46,348 nucleotides of DNA from assembly GCA_031290885.1 (NCBI GenBank), contig JAISLQ010000021.1, positions 1 to 46,348 on the forward strand, read 5' to 3'. The stretch's first letter is position 1. Each line of letters begins with the position of its first letter. Both the position numbers and the translations under genes were made by a program. Source of the DNA: Acidaminococcales bacterium (lineage in GTDB: Bacteria; Bacillota; Negativicutes; Acidaminococcales; JAISLQ01). Below the pieces are notes generated by a model. It made no database searches and was not told the DNA's origin. It worked only from the letters and a program-made list of their open reading frames with translations. Shown here one piece after another: positions 1 to 46,348 of this stretch.

Positions 1-210
1 TGCGGGTTTGCCGCTTTGTACGCTGATATCGCCAAAGACAACCGTCCGTCTCTTTCGTTGTTCTTAAAGATGGGCTTTGCGCCGGTCGAGAAAGACGCTA
101 CGCGCTGGCTGCCAAACGGCGCCCGGCATTTTTCCTTGTCCCGCGAAAGGGCGGTAAATGGGTCGCAAATACAGCATGATTTTAATCTGAGAACAGTATC
201 AGAAAAATAA
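1..210 (+). CDS. GNAT-family N-acetyltransferase, C-terminal part
   Basis: The reading frame is open from the first base of the window and ends at a TAA at 208-210, so only about 69 C-terminal residues are present. The stretch YADIAKDNRPSLSLFLKMGF is the typical last part of a GNAT fold, where an Asn/Ser segment is followed by a helix and the K-x-GF strand that closes the acetyl-CoA site. The substrate cannot be told from this fragment. The last 25 residues are not conserved-looking and may be a tail. A stem-loop terminator follows at 319-360. Confidence 0.7.
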   Translation, partial: CGFAALYADIAKDNRPSLSLFLKMGFAPVEKDATRWLPNGARHFSLSRERAVNGSQIQHDFNLRTVSEK

Positions 211-318
211 GTGGGTACGGAGTGGGTACGGGACTGCGCAGAGGCCGCCCATTGCTGCGCATAAGCCGAAACGCCAGGCTCGAAATGTACTCATTCCCAT
301 TAAAACGAAATAACTGAA

Positions 319-360
319 ATCCCGCAGAAACTTGAAAAAGCAAGTTTCTGCGGGATTTTT
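319..360 (+). terminator. Rho-independent terminator after the GNAT gene
   Basis: A perfect 16-bp stem (319-334 paired with 341-356) with a 6-base loop is followed by five T on the plus strand. It lies between the convergent GNAT and aldolase genes. The run of T is better on the plus strand, but the long stem may also stop aldolase transcripts coming from the other side. Confidence 0.8.
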
Positions 361-413
361 GGCGTTCGATTGAAAAGCCCTTGATATTTTACGCAAAGCG
401 GCGCGCAAAGTTT

Positions 414-1343
414 TTATAGCCGTCCGCTGGCATTGAGCACGTTTTTGATCTTATGGACGACCATGTTTTTGATCGCCTCGCGCGCCGGGCCGAGATACTG
501 CCGGGGATCGAAATCCGCCGGGCTGGTGTGAAAATACTTCCTGATGGAGGCGGTCATGGCCAGCCGCAAATCCGTGTCGATATTTATCTTGCATACGCCC
601 AGCTTGCCCGCGCGCAGGAGCATGTCCTCCGGCACGCCTTTGGCGTCCAGCAATTTACCGCCGTATTCGTTACATTCTTTGACAAATTCCGGCAGCACCG
701 TCGACGCCCCGTGCAGCACCAAAGGATAGCCGGGCAGCAGCTTGGATATTTTTTCCAGCCGTTCAAAATCAAGGGAAGGGTCGCCTTTGAATTTGTACGC
801 TCCGTGACTGGTGCCAATGGCGATCGCCAAAGAATCGACGCCGGTCCGGCCGACAAACTCGACGGCTTGGTCGGGATCGGTGTAAGTAGCATCCTTGGCG
901 CTGACCTTCACGGCATCCTCCACGCCGGCCAGTTTGCCCAGTTCGGCTTCGACCACCACGCCGTGGGCGTGGGCGTATTCCACCACTTTTTTCGTCAAAG
1001 CGATATTTTCTTCGTAAGGGTATTTCGAGCCGTCGATCATGACGGAAGTAAACCCGCCGTCCACGCAGGATTTGCAAATGTCAAAACTGTCGCCGTGGTC
1101 AAGGTGCAGGCAGATCGGCAGGCCGGAATCCTCAAGGGCCGCTTCGACCAATTTGACCAGGTAAACATGCTTGGCGTATTTGCGCGCGCCGGCGGAAACT
1201 TGCAGGATGAGCGGCGAACATTCTTGCTTGGCCGCGTCGACTATGCCTTGGATGATTTCCATATTGTTGACGTTGAAAGCGCCTACGGCGTACTGTCCCG
1301 CATAGGCTTTTTTAAACATTTCGGTTGTCGTTACTAACGGCAT
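414..1343 (-). CDS. fba: Class II fructose-1,6-bisphosphate aldolase
   Basis: This enzyme splits fructose 1,6-bisphosphate into dihydroxyacetone phosphate and glyceraldehyde 3-phosphate (reverse in gluconeogenesis), with a divalent metal. The product is 309 residues, the usual size for the FbaA type. Visible motifs are HLDHG near residue 80 (Asp82 catalytic and His83 metal ligand), VEAELGKLAG, GTSHGAYK and LHGAST, which hold the other metal His residues and the phosphate site. I place the start at 1343 because the AAAGGGGG ribosome site (1351-1358) is 7 bases upstream; an ATG at 1349 would touch that site. A good -10 (TATAAT, 1454-1459 on the minus strand) lies upstream. Related aldolases act on tagatose or ketose bisphosphates, so the exact sugar is less certain than the family. 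Confidence 0.93.
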   Translation of the reverse strand: MPLVTTTEMFKKAYAGQYAVGAFNVNNMEIIQGIVDAAKQECSPLILQVSAGARKYAKHVYLVKLVEAALEDSGLPICLHLDHGDSFDICKSCVDGGFTSVMIDGSKYPYEENIALTKKVVEYAHAHGVVVEAELGKLAGVEDAVKVSAKDATYTDPDQAVEFVGRTGVDSLAIAIGTSHGAYKFKGDPSLDFERLEKISKLLPGYPLVLHGASTVLPEFVKECNEYGGKLLDAKGVPEDMLLRAGKLGVCKINIDTDLRLAMTASIRKYFHTSPADFDPRQYLGPAREAIKNMVVHKIKNVLNASGRL

Positions 1344-1664
1344 CTTCATTCCCCCTTTAAATTTTGCCGCCCACCGTCGGCCGGCTCTGGCGCCGCCGCT
1401 TGCTGGATTCCCGTGCGGACGCCGTGAAAACAGGCAAAAAGCTTCTTTTGTTTATTATAACATAATCATAACTTTAAAACTCCGCCGTCGGAGAAAATAT
1501 TAAAGACAGCAGTATAAAAGTAGTGTTAAGCGCGGGCAGGATTATTTTTAATTGACAAATGGGAGAAAAATGAATATATTATTATTAAACATATATAAAT
1601 AATATGTCTTTACTGTGCGTCTGCTCCGGCAGATATCATTCAACCGTAAAGGAGCTGTATTTTG
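1344..1664. other. Divergent intergenic region, fba / enolase-superfamily gene
   Basis: This 321-bp gap holds regulatory sequence for two divergent genes. For fba there is a minus-strand TATAAT at 1454-1459 with only a weak -35, and a small inverted repeat CTCCG-N4-CGGAG at 1480-1493 just upstream that could be an operator. The plus-strand promoter at 1552-1580 serves the next gene. No coding sequence is apparent. Confidence 0.6.
1552..1580 (+). promoter_or_regulatory. Sigma-70-type promoter of the catabolic cluster
   Basis: TTGACA at 1552-1557 and TATATT at 1575-1580 with a 17-bp spacer, in an AT-rich stretch. The start codon of the enolase-superfamily gene is about 85 bases downstream. It probably drives the five genes to 7394. 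Confidence 0.75.
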
Positions 1665-2840
1665 ATGAAAATAACTCAGGTGGAAATTTTCCATGTGCAC
1701 AAGCTGCCCAATTCGGGGCAAAGACCTGTTTTGACACGCATAGACACCGACGAAGGGATATACGGCATCGGCGAGGCGGGCATGGCCTACGGCGCGGGCG
1801 GCAGCGCCGCCGCCGCCATGATCAAGGATCTGGCGCCGCTTGTCATCGGCCTTGACCCTTTCGATACGGAAAAAGTCTGGGAGAAGCTATTCAAAAAAAC
1901 CTTCTGGGGGCAAGGCGGCGGCACAGTGGTTTTTTCCGGCGTCAGCGCTATTGACACGGCTTTGTGGGACATAAAGGGAAAAGCGCTGTCTTTGCCTTTG
2001 TATAAACTTTTGGGCGGCAAGTGCAGAAAGGATCTGCGCGTCTACGCTTCGCAGCTGCAATTTGGCTGGGGGCCGAAAAGGGCGCCGAAAGGGGAAAAGG
2101 AGCAGTACGCGGAGGAAGCGCGCAAAGCTCTGGCCGATGGGTATGACGCGGTCAAGGTGGACGTCTTGGCGCTGAACCGAGCCGGGAGCACGGAAAATGT
2201 GCATTTGGAAGGCCCTTTGCCCAATTCTGTGATAAAACTGGGCGTGGAAAGGGTAAAAGCGATCAGGGAAGCGGTGGGGGAAGACGTGGACATCATCGTA
2301 GAAAACCACGCCAATACCGACTTGGTCAGCGCCGTCCAGTTCGCGCGGGCGGTGGAAGAATACAATATATTCTTTTACGAGGAAATCAACACACCGCTGA
2401 ACCCTCCGCTCCTAAAAAAAGCCAAAGAAAAAATAAACATACCCATCGCTTCCGGCGAACGGATCTATACGCGCTGGGGCTACCTGCCCTATTTTGTCGA
2501 TCGCTCCATTGACGTGGCCCAACCGGACATCGGTTCCTGCGGCGGCCTGTCGGAATTTAAGAAGATCGCGGAGTTGGCGCATACTTTTGAAATCACCGTA
2601 CAGGCGCACGTCGCCGGCACGGGCGTCGCCGAAGCGGCGGCCATACACGCCGAAACCGCCATACCGAATTTTTGCATACACGAGCACCATCAGAAAACAT
2701 TGCTGCCGGAATACGCCGAATTGTGCGAATACAATTACCAGCCGGCAAAGGGGCGCTATACCGCGCCGGAACTGCCCGGCCTGGGACAGGAAATAACGGC
2801 GAAGGTCTATGAAAAATCCGACCGGCTGCTCATAAAATAA
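1665..2840 (+). CDS. Enolase-superfamily dehydratase (mandelate racemase / muconate lactonizing group)
   Basis: Members of this family take a proton from the carbon next to a carboxylate, usually to dehydrate or epimerise a sugar acid. The 391-residue protein has the family's N-terminal capping domain (about 1-120, including WGQGGGTVVFSGVSAIDTALWDIKGK) and a TIM-barrel part with VKVDVLAL, DIIVENHANTD, FYEEI and SGERIYTRWGY, which supply the metal ligands, then QPDIGSCGG and QAHVAGTGVA with the Asp and His of a catalytic dyad. It resembles galactonate, mannonate or RspA-like dehydratases, but I cannot name the substrate. The start at 1665 follows AAAGGAG (1648-1654) by 10 bases; a TTG three bases earlier is possible. 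It heads a cluster with a transporter and a dehydrogenase. Confidence 0.85.
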   Translation: MKITQVEIFHVHKLPNSGQRPVLTRIDTDEGIYGIGEAGMAYGAGGSAAAAMIKDLAPLVIGLDPFDTEKVWEKLFKKTFWGQGGGTVVFSGVSAIDTALWDIKGKALSLPLYKLLGGKCRKDLRVYASQLQFGWGPKRAPKGEKEQYAEEARKALADGYDAVKVDVLALNRAGSTENVHLEGPLPNSVIKLGVERVKAIREAVGEDVDIIVENHANTDLVSAVQFARAVEEYNIFFYEEINTPLNPPLLKKAKEKINIPIASGERIYTRWGYLPYFVDRSIDVAQPDIGSCGGLSEFKKIAELAHTFEITVQAHVAGTGVAEAAAIHAETAIPNFCIHEHHQKTLLPEYAELCEYNYQPAKGRYTAPELPGLGQEITAKVYEKSDRLLIK

Positions 2841-2963
2841 GCCGCCTGGCAAAGAACTGCCCGCTGCACCGCTTATAAGGACGGCGTTCGGTTCTTCGAC
2901 GACAAATATCCAGAAAGCAGTTCCCGCTTCAAAATACCAACCGCAGGGACAGGAGGTTTTGCT

Positions 2964-3797
2964 GTGAGCGCTTTTTCGGTAAAATGGCGGCAGGCGCGGG
3001 GGATCCTACGCAAAATACTGGTCGCGGCCGGATTTGCGGCATCTTTTTGCAAGCGGATCGCCGCCGTGCTTATTTTCTTGGCGGCCTGGGAACTTTTGCC
3101 GCGCTCGGGGGCGATAGATTACTTTTTCCTGCCGCCTTTTTCCATAGTTGTCGAGACCATTTACGGCATGCTGCTCGACGGCGAGTTGTTTGTACACCTT
3201 GCCGCCAGCCTGCGGCGCACGCTGGCCGGCTTTACGCTCGGTGTCAGCGCTTCCGTTTCGGCGGGGCTTTTGATCGGTTGGTTCAGGACGGTGGAAAAAT
3301 TCGCCGACCCGTTATTGCAAGCGTTCCGACAAACATCCGCCTTGGCGCTTTTTCCTGTGTTCATACTTTTCTTCGGCATAGGCGAGGTGTCAAAGGTCGC
3401 GATAATCTATTGGGGCGTGCAGTGGCCAATCCTTTTGAACACCATTTCCGGCGTTAAAAACGTCGACCCGCTCCTGATAAAGTCCGCCCGCTCCATGGGA
3501 GCGTCCAATTTTACAATATTTTTCCGGGTGGTGATCCCGGCGTCCCTCCCTTATATATTTACCGGCGCGCGCCTTAGCGCCACGACCTCCATACTGATAC
3601 TCATCGCCGCCGAAATGGTCGGGGCAAAAGCGGGGATCGGCTTTTTGGTGTTTGACGCGCAGCAGAAATTTGAAATACCCAGGATGTACGCCGGCATACT
3701 TTTGATGTCCGTCCTGGGGTTCACCGCCAACTATTTGCTGTTATATCTGGAAAGAAGATACACATCTTGGAAACAGGAACTTATGCCACGCAGCTAA
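2964..3797 (+). CDS. ABC transporter permease, SsuC/TauC type
   Basis: This is an inner-membrane permease of the sulfonate/nitrate/taurine/pyrimidine-precursor family. Its 277 residues contain about six membrane helices, and the ATPase-contact loop lies near residues 170-190 (SARSMGASNFTIFFRVVIPASLP, the EAA-like motif). The GTG start is 7 bases after AGGAGG (2951-2956). The next gene encodes the matching substrate-binding lipoprotein. No ATP-binding subunit gene lies in the cluster, so it must borrow one from elsewhere or be incomplete. The family does not reveal the substrate. Confidence 0.88.
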   Translation: MSAFSVKWRQARGILRKILVAAGFAASFCKRIAAVLIFLAAWELLPRSGAIDYFFLPPFSIVVETIYGMLLDGELFVHLAASLRRTLAGFTLGVSASVSAGLLIGWFRTVEKFADPLLQAFRQTSALALFPVFILFFGIGEVSKVAIIYWGVQWPILLNTISGVKNVDPLLIKSARSMGASNFTIFFRVVIPASLPYIFTGARLSATTSILILIAAEMVGAKAGIGFLVFDAQQKFEIPRMYAGILLMSVLGFTANYLLLYLERRYTSWKQELMPRS

Positions 3798-3972
3798 CGC
3801 TGTTCCTCGGTTAAAGCCGTGTCATATTTGCGGCTGATTTGACCTGCCGCTTTGCGCAAAATGTTCCCGTCCGCGTTTTGCGCCTTGCAGGGCGGCAAAT
3901 AGTCTCGCAAGCCTTATGCGTGTCTTGCCCGGCGGACAGCATAAAAATTTATTAAAGGAAAGGTGATTGTCA

Positions 3973-5034
3973 ATGTTGAGAAAACAAGGGAAAATTATAC
4001 TGACGCTGCTTTTAGCGGGAGCGGTGGCCTTGGCCGCCCTAACGGCGGGCTGCGGCGGCTCAAGCGCCACAAAGGGCGGCAAGCCGAAATTCGTCAACGG
4101 CAAACTCGACAAGCCGTTCAACCTCAAAGTTCCGACCATGTCCGGATTCAACGAAATTTATATCGGCGAAAAATTGGGCTTTTATAAAGAGGTCGGCCTG
4201 AATATCGATTATACCGGTTCCATGACCGGCAGTATGCTGGCGCAGTCAGTAATAAAAGGAGACAACCATCTTTTTGGCACAGGGCATGTGCTGACCATCG
4301 CCAAGGCGCGCGAGGGCGGGGCAAAGCTAAAAATGGTGCTGCAAGGCTCTTTCGACGACCCCGATCCGCGCAAGACCCACATGACTTATCTTGTCAAAGA
4401 GGACAGCCCGATAAAGGAAGCCAAGGATCTTATCGGCAAAAAAGTTTCCATCGGTTACGTGGGTAGTTGCGCGGAACTTTTGTTTTCCGAATATTTGCGG
4501 CAGAACGGCATCAAACGCGACCAAGTGGAATGGGTGGTGATGGCGGACAACCAAGCGGAAAATGCCTTGCGCCAAGGCAATATTGACGTGGCCGGCATAC
4601 ACAACGTGTTTACCCTTTCCGCCATGAAGCGCGGCGGCGTGCGCCCGCTGGTCAACACCTGGGCAATCGGCACCGCCGCGGGCAACGGGCCGGCCAGTTC
4701 CTATTCCACCCGCGCCTTCAGCGAGGACTTCATCAAGGAAAATCCGGACATTGTAAAGGCATATATCGCCGCGACGGTAAAAACGCAGCATTGGATAAAC
4801 AAAAATTACGACGAGGCGATACAAATAGCCGCCGATTATTTAAAGATTGACAAAGACAAAGCCGGCGGAACCAGGTTCCCGGACGATAACGCCATTGACC
4901 CGGTCAAGGTCAACTTCTGGATAAAAATGATGGAAGACAACGGCTTCGTCAAACCCCAAACGGTAAAAATCGACGAAGTATGTACCAACGCGCTCAACCC
5001 CTACCTTAGCGGCGAAATAAAAGAAAGCGGTTGA
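3973..5034 (+). CDS. ABC transporter substrate-binding lipoprotein, NMT1/SsuA-like
   Basis: The 353-residue protein begins with a lipoprotein signal peptide: basic KQGK, a hydrophobic stretch and the lipobox LTAGC with Cys27 as the lipidated residue. The mature part has the periplasmic-binding fold of the nitrate/sulfonate/thiamine-precursor family (GFNEIYIGEKLGFYKEVGLNIDY, then KDLIGKKVSIGYVGS). It should capture a small anion or heterocycle and hand it to the permease encoded just upstream. I chose the ATG at 3973, behind AAAGGAAAGG (3954-3963); the TTG at 3967 overlaps the end of that site. The 175-bp gap after the permease shows no clear terminator, so both are probably one transcript. 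Confidence 0.88.
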   Translation: MLRKQGKIILTLLLAGAVALAALTAGCGGSSATKGGKPKFVNGKLDKPFNLKVPTMSGFNEIYIGEKLGFYKEVGLNIDYTGSMTGSMLAQSVIKGDNHLFGTGHVLTIAKAREGGAKLKMVLQGSFDDPDPRKTHMTYLVKEDSPIKEAKDLIGKKVSIGYVGSCAELLFSEYLRQNGIKRDQVEWVVMADNQAENALRQGNIDVAGIHNVFTLSAMKRGGVRPLVNTWAIGTAAGNGPASSYSTRAFSEDFIKENPDIVKAYIAATVKTQHWINKNYDEAIQIAADYLKIDKDKAGGTRFPDDNAIDPVKVNFWIKMMEDNGFVKPQTVKIDEVCTNALNPYLSGEIKESG

Positions 5035-5094
5035 AAGAGTCAAGCGGCGCGAACATTGTCCCCGCCATAGGGCGCCTGGGGAAAGGAGTTTTCC

Positions 5095-6162
5095 GTGGAA
5101 ACAAAATTTGACAAGGAAAAATTGGCTGTTTTTTGCCAGGAGATACTTCAGGCGGCCGGGCTTGCGCCGGAACACGCCGCCCGCGTGGCCGGGAACCTTG
5201 TCGCGGCGGAACTGCGCGGGGTACGCAGCCACGGCCTCATCCAGGTCAAAAACTATGTCGGTGGAATAAAAAGCGGCGCGATCAACAAAAATCCCCAGAT
5301 TAAAACCCTTAAAGAAGCGCCGGCCGCCGTATTGATCGACGGCGATGCCGCGCCCGGCGCCGTTTCCGGCGTTTACGCCATGGACAAGTGCATAAAAAAA
5401 GCGAAAACAACCGGCATGGCGGGCGCCGCCGTCGTAAACGGAACCCATTTCGGCATGGCCGCCTATTACGCCATGCGGGCCCTTGAGCATGACATGATAG
5501 GGTTCGCCTTTTGCAACGCGCGGCCGAGAACCGCCGTACACGGCGGCATCAGCCGCGCCCTCGGCACAAACCCCATCTGTGCCGCGATACCGGCCGAGCA
5601 GGAACCCCCGGTAGTGTTCGATGCCGCTACCAGCAAAACTGCCTATAACAAGATACTTTACGCTTTGCGGGAAGGGCGCGGCATTGAAAAAGGACTGGCT
5701 CTTGACGCGCACGGCAACGACACGGACGACCCCGCCGCCGCGCTGCAGGGCGCCTTCTTCCCTTTCGGCGGCTATAAAGGCTCGGGTCTGGCGGTCGTGG
5801 TGCAAATATTGTGTTCCTTGCTGACGGGCGCGGCCTGCCAATTGGACGAAAAAACGCGCGGGTTGCAGGATGACCCGGACAAAATAGGGTTTTGTTTTAT
5901 GGCCGTTGACATTGCCGCCTTCCAGCCGCCGGAACTGTTTAAAAAGTCGGTCGATTTGCTGGCGCGGCGCTTAAAAAATTCGCAAAAAGCAAACCCGCAG
6001 GATGCAATATATCTGCCGGGCGAATTGGAGCATATAACCTGCGCCGGACAATCGGCGCACGGGATAACCTTAGGGGAATCCGTAGCGGCCGATCTGGACG
6101 CTTTGCGCCAGGAACTGTCGCTTGCCGGCAGCGTAGCAGATTGTTCGGTTTCCGCCGGCTGA
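5095..6162 (+). CDS. Ldh2-family NAD(P)-dependent 2-hydroxyacid dehydrogenase
   Basis: The protein belongs to the malate/L-lactate/sulfolactate/ureidoglycolate dehydrogenase family, which is unrelated to classical LDH. The 355 residues show the family motifs in order: ELRGVRSHGL near residue 45 (catalytic His in RSHG), NGTHFGMAAYYAMRA, RALGTNPICAAIPA, DAATSKTA (the usual form is D-MATS) and PFGGYKGSGLAV. The GTG start follows GAAAGGAG (5081-5088). It oxidises a 2-hydroxy acid or reduces a 2-oxo acid. With a sulfonate-type transporter and a C-S lyase in the same cluster, a sulfolactate-type substrate is a possibility, but this rests only on neighbourhood. Confidence 0.85.
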   Translation: METKFDKEKLAVFCQEILQAAGLAPEHAARVAGNLVAAELRGVRSHGLIQVKNYVGGIKSGAINKNPQIKTLKEAPAAVLIDGDAAPGAVSGVYAMDKCIKKAKTTGMAGAAVVNGTHFGMAAYYAMRALEHDMIGFAFCNARPRTAVHGGISRALGTNPICAAIPAEQEPPVVFDAATSKTAYNKILYALREGRGIEKGLALDAHGNDTDDPAAALQGAFFPFGGYKGSGLAVVVQILCSLLTGAACQLDEKTRGLQDDPDKIGFCFMAVDIAAFQPPELFKKSVDLLARRLKNSQKANPQDAIYLPGELEHITCAGQSAHGITLGESVAADLDALRQELSLAGSVADCSVSAG

Positions 6163-6218
6163 ACGGGATTCCTTTTGCCCCTGCGCGGCGGTAATTTCTC
6201 CGGGAAAGAGGATACGCA

Positions 6219-7394
6219 ATGTACAATGATTTTGACGAATTGCTCAACCGCAAAGGCACCGGCTGCCTGAAATGGGACGGCTGCGCCGCGCGTTTTCCGG
6301 GGCTTGACACATCGGGCGCTTTGCCCATGTGGGTGGCGGACGCGGATTTTCGTGCGCCGCAGGAAGTCGTCGAACGTCTGACGCAAATGGCCGGCTTTGG
6401 CATTTACGGCTACCCCGCGCCGCTGCGCGAGGAATTTGCCGGCGCGCTTAAAAGTTGGCTGCAAAGGCGGCACGCGCTTGAAATCGAAAAGGATTGGGTG
6501 ATTTTCTCGCCCGGGGTGGTACCGTCGATCAACATCGCCATACAAACCTTTACGGACGAAAACGACGGCATAATCATCCAGCCGCCGGTTTATTACCCTT
6601 TTAAAAGATCGATAGAAGCCAACCGGCGCAAGCCAATAAGCAACCCGCTTGTTTATAGGGGCGGCCGCTACTACATGGATTTTGCCGATTTGGCGGCTAA
6701 AGCGGCGGACAAAAACAACAAAATGCTGATACTCTGCTCGCCGCACAACCCGGTGGGACGGGTCTGGGAAGAAAGCGAACTGCGGTGTTTAAGGGCCATT
6801 TGCGACCAAAGCGGCGTTTTGCTGTTTGCCGACGAAATACATTCGGACATTGTTTTTACAGGCCATACCCATCTTCCGGCACTATCCTTGGGAACGGGAA
6901 AAATCGCAACAGCCTTTTCCATGAGCAAAACTTTCAATCTGGCCGGCCTGCACGCATCGGCGGTCGTCGTGCCCGACGCTTCTTTGCGCCAAAAATTCAG
7001 GGGCTGGCTGCAAAGGGCGAGCATGGAAAGCGGATGCAGTTTTGGCGTGCAGGCCTTCATCTTCGCTTGCCAATACGGCGAGCCGTATCTTGCAAAAATG
7101 CTTGCGTATATAGAAGGCAACATCGCTTTCGCCCGAGAGTTTACGAAAAAAAACATCCCGCGCGCACGCTTTGTAAACACGGAAGGCACTTATCTGGCAT
7201 GGCTGGACTTTAACGGTTTTGGCCTTTCCCCCGACGAAATAGACAAAACCATCGTCGAAAAAGCCAAAGTGCTGGGCGATCTGGGGCGGTGGTTCGGCGA
7301 AGGGGGCGCCGGCTTTGTCCGGTTGAATTTCGCCTGTCCCCGGGCAATTGTCAAACAGGCGCTGGAAAACTTACAAAAAGCGTTTCAAAATTAA
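6219..7394 (+). CDS. MalY/PatB-type PLP-dependent C-S lyase (aminotransferase class I/II fold)
   Basis: MalY/PatB enzymes cleave the C-S bond of cystathionine or other cysteine conjugates, giving a thiol, pyruvate and ammonia. The 391 residues fit the family. PMWVADADF near residue 36 is its N-terminal signature; CSPHNPVGRVW carries Asn177, FADEIHSD carries Asp205, and SMSKTFNLAG carries the PLP-binding Lys237. True aminotransferases of the same fold are harder to exclude, but the MWVADADF and SKTFNLAGL motifs point to MalY/PatB. It is the last gene of the cluster, 56 bases after the dehydrogenase; no clear terminator follows. Confidence 0.85.
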   Translation: MYNDFDELLNRKGTGCLKWDGCAARFPGLDTSGALPMWVADADFRAPQEVVERLTQMAGFGIYGYPAPLREEFAGALKSWLQRRHALEIEKDWVIFSPGVVPSINIAIQTFTDENDGIIIQPPVYYPFKRSIEANRRKPISNPLVYRGGRYYMDFADLAAKAADKNNKMLILCSPHNPVGRVWEESELRCLRAICDQSGVLLFADEIHSDIVFTGHTHLPALSLGTGKIATAFSMSKTFNLAGLHASAVVVPDASLRQKFRGWLQRASMESGCSFGVQAFIFACQYGEPYLAKMLAYIEGNIAFAREFTKKNIPRARFVNTEGTYLAWLDFNGFGLSPDEIDKTIVEKAKVLGDLGRWFGEGGAGFVRLNFACPRAIVKQALENLQKAFQN

Positions 7395-8138
7395 AAATTT
7401 AAAGGCCGGCCAAGCCGCCGAATTAATTCCTGCCGTTTTTCGATTAAAACCAGGATAACATTTGCGAGCTAATTTGCCGCCCCGCGCGGCGAAAAACACA
7501 GGCGAACCAAAGGCGCGGCAAGAATTTTGCGCAAGGCAGCGTGGCAAAAGCCGCACGGATGCCATGATTTTAGCCGGGGAACAGTATGGCGGCAACTTTT
7601 GTTTTTTGCGCTGAATCCCAAACATGTGGGCATGGATATAAAAAAGCTGACAGAAAAGTTGCAAATCGCAAGCGGTTCGAGGCGGCAGCCGGGAGACAAC
7701 CGGCATCAAAGTTAGCGGATATGCCAGGAACGCATTTTGCGCCATCGCGTGCGGCGGCGATGTCACGGGCATGGAGCATCGTAGGGAGAGGCGCTGGCCG
7801 GGCATTTTGGGCATTGCCGGGCGGCGTTCCGCTGGCCGCGCCTTTTGCCGCGTGTTTGCGAAAAGAAATCCAACGGGCATCGGTTACATTCAGCAATTGC
7901 CCGGGCATAACGACACCGGGACGATGCGCGTATATGCGAAAGTCTCCCGGAAAGGCTTGAGGAAAGTTGCCGGTCCGCTTGGCAGGCTATAGGTTCGCAT
8001 TTTATTTATGTAGAAAAACACTTGCAACAATGGCGTGGCAACGAATTGGCAACATTTTGGCATGAACGAAAAAGGTTTCTCAATATGTTGCGAGTTGTGT
8101 GAAATGTGGGCCGAATTTTTTGGGAAAATTAAAATATA
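7395..8138. other. Gene-poor scar region
   Basis: About 740 bases without an intact gene. Several ORFs of 60-170 codons overlap on both strands, but none has a convincing ribosome site or recognisable domain. The only recognisable content is the recombinase remnant at 7876-7992. The sequence becomes AT-rich after about 8000, toward the promoter of the next gene. Confidence 0.6.
7876..7992 (+). pseudogene. C-terminal remnant of a tyrosine recombinase (integrase)
   Basis: The frame reads GIGYIQQLPGHNDTGTMRVY followed by AKVSRKGLRKVAGPLGRL and a TAG stop. This lines up without gaps with the end of phage- and integron-type tyrosine recombinases: the IQ-LLGH box (here LPGH), the TTM-IYTHV segment with the nucleophilic Tyr kept, and the G-GV-SPLD-L tail. 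Upstream sequence in any frame no longer shows the Arg-His-x-x-Arg part, so the rest has been lost or scrambled. It is a fossil of an earlier insertion. Confidence 0.55.
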
Positions 8139-8168
8139 TTGACAAAATAATCGCAGAAGGCATAAAAT
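8139..8168 (+). promoter_or_regulatory. Promoter of the rubredoxin-PTPS gene
   Basis: TTGACA at 8139-8144 and TAAAAT at 8163-8168, spacer 18 bp, in an AT-rich stretch 43 bases before the start codon. Confidence 0.7.
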
Positions 8169-8210
8169 AACATAATATAAGGTCGGCGGACTTTAAGCGC
8201 AAGGGAGATT

Positions 8211-8825
8211 ATGAGAATGAAACAATGGGTTTGCTCAAAATGCGGGTATGTTCATGCAGGAGAAAGTATACTGGCCAAATGTCCGGTCTGCCATGTCCCT
8301 GCTTCGGCATTCAAGGAAAAACCGGTGGGCGAGGAAAAAAGAGTGTTGACGTCAATTACTAAAATCAACATCCAATATGCGCATCGATTTTTGGGATATA
8401 TTGGCGAAGCGCAGTATCTTCACGGACATACCGGAACATTAACGCTTGAAGTAGAAGGCGAGGTAAACAGTTCAAATGGTTTTGTTGTAGCTTGCAACAG
8501 CATCAAAAATCATGCGTGGGAATATTTGGTAAACTTTGACCACGCGATTATTTTGCAAAAAGAAGACCCGATTCTTCCCGAGCTTTTAAAGGTATATGAG
8601 GCTCAAGGAATCAAGGGTGGCTCAACATGGAATGCCAGCGTTGGCATAGCCTTTGACACCGAGCTTGCAAAAGCCTATCCCGAATGTCGCCTTGTAGTTG
8701 TTAAGAAGGTCGCAACCGTCGAGAATTTGATTGAGGTTTTCTATTCCTTGTTAAAGGATACCCTCAATATCAAGAAAATGACATTTACATCCGGCGACAA
8801 TGCCGCTTCATTTAGTGTCAGATAA
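8211..8825 (+). CDS. Rubredoxin-like domain fused to a PTPS/QueD-like domain
   Basis: The 204-residue protein has two parts. Residues 1-30 form a rubredoxin-like knuckle with CSKCGY and CPVC (Cys8, 11, 24, 27), as at the end of rubrerythrins. Residues 45-204 are a 6-pyruvoyl-tetrahydropterin synthase fold: AHRF (His58) and LHGH (His71, His73) are the three zinc ligands, and FDHAIIL and the late VENL-Glu region are also present. In QueD and PTPS the nucleophile is the Cys of the C-x-x-x-HGH motif; here that position is Ala67 (AQYLHGH), with a Glu just before it. Canonical 6-carboxytetrahydropterin synthesis is therefore doubtful. The gene stands alone, has its own promoter and terminator, and is AT-richer than its neighbours, suggesting acquisition. 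The start is supported by AAGGGAGA at 8201-8208. Confidence 0.8.
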   Translation: MRMKQWVCSKCGYVHAGESILAKCPVCHVPASAFKEKPVGEEKRVLTSITKINIQYAHRFLGYIGEAQYLHGHTGTLTLEVEGEVNSSNGFVVACNSIKNHAWEYLVNFDHAIILQKEDPILPELLKVYEAQGIKGGSTWNASVGIAFDTELAKAYPECRLVVVKKVATVENLIEVFYSLLKDTLNIKKMTFTSGDNAASFSVR

Positions 8826-8829
8826 CGAT

Positions 8830-8884
8830 AAAAAGAGAGCTGTTGTCTACCAAATATAGTTGGTTTTGCGACAGCTCTCTTTTT
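8830..8884 (+). terminator. Rho-independent terminator of the rubredoxin-PTPS gene
   Basis: AGAGAGCTGT pairs with ACAGCTCTCT across a loop that itself contains a small TACCAA/TTGGT stem. The right arm runs into five T. It begins five bases after the stop codon. Confidence 0.88.
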
Positions 8885-8961
8885 CAGGTGAAGTATCCGC
8901 GTTAGAAAATGCCTGCCTAATGTGGCAAATATGTTTTTCTAAAATATTTGCTGTGAAAAAT

Positions 8962-9055
8962 ATGTCATAGTAAAGATTATCGGCAGGCGGCGATTGACTA
9001 CAAAGAACGGGCGGGACATACTTTCAGGGAACTTAAAGAAGCCTTCAAAATCATG
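8962..9055 (+). pseudogene. N-terminal remnant of an IS630-like transposase
   Basis: The frame reads SKDYRQAAIDYKERAGHTFR then ELKEAFKI, which matches the first helix-turn-helix segment of IS630-type transposases (typical form SKD-R--A--Y---GHTF-ELKEAFGI). An ATG TCA lies directly before it but out of frame; restoring two missing bases would give MSYSKDYR. After AFKI the similarity stops abruptly, so the gene is frameshifted and truncated. Confidence 0.5.
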
Positions 9056-9116
9056 CCGCGTATATTTTGTCGCCTCCGTTCTGTTATGCCGAGAACACTG
9101 AAAGCGCGTTTTTCAA

Positions 9117-9197
9117 TTGAATGGTTTAGGCTGCATGACGCCTGCGGAAGCGTTCGCGCAAGAGCTTATGAAAATCAAAGAGGCAATCGCGGCATAA
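9117..9197 (+). pseudogene. C-terminal remnant of an integrase-core transposase
   Basis: The frame reads LNGLGCMTPAEAFAQELMKI followed by KEAIAA and a TAA stop. The L-G-x-MTPAE motif followed by a short helical tail is the usual end of DDE (rve) transposases such as IS3/IS481 types. Nothing recognisable is left upstream in this frame. The match is short, so the family is not certain. Confidence 0.35.
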
Positions 9198-9478
9198 TCC
9201 CCTTGCCTAAGGCCATGGCGATACAAGGATTGGTGCATGCCAAGCCCTATGGGAAATTTGTTGCATTTGATATTGCAATTGACCCTGGTTTGGGAAAGCG
9301 CAAAAATATGTTTTTATGTATTGACAACGAAGCGCAATGATAATAAGCTATTAGAGTAAGTGCCGCGATTTGCTGGGCGCGGATAGCAGGCGGCGGTTTT
9401 GCCGTTTTGCGGTTTTTTGCGGCTTGCCGCGTTGGTTAAGGTGACATTGGATTTCGTTGGCGCAAGTTAGCGGCACAA

Positions 9479-9504
9479 CCGCCAGTAACGGCGGCCGTTT
9501 TTTT
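9479..9504 (+). terminator. Possible terminator hairpin
   Basis: CCGCC and GGCGG form a 5-bp GC stem with a 6-base loop, followed by CCG and seven T. No clear gene ends just upstream, so it may be the remains of a lost gene. Confidence 0.4.
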
Positions 9505-9621
9505 GGCGGGTTAAGTTAGCCGAGGCTAATTAATTTGTGCCATCCCCGTTCTTTTGCCCACAATGATTAAGGGCAAAGATGTATTTTTTGCATATAAATA
9601 CGAATTTTTTACGCCGCAGGC

Positions 9622-9794
9622 AACATTATATAAAGAATGTTAATTGCGGCAAGCTGGAAAGCCGCTTGGCGACAGGCAATGCCGTTTGGGGCGGGCGGGG
9701 CATTGCCGCAGGAAATAAAAATTCATAACGCTCAAAGCGCCTTATAGCCTGACTAAAAATAAAAATCCGCATGTAACATTCTTTATATTATGTT
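9622..9794. mobile_element. MITE-like element with 28-bp terminal inverted repeats
   Basis: The two ends, 9622-9649 and 9767-9794, are inverted copies matching at 25 of 28 positions (left starts AACATTATATAAAG, right on the minus strand starts AACATAATATAAAG). The 117 bp between them have no ORF but contain a perfect 9-bp inverted repeat (GGCAATGCC at 9675-9683 with GGCATTGCC at 9699-9707). Size, terminal repeats and lack of coding sequence fit a miniature inverted-repeat element. I see no obvious target duplication. Each arm is itself partly palindromic (AACAT-N10-ATGTT), so a pair of protein-binding sites is an alternative. Confidence 0.5.
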
Positions 9795-10176
9795 ACATGA
9801 AACATTGGCGAAAACTCACGCTATACTGGCGCCCCATTATTGATGGCGCAATACCGATTGGCCATTTTGATACTGCTCTCCGGTTAGGGCGTGTTTGATA
9901 GATCCATCGCGGCTTCTTTGCGGCTAATTTTCCGCTCCGCTGCGGCAACGTCGCTTAACAGACTGCCTCCGGGCTGCGTCGACGGCGCTTTCTTGCATAA
10001 CGAAACTTTATCTTGGGAATATGCCGAAAGCGAGTTTTTAAATTCGCCTTAAGCTTTGCGGGATAATTTCCTCGCAGCGCGGCGACCGGCCCAGCTTGTC
10101 CGCGTTTTAACCAGGCAGCAGCATAAGCGGCGCGCAGCAACCAACCCCCGTTTTCGGACGGGGAAATAAAACGAGA

Positions 10177-10200
10177 CTTAGTTAGTTTTGGCTAACTAAG
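10177..10200. promoter_or_regulatory. Inverted repeat (operator candidate) upstream of exbB
   Basis: Perfect 9-bp arms CTTAGTTAG and CTAACTAAG separated by TTTTGG, ending 28 bases before the exbB start. There is no T-run after it, so it is not a terminator. The half-site GCTAACTAA resembles, but does not equal, DtxR/IdeR-type metal-regulator sites. A related palindrome, TTAGCCGAGGCTAA, is at 9516-9529. Control by an iron- or heme-responsive repressor is an inference from position. Confidence 0.5.
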
Positions 10201-10228
10201 CGGCGAAAGGAGTTTCTACAGCTTAAAA

Positions 10229-10837
10229 ATGGATGCGCTTTTATTGTTCAGGCAAGGCGGCCTTGTCATGTACCCTTTGCTTTTGTGTTCCGTCTTGGTC
10301 TTGGCGGTAGCTTTTGAACGGTTTTTTGTTTTCCGGCGCAAACTGCGCAAAAAAAACGAATTCAAAAATTCCCTCATGGTAGAGCTGGCGGCGAAAAACT
10401 TGGAAGGGGCGCGGGCGGCGTGCGAAAATTCGCAAAACATCCTGGCGCGGGTGCTGGGCGTCGGGCTGGGATATTACAAAAAACCGGAAAACATGCGCGA
10501 AGCTTTCGAGGAACAAACGTCGCTGGAGTCCTCCCGGCTGCGCGAACACTTGAACTATCTTGACGTAGTGGTTACCATGGCGCCCCTGCTGGGGCTTTTG
10601 GGCACGGTTTTGGGGATTATCCACGCCTTCAGCAACATTGATTTTTCCGGGGGCAATTCCGCCGCCATCGCGAACGGCATCGGCGAAGCCCTTATTTCCA
10701 CGGCGGCCGGATTATGCGTCGCGGTCCTGGCGCTAAGCGTCCATACTTATTTCGCGCATCTTTTGGATTACGCGCTTACGGACATTGAAGACGTCTGCAT
10801 TCACGTCCTGTCGCGGGCAAGGAGCGAAGAAAGATGA
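10229..10837 (+). CDS. exbB: ExbB / MotA-TolQ-ExbB proton channel family protein
   Basis: ExbB forms the inner-membrane proton channel that, with ExbD, powers TonB. The 202 residues show the expected topology: a first membrane helix near 12-30, a long cytoplasmic loop, and two helices near 110-130 and 150-178 with the family pattern MAPLLGLLGTVLGIIHAF and GIGEALISTAAGLCVAVLAL. The ATG is 16 bases after GAAAGGAG, longer than usual, but no closer in-frame start exists. Its end overlaps the exbD start by four bases. It opens the heme operon, behind the inverted repeat at 10177-10200. Confidence 0.93.
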   Translation: MDALLLFRQGGLVMYPLLLCSVLVLAVAFERFFVFRRKLRKKNEFKNSLMVELAAKNLEGARAACENSQNILARVLGVGLGYYKKPENMREAFEEQTSLESSRLREHLNYLDVVVTMAPLLGLLGTVLGIIHAFSNIDFSGGNSAAIANGIGEALISTAAGLCVAVLALSVHTYFAHLLDYALTDIEDVCIHVLSRARSEER

Positions 10838-11247
10838 GGATGCGCGAAACACGGATAGTAAGTACGCCAAAATTGATGATTGTCCCTTTGATCGACATAA
10901 TTTTTTCCATACTGGTGTTTTTCATAGTCGTAACCATGCAAATGGTTTACCAGAAAAACCTGCCGGTGCAGCTGCCGGTATCGGAAGCCGCCCAGCGGGA
11001 CAAAAAAGTTAGCCTAGTGATAACCATACAGCGGGACGGCAAAGTAAGCGTCGGGGACGAAACGGTCGCCGCCGGCGACGTGGCGGGCAGGGTAAAGGGC
11101 ATACTGGCGCGCCAGCCGGAAACTGACGTTATTATCCGCGCCGACAAAAAAGTCGAACACGGCAGCGTCGTAGAGATAATGGGCCAGCTCAAGAATGTCG
11201 GCGTAACCAGGCTGGCCATCGCGGTAGAAGAAAAGGGCGATTCATGA
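10834..11247 (+). CDS. exbD: ExbD / TolR family biopolymer transport protein
   Basis: The 137 residues have one membrane helix near 17-37 with the PLIDIIFSILVFFIV pattern. The Asp in PLIDI is the protonatable residue that couples the proton flow. A periplasmic domain follows, ending with ADKKVEHGSVVEIMGQLKNV, typical of ExbD. It overlaps exbB and tonB by four bases at each end (ATGA-type overlaps), so the three are translationally coupled. Confidence 0.93.
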   Translation: MRMRETRIVSTPKLMIVPLIDIIFSILVFFIVVTMQMVYQKNLPVQLPVSEAAQRDKKVSLVITIQRDGKVSVGDETVAAGDVAGRVKGILARQPETDVIIRADKKVEHGSVVEIMGQLKNVGVTRLAIAVEEKGDS

Positions 11248-11930
11248 TGGACAAGACAAACAGCGCCGAATCGTTCAAACAGGGGCTGGCCTTCTCCTGT
11301 GCCTGCCATTTGCTTTTTATCTTCTGCGCCGCCGTCATTTTCGCGGGCGTCAAATCCCCCGCGCCGCGCGGGGAAAGGCTTTATCCGGCCGAAATATATA
11401 CGCCCGCCGCTTCGCCGGGGACAGAAGCCGCCCCGGCCCAAGCCGTGCGCCGCCAGCCGCCGGCTCCGGCCGCTATAGCTCGGCCGCCGCTGAACGGCGT
11501 CGCCGAAACAGCGAAACAAAGCGATCTGCCGGCGCCCGCCGGTGTTGGCAATGAAAACGCGGGCGGCGAAACCTCGTCCGGCGCGGGCGGCGGCGCGGGC
11601 ACAGCGGCCGGAACCGGCAAAAAGGACGGCGCGGGTACGGCGGGCGGCTCAAAATTGGCGGAAACAATCGAAAGGTTTGTGCGGCGGGTGGAGCGCAACA
11701 AAGGGGCGTATCCTTATATGGCCTTAAAGCAAAACAAAACGGGAGTTGCCCATATATATGTGAAACTCAACGCGGACGGGTCTTTGGCGGAACAATACGT
11801 AGCGGCCTCCTCCGGGGAAAAAAGCCTTGACGAGGGCGCCTTGAAAGCGGTGCGAAAAGCCTGCCCTTTCCCGCACGGGCTGCCCGGCGGCTTGGCCATG
11901 ACCGTACCCGTGCGCTGGACGCTGAGTTGA
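11244..11930 (+). CDS. tonB: TonB energy-transducing protein
   Basis: The 228-residue protein has a short cytoplasmic N-terminus, one membrane helix near 15-35 (LAFSCACHLLFIFCAAVIFAG), a long low-complexity linker rich in Ala, Pro and Gly (about 45-135) that would span the periplasm, and a C-terminal TonB domain (about 145-228). Within that domain YPYMALKQNKTGVAHIYVKL and SGEKSLDEGALKAVRKACPF are characteristic. It carries energy from ExbBD to the receptor encoded at 18291. Its presence is strong evidence for an outer membrane. Confidence 0.92.
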   Translation: MMDKTNSAESFKQGLAFSCACHLLFIFCAAVIFAGVKSPAPRGERLYPAEIYTPAASPGTEAAPAQAVRRQPPAPAAIARPPLNGVAETAKQSDLPAPAGVGNENAGGETSSGAGGGAGTAAGTGKKDGAGTAGGSKLAETIERFVRRVERNKGAYPYMALKQNKTGVAHIYVKLNADGSLAEQYVAASSGEKSLDEGALKAVRKACPFPHGLPGGLAMTVPVRWTLS

Positions 11931-11967
11931 CGGCGGCCAAGCATACTTATTTTGTGAGGTGTGAACA

Positions 11968-12939
11968 ATGAACATCAAAAAACATTTTTTCGCAATACTT
12001 TTTCTTGCCCTGGCAGCAGGAGGCGGCCTTTACCTTTGGCGGGGCGGCGATTCTTCCGGCGCGGCGCAGGCGGCTTTCAGCATGGTCAGAGACGATGCCG
12101 GGCGCGAGGTGCGGGTACCGGAACGCCCCAAACGCGTGGTAGTTTTATCGGCCACCCATGTTGACTTGTTCTGCGCGGCCGGCGGCAAGGACATCCTGGT
12201 CGGCAAACCCATATCGCAGGTCATGTCCGACGACACCAAAGCCGCTTCCGCCAACGCCAAAGAAATCGGCATGAGCATGTCGCCCAACACCGAAATAATA
12301 CTGTCCCTGAACCCCGACCTGATAATCGGTCTGAATATGCCTCCGCATCTGGCGCTCATCCCCATACTGGAAAAAGTCGGCATACCCATGCTGGCCAAAA
12401 GTACCGATACCTACGAACAAGCGCTGGCAGCTTTGCGGTTTTATGGGGAATTGGCCGGGCAAGAAGAAACGGCGCGGACAAAGATTGCCGAGATACAGGG
12501 CAAATACAGCCTGGCCAGACAAAAAAGCGCCGGCAAAAGGCCGCCGCGCAGCCTGATTTTATTCGGCACGCCGGAAAGCATGAGCATGGCCACCAAAAAG
12601 AGCTTCACCGGCGACCTGCTGGAAAGGCTGGGCGGCGGCAATGTCATGGACAACGCCGTTGGTTTTGACACAAGCAGCGCCTACCTGTCGCTCAGCATGG
12701 AATACGTAACAAAGCAAAATCCGGAAGTGATTTTTCTTATAACGCACGGTTCGCCGGAAGGTCTTGAGGAAAAGTTTTCCCGGGAAATGTCGGGCAATCC
12801 GATATGGAACCAACTCAGCGCCGTAAAAAACGGCCGCCTGTACGTCCTGCCTTACGGCCTGTTTACGATAAACCCCGGCTCGCGCATTGGCGACGCCATT
12901 AACATGCTGGCCGATAAACTTTACGGTGAAAATCGATGA
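11968..12939 (+). CDS. Heme/corrinoid/siderophore-type ABC substrate-binding protein
   Basis: A 323-residue periplasmic-binding protein of the FepB/BtuF/HmuT family. Residues 1-25 form an N-terminal signal or anchor without a lipobox Cys. The mature part starts with the usual DDAGREVRVPERPKRVVVLS and ends with GSRIGDAINMLADKLYG. Such proteins grip a metal chelate in the cleft between two lobes and pass it to a FecCD permease. Heme is the likely ligand because hutW-like and chaN-like genes are in the same run, but cobalamin or a siderophore cannot be excluded. The gene ends in a four-base overlap with the permease gene. Confidence 0.88.
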   Translation: MNIKKHFFAILFLALAAGGGLYLWRGGDSSGAAQAAFSMVRDDAGREVRVPERPKRVVVLSATHVDLFCAAGGKDILVGKPISQVMSDDTKAASANAKEIGMSMSPNTEIILSLNPDLIIGLNMPPHLALIPILEKVGIPMLAKSTDTYEQALAALRFYGELAGQEETARTKIAEIQGKYSLARQKSAGKRPPRSLILFGTPESMSMATKKSFTGDLLERLGGGNVMDNAVGFDTSSAYLSLSMEYVTKQNPEVIFLITHGSPEGLEEKFSREMSGNPIWNQLSAVKNGRLYVLPYGLFTINPGSRIGDAINMLADKLYGENR

Positions 12940-13961
12940 GTTTCAGCATTGCCGCCGACAAACGAGCGAAGGATCCCAGGCTCGGCAAAAGAATAATTAC
13001 CTTGTCCGCCGGCTTGGCGGCGCTCTGCGCTTTCGCCGCAGCAGGCATCGCGCTGGGCTCCATCGATATTAAACTGTCCGAGATTTTGCGGGTGATCTTC
13101 GATTACGCCAACACGGAAAACTCCCGGATAATTTATTACATCAGGCTGCCGCGGGTGCTGACGGCGGTCATGGTGGGCGCAAACATGGCGCTCGCCGGCT
13201 GCATCATGCAAGGGGTGCTGCGCAACCCGCTGGCCGATCCCGGCATCATCGGCGTTTCCGCCGGCGCCGGCATGTCCGCCGTCGCAGTAATGGTGCTTTT
13301 CCCGGAATATAGCCTGCTCATACCGCCGATTGCGTTTTTGGGGGCGCTGGCGGCCACCGGCACAGTCTTTTTGCTGTCCTGGGAAAACGGCATACAGCCC
13401 CTGCGCATGATTTTGGCGGGCGTGGCGGTCAGCGCCTTCTTCGGCGCCATTATGAGCGCCATCATGGTTTTCAACTCCGACAAGATACAGGGAACGGTCA
13501 ACTGGATGGCCGGCGGTTTTCACGGCCGCTCCTGGGAACACGTGAAAATGATACTTCCTTACTGCCTGTTCGGGACGGTCAGCGCCCTTTCCGGCTACCG
13601 CTATTTAAACGCCTTGCAGCTTGGCGACGAAGTCGCCAGAAGCATCGGCGCGCGCGTGGAACTGACCCGGTTTTTGCTGGTCGTCCTGTCCGCCCTGCTG
13701 GCGGCCTCGGCGGTAAGCGTAGCCGGCATGATCGGCTTTGTCGGCCTGATCGTGCCGCATACCATGCGCATTTTCGTCGGGTCGGACTTTGAGTTCCTGC
13801 TCCCCTGTTCCGCCCTTTTCGGCGGGGCGCTGGTAGTCGGGGCCGATACCGTGGCGCGGACGGTCATCGCCCCCATAGAGATCCCCGTCGGCATATTCAT
13901 GGCGCTCCTGGGCGCTCCGTTCTTTTTATATCTTTTGAAGAAAGGGATGTCGCGCGGATGA
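12936..13961 (+). CDS. FecCD-family ABC transporter permease (heme type)
   Basis: The 341 residues contain about ten membrane helices. Family motifs are RLPRVLTAVMVGANMALAGC, MQGVLRNPLADPGIIGVSAGAG and GMIGFVGLIVPHTMRIFVGS, the last near the ATPase contact. It forms the channel for the chelate delivered by the preceding binding protein. Four-base overlaps at both ends tie it to the binding-protein and ATPase genes. Confidence 0.93.
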   Translation: MSFSIAADKRAKDPRLGKRIITLSAGLAALCAFAAAGIALGSIDIKLSEILRVIFDYANTENSRIIYYIRLPRVLTAVMVGANMALAGCIMQGVLRNPLADPGIIGVSAGAGMSAVAVMVLFPEYSLLIPPIAFLGALAATGTVFLLSWENGIQPLRMILAGVAVSAFFGAIMSAIMVFNSDKIQGTVNWMAGGFHGRSWEHVKMILPYCLFGTVSALSGYRYLNALQLGDEVARSIGARVELTRFLLVVLSALLAASAVSVAGMIGFVGLIVPHTMRIFVGSDFEFLLPCSALFGGALVVGADTVARTVIAPIEIPVGIFMALLGAPFFLYLLKKGMSRG

Positions 13962-14761
13962 TAAGCATAAGGGCCGAGTCAATTACCTTGCGCTACGGGG
14001 CGCGGACAGTCGTCGAGAAAATGAGCCTGGCGGCGGAGAAAGCGGACATAGTCTCCATTATCGGCCCTAACGGTTCCGGCAAATCCACTGTCTTGAAAGC
14101 ATTGGGCAGACTTTTGAAACCGGCGGGCGGGACGGTTTTTCTGGACGGGAAAGACATACAGGCGGAAAAAACGGGCCGCGTAGCGCAAAAAATGGCGATC
14201 CTGCCGCAGACGGCCACGGTTCCCGACGACATGACCGTATATGACCTTGTTTGCTACGGCCGGATGCCTTACCAAAAATTTTTCGCGCCCAAAAGCGAAG
14301 AAGACCTGGCGCAGATAGATACGGCCATCGCCGCCACCGGCATGTCCGAAATGAAATTTCGCCGCATGGGCACCCTCTCCGGCGGCGAGAGGCAGCGCGC
14401 GTGGCTGTCGCTCGCCATAGCGCAGAACCCGAAAATACTGCTTTTGGACGAACCGACCACCTTTCTCGACATCCACCATCAACTCGAAATCATGAAACTG
14501 ATCGTCCATCTGCACAAAAAACTCGCCATAACGGTCATCATGGTGCTGCACGACCTTAACCACGCGGCCCGTTTCAGCAACCGGATAATAGCCGTCAAGG
14601 AAGGCGCGGTCATGATCGACGGCGGGGTAAGGGAAGTTTTTCGCGAAGAAATATTGGGCGCGCTCTATAGCGTCAAGACCCAGATCATAAAAATCAGGCA
14701 AAACGGCGAAGAACACCTTTACTGCATTACCGACGACGTATTTGAGGAAACGGCCACATGA
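13958..14761 (+). CDS. ATPase of the heme-type ABC importer (FepC/HmuV-like)
   Basis: The 267-residue ATPase has Walker A GPNGSGKST, the Q-loop in AILPQTATVPDD, the signature LSGGERQR, Walker B ILLLDEPTTFLD and the switch His in VLHDLNHAARF. It energises the FecCD permease encoded just upstream. The gene overlaps both neighbours by four bases, so binding protein, permease and ATPase are one coupled block. Confidence 0.93.
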   Translation: MISIRAESITLRYGARTVVEKMSLAAEKADIVSIIGPNGSGKSTVLKALGRLLKPAGGTVFLDGKDIQAEKTGRVAQKMAILPQTATVPDDMTVYDLVCYGRMPYQKFFAPKSEEDLAQIDTAIAATGMSEMKFRRMGTLSGGERQRAWLSLAIAQNPKILLLDEPTTFLDIHHQLEIMKLIVHLHKKLAITVIMVLHDLNHAARFSNRIIAVKEGAVMIDGGVREVFREEILGALYSVKTQIIKIRQNGEEHLYCITDDVFEETAT

Positions 14762-15483
14762 ACATACTGGAATTAACCGACATATCCAAGGCGTATGGCG
14801 CGAAAACGGTATTGAGCCAAGTCAGCTTCCACGTCCGGCAGGGCGAGATACTGGGCCTTTTGGGACCTAACGGCGCGGGCAAGACCACTCTTTTGAAAAC
14901 CATCTTTGGCCTTGCGAAATGCGACCGGGGCAGCATCAAAGCCTTCGGCCTCGATTTCCAGGAAAACAAGCGGCAGATACTGAAAAATACCGGCATAGTG
15001 CCGCAGGAGAACAACCTAGAAAGAGAAGCGACCGTAAGAGAGGCGCTGCTTTTATACGCGAAACTGTTTGGCGTGCGCCAGGCCGAACAGTCGGCGGACA
15101 AACTGCTGGAGAAGTTCGCGATGTCCGAATGGCGGGACGTCCTAATAAGGCACCTTTCGGGCGGCATGGCGCGAAAAACGCTCATAGCGAGAGCCTTGCT
15201 GCCCGACCCGCCGCTCCTTTTGCTGGACGAGCCCAGCGTGGGGCTTGACCCTGACGTCAGGCGCGGAATATGGCGGCTGGTACTTGAACTTAAAGAGGCG
15301 GGTAAAACCATTGTGCTGACGACCCACTACATGGAAGAGGCGGATTTTCTCTGCGACCGGATCGCGCTTTTAAAATCCGGCAAGCTGCTTTTTCTCGACA
15401 CGCCAAGCCGTTTGAAACAAAAAAGCGGCGGCGCGACGCTGGAAGACGCGTTCATTTATCTGACCGGGACGGGGGCCGTTTGA
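14758..15483 (+). CDS. ABC-2 type exporter ATPase (DrrA/CcmA-like)
   Basis: A second, different ATPase of 241 residues: Walker A GPNGAGKTT, a Q-loop in GIVPQENNLEREATVREALL, the signature LSGGMARKT, Walker B LLLLDEPSVGLD and the switch His in TTHYMEEADF. It belongs to the group that pairs with ABC-2 permeases to export drugs, polysaccharides or other compounds. It starts inside the end of the importer ATPase gene and is followed immediately by its membrane partner. Its place inside a heme operon suggests export of heme or a breakdown product, but this is inference. Confidence 0.9.
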   Translation: MNILELTDISKAYGAKTVLSQVSFHVRQGEILGLLGPNGAGKTTLLKTIFGLAKCDRGSIKAFGLDFQENKRQILKNTGIVPQENNLEREATVREALLLYAKLFGVRQAEQSADKLLEKFAMSEWRDVLIRHLSGGMARKTLIARALLPDPPLLLLDEPSVGLDPDVRRGIWRLVLELKEAGKTIVLTTHYMEEADFLCDRIALLKSGKLLFLDTPSRLKQKSGGATLEDAFIYLTGTGAV

Positions 15484-16218
15484 ATGGGCTGGTACATGGT
15501 TTATTACCGCGAAATGTTTCTCATGCGGAAAAAAATCGGCAACCTCGGCTACGTCTTTTCCACTTTGCTGTATCCCCTGCTCTACCTTTTCGCCTTCAGC
15601 TGGGGGTTTGGCCCTACCGCCGGCGTTCCCGGCGGTTACGTCCCCTTTTTGAGCAAAGGCATGCTCGGCATTGCCGTCATGCTCAATTCCTTTCAGCAGA
15701 CGGCCATTTCCGTCAGCGTGGGACGGTTCTATTTCCGCAGCTTTCAGACCTTGCTGGTCAGCCCGCTGACACCTTTCGCCATCACGCTTGGCATAACGCT
15801 GGCGGGCGTGAGCCGGGGCGTCATGGCCGGCGCCACTATCTATCTGGTCGCCTTCCTGGCTTTCGCGGCGCCGCCGCCCAGTCTGCCCGGCATAGCCGGC
15901 ATAATCATTTCCGCCGCCTGTTTCGGCGCTTTCGGCTTTACCGTGGGATTATGGGCGGACAACCAGGACGCCCTGTCCGTGGTCATAAATTTCATTATCA
16001 CGCCCATGACCTTTTTTTGCGGCTCCTTATTTCCCATAGAAAGGCTGCCGCCGTGGCTGCAAGGCATTGCCGGCTGGCTGCCGCTCGGCCTTTCCAACAA
16101 GCTTTTGCGCGCGGGCGGCTGGACGTGGGAGGCGGCTTGCTATCTTTTGATCCTGTCCGTTACCGCCGCAGTTTTATTCTATATAAGCATCAGAAAAGTA
16201 AACAATTACAGCGAATGA
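15484..16218 (+). CDS. ABC-2 type transporter permease
   Basis: The 244-residue protein has six predicted membrane helices and the ABC-2 pattern: an N-terminal YREMFLMRKKIGNLGYVFST segment, a middle RFYFRSFQTLLVSPLTPFA coupling stretch, and the late FITPMTFFCGSLFPIERLP motif. It is the membrane half of the exporter whose ATPase precedes it. The ATG directly follows the TGA of the ATPase gene, with no gap. Confidence 0.88.
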   Translation: MGWYMVYYREMFLMRKKIGNLGYVFSTLLYPLLYLFAFSWGFGPTAGVPGGYVPFLSKGMLGIAVMLNSFQQTAISVSVGRFYFRSFQTLLVSPLTPFAITLGITLAGVSRGVMAGATIYLVAFLAFAAPPPSLPGIAGIIISAACFGAFGFTVGLWADNQDALSVVINFIITPMTFFCGSLFPIERLPPWLQGIAGWLPLGLSNKLLRAGGWTWEAACYLLILSVTAAVLFYISIRKVNNYSE

Positions 16219-16232
16219 CGAGGAGGATGTTT

Positions 16233-16754
16233 ATGAAAACATTGGTAGTATACTCAAGCCTTACGGGCAATACGAAAATGGTCGCGCAAGCGATCGCGCA
16301 AGAGTTAGGCGCGGACATAAAATCCGTGGCGGAAAATCCTTCCGCAGACGGTTATGATCTGGTGGCGGCAGGTTTTTGGGTAGACAAAGGCAGCGCCGAC
16401 GCCGAGGCGTCCGAATACCTGAAATCTTTAAAAAACGCGAAAGTCGGCTTGTTCGCCACCTTGGGCGCCGACCCCAAATCCGAGCACGCCGCCAAATGCT
16501 TGGAAAAAGCGGCCGGACTGCTCGATGCCAGCAACCAAATAGTCGGCAGGTTCATCTGTCAGGGCAAAATAGACCCTAAGTTGATTGAAAGGATGAATAA
16601 AATGTTCGCAGGGCAGACGGGCAATCCGCACGCGCCCGGCAAGGAAAGGGACGAGCGGCACAAAAAAGCCAGCACCCATCCGGACGCGCAGGATTTGGCG
16701 GGCGCCAGAGCCGCTTTCGCGCGGATAAAAGAAAATATAACGGCCAAAGGCTGA
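16233..16754 (+). CDS. Flavodoxin-family protein
   Basis: The 173-residue protein has the flavodoxin FMN phosphate loop SSLTGNTKM (residues 8-16) after the first beta strand, and the later segments AAGFWVDKGSADAE and GLFATLGADP at the isoalloxazine loops. It probably donates electrons. Flavodoxin-like genes often sit next to anaerobic heme-degradation genes, and the HutW-like radical SAM enzyme follows directly, so it is a plausible reductant for that enzyme or for the tetrapyrrole product. The ATG at 16233 is 6 bases after AGGAGG; an ATG at 16227 abuts the ribosome site and is less likely. Confidence 0.85.
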   Translation: MKTLVVYSSLTGNTKMVAQAIAQELGADIKSVAENPSADGYDLVAAGFWVDKGSADAEASEYLKSLKNAKVGLFATLGADPKSEHAAKCLEKAAGLLDASNQIVGRFICQGKIDPKLIERMNKMFAGQTGNPHAPGKERDERHKKASTHPDAQDLAGARAAFARIKENITAKG

Positions 16755-16801
16755 ACCTGCCCGCGCCGCCCAACGCCCAAATAAACGAAGAGGTACAAAG
16801 C

Positions 16802-18214
16802 ATGTCAAAAGAAGCAATGCGCAAAATACTAAACAGCCTTGCCGAAGAGGAATACCTGTCCATCGTCGGCCAAAAGGCGTCCGACCCTTTGGACGCTTTC
16901 GCGCAAAGGCGCGCGATCCGTCCCGGAATGGGCGGCCAGGCCCCTATCATGCCGCCGGCGCGGGCACAAGGGCTCTGGCAGGAAAGAATGTCCAAACAAG
17001 CTGACGCAAAGAACAAGCGCGCGGCTTACATCCACATCCCCTTTTGCAGCCATATATGCCTTTACTGCGGCTTTTTTCAAAACTATGCCAATGAGGCGGC
17101 GGAAACCCATTATCTTGACCATCTGGCCAAGGAGCTTGAAGCCGACAAAGACAAGCCTTATCTCACCTCCGGCATCGTGAACACGGTCTTTTTCGGCGGC
17201 GGCACTCCCAGCGCCCTTTCGCCGTCCAACATAACGCGCCTCCTGCAAACGGTAAGGAACTGCCTGCCGCTGGCCAACGACTGCGAAATCACCTTGGAGG
17301 CGCGGATAAACGATCTTACCGGCGACAAAATGGATGCCTGGTTTGCTAACGGCGTGAACCGCGTGTCCATCGGCGTGCAGTCCTTCGACACCGCCGTAAG
17401 GCAAAGCGTTGGGCGGCTGGATTCCCAGGAAGAGTGCATCGAAAGGCTGACGGCCATTTCCGCCCGCAACCAGGCTTCTATAATCATCGACATCATCTAC
17501 GGCCTGCCGGGGCAGACTGGCGCATCCTTTAGGCAAGACCTTAAAATCATCGACCGCCTGCCGATTGACGGGATGGATCTCTACCAGCTCAGCGTGTTTG
17601 AAGACGGGCCGCTGATAAAGGCCATCGGCGCGGGCAGCCTGCCGCCGGCGGCCAAGACCTCCGAACAAGCGCGCATGTTTGCCGATGCGGTCAAATGGCT
17701 TGACGAACGGGCCTATTTCCGGCTCAGCAGCTGCCATTGGGCCAAAAACAGCCGCGAGCGCAGCATGTACAACTTCCTCGTCAAATCCGGCGTGGAAATA
17801 TTCCCCTACGGCTCCGGGGCGGGCGGCAACATCGGCGGCATGAGCGTTATGCTCTGCCGCGACTTAAAGAAATACTGCGAGGCGGTGGGAAAAGGCCTAA
17901 AGCCCATCATGGTTTCCTTTTTGCGGGAAGAAGGCGGCGGGCTAAGCGGCGATATACTCCGGCAACTGGAAATCGGTTATTTCAACCTCGGGGAAATCAC
18001 CGAAAAATACGGCGGCGCGCTGGACGGGCTGGAGGTTTTGCTTGATTTGTGGGTGGAGCGCGGCCTATTCGAGAAAGGGCCGGCACTTTATCGGCTGAGC
18101 GTCGCCGGGCAATTTTGGGTCAAGAACATCGCGCAGCTGCTCACGGAATACGCCGGCGCCCTGCGCGGCGGGGAAAAGGCGCCAAACGGGCGGCCGGCAG
18201 CCGGACAGGGCTGA
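16802..18214 (+). CDS. hutW: HutW/ChuW-like radical SAM heme-degrading enzyme
   Basis: ChuW/HutW enzymes open the heme ring without oxygen, using S-adenosylmethionine and an iron-sulfur cluster, and free the iron as they make an anaerobilin. The 470-residue protein has IHIPFCSHICLYCGFFQN with the CxxxCxxC triad (Cys82, 86, 89). The FF-Q-N ending of that motif separates HutW/ChuW from HemN/HemW. The family's N-terminal extension (1-70) and a HemN-like C-terminal winged-helix region (about 380-450) are present. A HemW-like heme chaperone is the main alternative; the operon context argues against it. Confidence 0.85.
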   Translation: MSKEAMRKILNSLAEEEYLSIVGQKASDPLDAFAQRRAIRPGMGGQAPIMPPARAQGLWQERMSKQADAKNKRAAYIHIPFCSHICLYCGFFQNYANEAAETHYLDHLAKELEADKDKPYLTSGIVNTVFFGGGTPSALSPSNITRLLQTVRNCLPLANDCEITLEARINDLTGDKMDAWFANGVNRVSIGVQSFDTAVRQSVGRLDSQEECIERLTAISARNQASIIIDIIYGLPGQTGASFRQDLKIIDRLPIDGMDLYQLSVFEDGPLIKAIGAGSLPPAAKTSEQARMFADAVKWLDERAYFRLSSCHWAKNSRERSMYNFLVKSGVEIFPYGSGAGGNIGGMSVMLCRDLKKYCEAVGKGLKPIMVSFLREEGGGLSGDILRQLEIGYFNLGEITEKYGGALDGLEVLLDLWVERGLFEKGPALYRLSVAGQFWVKNIAQLLTEYAGALRGGEKAPNGRPAAGQG

Positions 18215-18223
18215 AACAACAAT

Positions 18224-18240
18224 CTATACTTTAAGTATAG
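18224..18240. promoter_or_regulatory. Perfect 17-bp palindrome before the TonB-dependent receptor gene
   Basis: CTATACTT-T-AAGTATAG is a perfect 8-1-8 palindrome in the 76-bp gap between the hutW-like gene and the receptor gene. It includes TATACT, a possible -10 element. The 7-1-7 core has the layout of Fur-family operators, though not the classical Fur sequence. It is a good candidate site for separate control of the receptor. Confidence 0.55.
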
Positions 18241-18290
18241 TTATTCATAAATGCGGAAAAAACCGGCAACAAAATAGAGGAGGAGAGAAA

Positions 18291-20219
18291 ATGCGCAAAA
18301 AAAGCAAGCAATTCAGCACAGGGAAAATAACCGCGCTCACCTTGGCCGCGTTTAATTTCCTTTTGTTGCCCGCCCTGGCGGCGGAGGCGGAAGAGGAAGA
18401 CGCGGGCGTAACGCGGGAAGTCATCGTTACCGCCTCGCGCACCGAGCAGGAGATCAAAGAAACGCCGTCCAGCGTCGAAGTCGTTACCCGGGAAGAAATA
18501 GAGACTATGGGCGCGCAGACGGTCAGGGACGCGCTGGCGCTCGCGGTCGGCGTTGACTTTCCGACTAGCGGCACGACCGGCAACCATACGTACATACGCG
18601 GCCTGTCGAGCGCCTACGTATTGATTATGGTAGACGGGCGCCGCGTGCCGGGCGAGGACGGGTCGCTGGCCAACCAGTATTGGTTTGACCGCATCAACCT
18701 GGACAACGTGGAGCGCATCGAAATCGTGCGCGGCCCGGGCAGTTCGCTCTACGGCTCCGACGCTATGGGCGGGGTCATCAACATCATCACCCGGCGGCCG
18801 GAAAAAGCGGGGGCATCCATACATTTTGACGGCGGCAGCCGACTGTACGGCGGCGGGCTGCGCGTCGACTCCGGCACGGCCGGCCGCTGGGCCTGGACTT
18901 TCGACGCCAATTTTCAGCGCACCCGCACACGCAAACAGGACACTTTTATCGGCGGCGGCCTGACCTATCCGATACGGGTGCCCGGAGGCGACACGAAGTT
19001 TTACAATTTAAAAGGGACTTATAACATAAACGACAAGCAAAAGATCGATATTTTCTACGAAAAAAGCAATCAGCAATGGAACTATTTCCAAAACACCACC
19101 GAATATATCAACGACAGCAAAGGCGATTCCTTTGGCCTTACTTACCGGGGCAAAGGCGAAAAGAGCGATTATGAGCTGCGCGCCTATTACAATCGGATGG
19201 ACCGGTGGGCTCCGAGCTTAAACTTATCTACCAGCGCCTTTAGTTTTGATGTGATGAAATATACGGCCTATGTAGTGGAAGGCCGGGATTCCATTCAGAT
19301 AGACGACAAACACCGCCTGACTTTCGGCGGCGAATACCGCGCCCTCATCAACCGCAGCACCAGGCTGGGCGCCGGCGGCGACAAACCGAGCCAAATAACC
19401 ATCAACGGCGTAACCAGAAACATTTCCGAGCGCAGCGAAAAATATCAGTCGGTCTACTTGCAGGACGAGTGGCTGCTATCCGATAAGCTCCTCGTAATCC
19501 CTTCCCTGCGCTACGATCACAACAGCAGTTTCGGCGGCAACCTCAGCCCAAAGATCGGCCTCACCTACAAATTTAGCGACGACTACCGTCTAAAGGCCAG
19601 TTACGGCAAGGGCTTTCGCGCCCCTGACATCAGTTATCTGTACATGGACTTTGGCGGCATGATCGGCAATCCCGACCTGAAACCGGAAAAAACGACCGGC
19701 TATGAAATAAGCATAGAAGGCGAGAAAAAAGGCTATTCCGGCAAGCTGACCTATTTCCGCACCGATGCGCGCGACCTTATATCAATGTACACTGCCGCCC
19801 CCCCTTACACTTATATAAACATCAGCAAGGCGCAAATGGAAGGCATCGAAGCGGAGATCGGGAAAAAACTGAACGAACATTTCACGCTGAAAGCGTCACA
19901 CGTCTATCTGGACGCCCTGAACAAAGTTACCGGCGCAAGGCTGACCAACCGAGCGCGCAACAACACCAAGCTGCAGCTAATCTATAACGATGCGCGGCGC
20001 GGCTGGGGCGCTATTTTTTGGAACGAGTGGCTGCACGATTACTGGTTTGGCGGCAAAAATTACAGCTATCCCACTTTTAATTTCAGCGTGAACAAAAAAT
20101 GGCAGGACGGCAAATACAGCGCCTATTTCGCCGTGGACAACATCGCCGACAAAAAGATACTCGACGTCTGGATGTATCAGGGCCGGGTCTGGCGTTTGGG
20201 AGTAAACATAACCTTGTAA
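18291..20219 (+). CDS. TonB-dependent outer-membrane receptor (heme/iron type)
   Basis: The 642-residue protein starts with a signal peptide (hydrophobic 12-30, cleavage near ALAAEA). A TonB-box-like REVIVTASR follows, then a plug domain (about 45-155: TPSSVEVVTREEIETMGAQT, MVDGRRVPGE, IEIVRGPGSSLYGSDAMGGV, INIITRR). The rest is a beta barrel ending in a final aromatic-rich strand (VWRLGVNITL). FRAPDISYLY and NPDLKPE occur at the place where heme/hemoglobin receptors carry FRAP and NPNL, but many siderophore and cobalamin receptors are similar. It should import the ligand that the ABC system at 11968-14761 then carries inward. RBS GAGGAGAG sits just before the ATG. Confidence 0.92.
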   Translation: MRKKSKQFSTGKITALTLAAFNFLLLPALAAEAEEEDAGVTREVIVTASRTEQEIKETPSSVEVVTREEIETMGAQTVRDALALAVGVDFPTSGTTGNHTYIRGLSSAYVLIMVDGRRVPGEDGSLANQYWFDRINLDNVERIEIVRGPGSSLYGSDAMGGVINIITRRPEKAGASIHFDGGSRLYGGGLRVDSGTAGRWAWTFDANFQRTRTRKQDTFIGGGLTYPIRVPGGDTKFYNLKGTYNINDKQKIDIFYEKSNQQWNYFQNTTEYINDSKGDSFGLTYRGKGEKSDYELRAYYNRMDRWAPSLNLSTSAFSFDVMKYTAYVVEGRDSIQIDDKHRLTFGGEYRALINRSTRLGAGGDKPSQITINGVTRNISERSEKYQSVYLQDEWLLSDKLLVIPSLRYDHNSSFGGNLSPKIGLTYKFSDDYRLKASYGKGFRAPDISYLYMDFGGMIGNPDLKPEKTTGYEISIEGEKKGYSGKLTYFRTDARDLISMYTAAPPYTYINISKAQMEGIEAEIGKKLNEHFTLKASHVYLDALNKVTGARLTNRARNNTKLQLIYNDARRGWGAIFWNEWLHDYWFGGKNYSYPTFNFSVNKKWQDGKYSAYFAVDNIADKKILDVWMYQGRVWRLGVNITL

Positions 20220-20230
20220 AAGACGAAATG

Positions 20231-20259
20231 GGCGCGGCCGGCCAAAAGCCGGCCGCGCC
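20231..20259 (+). promoter_or_regulatory. Strong GC hairpin between receptor and chaN-like gene
   Basis: A perfect 12-bp stem (20231-20242 with 20248-20259) and 5-base loop, with no T-run after it. It sits in the short gap before the next gene's ribosome site (AGAAAGGG, 20263-20270). It is more likely to protect the upstream mRNA end or lower downstream expression than to terminate. Confidence 0.55.
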
Positions 20260-20278
20260 GCAAGAAAGGGTGTTGGCC

Positions 20279-21178
20279 ATGAAAAAGCTGCTTTGGGCAA
20301 CTCTTGCTTTCCTGCTGGCCGCGCCCCCCCTCGCGGCGGAAGCGGCCGCCGGCGTTTCCTGGCATCTGCCGGCGGGAAGCGGGATTGCCCTCAAAGAGGC
20401 GGTTAAAAGGCTGAAAGGCTATGACGTCGTGATGTTCGGGGAGTATCACGACCAGAACGCGCTGCATCAGGAACAGCTGGCTTTCCTCAAAGAATATTGC
20501 CGGATCCAGGACGGCAATGTCGCGCTTTCTTTGGAAATGATCGAGAAAGACGTAGCGGCGCAGCTAAAGAAATATATTGACGGCGCGATAAGCGAAGAGG
20601 AGTTTATCAAAAGTTCCCGCCCGTGGAAGAACTACCGCGAAGCCTACGCGCCGCTGGTGGAATTTGCCAAGGCGCGCGGGCTTGACGTTATCGCCGCGAA
20701 CATCCCCAGGCGCATAGCCTCTCAGTACGCGCGGACGGGAAGTTTAGACGCGGTGGACGCCAAGGACAGGGTATACCTGCCGCGCCGGCACTGGGCGGAC
20801 AAAGACAGATACTGGGAAGAATTCTCCTCCGTCATGAACGGCGCGGGCGGCGAGGCCAGGGCCATGTCCCTGCCCAAAGAGAAAATATGGGACTTTTACC
20901 GGGCCCAATGTTTGAAAGACGATGTCATGGCCCAAAGCATAGCGGACTACCTGGCGCTTAATCCCACGCGGAAAGTGCTGCAATTACAGGGGACGTTTCA
21001 CGGCCGCCTTCATCTGGGCGTGGCCGACAAATTGCAAAGGCTTGTGCCTGGCTTGAAAATAGCCGTGATATCGCCGGTGTTCATGGAAGAAAACGCCCAA
21101 AAGGACGCTCTGGCCGCCGAACACGAAAAGGAAGGGGATCTTTTGCTGCTGGTAAAAAAAGAGCGGCCGAAAAGTTAA
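20279..21178 (+). CDS. ChaN-like heme-binding/iron-regulated protein
   Basis: The 299-residue protein has a signal peptide (MKKLLWATLAFLLAAPPLA, cleavage near AEA) and no lipobox, so it is exported but probably not a lipoprotein. The mature part matches the ChaN family: VVMFGEYHDQNALHQEQLAF, LSLEMIEKDV, AANIPRRIASQYAR, AQCLKDDVMAQSI and LQGTFHGRLHLG. ChaN binds heme dimers, and the family occurs beside iron-uptake genes. As last gene of the heme module it may store or relay heme in the periplasm. Confidence 0.82.
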   Translation: MKKLLWATLAFLLAAPPLAAEAAAGVSWHLPAGSGIALKEAVKRLKGYDVVMFGEYHDQNALHQEQLAFLKEYCRIQDGNVALSLEMIEKDVAAQLKKYIDGAISEEEFIKSSRPWKNYREAYAPLVEFAKARGLDVIAANIPRRIASQYARTGSLDAVDAKDRVYLPRRHWADKDRYWEEFSSVMNGAGGEARAMSLPKEKIWDFYRAQCLKDDVMAQSIADYLALNPTRKVLQLQGTFHGRLHLGVADKLQRLVPGLKIAVISPVFMEENAQKDALAAEHEKEGDLLLLVKKERPKS

Positions 21179-21216
21179 AGCCAAACTTTTGCCCAACAAA
21201 GGCCGCCCGGGAGAAT

Positions 21217-21262
21217 ATATTGGCAAGCCCCGCGCCATTGAAGGCGCGGGGCTTGCCAATAT
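21217..21262. terminator. Long perfect hairpin, probable bidirectional terminator
   Basis: A perfect 20-bp stem (21217-21236 with 21243-21262) with loop ATTGAA. It follows the chaN-like gene by 38 bases and the broken relB-like gene on the other strand by 9. The T-run is poor on both sides, so this may also be a repeat-type palindrome. Confidence 0.55.
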
Positions 21263-21271
21263 AGAGCGTTA

Positions 21272-21526
21272 TTATTCCTTAGCCGCAGCCGCTTCCTGCG
21301 CGGCATTATTGGGCACTCCATGCAAAAAACGCCCTATGCGCGTATCTTTGACTACTTCCCTCAAATCCGGGCCGATGCGCGATGGACGCAAAGGGGATGC
21401 CGTTATGCTCCAGTGTTTTTACCGGGAACATCCTAACCGCCGTCGAAGTGTCAAACCCGAGGCTGGAAAAAAGAAGATCCGCCGCGTTTTTGATATTGCC
21501 GTCAACCCGAACTGTATGGTCGCCAT
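21272..21526 (-). pseudogene. Frameshifted RelB/DinJ-like antitoxin
   Basis: Read on the minus strand from the ATG at 21526, the frame begins MATIQF. One base is then missing, and the next frame gives VDGNIKNAADLLFSSLGFDT followed by STAVRMFPVKTLEHNGIPFA. This is the RelB/DinJ pattern (VD--LK--AE-LFSSLG-D-STAV-MFL----E--GIPF). A second shift returns to the first frame, which ends with DLREVVKDTRIGRFLHGVPN and a TAA at 21272-21274. The total span of 85 codons is a normal RelB length. No RelE-type toxin gene lies after it. It is a decayed orphan antitoxin, or the two shifts are sequencing errors. Confidence 0.6.
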
Positions 21527-21632
21527 AATTGGCCTCTGAAGATCAATAATTCCTTTATTGCCGTACTATATTGTCTATAATTTGTCAATCTTTTTCGTTG
21601 AATGAGCCTAATTTGCTTGGGTTTTGCCGCTG

Positions 21633-23006
21633 TCAAGGCAATGTTTTGATCTTCCGTTCATAAACCTGATTCAAAAAAACCGCGCTTACCGCCAAAGCTA
21701 CACATTCGGCGATGGGGAATGCCCACCAGACAAGCTCGAGCGAGCCGGTCAGGGAAAGCAGCCAGGCGGCGGGCAGCAGCGCGAAAAATTGCCTTATAAC
21801 GGATATGCCGAGGCTTTTCAGGCCATCGCCTAACGCCTGGAAGACGGAAATGGACACGATGCAGAAACCGGCGAGCAGAAAGTGGAGGCTGATAATTCTC
21901 AGCGCGACGCCGCCGATGGCCAGCATTTCGCCGGCGGCGTTAAACAGCCCGAGCAAGGCGGCGGGGAAAAGCTGAAAACAGGCGGCGCCCGGCAGCATGA
22001 TCGCGCTGGCGTACAAAACGCCGAGGCGGACGGCCTGGATGACGCGCCCTTTTCGGCGCGCGCCGAAATTATAGGCGACGATCGGCGACAGGGCTCCGGT
22101 CAAACCGAATACCGGCATAAAGACGAAACTTTGCAGCCTAAAACACACGCCGAGCACCGCCGCCGCCGTGGACGTAAACGGGATGAGGATCAGGTTCAGC
22201 CCGTAAGTCATGAGCGAGCCGCTGGAAATTAGCAGGATGGAAGGCGCGCCCACAGCGTATATTTCTTTGAGCGTCGCGCCGTCCGGCCGAAATTTTTTGA
22301 ACGGCAGGGTTATTTCACGATTTTTGCGCAAATTGAAATAAATGGCCAGCGCAGCCCCCACCGTCTGCCCGATTATAGTGGCGGCGGCCGCCCCGCCCAC
22401 GCCCAGGGCGGGAAACCCGAAAAGGCCGAAAATCATGATCGGGTCGAGCATGATGTTGGCAAGCGCGCCCGCCGATTGCGACAGCATGGAATAAAATGTC
22501 TTGCCGGTGGCGTTGAGCATCCCTTCAAAGATGATCTGATGGAAAACGGCAAAGGAAAAAACGGAAACGATAAAGAGATATTCGCTACCGTAGCCGATTA
22601 TTTCCGGGTCGGCCGTCTGCGAGCGAAAAAAGGGCCCGGCGAAAAACAGCCCGAGCAGCACGAAGGGGATACAGCTCAGCCAGATCAGCAATATGCCGTT
22701 GGCGGCCGCCTGGTTGGCGGCGCGGAAATTTTTCCCGCCGAGGGCGCGGGAAAGGAGGGAATTTATCCCGACGCTGGTGCCGACGCCTACGGCAATGACC
22801 AGTATCTGCACGGGGAAGGCCAGGGAAACGGCGGTCAGGGCCGCCTCGCTGATTTGGGCGACGAATATGCTGTCAACGATATTGTAAAGCGCCTGTATCA
22901 GCATGGAGGCCATTACCGGCAGGGACATGGAAACAAGCAGCTTGTTTATGGGCATTGTGCCCATTTTGTTTTCCGGCGCGCCTTTTTCTTTTTGTGCGGC
23001 GGGCAT
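21633..23006 (-). CDS. MATE-family multidrug/metabolite efflux pump
   Basis: The 457-residue integral membrane protein has twelve predicted helices in two related halves. MATE features include LPVMASMLIQALYNIVDSIFVAQ near residue 30, GVGTSVGINSLLSRALG near 95 and, in the second half, GLTGALSPIVAYNFGARRKGR near 315. Such pumps export cationic compounds using sodium or proton gradients. The substrate is unknown. A GGAGG-type ribosome site lies 6-10 bases upstream of the ATG (23012-23017). It is divergent from the two-component genes that follow. Confidence 0.9.
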   Translation of the reverse strand: MPAAQKEKGAPENKMGTMPINKLLVSMSLPVMASMLIQALYNIVDSIFVAQISEAALTAVSLAFPVQILVIAVGVGTSVGINSLLSRALGGKNFRAANQAAANGILLIWLSCIPFVLLGLFFAGPFFRSQTADPEIIGYGSEYLFIVSVFSFAVFHQIIFEGMLNATGKTFYSMLSQSAGALANIMLDPIMIFGLFGFPALGVGGAAAATIIGQTVGAALAIYFNLRKNREITLPFKKFRPDGATLKEIYAVGAPSILLISSGSLMTYGLNLILIPFTSTAAAVLGVCFRLQSFVFMPVFGLTGALSPIVAYNFGARRKGRVIQAVRLGVLYASAIMLPGAACFQLFPAALLGLFNAAGEMLAIGGVALRIISLHFLLAGFCIVSISVFQALGDGLKSLGISVIRQFFALLPAAWLLSLTGSLELVWWAFPIAECVALAVSAVFLNQVYERKIKTLP

Positions 23007-23230
23007 CTTGGCCTCCTTGCGCCTGCGTCATGTCATCAGCAACCATTATATTAGCGCCGCCGCGGCGCGTCAAGCTATTTGGCGCGGGCGCGATGCTGTG
23101 AATTATTTGTGAAACGCCTTTCAAAATAAGCGAAATGCTGATAAGATTTATTCTAAGGCAGCATTTGCCTGCGGGGCGGCCACCGCGCAAAGGTACGGGC
23201 GAAAAAACGGCGCTTATGGGGGCATTGCGT

Positions 23231-23923
23231 ATGGAACGGCAATTGGTCATAATAGCGGACGACGATCCCCAAATAAGGGAGATACTGCGGATATACCTTG
23301 AAAAGGATGGGTATGCGGCCGCCGAGGCGCAGGACGGGGCGCAGGCGATCCTGAAGGTGCAGTCCGAGCAGCCTTCGCTGCTGCTGCTCGACATAATGAT
23401 GCCGGTATTGGACGGCATAGAAGTCTGCCGGCAGGTCAGGAAAATATCAAAAGTGCCGATAATCATGATTACCGCCCGCGACGAGGACGATGAACGCATC
23501 CTTGGCCTTGATGTCGGCGCCGACGACTATATCACAAAACCATTCAACCCGCGCGAAGTCATGGCCAGGGTAAAGGCGGTGCTGCGGCGGGCCGTGCAGG
23601 ACGCCGGCGCAAAGCGCGAAAAATTGCTTTTTGACCGGCTGACGATTGATCTGGCGGAATATAAAGTGCTGTCTTTCGGGCAAAACGTTGCGCTTACCGC
23701 CAAGGAAATGGAACTTTTGTGGTACCTGGCGTCCAACGCCGGGCAGGTATTCACGCGCAACCAGCTTTTGGAAAGCATTTGGGGCTATACCTATTACGGC
23801 GACACCCGCACGGTGGACACCCATATCAAAAGGCTGCGGCACAAACTGGCGATCCCGGAAGATTCGCCCTGGGACATCAAAACCATTTGGGGCGTCGGCT
23901 ACAAGTTTGAGGCAAACAAATGA
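23231..23923 (+). CDS. OmpR/PhoB-family response regulator
   Basis: The 230-residue protein has a receiver domain (1-120; acidic DDD at 10-12, phospho-acceptor Asp54 in LLLDIMMP, and Lys103 in ITKPF) and a winged-helix DNA-binding domain (about 135-230: LTAKEMELLWYLASNAGQVF, GDTRTVDTHIKRLRHKL, IWGVGYKFE). I chose the ATG at 23231; upstream in-frame starts would add a non-conserved arginine-rich leader. It overlaps the kinase gene by four bases, so the two form a cognate pair. The stimulus is not evident. Confidence 0.92.
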   Translation: MERQLVIIADDDPQIREILRIYLEKDGYAAAEAQDGAQAILKVQSEQPSLLLLDIMMPVLDGIEVCRQVRKISKVPIIMITARDEDDERILGLDVGADDYITKPFNPREVMARVKAVLRRAVQDAGAKREKLLFDRLTIDLAEYKVLSFGQNVALTAKEMELLWYLASNAGQVFTRNQLLESIWGYTYYGDTRTVDTHIKRLRHKLAIPEDSPWDIKTIWGVGYKFEANK

Positions 23924-25428
23924 ACCGATCCATCGAAAAGCGCCTTTTGTACAGCTTTACCGCCATAGCGTCGCTGGTGCTCATAGTCGTTTCCCTGGGG
24001 CTTTCGTATATCATCAATGATTTTTTCTGGGATTCGCGCAAACGCGAGCTGATTGCCAACGGGCGGCGTTTGGCCAAAGCGGTGGGCGAATTGGGCGGCG
24101 GCGACCAGCGCCGGATAACCGAATATTTGCGTTCGGTCGATAATTTTTTGCAGGCGCGCATCTGGCTGGTGGATACGGAAAAACGCATAATGGCATCGTC
24201 CGTGCCTCTGCCCGGAGCCGGCCGCGAACGTGAAAATATGCACAGGCACGGGGAGGAAACCCGCCCCGACGTTAAAAACGCGCCCGCGCCGCGCGCATAT
24301 GCCATCAAAAACCCGCGCATGCAGGAGTTAGTGGACGATGTGATGAAAGGCGAAATAAAGACCGTCCGCGCTTTTCACCCTTATTTTGAGGACAATGTCA
24401 TGGCGGTGGGACTGCCGGTCATGGGCGCCGACAAAAAAGTAACCGGCGTGCTGCTGCTCAACGCGCCAATAGCCAATACGGAGGAGTTTCTGCAAACCAT
24501 CTATTTTTATATCGCCGGCGTGGGGCTTATCGCCATGCTGCTGTGCTGGTGCCTGACCAAGCTCCTGTCGCGGCGGATAGTCATGCCGCTCATTTCCATG
24601 CGGGAAAGCGCGGCCGCCATGGCCCAGGGCGATTACGACTGCCAGGTTTTGATCCGGGGAAAAGACGAAGTGGCCGACTTGGGGCGCTCGCTCAATTCGC
24701 TCGCGCGCGATTTGGCCAATTTCGTCGACAAAACCAAGCGCATGGAGCAATTGCGCCGCGACTTCGTGGCCAATGTGTCGCATGAGCTGCGGACGCCGAT
24801 CACCGTCATCCGAGGCTACAACGAGGCCATGCTTGACGGGACGACGACCGACGCCGATGAAATCAAAAGATACCAAAGCCTGATCCGCGACGAAACCATC
24901 CGCCTGGAAGGGCTTATCAGGGAACTGCTCGACATCAGCCGCCTACAGGCGCGCGCGGAACAAATCGGCGAACGGGTGCCGCTGGACGTCATAGCGGCGG
25001 AATGTGCGGAAAAACTCATGGTAAAGGCGAAAGAGAAGGGCGTCGCCGTTACGGTGGACACCGACCGCGACCTTTACGTAAAGGGCATCGGCAACCGCCT
25101 AGTGCAGCTGATCATGATCCTTTTGGATAACGCTATAAAATATTCCTATAACGGCGGCTGGATAAAACTGACCGTCAAAAGCCCGGACAAGGGCAAGGTG
25201 CTCCTCGCGGTGCAAGACAACGGCATAGGCGTCGACGAGAAAGAACAGGGGCGCATTTGGGAAAGGTTTTACAAAGTGGACAAATCGCACGCCAAAGCCG
25301 CCGGAGGGACAGGTCTGGGGCTGGCGATCGCCAGGGAAATAATCGACATACACAAAGCGAAGGTCAGTTTGGAAAGCAGCCTGGGCAAAGGGACAAACAT
25401 ACAGATAGTTTTTGTTGCGGCAAATTAA
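23920..25428 (+). CDS. Membrane sensor histidine kinase
   Basis: The 502-residue protein has a first membrane helix (about 11-32), an extracytoplasmic sensor region (about 33-192) with an LVDTEKRIMASS strand as in PAS-like sensors, a second helix (about 193-214), a HAMP linker (215-268), a HisKA domain with phospho-acceptor His288 in NVSHELRTP, and an ATPase domain with LLDNAIKYS, VQDNGIGVD and GGTGLGLAI. It is PhoR/ResE-like in layout. It is co-expressed with the response regulator; no target genes are evident nearby, though the MATE gene is divergent. Confidence 0.92.
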   Translation: MNRSIEKRLLYSFTAIASLVLIVVSLGLSYIINDFFWDSRKRELIANGRRLAKAVGELGGGDQRRITEYLRSVDNFLQARIWLVDTEKRIMASSVPLPGAGRERENMHRHGEETRPDVKNAPAPRAYAIKNPRMQELVDDVMKGEIKTVRAFHPYFEDNVMAVGLPVMGADKKVTGVLLLNAPIANTEEFLQTIYFYIAGVGLIAMLLCWCLTKLLSRRIVMPLISMRESAAAMAQGDYDCQVLIRGKDEVADLGRSLNSLARDLANFVDKTKRMEQLRRDFVANVSHELRTPITVIRGYNEAMLDGTTTDADEIKRYQSLIRDETIRLEGLIRELLDISRLQARAEQIGERVPLDVIAAECAEKLMVKAKEKGVAVTVDTDRDLYVKGIGNRLVQLIMILLDNAIKYSYNGGWIKLTVKSPDKGKVLLAVQDNGIGVDEKEQGRIWERFYKVDKSHAKAAGGTGLGLAIAREIIDIHKAKVSLESSLGKGTNIQIVFVAAN

Positions 25429-25514
25429 TTGTTATAAATAGAGGATTTTTAAATAAAACATAGAAATGCAAGGTAGCCGGGTATTCGTTGCGCAATGGGA
25501 AAGGCAGGGATTTT

Positions 25515-26291
25515 GTGAGGGTAGCGCTCATCCAGATGAAAGTTGAGGAAAAGAACCGCCGGCTTAACGTCTGCCGCGCGCTTTCTCTCTTGAAAGAAGC
25601 GTGCGGCAAGGCCGACGCGGCTGTTTTGCCGGAAGTGTGGACGACCGGCTATTCGCTCGGCGCTTTGCGCAAAGAGGCCGAATGGCCCGGCAGTCCCCTG
25701 CTTGAGGAAATAGCCGGCATCGCCAGGGAGGGACGGCTGGCCGTAATCGCCGGTTCGGTGCCGTTTCGCCGTGCGGACGGCCGGGTTTGCAATACAACGC
25801 TGGTTTTCGACAAACAAGGCGACATTGTCGCCGATTATGACAAAATGCACATGTTCAGCCTGTACAACGAAGCGAGGTACTTCAGCCCCGGCGGGAAAAA
25901 GACGCAGGTGATTTTAAACGGCGTCAACTGCGGCTTGGCCATTTGCTACGATTTGCGGTTCCCGGAACTGTTTCGCGCCCTGGCCGTAAACGGCGCCGAA
26001 GCAGTATTTTTGCCGGCGGAGTGGCCGCGCGCGCGCGGCTTGGCTTGGCGTATCCTGGTTCAGGCGCGGGCGGTGGAGAACCAGCTTTATATGTGCGCCG
26101 TGAACTGCGTGGGCAAATTTAAAAACGATCATTTTTACGGCCATTCGGCGATAGTCTCGCCCCTGGGCGAAATTATCGCCGAAGGCTCGGAAGAAGAGGC
26201 TATAATTTATGGGGACATAGAAGCGGCGGCCGTCGCCGAAGCCCGCTCGGCCATGAGCGTATTGAAGGACGCGCGAAGGGATATTTACTGA
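25515..26291 (+). CDS. Carbon-nitrogen hydrolase (nitrilase superfamily, omega-amidase-like)
   Basis: The 258-residue protein has the full nitrilase-fold triad: Glu40 in LPEVWTTGY, Lys110 in YDKMHMF and Cys144 in CYDLRFPE. The length and the YDKMHMF and CYDLRFPEL forms fit omega-amidase/YafV-like enzymes that hydrolyse short 2-oxo-amides. Other C-N hydrolases with this layout cannot be excluded. I chose the GTG at 25515, after AGGCAGGG (25502-25509), since the family starts with V-x-L-I-Q. It is followed two bases later by aroE, so the two are co-transcribed. Confidence 0.85.
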   Translation: MRVALIQMKVEEKNRRLNVCRALSLLKEACGKADAAVLPEVWTTGYSLGALRKEAEWPGSPLLEEIAGIAREGRLAVIAGSVPFRRADGRVCNTTLVFDKQGDIVADYDKMHMFSLYNEARYFSPGGKKTQVILNGVNCGLAICYDLRFPELFRALAVNGAEAVFLPAEWPRARGLAWRILVQARAVENQLYMCAVNCVGKFKNDHFYGHSAIVSPLGEIIAEGSEEEAIIYGDIEAAAVAEARSAMSVLKDARRDIY

Positions 26292-26293
26292 TT

Positions 26294-27139
26294 ATGATTT
26301 CAGGCGCCACAAAACTTATCGGAATCATTGGCTGGCCGGTGGAGCACTCCCTTTCGCCCGCCATGCAAAACGCCGCGCTCAGGGATTCCGGCTTTGACTG
26401 TGTTTATGTTCCGCTATCGGTCGAACCGGACAGATTGGGCGAAGCGGTGGATGGCCTGCGCGTTTTCAATTTCCTGGGGGCGAACGTTACGGTCCCGCAC
26501 AAAGAAAAAGTCATGCGCTACCTTGACGAGATACATCCCGACGCGCAGCGGATCGGCGCCGTCAATACGATTGTCGCCCGAAAGGGGCGGCTTGTCGGTT
26601 ACAACACGGATGCCGGCGGGTTTGCTGCGGCGCTCTTGCGCCACCATTTCGACCCTTTGGGCAAAAAGGCCATTGTCTTCGGCGCCGGCGGCGCGGCCCG
26701 GGCAATCGCCCACTCCCTGATCGCCGGCAAATGCGCCGGCATTACCGTTGGGACACGATCGGGCGACAAGGCGGAAAAATTCGCCGCCGATTTTGCAGAA
26801 TTTGCCGCCGTCAGGGGATATTCCTGGGATTCGCCGGAATTCAGGCGCGCGCACTGGGACGTGGATTTGCTTGTCAATACCACGCCGGTCGGCATGGACG
26901 GGATAAAAGACAAATCATTGCCGGTCTATTGGACAGACGTGCCTTTGACCACTTTTGCCGCCGACACAGTTTACAGCCCACCGCTGACGGCGTTTTTGCG
27001 GCAGGCCCGGCTGCGCGGCTGCCGCGGCATGAACGGGGTGGCCATGCTCGTCGAGCAGGGCGCCTTGTCGTTTGAATTGTGGCTTGGGGAAACGCCGCAC
27101 CGGGAAATCATGTATGAGACTTTGGCGCAAAAAATATGA
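26294..27139 (+). CDS. aroE: Shikimate dehydrogenase
   Basis: AroE reduces 3-dehydroshikimate to shikimate with NADPH in aromatic amino-acid synthesis. The 281 residues show GWPVEHSLSPAMQN (substrate-binding Ser residues), NVTVPHKEKV with catalytic Lys70, GAVNTI, GYNTDAGG with catalytic Asp106, the nucleotide loop GAGGAARA, and NTTPVGMDG. The C-terminal GVAMLVEQGALSFELW is also typical. It starts 2 bases after the amidase gene. Related quinate/shikimate dehydrogenases are an alternative, but the length and motifs fit AroE. Confidence 0.93.
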   Translation: MISGATKLIGIIGWPVEHSLSPAMQNAALRDSGFDCVYVPLSVEPDRLGEAVDGLRVFNFLGANVTVPHKEKVMRYLDEIHPDAQRIGAVNTIVARKGRLVGYNTDAGGFAAALLRHHFDPLGKKAIVFGAGGAARAIAHSLIAGKCAGITVGTRSGDKAEKFAADFAEFAAVRGYSWDSPEFRRAHWDVDLLVNTTPVGMDGIKDKSLPVYWTDVPLTTFAADTVYSPPLTAFLRQARLRGCRGMNGVAMLVEQGALSFELWLGETPHREIMYETLAQKI

Positions 27140-27211
27140 GCGCAGGCAGATCGGGAAAAATTGCGGCTGCCGCCGCAGACGGTCCGGCCAAAGAACGGGG
27201 AGGGGCAAACA

Positions 27212-27496
27212 ATGATAGAACTTGTCAATTATATGGAAAAATTGGTGTTCAACAAGCTTAACGAAGTGCTGGCCACGAGAAACGACATTTGCAAATGCGA
27301 CCAGTGCCGCTTGGATATCGCGGCGATTGCGCTCAACAGCCTTGCTCCCAGATATATAGTTACCGAAAAGGGAAAAATTTACGCCAAGATTGATATGATG
27401 GAAACGCAATTTGGCGTTGATATACTTATGGCGATCAGCAAGGGCCTGAGCATCGTAGCCGCGAAGCCGCGGCATACGCCCAAAAAGGAAGGATGA
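27212..27496 (+). CDS. comFB: ComFB-like late competence protein
   Basis: The 94-residue protein matches the ComFB family: LVNYMEKLVFNKLNEVLATR, then CKCDQCRLDIAAIALNSLAP and RYIVTEKGKIYAKI. The cluster of Cys residues near 28-33 is likely to bind zinc. ComFB is encoded in Bacillus competence operons but its molecular role is poorly known, and proteins of this family occur widely in bacteria that are not known to be competent. I chose the ATG at 27212, preceded by GGGGAGGGG (27197-27205). Confidence 0.8.
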   Translation: MIELVNYMEKLVFNKLNEVLATRNDICKCDQCRLDIAAIALNSLAPRYIVTEKGKIYAKIDMMETQFGVDILMAISKGLSIVAAKPRHTPKKEG

Positions 27497-27500
27497 CGGG

Positions 27501-28403
27501 GTGCTTATGTTGCGGACAAGAATAAGTTGTTGCTTTTTTCTGTTCTTTTTTTGCTTTGCGGCGGCGTTGCTTTGCGAAGCGGCGCCGGGCGCGACGGTGA
27601 TCAGCCGCGGAGTTGAAAACGCTTACGGCGAATTGCCGGAAATCGACGGTTTTTCCGATTTGCTTTTGCAGGAGAAGATCAACGCGGCCACGCGCAAAGC
27701 GGCGCAGGATCTGCAAAAAGCCGTGCAGGGCAAACCCGAGTTGGAATACTCGTACAAAATCGTTTGCAACACGCGGGATTTTTTGAGCATAATGCTAAGG
27801 GCCGAAAGCGGCGGCGTCTTTGCCGCCGCGCGCAGCGTGAACATTCATCTGCCTTCCGGCGCCGATTGCGCTTTCGGCGAAATATTCAACACATCGGAAG
27901 AGTTTTTTGCCGCGCTGGAAGAGTCTTTGGGCTGGCGTCCCGATCCAGATGCGGCGTTTGCCCTTTCGGGGCGCGGCGCGGTTTTCGTCAGCCCGGCCGG
28001 CGGCCTTGAACAATTGGTCGGGTACGAGAAACTTTTCAGCTGGATCAATATCAGCCGGGCCGGGCACTACCTGGACAGCTACCGCGTTACGGCCGCCGCG
28101 GACGGCAAGCTGCTGCGCGTTGGCGTAGGCAACATGGTAGTTTTGTTTTTAGAGGCAAACCGCACGTCGGGTTATTCCTGGCAGATAAAAAAAGACAGCC
28201 CTTCTCCCGTTTTGCAATATATAAACTCCGCCTATCTCATGAACAGCCCCAAAGCCGCGGAGCGGCGCATCGGGGCGGGCGGCTGGGAAATGCTGGTTTT
28301 CGGCGTCGCCGCCCCCGGCGAAACCTATCTTGAGGCGGAATATAAGCGCCCCTGGGAAAACCAGGCGGCCAAAGCAATCAAAATACAGATAATTGGTGAA
28401 TAA
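27501..28403 (+). CDS. Exported protein with C-terminal chagasin-type (I42) protease-inhibitor domain
   Basis: The roughly 300-residue protein starts with a signal peptide (hydrophobic stretch about 10-25, cleavage near CEAA). The middle (about 35-190) resembles the DUF3298/RsiV-type exported domain: ENAYGELPEIDGF near its start and a predicted mixed alpha/beta pattern. The last part (about 195-300) shows the three loops of chagasin-like cysteine-protease inhibitors: NRTSGYSW, GAGGWEMLVFGV and YKRPWE. The combination suggests a cell-surface protein that blocks papain-like proteases. GTG at 27501 fits the ribosome site (AAGGAAGGA); an ATG at 27507 is possible. Confidence 0.7.
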   Translation: MLMLRTRISCCFFLFFFCFAAALLCEAAPGATVISRGVENAYGELPEIDGFSDLLLQEKINAATRKAAQDLQKAVQGKPELEYSYKIVCNTRDFLSIMLRAESGGVFAAARSVNIHLPSGADCAFGEIFNTSEEFFAALEESLGWRPDPDAAFALSGRGAVFVSPAGGLEQLVGYEKLFSWINISRAGHYLDSYRVTAAADGKLLRVGVGNMVVLFLEANRTSGYSWQIKKDSPSPVLQYINSAYLMNSPKAAERRIGAGGWEMLVFGVAAPGETYLEAEYKRPWENQAAKAIKIQIIGE

Positions 28404-28406
28404 ACA

Positions 28407-28862
28407 ATGATACAATACAGGGGGGCAATCTTTGCCGACGTGGAGGCGCTGCACGGGCTGCTCAACGGTTACGCCGCCGCAGGTCTTATGCTGTCGCGTT
28501 CGCGCAACAGCATCTACGAGAACCTGAGGGATTATATAGTGGCGGTGGACATGGGCAAGGTAGTAGGCGTCGGTGCCCTGCACATGGTTTGGGACAAGCT
28601 TGCCGAAGTGCGCTCGCTCGCCGTCGTCAATGAACGCAAAAAGCAAAACATCGGACGCGAAATAGTCTGCCGCCTGGAAACAGGCGGCAGACTGCTGGGG
28701 GCGGAAACTTTTTTCGCCCTCACCTATCAGCCCGGGTTTTTCGCCAAATGCGGTTACCGGCAAGTGCCTAACGACTCGCTGCCGCAAAAAGTATGGAAAG
28801 AATGTGTATATTGCCCTAAATACCCTTATTGTGACGAAATAGCCATGATAAAGCACAATTAA
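28407..28862 (+). CDS. N-acetylglutamate synthase-like GNAT acetyltransferase (ArgA-type, stand-alone)
   Basis: The 151-residue protein has the pattern of stand-alone amino-acid N-acetyltransferases of arginine synthesis: YAAAGLMLSRSRNSIYENLR, VGVGALHMVWDKLAEVRSLA, a QNIGREI acetyl-CoA loop, FFALTYQPGFFAKCGYRQV, and LPQKVWKECVYCPKYPYCDE with three Cys near the end. It starts 3 bases after the preceding stop. No other arginine genes are near, so its role rests on family resemblance. Confidence 0.78.
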   Translation: MIQYRGAIFADVEALHGLLNGYAAAGLMLSRSRNSIYENLRDYIVAVDMGKVVGVGALHMVWDKLAEVRSLAVVNERKKQNIGREIVCRLETGGRLLGAETFFALTYQPGFFAKCGYRQVPNDSLPQKVWKECVYCPKYPYCDEIAMIKHN

Positions 28863-28898
28863 AACAATCAGCGGCACAAGCGAAAGGGGACGTTGCGG

Positions 28899-29573
28899 AT
28901 GAAATACCAAATAACGGGAGGCAATTTGCCGGTCGTGCTTTGCTCTTTGGAAAAAGGGGAAGCGGTTTATACGCAAGCCGGCGGCATGACATGGATGGAC
29001 GATGCATTTAAAATGTCCACCAACATGGAAGGCGGCCTTTTGGGCGGGCTTGCCCGGAAGATATCGGGCGAGTCCCTGTTTTTGACCACTTACACGGCGC
29101 AAAGCGCGGGCGAGATAGCCTTTGCCTCCGGTTTTCCCGGCGAAATAAGGGCGCTTAGCCTTGGGGCGGGCGAAAGCCTGATTTGCCAGAAGGACGCTTT
29201 TTTGGTCGCGGAGCGGTCGGTTGCCCTTACCACCCATTTAAAGAAAAAGATCGGCATCGGCTTTTTCGGCGGCGAGGGTTTCATAATGCAAAAAGTTACC
29301 GGCCCGGGTTTAGCTTTTGTCGAAATAGACGGGTCGGTTACGCAATACCAGCTTGAACCCGGCCGAAAGATGATTGTGGATCCGGGGCATCTGGCTCTGT
29401 GCGAGAGTACGGTTGATCTTGACGTGCAAATGGTAAAAGGTTTCAAGAACATGCTTTTCGGCGGCGAAGGCCTGTTTCTTACAACCATTACGGGCCCGGG
29501 CAAAATATGGCTGCAATCCATGCCGTTTTCCGGGCTTGCCGGCAAGGTGATCGCCGCCGGCGGCGAAAAATGA
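28899..29573 (+). CDS. AIM24-family (TIGR00266) protein
   Basis: The 224-residue protein is built of glycine-rich beta repeats and matches the bacterial AIM24 family: GGMTWMDDAFKMSTNMEGG, FLTTYTAQSAGEIAFASGFP, KKKIGIGFFGGEGFIMQKVT, GPGLAFVEIDGS and MLFGGEGLFLTTITGPGKIW. The biochemical role of this family is not known; mitochondrial AIM24 affects inner-membrane organisation. I chose the ATG at 28899 behind GAAAGGGG; a TTG two codons earlier is possible. Confidence 0.85.
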   Translation: MKYQITGGNLPVVLCSLEKGEAVYTQAGGMTWMDDAFKMSTNMEGGLLGGLARKISGESLFLTTYTAQSAGEIAFASGFPGEIRALSLGAGESLICQKDAFLVAERSVALTTHLKKKIGIGFFGGEGFIMQKVTGPGLAFVEIDGSVTQYQLEPGRKMIVDPGHLALCESTVDLDVQMVKGFKNMLFGGEGLFLTTITGPGKIWLQSMPFSGLAGKVIAAGGEK

Positions 29574-29603
29574 GCAAAGCCTCGCCCACATCCCATCCAA
29601 ATG

Positions 29604-30872
29604 TTACTTAAGCGCCCGGCAGGCGATGTCGCGCCGGTATCGCATATCGCCAAAATCTATCAAGGCGGCGGCTCGGTAGGCCATGTCGCGGGCGTTTTTT
29701 ATGTCCGCCCCGACGGCGGCAACGCCCAGCACCCGCCCACCGGCCGTAACTATTTCCCCGCCGCGCTTTTTCGTGCCGGCGTGAAAGACCGTAACGCCGG
29801 AAAGCGCGCCGGCCGCGTCCAGCCCTTTGATGGGAAATCCCTGCGCATAGCGGCCGGGATAGCCGCCCGAGGCCAGCGCCACGCACACGGCCGCTTCTTT
29901 TTTCCAGGCCATCCGCGCCTCGTGCAGCCGCCCTTCGGCGCAAGAGAGCAGTATTTCCGCCAGGTCCCCGTCTAAAAGCGGCAGCAGCGCCTGGGTTTCC
30001 GGGTCGCCGAAACGCGCGTTAAATTCTATGACTTTCAGTCCGTCCCTGGCGATGATCAAGCCGGCGTACAGGCAGCCCTGATAAGGCCGTCCTTCTTTTT
30101 TCATGGCTAAGGCCACAGGTTTGAGAACTTTTTCCAGCGCCTCTTGCCGCACGGCGGCATCTGCGGCCGGCGCCGGCGCGTAAGCGCCCATGCCGCCGGT
30201 ATTGGGGCCCAAATCGCCGTCCAGCGCCCGCTTGTGGTCCTGGGCCGGCGGCATGGGCACGAGCGTCTCCCCGTCAGTAAAGGCCAGTATGGATATTTCT
30301 TCCCCTTCGAGGTATTCTTCGATGACGACGCGCGCGCCTGCGGCGCCGAATTCCGCGCCGCCCATGATGCGCCCGAGGGCATCCAGCGCCTCAGTTTCCG
30401 TCATGGCCACCGCCACGCCTTTGCCGGCGGCCAGGCCGTCCGCCTTGACGACGATCGGCGCGCCTTGCCCGCGCACGTATTCCCTGGCCGCGCCAAGATC
30501 GTCGAATGTGCGATAGGCGGCGGTGGGTATGCCGTATTTTTGCATAAGGTTTTTGGCGAAAGATTTGGAGCTTTCCAATTCGGCCGCTTTTTGCGAGGGA
30601 CCGAAAATTTTAAGCCCCTTTTTTCGAAAAAGGTCGCCGATGCCGGCGGCCAAAGGAGCCTCCGGCCCTACGACCGTAAGGCTGGCATGGATCCGTCCGG
30701 CAAAATCGGCTATTTTTTCTGTGTCCGCAAGGTCTATGTCCACAAGGCGGGCGACGTTTTCCATGCCAGGGTTGCCTGGCAGGGCGTACAGCCGCCCAAC
30801 CGACGGACTTTGCGCTAATTTCCAGACGAGCGCGTGTTCGCGCCCGCCGCTCCCCAACACTAAAATGTCCAT
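29604..30872 (-). CDS. purD: Phosphoribosylamine-glycine ligase
   Basis: PurD joins glycine to 5-phosphoribosylamine with ATP to make GAR, the second step of purine synthesis. The 422 residues show the N-terminal VLGSGGREHALVWKL, the ATP-grasp region (KSFAKNLMQKYGIPTAAY, GAPIVVKADGLAAGKGVAVA), and GPNTGGMGAYAPAP, ARFGDPETQALLPLL. It is the last gene of the pur operon and starts 9 bases after purH. Convergent with the AIM24 gene; I see no strong terminator between them. Confidence 0.95.
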   Translation of the reverse strand: MDILVLGSGGREHALVWKLAQSPSVGRLYALPGNPGMENVARLVDIDLADTEKIADFAGRIHASLTVVGPEAPLAAGIGDLFRKKGLKIFGPSQKAAELESSKSFAKNLMQKYGIPTAAYRTFDDLGAAREYVRGQGAPIVVKADGLAAGKGVAVAMTETEALDALGRIMGGAEFGAAGARVVIEEYLEGEEISILAFTDGETLVPMPPAQDHKRALDGDLGPNTGGMGAYAPAPAADAAVRQEALEKVLKPVALAMKKEGRPYQGCLYAGLIIARDGLKVIEFNARFGDPETQALLPLLDGDLAEILLSCAEGRLHEARMAWKKEAAVCVALASGGYPGRYAQGFPIKGLDAAGALSGVTVFHAGTKKRGGEIVTAGGRVLGVAAVGADIKNARDMAYRAAALIDFGDMRYRRDIACRALK

Positions 30873-30881
30873 ATAAGCCCC

Positions 30882-32426
30882 TTAATGCTTAAAGTGCCTG
30901 AGCCCGCTGAATACCATAGCGATGTTGTGCCCGTCCGCCGCCGCGATGGATTCTTCGTCGCGGATGGATCCGCCCGGCTGGATGATGGCCGTAACGCCCG
31001 CCGCCGCCGCGACTTTTACCGTGTCGCCAAAAGGGAAAAAAGCATCGGAGGCGAGGACGGCGCCTTTGGCAAGCCCCCCCGCCTGTTTGACGGCGATTTC
31101 CGCCGCGCCGACGCGGTTCATTTGTCCGGCGCCCACTCCCACCGTGCGAAATTCTTTGGCCAGCACTATGGCGTTTGATTTGACGTGTTTTGCCACTTTG
31201 AGCGCGAACAGGAGCTGTTCCCATTCCGCTTCGGACGGCGGCCGTTTTGTTACTGTTTTCATCCGCTCTTTTAAAGCGAATTCTTCGTCAAGGCTTTGCA
31301 TGAGCATGCCGCCGGATACCTTCTTCATGTCCCGCTTGCCGCTTCGGGCAAGGGGCGGCAGTTCCAGGATCCGCAGGTTTTTTTTGGCTTTCAGGATCTG
31401 CAGGGCGTCCGGTTCATAGCCGGGCGCGATCACCGCCTCGGCGAACAGGCCGCTGATTTCTTCGGCCGTAGACCGGTCGGCCATGCGGTTAAGGCCGATA
31501 ATGCCGCCGAAGGCGGAAACCGGATCGCAAGACAGCGCCTTTTGGTAGGCGGCGCATAGATCGCCGCCCAGCCCGACGCCGCAGGGATTGGTATGTTTGA
31601 CGATGGCCGCGGCTGGCCGCTCAAAATCCGCCACTATGCGGTAGGCCGCCTCTATGTCGATTATGTTGTTGAAGGACAGTTCTTTGCCGCCAAGCTGCCT
31701 GGCGGCGGCGACGCCCTCCCGCGCGCCTTTTTCTCGGTAGAAGGCCGCCGTTTGATGCGGGTTTTCGCCGTAGCGCAATTCCTGCACTTTTTCCAAGTGG
31801 ATAACCGCTTCTTGGGGGTATTTTGCTTCGGGCGCGATTTGGCGCGAAAGCCAGCCCGCTACCGCCGCGTCGTATTCGCTGGTATGGCGGAAGGCTTCTT
31901 CCGCCAATTCCCGGCGCAAAGAATCGGATATTTCCCCGCTCAGTTTCAGCGCGTCCATGATTTTGCCGTAGGCGGAAGGGTTTACCGCCACCGCCACGTA
32001 TTTATGGTTTTTGGCGGCGGCGCGGATCATGGCCGGCCCGCCGATGTCGATATTTTCTATCGCCATGTCGTCCGTTACGCCGGGCTTGGCGATCGTGGCG
32101 CAAAAGGGGTAGAGGTTGACCGCGACAAGGTCTATGGGCTTTATGCCCTGCTCCTGCATTTCTTTTGCGTGCCGCGGGTTGTCGCGGACGGCGAGTATGC
32201 CGCCGTGAACAAGCGGGTTAAGGGTTTTTACCCGCCCGTCCATGATTTCGGGGAACCCTGTGAGGTCGCCGACATAAGTAACGGGCAGGCCGGCGTCTTT
32301 GAGCGCTTTCATCGTGCCGCCGGTGGAAATTATTTCCACGCCCATTTCATGGAGAAAACGGGCGAAACCGGCAATGCCTTCTTTGTCCGATACGCTGATG
32401 AGCGCTCGTTTTATTTTTGTGGACAT
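30882..32426 (-). CDS. purH: Bifunctional AICAR formyltransferase / IMP cyclohydrolase
   Basis: PurH performs the last two steps to IMP. The 514 residues contain an N-terminal IMP cyclohydrolase domain (RALISVSDKEGI, ISTGGTMKAL, DGRVKTLNPLVHGGIL, IENIDIGGPAMIRAAAKN) and a C-terminal formyltransferase domain with the catalytic KHTNPCG (the Lys-His pair) and the end GHNIAMVFSGLRHFKH. A ribosome site (GCGAGGTG) precedes the ATG. It lies between purN and purD. Confidence 0.95.
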   Translation of the reverse strand: MSTKIKRALISVSDKEGIAGFARFLHEMGVEIISTGGTMKALKDAGLPVTYVGDLTGFPEIMDGRVKTLNPLVHGGILAVRDNPRHAKEMQEQGIKPIDLVAVNLYPFCATIAKPGVTDDMAIENIDIGGPAMIRAAAKNHKYVAVAVNPSAYGKIMDALKLSGEISDSLRRELAEEAFRHTSEYDAAVAGWLSRQIAPEAKYPQEAVIHLEKVQELRYGENPHQTAAFYREKGAREGVAAARQLGGKELSFNNIIDIEAAYRIVADFERPAAAIVKHTNPCGVGLGGDLCAAYQKALSCDPVSAFGGIIGLNRMADRSTAEEISGLFAEAVIAPGYEPDALQILKAKKNLRILELPPLARSGKRDMKKVSGGMLMQSLDEEFALKERMKTVTKRPPSEAEWEQLLFALKVAKHVKSNAIVLAKEFRTVGVGAGQMNRVGAAEIAVKQAGGLAKGAVLASDAFFPFGDTVKVAAAAGVTAIIQPGGSIRDEESIAAADGHNIAMVFSGLRHFKH

Positions 32427-32439
32427 GTCGCACCTCGCG

Positions 32440-33048
32440 TTATTTGATTTTTACCAGCCGCCCGGACACTTCAAGCCGGTTTTCCGCCCACAGCCTGATC
32501 GCTTCCGTATAAGCTATGTGTTCTTGTTCCAGTATGCGCGCCGACAAGTCTTCTTCCGTGTCGGTTTCCAACACCGGCACCGCTTTTTGGATGATGATGG
32601 GGCCGGTGTCCATGCCTTCGTCCACAAAATGCACGGTGCAGCCTGATATTTTCGCGCCGTACCGAATAGCCTGGGCCTGGGCGCTAAGGCCCGGGAAACT
32701 CGGCAGCAGGGATGGGTGTATGTTCATTATCCGAAGCGGCCAGCGATTGATGAAGCATGAACCCAGAAGGCGCATGAATCCGGCCATTACTACCAGTTCC
32801 GCCCCGCTTTTCTCTAATTTTTCGCTCAGGGCTTTTTCAAAGTCGCCCTTTTCCGCAAAGCGCCGGCGCTCGATCGCGCAGGCTGCGATGCCGGCGGCCT
32901 TTGCCCGGCCAAGGGCAAAGGCCGCGCTGCTGTCGCTGACGACGACGCTGATTTGTACCGGCAGGGCGCCGGCGCGCATGTTGTCGATGAGCGCCTGCAG
33001 GTTGCTGCCCCGGCCGCTGGCAAGGACGCCGATTTTGCGGTCAGCCAT
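32440..33048 (-). CDS. purN: Phosphoribosylglycinamide formyltransferase (folate-dependent)
   Basis: PurN transfers a formyl group from 10-formyl-tetrahydrofolate to GAR. The 202 residues include GVLASGRGSNLQALID (phosphate loop), VMAGFMRLLG, the catalytic INRWPLRIMNIHPSLLPSFPG with the Asn and His, and GCTVHFVDEGMDTGPII with the catalytic Asp. It overlaps the end of purM by 8 bases. Confidence 0.95.
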   Translation of the reverse strand: MADRKIGVLASGRGSNLQALIDNMRAGALPVQISVVVSDSSAAFALGRAKAAGIAACAIERRRFAEKGDFEKALSEKLEKSGAELVVMAGFMRLLGSCFINRWPLRIMNIHPSLLPSFPGLSAQAQAIRYGAKISGCTVHFVDEGMDTGPIIIQKAVPVLETDTEEDLSARILEQEHIAYTEAIRLWAENRLEVSGRLVKIK

Positions 33049-34099
33049 CGAAGGCGCCGCCTTTCAATATAGTTTTGCGGCCGCCCTCCACAATCCGCCC
33101 GATCCGCTTCGCCTTCTCGCCCCGGCCGGCGAGATATTCCAGCGCCGGTTTGGCGGTGCGCTCGGAAACTACGGCCAACATGCCCATGCCCATGTTGAAG
33201 GTCCGATACATTTCCGGCCAGGGGACGTTCCCCCATTCTTTAAGTTGCGCGAATACCGGCGGGACTGCCCAAGAATCCGCGTCTATTTCCGCCGCGCAGT
33301 TTTCGGGCAGTATTCTCGGTATGTTGTCCACGAAGCCGCCGCCGGTAACGTGAACCATGCCTTTTACCAAGAACTTTTCGATCAGAGGCAGGCAGAGCGG
33401 CGGGTACAGGCGGGTCGGCGCGATGAGTTCTTCGCCCAGCGTCTTGCCGAAAGCGGGGACAAATGCGTTTATATCCATTTTGTTTATTTCAAAGCAAATC
33501 TTGCGCACGAGCGAAAAGCCATTGGAATGGAGACCGCTGGACGGCAGCCCGATGATGACGTCGCCCGCCTTGATCCCGCGTCCGGTGATAAGGGATGCTT
33601 TTTCGGCTATTCCCACGGCAAACCCGGCTATGTCGTATTCCCCTTCGCGGTAAAAACCCGCCATTTCTGCGCTTTCGCCGCCAATGAGCGCGCAGCCGGA
33701 TTCTTTGCAGGCCGCCGCTACCCCGCCTACGATTTCGGCCACTTTTTCCGGGACCAGCCGCCCGGTCGCCAAGTAATCCAGAAAGAACAGCGGCTCCGCC
33801 CCCTGCGCCAATATGTCGTTGACGCACATGGCGACGGCGTCCTGCCCGATGGTCCCGTGCTTGTCCAGCATGAAAGCTATCTTGAGTTTTGTGCCTACCC
33901 CGTCCGTGCTTGACACCAGCACGGGATTTTTGTATTTGTCGGCAGATAGGGCAAACAGGCCGCCGAAACCGCCGATGTCGCCGATCACTTCCGGCCGGTA
34001 AGTGGACTTTACCGCATGCCTGATTAGTTCAACCGCGCGGTTGCCGGCGTCTATGTCTACGCCGGCCGCTCTGTAGGTAAGCGTTTGATCGTCTTTCAT
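33041..34099 (-). CDS. purM: Phosphoribosylformylglycinamidine cyclo-ligase (AIR synthetase)
   Basis: PurM closes the imidazole ring to make AIR, using ATP. The 352 residues show TYRAAGVDIDAGNRAVELI, VLVSSTDGVGTKLKIA (the signature), AEPLFFLDYLATG, GCALIGGESAEMAGFY, and GDVIIGLPSSGLHSNGFSLVRK. I start at the ATG 34099, which overlaps the purF stop (ATGA) and has GGGGAGGG 4-11 bases upstream; an upstream alternative would add eight non-conserved residues. Confidence 0.95.
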   Translation of the reverse strand: MKDDQTLTYRAAGVDIDAGNRAVELIRHAVKSTYRPEVIGDIGGFGGLFALSADKYKNPVLVSSTDGVGTKLKIAFMLDKHGTIGQDAVAMCVNDILAQGAEPLFFLDYLATGRLVPEKVAEIVGGVAAACKESGCALIGGESAEMAGFYREGEYDIAGFAVGIAEKASLITGRGIKAGDVIIGLPSSGLHSNGFSLVRKICFEINKMDINAFVPAFGKTLGEELIAPTRLYPPLCLPLIEKFLVKGMVHVTGGGFVDNIPRILPENCAAEIDADSWAVPPVFAQLKEWGNVPWPEMYRTFNMGMGMLAVVSERTAKPALEYLAGRGEKAKRIGRIVEGGRKTILKGGAFDG

Positions 34100-35574
34100 T
34101 TTCCCTCCCCGCGGCATTGGCACATTTCGCCGCTTTCCGCCGCTTGGCGGCTGCCCGGCTGATCCTGCGGCCAGAGCGGGTACTCGCCGTTAAAGCAAGC
34201 GTAGCACATGGTGCCGGAAGCGCCGGCGTCCAACGCCCGGCGCAGCCCCGCAAGGGAAACGAACCGCAGGGAGTCGGCGCCTATATATTGCCTGATCTCT
34301 TCCCCCGTGTGCGTGGCGGAGATCAGTTCCTTTCTCACCGCCGTATCTATGCCGTAATAACAAGGATAGAGGATCGGGGGGGAACTTATGAGCATGTGCA
34401 GTTCCCGCGCGCCGGCGTCGCGCAGCAGTTTCAGTATCTTGCCGCTGGTGGTGCCGCGCACAATGGAATCGTCCACTATGGCGATCGCTTTGCCCTCTAC
34501 CAGCGGGCGCACGGGATTGAGCTTCATCCTTACTCCCACGTCGCGCTTTTGCTGGGTCGGCTGTATAAAAGTCCGGCCAACGTAACGGTTTTTATTGAGA
34601 CCTTCCAGAAAAGGCACGCCCGATTCCATCCCGAACCCTATCGCCGCCGTCGTGCCGGAGTCGGGCACGGAAAATACCGCGTCCACCCGCTCTTTAAGGT
34701 CGGGATTTTCCCGCGCCAGCTCACGCCCCATGGCGATGCGCGATAAATAAACGCTCCGGCCGTCGATAATGCTGTCCGTCCGGGCGAAGTATATATACTC
34801 GAAAACGCAGTGCGCCGCTTTATTTATTCCCTTATCGTAAAAAAAACTCTCCGGCCGCTGTCCGCCCCGGGTGAAAACCACCACTTCGCCGGGTTCGACG
34901 TCACGGACAAATTTTGCCCCCGCCGCGTCAAGGGCGCAGGATTCTGATGCCACCGCCCAGCCGTCGGCGAGGCGGCCTATGCATAGCGGCCGGAAACCGA
35001 ACTTGTCGCGTACGGCCACTAATTTGTCGTCAGTCAGCAGCGCTAAACTAAAAGCCCCTTCGACTTTTTTCATGCTTTCGGCAATTTTTTCGCCAATCGC
35101 TTGTTTTTCCGCGCTGATGATGACCGCGACCAGCGCTTCGGTGTCCATGCTGGTATGAAAGAAAGCCCCTTTGTCGGCCAATTCGCGTTTGAGCGCGTTC
35201 ACATTGGTAAGGTTGCCGTTGTGGGCCAGGGCCAGGTTGCCGCCCGAGAAGCTGACCATCAGCGGCTGCGTGTTCACGGGGATGCTGGCGCCGGCCGTAG
35301 AATAGCGCACATGCCCGATAGCTTTGTCGCCTTTTAGCTCCGGCAGGCCGTTCCTGAATACGTCGGTCAAGAGGCCCATGCCGCGTTTGGTGTCCATTGC
35401 CCGTCCGTCTCCCACCGCGATCCCGGCGCTTTCCTGCCCTCTGTGCTGAAGCGCAAAAAGTCCGAGATAGGTAAGATAAGCAACCGGCTCGTTCGCGGAA
35501 ATAACGCCGAATATGCCACATTCTTCCCCGGGCTTGTCGCTGTAAAACTCCCGCTCTTCCACAAAATCCCCCAT
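34096..35574 (-). CDS. purF: Amidophosphoribosyltransferase
   Basis: PurF makes phosphoribosylamine from PRPP and glutamine, the committed step of purine synthesis. The 492-residue product has a short leader before the catalytic Cys19 (EECGIFGV), so it is of the type with a cleaved propeptide. The C-terminal PRPP site is AIVDDSIVRGTTSGKI. Cys residues in HCVFEYIYF, YPCYYGID and TMCYACFNGEYP match the four ligands of the Bacillus-type iron-sulfur cluster, suggesting oxygen sensitivity. It overlaps purM by four bases. Confidence 0.95.
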   Translation of the reverse strand: MGDFVEEREFYSDKPGEECGIFGVISANEPVAYLTYLGLFALQHRGQESAGIAVGDGRAMDTKRGMGLLTDVFRNGLPELKGDKAIGHVRYSTAGASIPVNTQPLMVSFSGGNLALAHNGNLTNVNALKRELADKGAFFHTSMDTEALVAVIISAEKQAIGEKIAESMKKVEGAFSLALLTDDKLVAVRDKFGFRPLCIGRLADGWAVASESCALDAAGAKFVRDVEPGEVVVFTRGGQRPESFFYDKGINKAAHCVFEYIYFARTDSIIDGRSVYLSRIAMGRELARENPDLKERVDAVFSVPDSGTTAAIGFGMESGVPFLEGLNKNRYVGRTFIQPTQQKRDVGVRMKLNPVRPLVEGKAIAIVDDSIVRGTTSGKILKLLRDAGARELHMLISSPPILYPCYYGIDTAVRKELISATHTGEEIRQYIGADSLRFVSLAGLRRALDAGASGTMCYACFNGEYPLWPQDQPGSRQAAESGEMCQCRGEGK

Positions 35575-35588
35575 TATGTCCGCGCGGC

Positions 35589-36296
35589 CTATTCTTTTTC
35601 GCCGGTCAGCCGGTAAAGCACTTCATGATAAGCGTCCTCCACCTGCCCCAAGTCGCGCCGAAAACGGTCTTTGTCCAGTTTGTTGTCCGTAGCGGCGTCC
35701 CACAGGCGGCAAGTGTCCGGCGTTATCTCGTCCGCCAGCAGTACGGCGCCGTTATAAAGGCCAAATTCCAGCTTGAAATCGACCAGTTTAATGCCTTTGC
35801 GCAAAAGGTGCCCCTCCAGCAGCCCGTTTACCGCCAGGGCTTCTTTTTCCAAAGCGGCGACCTGTTCCGGCGACGCCAGGGAAAGCGCCTTTATATGGCA
35901 GTAGTTGACAAGCGGGTCGCCTAAACTGTCGTTCTTGTAATAAAGCTCCACGACCGGTTCGGCCAGCCGTTCCCCTTCCGGCAGCCCTAACCGCTTGGAC
36001 AGGCTGCCGGCCGCGATATTGCGGACGACCACCTCCAGCGGCAGGATGTCTACTTTTTTGCACAAAAGCTCGCGCTCGCTCAAGCGTTTGATTAAATGAG
36101 TCTTTATGCCGGACTTTTCCAGCAGTTTGAAAAAAAATTCCGTCAATTTATTGTTAATTATCCCTTTGTTGACGATCGTCCCTTTTTTCAAGCCGTTGAA
36201 AGCCGTCGCGTCGTCTTTGTAGTAAATGATCACCTCGTCCGCCTTTTCCGTTGCGAAAATCTTTTTGGCCTTGCCTTCATAAAGCATTACGGACAT
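35589..36296 (-). CDS. purC: SAICAR synthetase
   Basis: PurC joins aspartate to CAIR with ATP. The roughly 235-residue protein starts [13 protein letters not shown] and contains [19 protein letters not shown]-like N-terminal elements, [38 protein letters not shown] and [14 protein letters not shown] start at the ATG 36296 because AAGGG lies 9 bases upstream; the ATG at 36317 would overlap that ribosome site. A second possible -10 (TATAAT, 36356-36361 minus strand) lies upstream, but without a well-spaced -35. Confidence 0.94.
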
Positions 36297-36383
36297 TTTG
36301 GGCACCCTTCTTTCCATAAAAAATAACCGGCTTGAAAGGATAGCTATATATTAACATTATAACAGATTTTGCGCTTGGCAAGA

Positions 36384-36881
36384 TTATTTTTCCTGCAGCC
36401 GCCCCTTTAGTTTGTCGGCCTTTCCTGCCGCTTCCTCTTTCAAGCGCTCTCTGTACGCGTCCAGTTTTTCCGCCAGCGGCCCGCCGCCCACGGCCAATAT
36501 CTCCACCGCCAGCAGCGCCGCGTTTTTTGCCCCGTTGATCGACATGCAGGCTACCGGGATTCCCGCCGGCATCTGCGCTATGCTCAAAAGCGCGTCCATG
36601 CCGCCGAGCGGCGTTGAATTGATCGGCACGCCAATGACCGGGAGATTGGTATAGGATGCCACCACGCCCGGCAAGTGCGCCGCCGCGCCCGCCGCCGCGA
36701 TGATTGCGCCTATGCCCCGCCCCTTCGCGCCCACGGCGAAATCGCGGACCAATTCCGGCGTGCGGTGCGCGGAGGCGACTTGCGCCTCAAACTCAACGCC
36801 GAACGCGGCCAGAGTTTCCCCGGCGGCCTCCAGCACCGGCCAGTCAGAGTCGCTGCCCATAACTATCGCAACTTTCAACAT
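36384..36881 (-). CDS. purE: N5-carboxyaminoimidazole ribonucleotide mutase
   Basis: PurE converts N5-CAIR to CAIR. The 165 residues have the class I signature: VAIVMGSDSDWPVL, ASAHRTPE (catalytic His), AGAAAHLPGVVAS, and PLGGMDALLSIAQMPAGIPV. I chose the ATG at 36881, which is 7 bases from GAGGGG; the ATG at 36887 is too close to it. It is the first gene of the pur operon. PurK, purB and the purS-Q-L genes, found in the Bacillus operon, are not in this window. Confidence 0.94.
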   Translation of the reverse strand: MLKVAIVMGSDSDWPVLEAAGETLAAFGVEFEAQVASAHRTPELVRDFAVGAKGRGIGAIIAAAGAAAHLPGVVASYTNLPVIGVPINSTPLGGMDALLSIAQMPAGIPVACMSINGAKNAALLAVEILAVGGGPLAEKLDAYRERLKEEAAGKADKLKGRLQEK

Positions 36882-36923
36882 GTTCATTCCCCTCGTCGCA
36901 AATATAACACAAAACCCTATTTT

Positions 36924-36952
36924 ATTTTATCCGCCGTTTCTCCTTTGGTCAA
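36924..36952 (-). promoter_or_regulatory. Promoter of the pur operon
   Basis: On the minus strand TTGACC (36947-36952) and TAAAAT (36924-36929) are 17 bp apart. The leader before purE would be only about 35 bases, too short for a riboswitch, so control by a repressor at the promoter is more likely. I see no clear PurR palindrome. Confidence 0.75.
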
Positions 36953-37076
36953 TAAGACAAATTATCGGACGCGCCCGTTTTTGTGTCGGCGCGAAAAATT
37001 CTCGGGCTTTACTTTTTTCGCGCCGCGATTTGCAAAAAAACGGAATTTGCGCCAGCACGCCAGATGCGGGCACCAT

Positions 37077-37106
37077 TTGACAAACATCAGCGGCAAAGTA
37101 TATAAT
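37077..37106 (+). promoter_or_regulatory. Promoter of tRNA-Val
   Basis: TTGACA (37077-37082) and a perfect TATAAT (37101-37106), spacer 18 bp, ending 10 bases before the tRNA. It is intact although a mobile element is inserted in the tRNA 3' end. Confidence 0.8.
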
Positions 37107-37115
37107 AACACAAAA

Positions 37116-37192
37116 GGGGTTATAGCTCAGTTGGTTAGAGCGCTTCGTTGACATCGAAGAGGTCATAGGTTCGAGTCCTACTAACCCCACCA
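37116..37192 (+). tRNA. tRNA-Val (anticodon GAC)
   Basis: A complete cloverleaf: acceptor GGGGTTA/TAACCCC, D arm with AGCTCAGTTGGTTAGAGC, anticodon stem CTTCG/CGAAG around TTGACAT (anticodon GAC), T arm AGGTTCGAGTCCT, and an encoded CCA. Its 3' part from 37148 to 37189 is repeated perfectly at 45166-45207, making it the integration site of the element to its right. The insertion rebuilds a whole tRNA. Confidence 0.95.
37148..37189 (+). repeat. attL: 42-bp direct repeat in tRNA-Val
   Basis: Identical to 45166-45207. It covers the anticodon loop, T arm and 3' acceptor strand of the tRNA. Further upstream, TTAGAGCG (37135-37142) is also shared with the right copy after a 5-base mismatch block. 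Confidence 0.92.
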
Positions 37193-37202
37193 GCATTCAA
37201 GC

Positions 37203-37240
37203 GGGTTTTGGCGATTGGCCAAAACCCATTTTTTGTTTTT
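37203..37240 (+). terminator. Terminator after tRNA-Val, inside the element
   Basis: GGGTTTTGGC pairs with GCCAAAACCC and is followed by a T-rich run (six T, G, five T). It is element DNA, so the satellite supplies a terminator for the tRNA it disrupted. Confidence 0.75.
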
Positions 37241-37265
37241 GTGCCTTATTTTGTGCCTTACGGGG
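37236..37265 (+). repeat. Left 30-bp direct repeat (arm-type integrase site candidate)
   Basis: Identical to 45033-45062 near the other end. Each copy contains GTGCCTTA twice, 12 bp apart. Identical sequences just inside both ends, next to the att cores, are what arm-type integrase binding sites look like. Confidence 0.7.
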
Positions 37266-37342
37266 TGAAAAAGACGGCATTTTATACGACGAAATAAGGG
37301 TTTCATTTTGCGCTTATATTTATTGGTTTCTGATACACGTTA

Positions 37343-37381
37343 AAAGTAGCGATAGTAATATAATTTTATTATCGCTACTTT
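37343..37381 (+). terminator. AT-rich hairpin
   Basis: AAAGTAGCGATA (37343-37354) pairs perfectly with TATCGCTACTTT (37370-37381). The loop is AT-rich and there is no long T-run after it. It could be a weak terminator or an operator. Confidence 0.4.
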
Positions 37382-37916
37382 GCAAACTGGAAACGTCCCC
37401 CCGGAAATGGCTGCTGCTTTTTTAGCGCCCAGAGCGCCCAGGGGCGGACTTATTTTGTTTTTCTGGCCGGAGCTTGCGCCCTTTCTTTCCCCTTCCCAAA
37501 ATCAACGCTGCGGCGCGGCAGGGCAATTTAAAAACCGCTTGGGATTCGTATTAGCAATAAAAAAGTAAAAACCGCCTTTCCCTGAACAAGAAGCGGTTTT
37601 TTCTTAACTTCTTCCTTCTTTTTAGGGCAACCGCTTATCGGTAGCGCCCCTTTTGCTATTATTATACACCGTCCGATCCGGCATGTAAAATTTTCGTTGG
37701 GGGAAAAGCCAAAAATCGGCCGTGCGTCGTAAAGTCCTTGGGCGTCCGGTATTATCCGGCACCAGCCAAAATCGCAGGTGGGGGGGTGCTTATGGCTCGT
37801 ACTCCCCCAATCTGCGCCAAAAAATTCGCTCGCGTTTGGCGTTTTTCTTAACTTCTTCCTTGCTTCGCCCTTGCTTCTTTGCGATAGGGTACTTGCTTTC
37901 AAGTGCGCCGGTTAGC
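37382..37916. other. Non-coding left part of the element
   Basis: About 530 bases with no gene I can support. It contains the terminator at 37568-37602 and two copies of a 20-bp pyrimidine-rich direct repeat (37598-37617 and 37842-37861, TTTTTCTTAACTTCTTCCTT). The open frames here lack ribosome sites and known domains. Confidence 0.5.
37568..37602 (+). terminator. Rho-independent terminator
   Basis: AAAACCGC pairs with GCGGTTTT with six T at the end on the plus strand. On the minus strand four or five T follow as well, so it could also end the leftward satellite transcript about 310 bases after its last gene. Confidence 0.65.
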
Positions 37917-38228
37917 CTATTTTTCGTCGCCCTGACAGCCAAGCGCCTTTTTTAATTCCTTCAAGCGTTCTTCTGTCCGGCGGTATTCGTCGATTAGTTC
38001 TTTATTGGCGGCGCAATAGTAGTTTATAACTTTTGCAAGCGCGGCCGTTTCGGAAGTGCGCAAAAGGCCGGCAATCATTTTCAGGCTTTGCCGCGCGTCC
38101 TTGTCAATGTCCATGACCAACCTGCTTGTTTCGCCCCTGCGCTTTGGTCGGCCAGTTGGTTTGATTTTTGGCCGCTCTTCCAGCCCGGCCAGTTCGTCAA
38201 GTTCTTTTTCTGATAAATTGCCGCCCAT
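37917..38228 (-). CDS. Small RHH-like DNA-binding protein (hypothetical)
   Basis: A 103-residue protein with a basic, proline-containing N-terminus (RPKIKPTGRPKRRG), a central segment RLVMDIDKDARQSLKMIAGL that looks like a ribbon-helix-helix or related fold, and a charged C-terminal helix (KELIDEYRRTEERLKELKKA) likely to form a coiled coil. AAGGGG lies 6-11 bases before the ATG. It is the last leftward gene of the satellite. I do not recognise a specific family. It might regulate element genes or partition. Confidence 0.6.
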   Translation of the reverse strand: MGGNLSEKELDELAGLEERPKIKPTGRPKRRGETSRLVMDIDKDARQSLKMIAGLLRTSETAALAKVINYYCAANKELIDEYRRTEERLKELKKALGCQGDEK

Positions 38229-38277
38229 TTTTACCCCTTCTTTCTTGGGAAATATTCGGGAAATAATACTGAAATAG

Positions 38278-38290
38278 CGTAAAATTTACG
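38278..38290. promoter_or_regulatory. Perfect palindrome upstream of the RHH-like gene
   Basis: CGTAAA-A-TTTACG, 6-1-6, 50 bases upstream of the start of the RHH-like gene. A possible autoregulatory operator. Confidence 0.35.
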
Positions 38291-38646
38291 TCCGATAATA
38301 TGGATTATGTCAAGTAAACGTGATTTCAGTTCGTATTATTTCTTATTTACCAAAATATATAATTATTTACCAAAATTAAAATATTCACTATCAGGTTTAA
38401 TTACTGGCTGCTTTGCTTTTTTAATTTTATACTTCATTAAAGATTTTTTCAAGCAATTTTATCGCCAACTATTTTTTTCGCTTGGCTTGTGGGAAGTGTG
38501 GCGGCGAATTAAAGGGTGTCGTTCCGTGGTGTTTTTTTGGCAACAAAGTCGAAAATTTATACTATGTTCCCCCAACAGGAAAAGGCTTAAAGGTTCCCCG
38601 ATAATTTCGGGTAAGCAACCCGGTTCGCCATAGGCAAGAAATTGAA

Positions 38647-38670
38647 CCTGCTTAATTTTGAGTAAGTTCG
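38647..38670. repeat. 24-bp repeat, copy 1
   Basis: Matches 41335-41358 at 21 of 24 positions; core AATTTTGAGTA. The second copy lies in the upstream region of the MerR/Xis-like gene. Confidence 0.5.
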
Positions 38671-38742
38671 ATTCCTTGCCGCAGCGCTCAATGTATTCCT
38701 GGACTTTCACACAAAATTGTTAAAAAGTATTCGCCGCAATTT

Positions 38743-39099
38743 TTACTCGAAGCTTCCTTTTTTCGGCAAGTAGATGATTGCCGCTTGGCCTACTGCCTTT
38801 ATCGCCCCGCCGTTTTCCCCGGTAAGCTCCTGATGTACTTCGTCGCGCCATTTGTCGGGCTTTCGGTTTTTCAGCCAGAATATAATGGCCGCTGTGTCGC
38901 CGCCTGCGGCCTATTGATAAAGCGCGTTTTCCACCTGCCGGTCGGCGACGTCCTTGCCCTGTTTTAGGGCGTCCGAAATGTCCGAACAATGTTTTTTCCA
39001 CTCGCTTAAAGTGCTGCGCGATATGCCCAGCCCCGGAGCAGGGCAAGCCCCTCCGCCGGTCAGCCAATATGCGTTTTTGCCTTCTGCCATGCGTTTCAT
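38743..39099 (-). pseudogene. Phage TerS-like / small HTH protein, interrupted by an amber codon
   Basis: From the ATG at 39099 the frame reads 62 residues including GKNAYWLT, GISRSTLSEWKKHCSDISDA and LKQGKDVADRQVENALYQ, then TAG. The same frame continues without another stop as AAGGDTAAIIFWLKNRKPDK and WRDEVHQELTGENG to a TAA at 38743-38745. Both halves match one phage protein family (YWLT...MGIS--TLYEWKK...EVENAL-K-A-GGDT-A-IFWLKNRKPDKWRD), related to small terminase subunits. The helix-turn-helix region is also shortened by about 20 residues. It looks like a decayed gene; a sequencing error or suppression of the TAG is possible. Confidence 0.65.
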
Positions 39100-39126
39100 T
39101 TCCCCCCTTCATTGCCTCAGGTCGCG

Positions 39127-39417
39127 TCAGACTTGCGGGTAAGTGCCGAACACCGACGCGTACCGATAAAGTAAAATGCCCCTCGTGGCAAAATGGTTAA
39201 TATTGTGGTCGGATTTGCCGACTTTTTCAAAGAAATCTGCCGCCATGTCCTTCAAATCGTCGATGTTTATTGTCCATTCGTTGGCAAATTCTTCAAGTTC
39301 ATCCCGTATGCGGACGCGCTGTTCAAGGCTGATGAACGGATGCCGCTTGCCGGGGTAATAGCTTGGGTACAGTTCTTTCATGTACCAGAACATAAAATTT
39401 TGTATTCCGTCAATCAT
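39127..39417 (-). CDS. Satellite protein of unknown function, 96 residues
   Basis: An acidic, mostly helical 96-residue protein (MIDGIQNFMFWYMKELYPSY, then LEQRVRIRDELEEFANEWTI). AAGGGAG lies about 10 bases before the ATG, and it sits between the replication gene and the TerS-like pseudogene. I do not recognise it. By position it may take part in replication or packaging interference. Confidence 0.6.
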   Translation of the reverse strand: MIDGIQNFMFWYMKELYPSYYPGKRHPFISLEQRVRIRDELEEFANEWTINIDDLKDMAADFFEKVGKSDHNINHFATRGILLYRYASVFGTYPQV

Positions 39418-39478
39418 CGTTTTTCAACTCCCTTTTTTGCAACAAGTCTCAAACGGATTTGCAATGCGCTTTTGCTTG

Positions 39479-40342
39479 TCAATCCGGCGGTGGGTTGCCT
39501 GAATTAACCCCTTTGTCCGGCCTATCGCCCCGTAGCCATTCGCAAAACCCCGGCAAAGTGCAATCATGGCCGCCGCTAATGTATTGCCCTGCCATTTGCT
39601 TTAAAGCCTCGATATCACCTTCGTTGGCAGCGTTGCCCCAAAGCCTCAGCAGTTCATTGTGGCATTGCCTGATGGTATCGGTGGGCGTGTCCGGGTATCG
39701 CTTCCCCTTTGCCTGTAAATAGCAATCGTCCCTGAACCAGTGAAGGAACTCAATTATCTTTTCGTTGGGTTTTAAAAGGGCGCGTTCTTCGCCAGAAGAA
39801 CCATTATATATAATGGCACTCACATCGCTAACGCTCGTTCGTGCAGCCGCCGTTGATGATGAGCGCGCATTATCTATTTGGATAAGTTCTTTGGGTAAGT
39901 TAACTGGATAAGTTACTTGGGTAAGTTCTGTGTTAAGCTCCTTAACTACCCCAGTTAAGCTCCTTAACCAGGGTAGTAAAGCTCCTTGACTACGTGGTAA
40001 AGCTCCTTTACTACCTTTCACGCTGTCGGGAATATCATTTATTGATTTGTAATCGTTTTCAGGCCGTTTGGAAAAAAGCCACGGCAAACGGTAAAGGTTG
40101 CTTATCTGGTCGCCTTTGTTGAAACGATGTTCGCGCTTTATCCAGCCTGTTTTTTCCAATGTGTCTAAATTTGCGCAAACTGTTGGGCGGCTCATTCTGG
40201 TTAATAGCGCCAGCCTCGAAATCGATGGGAAAGCCTTGTCCTTTTCGTCGTTTACATGGTCGGAAATGGCGAAATAAAGCGCTATGCCATGCGTCGGGAT
40301 TCTCATGTCTTTCAGTATGTCGCTTGTAAATTTGTCGCCCAT
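39479..40342 (-). CDS. Phage/satellite replication initiator with internal origin repeats (lambda O-like)
   Basis: The 287-residue protein has an N-terminal winged helix-turn-helix (about 39-72: PSISRLALLTRMSRPTVCAN then LDTLEKTGWIKREH), as in DnaD/O-type replication proteins that recognise DNA repeats. The middle part (about 109-155) is low-complexity because its DNA consists of two repeat arrays (39879-40014). The C-terminal part (about 190-270) contains EKIIEFLHWFRDDCYLQAKG and DIEALKQMAGQYIS, suited to binding a helicase or loader. Origin iterons inside the initiator gene between two domains are known from lambda O. A ribosome site (GTGGAG) precedes the ATG. Five 11-bp repeats lie just upstream. 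Confidence 0.75.
   Translation of the reverse strand: MGDKFTSDILKDMRIPTHGIALYFAISDHVNDEKDKAFPSISRLALLTRMSRPTVCANLDTLEKTGWIKREHRFNKGDQISNLYRLPWLFSKRPENDYKSINDIPDSVKGSKGALPRSQGALLPWLRSLTGVVKELNTELTQVTYPVNLPKELIQIDNARSSSTAAARTSVSDVSAIIYNGSSGEERALLKPNEKIIEFLHWFRDDCYLQAKGKRYPDTPTDTIRQCHNELLRLWGNAANEGDIEALKQMAGQYISGGHDCTLPGFCEWLRGDRPDKGVNSGNPPPD
39879..39930 (-). repeat. Four tandem 13-bp repeats inside the rep gene
   Basis: TGGATAAGTT or TGGGTAAGTT plus three variable bases, starting at 39879, 39892, 39905 and 39918, in exact 13-bp register with A and G alternating at the fourth base. Because 13 is not a multiple of three, the encoded residues do not repeat, so selection acts on the DNA. It could be an unwinding element or a second binding array. 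Confidence 0.8.
39929..40014 (-). repeat. Four palindromic iterons inside the rep gene
   Basis: Each unit is an imperfect inverted repeat centred on CTC (39938-39940, 39960-39962, 39982-39984, 40003-40005), spaced 22, 22 and 21 bp. The best copies are GTGGTAAAG-CTC-CTTTACTAC and GTAGTAAAG-CTC-CTTGACTAC, with arms matching at 8 of 9 bases. Two helical turns between centres and dyad symmetry of each unit are just as in lambda ori. They lie directly beside the 13-mer array. Confidence 0.85.
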
Positions 40343-40380
40343 GACCGCAACTCCACTTCCCCAAACTTATCGTTGGCGCG

Positions 40381-40435
40381 GTTTCCTGCAAGTTTCCTGC
40401 TGGTTTCCTGCTGGTTTCTTGCGGGTTTCTAACGG
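40381..40435. repeat. Five tandem 11-bp repeats upstream of the rep gene
   Basis: Units starting at 40381, 40392, 40403, 40414 and 40425, consensus GTTTCCTGCTG, the last two more divergent. They lie 39-93 bases upstream of the rep start codon and may bind the initiator (autoregulation) or be part of the origin. Confidence 0.8.
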
Positions 40436-40458
40436 CGTTTCAGTTCGTCCCATGAACC

Positions 40459-40487
40459 GGGGCGGGAAATAGCTGCCCGCCCCTTTT
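40459..40487 (+). terminator. Hairpin with short T-run, plus strand
   Basis: GGGGCGGG (40459-40466) pairs with CCCGCCCC (40476-40483), followed by four T. The T-run overlaps the -35 of the plus-strand promoter at 40486-40514. No plus-strand gene is known upstream. Confidence 0.45.
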
Positions 40488-40514
40488 GACAAATTGCCCT
40501 TGCGCTGGTAAAAT
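40486..40514 (+). promoter_or_regulatory. Consensus promoter pointing against the small ORFs
   Basis: TTGACA (40486-40491) and TAAAAT (40509-40514) with a 17-bp spacer. It points rightward, opposite to all genes nearby, so it would make an antisense RNA across the genes at 40546-40924. No plausible protein is encoded on that strand. Confidence 0.5.
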
Positions 40515-40545
40515 GGCAATCAGCGAATAGTTTCCCGCCAAGGTC

Positions 40546-40737
40546 TCATTCGCCGAATGCCGCCATTTGGGGTACTGCCCGGCGGCATTTGCCATTTTCA
40601 AAAAGCGCCTCGCATTCCGCTATGGCCAGCGCCCAGCGCGCCAATTCTTCAAGCGTTTTGGTTTCGCGGCTCGGGTGCGGGCGGTCGCCGTCGCATATCT
40701 CGGCAATGCGCCGCCCAAACAGTTCATGCATTAGCAT
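40546..40737 (-). CDS. Small satellite ORF, 63 residues
   Basis: Encodes MLMHELFGRRIAEICDGDRP followed by a helical, acidic second half ending RRAVPQMAAFGE. The start overlaps the end of the preceding small gene by 14 bases, and a GAAGG site lies before the ATG, so the pair is coupled. No family recognised. Confidence 0.5.
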   Translation of the reverse strand: MLMHELFGRRIAEICDGDRPHPSRETKTLEELARWALAIAECEALFENGKCRRAVPQMAAFGE

Positions 40738-40924
40738 TTTTGTCGCCTTCTTTCTTGATTTGTTCCGCTACGGCATACGTAATTTCGCTAAGCATTTGCG
40801 CGGCTTCGTGCAAATTTTTGCAGTTAGATTTCTGGCTTTCAATGCTTGCGCCCAGCGCGTCAAGGCAAATGGCAACGCCATACAGCAAACTTTCCGGGTT
40901 TTCCTTGCCAAATTCAACTCTCAT
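40724..40924 (-). CDS. Small satellite ORF, 66 residues
   Basis: A helical 66-residue protein (MRVEFGKENPESLLYGVAIC, then NLHEAAQMLSEITYAVAEQI) with a lysine-rich C-terminus. GAGGAAGG lies about 10 bases before the ATG. It lies in the leftward operon between the Xis-like and replication genes. No family recognised. Confidence 0.5.
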   Translation of the reverse strand: MRVEFGKENPESLLYGVAICLDALGASIESQKSNCKNLHEAAQMLSEITYAVAEQIKKEGDKNANA

Positions 40925-40976
40925 GGCTGCCGCCTTCCTCGCAATCGAAAATTCCCGCTTGCCTTTCTTTTCTCAT
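40914..40976 (-). CDS. Possible 20-residue leader peptide
   Basis: ATG at 40976, 20 codons (MRKERQAGIFDCEEGGSHES), stop at 40914-40916, with AAAGGA about 12 bases upstream. It overlaps the start of the next small gene by 11 bases, so it could be a coupling peptide. Support is limited to the ribosome site and overlap. Confidence 0.3.
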   Translation of the reverse strand: MRKERQAGIFDCEEGGSHES

Positions 40977-41056
40977 TCAAAAATCAATCCTTTCAGTTTG
41001 AATTTTGCGTTTGTTCTACGCTTTTTTGGTGGCATAATTGACTTGTCATGCCCTTG

Positions 41057-41305
41057 TCAGTAAATCTTTTTCATCTTTTGCGCGGCTCTGCTTTTGGGTT
41101 CGTAACTGCTTTCCGGCGGCTTGAATTTTTCCGGCGGTTCAATGACTTGTTCATGTTCTTTCAGCCAGTCCTCGAACGTCCCCATGCGTATCATAATCCG
41201 CGCCCCGACGCGAACCGTCGGCAACTTGTGTTCGCGTATCCAGCCGCGCAAGGCGTTTTCGGAAATCCCTTCCATCCCGGCAAGGTCTTTGATTGTAACG
41301 AGCAT
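41057..41305 (-). CDS. MerR/excisionase-like helix-turn-helix protein
   Basis: An 82-residue protein with the small excisionase/AlpA-type fold: MLVTIKDLAGMEGISENALR, GWIREHKLPTVRVGARIMIR, and then FEDWLKEHE. The helix-turn-helix is in residues 3-25 and the wing (VGARIMI) in 30-40. Such proteins steer integrase toward excision or switch on satellite genes. GGGGGG lies 6-10 bases before the ATG. One copy of the 24-bp repeat is in its upstream region. It is the first intact gene leftward after the Cro-like gene. Confidence 0.8.
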   Translation of the reverse strand: MLVTIKDLAGMEGISENALRGWIREHKLPTVRVGARIMIRMGTFEDWLKEHEQVIEPPEKFKPPESSYEPKSRAAQKMKKIY

Positions 41306-41334
41306 TTTAACCCCCCTTTCCCTAATACGTTTAA

Positions 41335-41358
41335 CTTGCTCAATTTTGAGTAGGTTCG
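41335..41358. repeat. 24-bp repeat, copy 2
   Basis: Matches 38647-38670 at 21 of 24 positions; contains the palindrome CTCAATTTTGAG. It ends 30 bases before the Xis-like start codon (minus strand), so it is likely an operator or part of a promoter. Confidence 0.5.
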
Positions 41359-41467
41359 CCGGTTTATGGGCTTGTAACCCATAAGCCTTTTTCGTTTTTA
41401 AGTGCGTTTTTTCCGTGGAGCAGTTTGCAATTATTTTTCTTCCGCTGTTTTTATTTCCGCTTCCTCG

Positions 41468-41510
41468 GTGGAACGTTTTTCATTCCACGGTGGAGTGTTT
41501 TTTGCTCCAC
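41468..41510. repeat. Twin 21-bp inverted repeats in tandem
   Basis: GTGGAA-N9-TTCCAC (41468-41488) and GTGGAG-N9-CTCCAC (41490-41510), 22 bp apart, with T-rich centres. A third half-copy (GTGGAGCA) is at 41415-41422. The two-turn spacing suggests cooperative protein binding. Confidence 0.55.
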
Positions 41511-41663
41511 ATTGGGAAATAATTTCTTTTGGGAAATATTATTTTCCGGGGTTTCCGCCTTTTCTGCGAAAATTAAATTGCCAGCCCGATACTTTATACC
41601 CGTTTCGGTTTTGATTTGGTCTGCTGGCGAAGTACGCCGAAGGAAAAAGGGTAAAGTGGGCAT

Positions 41664-41963
41664 TTAAATATTTGCTGCCCTCGCCCTGTTTTTATCCTGC
41701 AAAATTTTTAAGGCTTGCAACCGTTTTTCTGTCAGCGGCCTTTTAGTGTCTGCAACGCTCCTGAACGATACAAGGCTTTCCGGCACTTCGTAATAAACCG
41801 CCCGGACTTCACCTTAAGTGAGGGTATTGGCAAGAAGTTCCCATGCGTAAATGGCCGCCTGTTTTGCGTCGCTTTTGCGTGTTGCCCCGTATGGCGGGTT
41901 TCCGTTTGTCCGTTGACCCTATGGCGCGCTTTGCTCTACAGGGGCATTAGTCCGCTTTGACAA
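41664..41963 (-). pseudogene. Decayed satellite ORF with two internal stops
   Basis: One frame from a TTG at 41963 reads MSKRTNAPVEQSAP, TAG, GQRTNGNPPYGATRKSDAKQ AAIYAWELLANTLT, TAA, then GEVRAVYYEVPESLVSFRSV ADTKRPLTEKRLQALKILQD and a final stop at 41664-41666. Each piece is protein-like and they share a frame of 100 codons, so this is more likely a gene with two nonsense changes than chance. It overlaps the end of the Cro-like gene by 17 bases. The family is not recognised. Confidence 0.4.
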
Positions 41964-42144
41964 GGTATTCCACTTCGACGCCAAAAACTCGCGCCACCTT
42001 GCCCACCGTACGCGGTAGCATGGGTAATTCCCTCCGAATCTTTGTTACTGTCGGATTGCTTAATTTAGCGGCTTCCGCAATCGCCTTGATGGTGGTTTCC
42101 TTATCCGCAAGTAACAGCTCAAACTTTTGCCTGCTAATAATCAT
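41947..42144 (-). CDS. Cro-like helix-turn-helix regulator
   Basis: A 65-residue XRE-type DNA-binding protein: FELLLADKETTIKAIAEAAK LSNPTVTKIRRELPML with the helix-turn-helix near 20-42, ending RVFGVEVEYLVKAD. It is divergent from the larger repressor gene, the usual arrangement of a lytic (Cro/Str) versus maintenance (CI/Stl) switch. The ATG at 42144 has AAGGAG 8 bases upstream; the GTG at 42153 is less likely. Confidence 0.8.
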   Translation of the reverse strand: MIISRQKFELLLADKETTIKAIAEAAKLSNPTVTKIRRELPMLPRTVGKVARVFGVEVEYLVKAD

Positions 42145-42306
42145 GGCGCACACTCCTTTTTGTTACCGCTTAAGATAAATAAAATACTTAAAGCAGTATT
42201 TGCCTTTAATGGTAAATTATATTCCTTTAGTTGTCAATACCTTTTGGAATATTTTTATTGCCTTTTGCGGATAATTAATTTATTATAAGTATACGGGGTG
42301 TGTACT
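42145..42306. promoter_or_regulatory. Divergent operator/promoter region of the satellite switch
   Basis: An AT-rich 162-bp region between the two regulators. A rightward promoter for the repressor fits TTGCCT (42258-42263) and TATTAT (42281-42286), spacer 17. Similar dyads occur at 42199-42216 (TTTGCC-N6-GGTAAA), 42237-42250 (ATACC-TTTT-GGAAT) and 42258-42274 (TTGCC-N6-GGATAA). A further inverted repeat AAATACT/AGTATTT is at 42182-42201 next to the Cro-like gene. Confidence 0.55.
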
Positions 42307-42870
42307 ATGGCTTTTATTGATAACCTTAAAAGGCTTCGGGAAAAAAGCGGTCTAAATCGAACTGAATTGGCTCAAATGCTCGGCGTTCCTTACACAACAT
42401 ATGCAAATTGGGAAAAAGGAAGAGAACCCGGCATATATGCCCTGATGAAGCTGGCCGACTACTTCAAAATCAGCATTGACGAACTGATCGGCTATAAAGA
42501 ACCCACGCCGGAGGAAAAGGCCGAACGCGATTTCCAGCGCGCTTGTGCGTATTTATCAAAAGCCGGTTTTAAAGTTACAATTAGTAAAAATGATAATTTT
42601 GACGAAGATGACGAAGAGTGCGAATATGATGATTACAGGCGCATTGATGACAGGCGCGCTAAAATATCTTTATGGGCAAGCGAAGAATTCCGCCTTAAAC
42701 GCAAAAAGCTTAATGCTGATTTAATTGCTCGCGTTTTTAGTAAAAAAGATTTTTTAGATAATGTTGTCTCTTTTGTTAATGACATTATTATTAAGGAAAA
42801 CAATGAAGTAGCCATCATTGACGGTATCAAAAGGTGGTGTTTTGCTATGTTTAGCGCGAGTTTTGGATAA
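42307..42870 (+). CDS. CI/Stl-like repressor with XRE helix-turn-helix
   Basis: The 187-residue protein has an N-terminal XRE domain (IDNLKRLREKSGLNRTELAQ MLGVPYTTYANWEKG, residues 4-40; then KLADYFKISIDELIGY) and an acidic middle (DNFDEDDEECEYDDY). There is no recognisable LexA-type protease domain, so release probably depends on a partner protein rather than self-cleavage, as in Stl of staphylococcal islands. I chose the ATG at 42307; a GTG is three codons earlier. The last third (about 120-187) is AT-rich and lacks known motifs. Confidence 0.82.
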   Translation: MAFIDNLKRLREKSGLNRTELAQMLGVPYTTYANWEKGREPGIYALMKLADYFKISIDELIGYKEPTPEEKAERDFQRACAYLSKAGFKVTISKNDNFDEDDEECEYDDYRRIDDRRAKISLWASEEFRLKRKKLNADLIARVFSKKDFLDNVVSFVNDIIIKENNEVAIIDGIKRWCFAMFSASFG

Positions 42871-42991
42871 AAATGTTCTGTAAGGGGGATTACTGGCAAG
42901 GTAAGTGAACGGAGCGCACCCCCCACCACCGAAGCGCAAAAAGCCCCGCCGAAAAAGCGGGGCAGAAAGGGCGATGAAAGGAGTTAGCACA

Positions 42992-43549
42992 ATGAAAAAA
43001 ATAACCGTCCGCGATGTATGCGATTTTTTTATAGCCTTGGCGCAGGACGCCGGGGAACAGCTTACCCACATGAAATTGCAAAAACTCTTGTACTATGCCC
43101 AGGCGTGGCATTGCGGCATGTTTGGCAGGCCGCTTTTTGACGCTAAGTTCGAGGCTTGGAAATTCGGCCCTGTTTGCCCGGAAATTTACTGTCAATACAA
43201 GACGCTTGGCAACGCGAATATACCCTTTATCGGCGAGCATGACGAAAAAGAAGGTTGCTTGTCCGGGGTGGCCGAAAGCTTCTCGCCTGAAACATTGAAT
43301 TTTTTAAATGACATAGCGCGCGACTACATGAAATATACCGCCTTTCAGCTTTCCGCCATGACGCACAAAGAAAAGCCCTGGAAAGAACACGCGGCGGCGG
43401 CGGAAGAAATACCCGTCAAAGAAATGATTTATTATTATGGCTCGCTCGTACTCACGCCGGAAGAGGAAAAACGGGTCATAGAGGCGGAAAATGACATTAT
43501 GGCCGGCAAGGGCATAATCTGGAAACCGCGGTCATTGCAAAATGTATAA
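42992..43549 (+). CDS. Panacea-domain (DUF4065/SocA-like) antitoxin
   Basis: The 185-residue protein matches the Panacea/SocA/GepA family: VRDVCDFFIALAQDAGEQLT, HMKLQKLLYYAQAWHCGMFG, FDAKFEAWKFGPVCPEIYCQ. The LQKLLYYAQ and A-K-G-PV boxes are diagnostic. Panacea domains are known as antitoxins for many unrelated toxins. The start at 42992 follows AAAGGAG (42977-42983). Its end overlaps the RelE-like gene by 8 bases, so the pair is a type II toxin-antitoxin unit with antitoxin first. Confidence 0.85.
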   Translation: MKKITVRDVCDFFIALAQDAGEQLTHMKLQKLLYYAQAWHCGMFGRPLFDAKFEAWKFGPVCPEIYCQYKTLGNANIPFIGEHDEKEGCLSGVAESFSPETLNFLNDIARDYMKYTAFQLSAMTHKEKPWKEHAAAAEEIPVKEMIYYYGSLVLTPEEEKRVIEAENDIMAGKGIIWKPRSLQNV

Positions 43550-43808
43550 AGTGGAGCTTTCGCCTGCCGCCTATCAGCAAAAGCGCTCATTGCGCAAACT
43601 GGTAAGAGAACAGATAGAGGCGGCATTAGACGAGCTTGCGGCCAACCCATATACCGAAAAATATGACGCACAGCCAATGCGGGGGGATTTAGTTCGGTAT
43701 CGTTGTGTTGTCGGTAGCTATAGGATTATATACAGGATAGTCGATAATAGCTTATGGGTCTACGTCTTGGAAATTGGGCATAGGGGTACTATTTACGAAA
43801 GAAAATAG
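43542..43808 (+). CDS. RelE/ParE-family toxin
   Basis: The 88-residue protein has the RelE fold pattern: YKVELSPAAYQQKRSLRKLV, a middle helix, then MRGDLVRYRCVVGSYRIIYR with the basic residues used for mRNA cleavage in RelE, and VLEIGHRGTIYERK, as in the RelE end G-R-x-x-YE. It is likely to block translation when unbound. It starts inside the end of the Panacea gene, its probable antitoxin. ParE-type gyrase inhibition is the alternative. Confidence 0.85.
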   Translation: MYKVELSPAAYQQKRSLRKLVREQIEAALDELAANPYTEKYDAQPMRGDLVRYRCVVGSYRIIYRIVDNSLWVYVLEIGHRGTIYERK

Positions 43809-43879
43809 CCGCGAAGAGCCAATGCCCGCCCTGCGTATTTCCCCTTATCGGTCAATATAAAAACAGGCAGGTGTCCATA

Positions 43880-45028
43880 ATGCCGGCAAAAATCCAAAAA
43901 CGCGGCAACAACTCTTATTTGCTGACCGTGCCGGGCGGCTACGAAAACGGCAGGCAGAGAAAGTTCACCAAAACCATAAAGGCGGACAACGTAAACCAGG
44001 CGAAAAAGGAATATAATCTTTTCGTCGCCGAATGTATGACCGGGAAAGCGCTGCCGGCTTCAACGCCAAAAATGACGCTGCAACAGTTTTATGCCTACTG
44101 GAAAGACAAATATGCCATGCCCGCCCTTGCGCATAAAACAATCGCCTGCAATGACTTCGTGGCGGATAGAATACTTGCCGCCCTCGGCCATCTGCAAATA
44201 CATAAAATTACGCCTTTTCATTGCCTTGAACTTCTTGACCAACTGCGGCGGCCGGACATCGGCGCACACGGCAAGCCGCTTTCTTCGGCAACCATACACA
44301 AGCATTACGCGCTTTTGAACGAACTTTTGACCTATGCCGCCAAGTGGGATTTTATACCCTTTAACCCTTTGGCGAAAGTTGATCCGCCCAAAAGAAAAAC
44401 CGCGCCGAAGGAACTGCCTTCCCCTGATCGGGTATCGCTGTTTGTTTCGCTCATTATGGGCAAGGCAGTGCTCAAACACCAAATTTGGGTATTGCTGGCT
44501 TTCCTGCTCGGGCTACGCCGCGAAGAAATATTCGGGCTGAAAGTGCAGGATATAGACTTTGCCGCCCAAACATTAAAGATAAGCCGGGCGGTTGTCTATG
44601 TTCACGGCCTCGGCAATGTTATAAAAGACACAAAGACAGCCGCCGGGCAAAGGGTTTTATCCCTGCCGCCCGTGCTTGCCCGGCTTTTGAACGAATACGT
44701 AAGCCGCCCGCAGCAAATTAAAGTGGTTTCCTTTGGTCGCTGGCTGTTCGCCAAGGGGAACGGCGAACCCGGCCAGCCGGACGCGTTTAACAACTTCCTC
44801 AAACGCTTTGTAAAAAAACACTCCCTTCCGGGCATAACCCCGCACCTTCTGCGCCACATGCACGGAAGTTATTTAATGCGCTCGGGCATTGACCTTGCCG
44901 CGACATCTCACCAACTCGGCCACACAAAAAAATCCTTTACGGCGGACACTTATATTCACGTAACGGAACGGGTGGAAACTCGGCCGGCGGCGGTAATGCA
45001 GAGCGTGTTTGATACTTTAGTTAAGTAA
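43880..45028 (+). CDS. int: Tyrosine recombinase (element integrase)
   Basis: The 382-residue integrase has an N-terminal arm-binding domain (1-60), a SAM-like core-binding domain (about 65-165) and a catalytic domain with the full set: Arg213 (GLRREE), Lys252, His322 and Arg325 (HLLRH), His348 (HQLGH) and nucleophile Tyr358 (DTYIHV). It lies 137 bp from the right att repeat, so it is the enzyme that inserted the element into tRNA-Val. I chose the ATG at 43880; a GTG at 43871 is possible. Confidence 0.95.
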   Translation: MPAKIQKRGNNSYLLTVPGGYENGRQRKFTKTIKADNVNQAKKEYNLFVAECMTGKALPASTPKMTLQQFYAYWKDKYAMPALAHKTIACNDFVADRILAALGHLQIHKITPFHCLELLDQLRRPDIGAHGKPLSSATIHKHYALLNELLTYAAKWDFIPFNPLAKVDPPKRKTAPKELPSPDRVSLFVSLIMGKAVLKHQIWVLLAFLLGLRREEIFGLKVQDIDFAAQTLKISRAVVYVHGLGNVIKDTKTAAGQRVLSLPPVLARLLNEYVSRPQQIKVVSFGRWLFAKGNGEPGQPDAFNNFLKRFVKKHSLPGITPHLLRHMHGSYLMRSGIDLAATSHQLGHTKKSFTADTYIHVTERVETRPAAVMQSVFDTLVK

Positions 45029-45032
45029 AGAT

Positions 45033-45062
45033 TTTTTGTGCCTTATTTTGTGCCTTACGGGG
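45033..45062 (+). repeat. Right 30-bp direct repeat (arm-type integrase site candidate)
   Basis: Identical to 37236-37265, with two GTGCCTTA boxes. It begins 5 bases after the integrase stop. GGCCAAAACCC shortly after it is also shared with the left end. Confidence 0.7.
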
Positions 45063-45165
45063 CAAAAAAAGAGGCCAAAACCCGCATAAATACGTACAGC
45101 GCTTTTCATGCCCAAAACGAGCAAAAGCCGCTTCACAGGCTGATTATAGCCATTAGAGCGGCTTT

Positions 45166-45207
45166 TTGACATCGAAGAGGTCATAGGTTCGAGTCCTACT
45201 AACCCCA
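45166..45207 (+). repeat. attR: 42-bp direct repeat of the tRNA-Val 3' half
   Basis: Perfect copy of 37148-37189. Upstream of it, TTATAGCCATTAGAGCG (45144-45160) is a shortened and mutated version of the tRNA 5' half, so this end holds a tRNA-Val pseudo-copy rather than the 3' half alone. Confidence 0.92.
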
Positions 45208-45227
45208 TCAAAATGTGATTGTTATTT

Positions 45228-45311
45228 TGGTGCGGGAGAAGGGACTTGAACCCCCACGCCTTGCGGCGCCAGATCCTAAGTCTGGTGCGTCTGCCGTTCC
45301 GCCACTCCCGC
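45228..45311 (-). tRNA. tRNA-Leu (anticodon TAG)
   Basis: Cloverleaf on the minus strand with acceptor GCGGGAG/CTCCCGC, anticodon stem CCAGA/TCTGG around CTTAGGA (anticodon TAG), the long variable arm of class II tRNA (GCGCCGCAAGGCGT), and an encoded CCA. Last of a four-tRNA minus-strand cluster. Confidence 0.95.
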
Positions 45312-45347
45312 AAAACGCGGCAAAACATCCGTATTTGCGCGAAAAAA

Positions 45348-45423
45348 TGGTGATCCACCCGCGGCTCGAACGCGGGACACCCTGATTAAAAGTCAGGTGC
45401 TCTGCCAACTGAGCTAGTGGATC
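45348..45423 (-). tRNA. tRNA-Lys (anticodon TTT)
   Basis: Acceptor GATCCAC/GTGGATC, anticodon stem CCTGA/TCAGG around CTTTTAA (anticodon TTT), T arm with GTTCGAG, encoded CCA. Confidence 0.95.
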
Positions 45424-45427
45424 ACTT

Positions 45428-45503
45428 TGGCTGGGGCGGCTGGACTCGAACCAACGCATGCGGGAGTCAAAGTCCCGTGCCTTACCGGCTTGGCTACGCC
45501 CCA
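45428..45503 (-). tRNA. tRNA-Gln (anticodon TTG)
   Basis: Acceptor TGGGGCG/CGCCCCA, anticodon stem CGGGA/TCCCG around CTTTGAC (anticodon TTG), encoded CCA with G as discriminator. Confidence 0.95.
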
Positions 45504-45508
45504 AGGTT

Positions 45509-45585
45509 TGGGGTGGCTGGAGGGGTTCGAACCCTCGCGTAACGGATCCACAATCCGCCGTGTTGACCGCTTCACCACAGCCACC
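45509..45585 (-). tRNA. tRNA-His (anticodon GTG)
   Basis: Includes the extra 5' G (-1) pairing with the C discriminator, acceptor GTGGCTG/CAGCCAC, anticodon loop TTGTGGA (anticodon GTG), encoded CCA. First of the cluster to be transcribed. Confidence 0.95.
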
Positions 45586-45622
45586 GCGTTTTAAAAACTT
45601 TGCCACCATAGACAACGAAGGT

Positions 45623-45652
45623 ATTTTACCACATGGCTCCGTTTTCTGTCAA
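45623..45652 (-). promoter_or_regulatory. Promoter of the His-Gln-Lys-Leu tRNA cluster
   Basis: On the minus strand TTGACA (45647-45652) and TAAAAT (45623-45628), spacer 18 bp. The -35 overlaps the stop codon of the upstream membrane-protein gene. Confidence 0.75.
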
Positions 45653-46197
45653 TAAGGGCCGGCGGATAATTTGCCGCCCAGGCGCGCAAGCAAGAACTGT
45701 CCGAGCAGCCCGCCCGCCAAGGCGGTAACAAATTGCGGCCAGCTCATTACAAAGCTGAAGCTTGTGCCTATCAGCGGCGGGTAGTTCAGCGCCAGCAAAA
45801 GCGCCCAGGCGCCGAAAAAAAGGGTGGCGGTCTTTCCGGACGACGCCGCGACGAGAACGAAACATTTATTGCGGTTTTTGAAAGTGTCAAGCAGCAATAT
45901 GTAGGCGGTATTGCCGACCGCGACAAGCGGGACGAAAGGGAGGCCGGGCAGCTGCCCTTGCAGCAGGGCGACAGCCGGGGCTGCCCACGCGATGATCAGC
46001 GCCGGTTTAAGGCCGGCGGCGGACGTTGCCATAAGCAATATGGCGTTGAGCAGCGTGCCGACAATAAACATGGACACGAACAGCGGCAGCGGCAAAACCA
46101 GCCGGAGCGACTGGGCGAGCAGGGAAAGCGCCAGGAGCAGGGCGCCCAAAATATTGGTTTTGTGATTTTTGCCGTCAAATATTTTTACTTTCCGCAA
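45649..46197 (-). CDS. ECF transporter S-component-like membrane protein
   Basis: The 182-residue protein is very hydrophobic with about five or six helices. Features such as LLALSLLAQSLRLVLPLPLF, MFIVGTLLNAILLMATSAAG and FVPLVAVGNTAYILLLDTFK resemble vitamin-type ECF S-components. The likely start is TTG at 46197, within the end of the upstream gene, so they are translationally coupled. I cannot name a substrate. Confidence 0.55.
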   Translation of the reverse strand: MRKVKIFDGKNHKTNILGALLLALSLLAQSLRLVLPLPLFVSMFIVGTLLNAILLMATSAAGLKPALIIAWAAPAVALLQGQLPGLPFVPLVAVGNTAYILLLDTFKNRNKCFVLVAASSGKTATLFFGAWALLLALNYPPLIGTSFSFVMSWPQFVTALAGGLLGQFLLARLGGKLSAGPY

Positions 46198-46348
46198 TGT
46201 TTTTTCCCTTAGTCAAAGAGCAGAACACCCCCAGCGCGGCAAACAACGCGCCGATGACGAGCGCCACTTGGTAGCCCTGCATAAACGCGGCTTTTTCCAG
46301 TTCGGGCGTGGCGACTTTGCCCTTCATGTATATTTCCGAAACAAGATC
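46175..46348 (-). CDS. C-terminus of a probable MFS (DHA2-type) transporter, partial
   Basis: The frame is open to the window edge and ends with a TGA at 46175-46177. The 57 residues read DLVSEIYMKGKVATPELEKA AFMQGYQVALVIGALFAALG VFCSLTKGK. A short amphipathic stretch, F-xGYxxALxIGAxxAxLG and a final helix are typical of the end of drug/proton antiporters with 14 helices. Only the last helix is visible, so the family call is tentative. Confidence 0.5.
   Translation of the reverse strand, partial: DLVSEIYMKGKVATPELEKAAFMQGYQVALVIGALFAALGVFCSLTKGKNIAESKNI

Follow-up and report, generated by a model that had tools for sequence, protein, structure and literature searches.

What are three families of short tandem repeats doing in and just before a replication initiator gene? 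The question is raised by a contig of an Acidaminococcales bacterium (JAISLQ010000021.1), and the whole stretch analysed here, 46,348 nucleotides, is referred to as the window. It is highly probable, in our view, that a small integrated element of phage descent has its replication origin at 39879-40014, within the gene that encodes its initiator, the iterons being bound and the 13-mers melted. The features concerned are these:

39479..40342, minus strand: initiator gene, 287 amino acids, O-like (PHROG 270) with an HTH_36 N-terminal domain, from the ORF list and profile matches
39879..39930, minus strand: four 13-mers containing AACTTAYCCA, spacing 13, 13 and 13; proposed DNA unwinding element
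39929-40014, minus strand: palindromic iteron array, four copies, spacing 22, 22 and 21
39997..40011, minus strand: iteron 1, GTAAAGGAGCTTTAC, 12/15 self-complementary
39976..39990, minus strand: iteron 2, GTCAAGGAGCTTTAC
39954..39968, minus strand: iteron 3, GTTAAGGAGCTTAAC
39932..39946, minus strand: iteron 4, GTTAAGGAGCTTAAC, identical to iteron 3
40380..40435, minus strand: five 11-mers of the CAGCAGGAAAC type, spacing 11, that is, one helical turn

An earlier note on this DNA had described three repeat families, and we found all of them at the places and spacings it gave, the fifth 11-mer being degenerate. Tandem z-scores of 8.2 (period 11), 7.4 (period 13) and 6.3 (period 22) all lie above 5.8, the highest value in 500 shuffles of the same 1042-bp region with dinucleotides preserved, and in the rest of the window the score never exceeded 5.7. 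The motif AACTTAYCCA has four exact copies, 13 bp apart and all within the 13-mer array, and none elsewhere in the whole window; matches in a search for iteron-like pairs around GTWAAGGAGCTTWAC were concentrated at the origin block. Self-complementarity of 12/15 is present in three of the four iterons, which are spaced 21-22 bp apart, and the 13-mer array adjoins the last of them. This array is only moderately rich in A+T (65%), and it coincides with the 60-mer of lowest nearest-neighbour Tm in the 1.26-kb region (39871-39930).

The initiator matches replication-initiation families of PHROG in profile searches (PHROG 270, E 1.3e-11, residues 9-150). Its AlphaFold model has a confident winged helix (wHTH) at approximately residues 11-90, no confident structure over residues 92-194 and low-confidence helices over residues 187-270. 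Iterons and 13-mers together occupy nt 332-464 of the 864-nt coding sequence, where the former encode approximately residues 111-137 and the latter approximately residues 138-155, both within the predicted disordered linker. This agrees with the earlier note, which placed the two arrays in coding sequence that separates the DNA-binding part from the C-terminal part; the linker is predicted to join the winged-helix domain to a helical C-terminal region. Homologues of the protein are weak: no close one was present in the viral_contigs, genome_contigs, phages or plasmids collections, and the best phage match was one Vibrio phage protein (29.5%). No solved structure matched the initiator by sequence, and a fold search (Foldseek) with the model returned generic winged helices only, none with E <0.001; the Rep-DNA complex 5kbj was a weak match (E 4.5e-3) and generic MarR folds scored equally.

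The repeats are a property of the DNA. The iterons fall in codon phases 0, 2, 1 and 1 and the 13-mers in phases 1, 2, 0 and 1, so that all three phases are occupied; because of this, successive copies encode different peptides and the repetition is in the DNA, with no protein repeat. The window gene is without a close homologue, and synonymous changes were counted in relatives, over codons whose residue is unchanged. Between Sporomusa ovata and S. silvacetica there were 0/56 synonymous changes in the origin block, 15/90 before it and 35/104 after it, that is, none in the block against 50/194 codons in the flanks (Fisher p 8e-7). In a second, metagenomic group (L138), 0-1 synonymous changes were counted in 19-26 block codons, compared with 17-41% elsewhere. 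Low synonymous change is what the earlier note had named as the check on whether the arrays of related initiators are conserved at the DNA level, and these counts, a comparison of sequences, favour conservation of the relatives' block as DNA and not as protein. A reading of the arrays as protein repeats was rejected on the codon phases here together with the synonymous constraint in relatives.

The arrangement recurs in other members of the family. At the thresholds used, 94 of 381 genomes in the class, Negativicutes, and 87 of 399 in the phylum had a PHROG 270 initiator. Tandem repeats within the gene, at ~300-450 nt, are common among the initiators of the class, and the relatives' iterons lie at the same place in the initiator gene. 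Iteron-like repeats were called in 36 of 56 surveyed initiators, by a crude detector some of whose calls are probably wrong, so the survey counts are indicative. Across the 36 loci with iterons, a tandem array of 10-16 bp (z at least 4) followed the iterons in 21 and preceded them in 5 (Wilcoxon p 4e-4), and the period of about half of the following arrays is not a multiple of three. At L029 (G116:C110), a related initiator region, the iterons are palindromic, and an A+T-rich stretch comes after them, along with several clear DnaA boxes (TGTGGATAA).

In distant relatives, whose iterons are unrelated, AACTNNYCCA or AATACCCA-like variants occur again immediately 3' of the iterons. In the window, in Pelosinus (L002), in two Sporomusa (L012, L013) and in G316 (L028), palindromic iterons have arrays of AACT-NNN-CCA at 13-15-bp spacing right on their 3' side; elsewhere in 737 kb of both-strand sequence there was a single such cluster. 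Further AACT..CCA groups, both PHROG 270 by profile, are L060 and the metagenomic L138-like group (iterons TGACACC..GGTGTCA). They came from a collection scan for AACTWWYCCA pairs in which, among the matches listed, most were scattered and away from iterons; we kept only matches that lay behind iterons in PHROG 270 genes. Several following arrays in the survey read AATACCCA or AACAATACCCA. TACCCA was seen 11 times 3' of iterons against 0.9 expected (approximately twelvefold enrichment), and TAYCCA pairs were present at 4 of 36 loci compared with 0 in the 5' control. Because the pairs reach only 4/36 loci, we regard the motif as a theme with variants and not as a strict consensus; the AACT..CCA form is present in ~10% of sampled PHROG 270 loci, the rest having other arrays or none.

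Two other explanations of the in-gene arrays have to be weighed against a phage-type origin. The repeats do fall in a linker without predicted structure, where sequence may change freely, and they might be an accident of low complexity with no role as DNA. Yet spacings of 13 and 22 shift the frame at each copy, synonymous change is nearly absent in relatives, and where the motif recurs it stands in different reading frames and encodes different peptides, all of which makes an accident scarcely credible. A more serious proposal takes the 13-mers for a series of DnaA boxes at which host DnaA opens the origin, with no phage-type unwinding element: two copies read TTATCCA, the DnaA-box core, and true TGTGGATAA boxes follow the iterons in L029. 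The other two copies, however, carry TTACCCA, the best match of any 13-mer to TTATCCACA is 8/9 (TTATCCAAA), and the relatives drift away from the DnaA box, to TATTCCA, AATACCCA or ACTATCCCA. We consider opening by DnaA improbable, though less so than an accident of the linker.

If 39879-40014 is indeed an origin of the phage type, its working may be sketched by analogy with lambda, SPP1 and RK2, from which each of the proposed steps (binding, melting, strand capture, helicase recruitment and origin activity itself) is drawn. Dimers of the initiator would bind the four palindromic iterons through the N-terminal winged-helix domain, and the resulting nucleoprotein complex would strain the adjoining 13-mer array until it opens. 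The opened 13-mers would probably be held single-stranded by the initiator or by another factor, while the C-terminal region of the initiator may recruit the host helicase machinery.

In lambda, the origin lies in gene O and comprises inverted-repeat iterons and an adjoining 40-bp A+T-rich tract (PMC5043065); O also binds single strands rich in A+T, and the minimal unwinding unit consists of two iterons together with the A+T-rich region (PMC7466680). The sequence characters of a lambda-O-type origin were found at our locus: repeats in the initiator gene between its domains, inverted iterons ~20 bp apart and an adjacent, easily melted A+T-rich tract. Both origins have four inverted-repeat iterons and then an A+T-rich unwinding tract within the initiator gene (the lambda iterons are annotated in J02459). 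The lambda tract differs in being purine/pyrimidine-asymmetric (PMC5043065), with no obvious 13-mers in its sequence, whereas the window has 13-mers; and the likeness to lambda O is one of arrangement, the window initiator being similar to the broader O-like/PHROG 270 families. SPP1 oriL, with direct repeats bound by the replisome organizer gp38 and an A+T-rich DUE inside gene 38 (PMC6316719), is likewise an in-gene origin in a phage of Bacillota, and here the likeness is drawn from the published description. In RK2 oriV, four 13-mers serve as the unwinding element beside the iterons and TrfA binds the single strand (PMC4081077), and iterons beside 13-mers also resemble oriC (PMC4081077; PMC5043065). 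The window shares with RK2 oriV and E. coli oriC a 13-mer array next to initiator sites, but the RK2 13-mer is different (TAAACnTTnTTTT) and neither the RK2 nor the oriC array is inside an initiator gene. Plasmids of the RepA_N type such as pSK41 have their origin in the centre of rep, flanked by the parts that encode a winged-helix N-domain and a DnaD-like C-domain (PMC5703833), a position like that found here, although our initiator had no match to the RepA_N family in Pfam.

The locus is a member of the in-gene-origin kind represented by lambda O and SPP1 gp38, with an RK2-like 13-mer unwinding element. The comparison of the earlier note with lambda O, as an origin embedded in its initiator gene, is supported by the position of the iterons in relatives and by the DNA-level constraint. 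Its suggestion that the added 13-mer array makes an undescribed layout does not stand, since RK2 oriV and oriC (PMC4081077, PMC5043065), the lambda tract and SPP1 oriL (PMC6316719) all precede it.

Melting of phage-type origins is well studied in few systems. For an unwinding-element motif that recurs across PHROG 270 we found no description in the open-licence literature, and such a motif across one initiator family is possibly new. We offer only tentatively the wider idea that PHROG 270 initiators share a tandem core (AAC..TAYCCA / AATACCCA) as a family-wide unwinding code with a conserved reader, the iterons diverging freely and the upstream 11-bp array adding a control layer here; the reader would be either a surface of the initiator itself that binds single strands or a protein of the host. 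If the motif is conserved across this large and mostly uncharacterised family, it would make both the melted strand and its captor approachable from sequence, and thousands of phage and satellite origins could be found by sequence alone.

The 11-mers are a different matter. They end 37 bp upstream of the initiator ATG, in the following surroundings:

40459..40487, plus strand: G+C-rich hairpin with a trailing TTTT; it lies just upstream of the 11-mers and overlaps the -35 of the next site
40486-40514, plus strand: strong promoter-like site, on the strand opposite to the initiator
41057..41305, minus strand: excisionase/AlpA-like HTH_17 protein, 82 amino acids, upstream of the initiator and in the same direction

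Our guess is that the role of the 11-mers is most likely regulatory: they would form an operator, with a site at every helical turn, outside the minimal origin. Their binder could be the excisionase/AlpA-like protein, polymerising with one subunit per turn and so tying excision to replication. The direct repeats are spaced by exactly one helical turn, the candidate is encoded upstream of them in the same direction, and wHTH and MerR-like proteins (BldC, P2 Cox, RdfS) form DNA filaments, in BldC with one turn per subunit (PMC11963761). Near the att sites, however, there is no second 11-mer array, only scattered matches with two mismatches, and we give this identification somewhat less than even odds. 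Less likely still is that the 11-mers form a true third part of the origin, as further iterons to which the initiator would bind for copy control or autoregulation. They stand directly before the initiator gene, and in plasmids such as pSK639 Rep sites are found near the rep promoter (PMC5703833); but the 11-mer GGAAACCAGCA is unrelated to the iteron GTAAAGGAGCTTTAC and is not palindromic, and no array of this kind precedes the initiators of the relatives examined, that of L023 being an unrelated 23-bp array. No second 11-mer array was found in the window's own genome, and a collection scan for paired 11-mers gave ten matches, all single pairs in unrelated sequence.

The origin block belongs to an integrated element of ~8.0 kb, whose remaining features are:

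37116-37192: tRNA-Val
37135..37192, plus strand: attachment repeat 1, the 3' part of tRNA-Val(gac), a 58-nt direct repeat 91% identical to 45153-45210
38788..39073, minus strand: broken small-terminase gene (terS), with an internal 37-bp deletion and an in-frame TAG
39127-39417, minus strand: orphan 96-amino-acid protein, directly after the initiator
42298..42870, plus strand: cI-like repressor, divergent from the replication side
42905-43808, plus strand: gene for a Panacea-domain protein (SocA-like antitoxin) and, overlapping it, one for a ParE/RelE-like toxin, adjoining the integrase
43871..45028, plus strand: tyrosine integrase
45153..45210, plus strand: attachment repeat 2, which with repeat 1 bounds the element

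The minus-strand genes, divergent from the integrase side, encode a small HTH protein, the HTH_17 protein, the initiator, the 96-amino-acid protein and the terS remnant. Within the order, relatives of the integrase and excisionase are distant only. The Panacea-domain and ParE/RelE-like genes are likely a toxin-antitoxin pair of the element. The 96-amino-acid protein occurs in its own genome and had no relative in 380 other genomes of the class; from its position, a role as helicase loader is conceivable. The divergent promoter region 42140-42310, which separates the repressor from the small HTH gene, is A+T-rich with a weak 21-bp periodicity (z 5.5), and its periodic sites are probably operators.

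PICI have integrase and repressor genes divergent from excisionase, initiator and terS, as this element does, and profile searches recognised no capsid, tail or lysis genes in it, small ORFs aside. PICI are, however, typically 12-15 kb in size, with the origin immediately 3' of rep and two iteron sets, one on either side of an A+T-rich region (PMC6092414), whereas this element is ~8.0 kb, its origin-like block lies inside rep with one iteron set and its terS is broken. Since it departs from the published criteria in its size and in the position of its origin, we do not file it as a PICI. The terS remnant (phrog_309, E 1e-33, one TAG) matches an intact prophage terS in the same genome (contig C36:3401-3733) over 188 bp at 97.9% and 50 bp at 98%, 238 bp in total. 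Such identity, ~98%, suggests recent exchange with a resident helper or a relative, and a broken terS so like that of the resident prophage suggests that the element is a phage satellite or a prophage remnant. Its gene order together with the prophage-derived terS makes a satellite lifestyle plausible, the alternative being a shrunken prophage remnant. Within the element, 115 bp at 37554-37666 are 75% identical, in inverted orientation, to a stretch 130-240 bp upstream of terS on C36, and are possibly a packaging or regulatory site.
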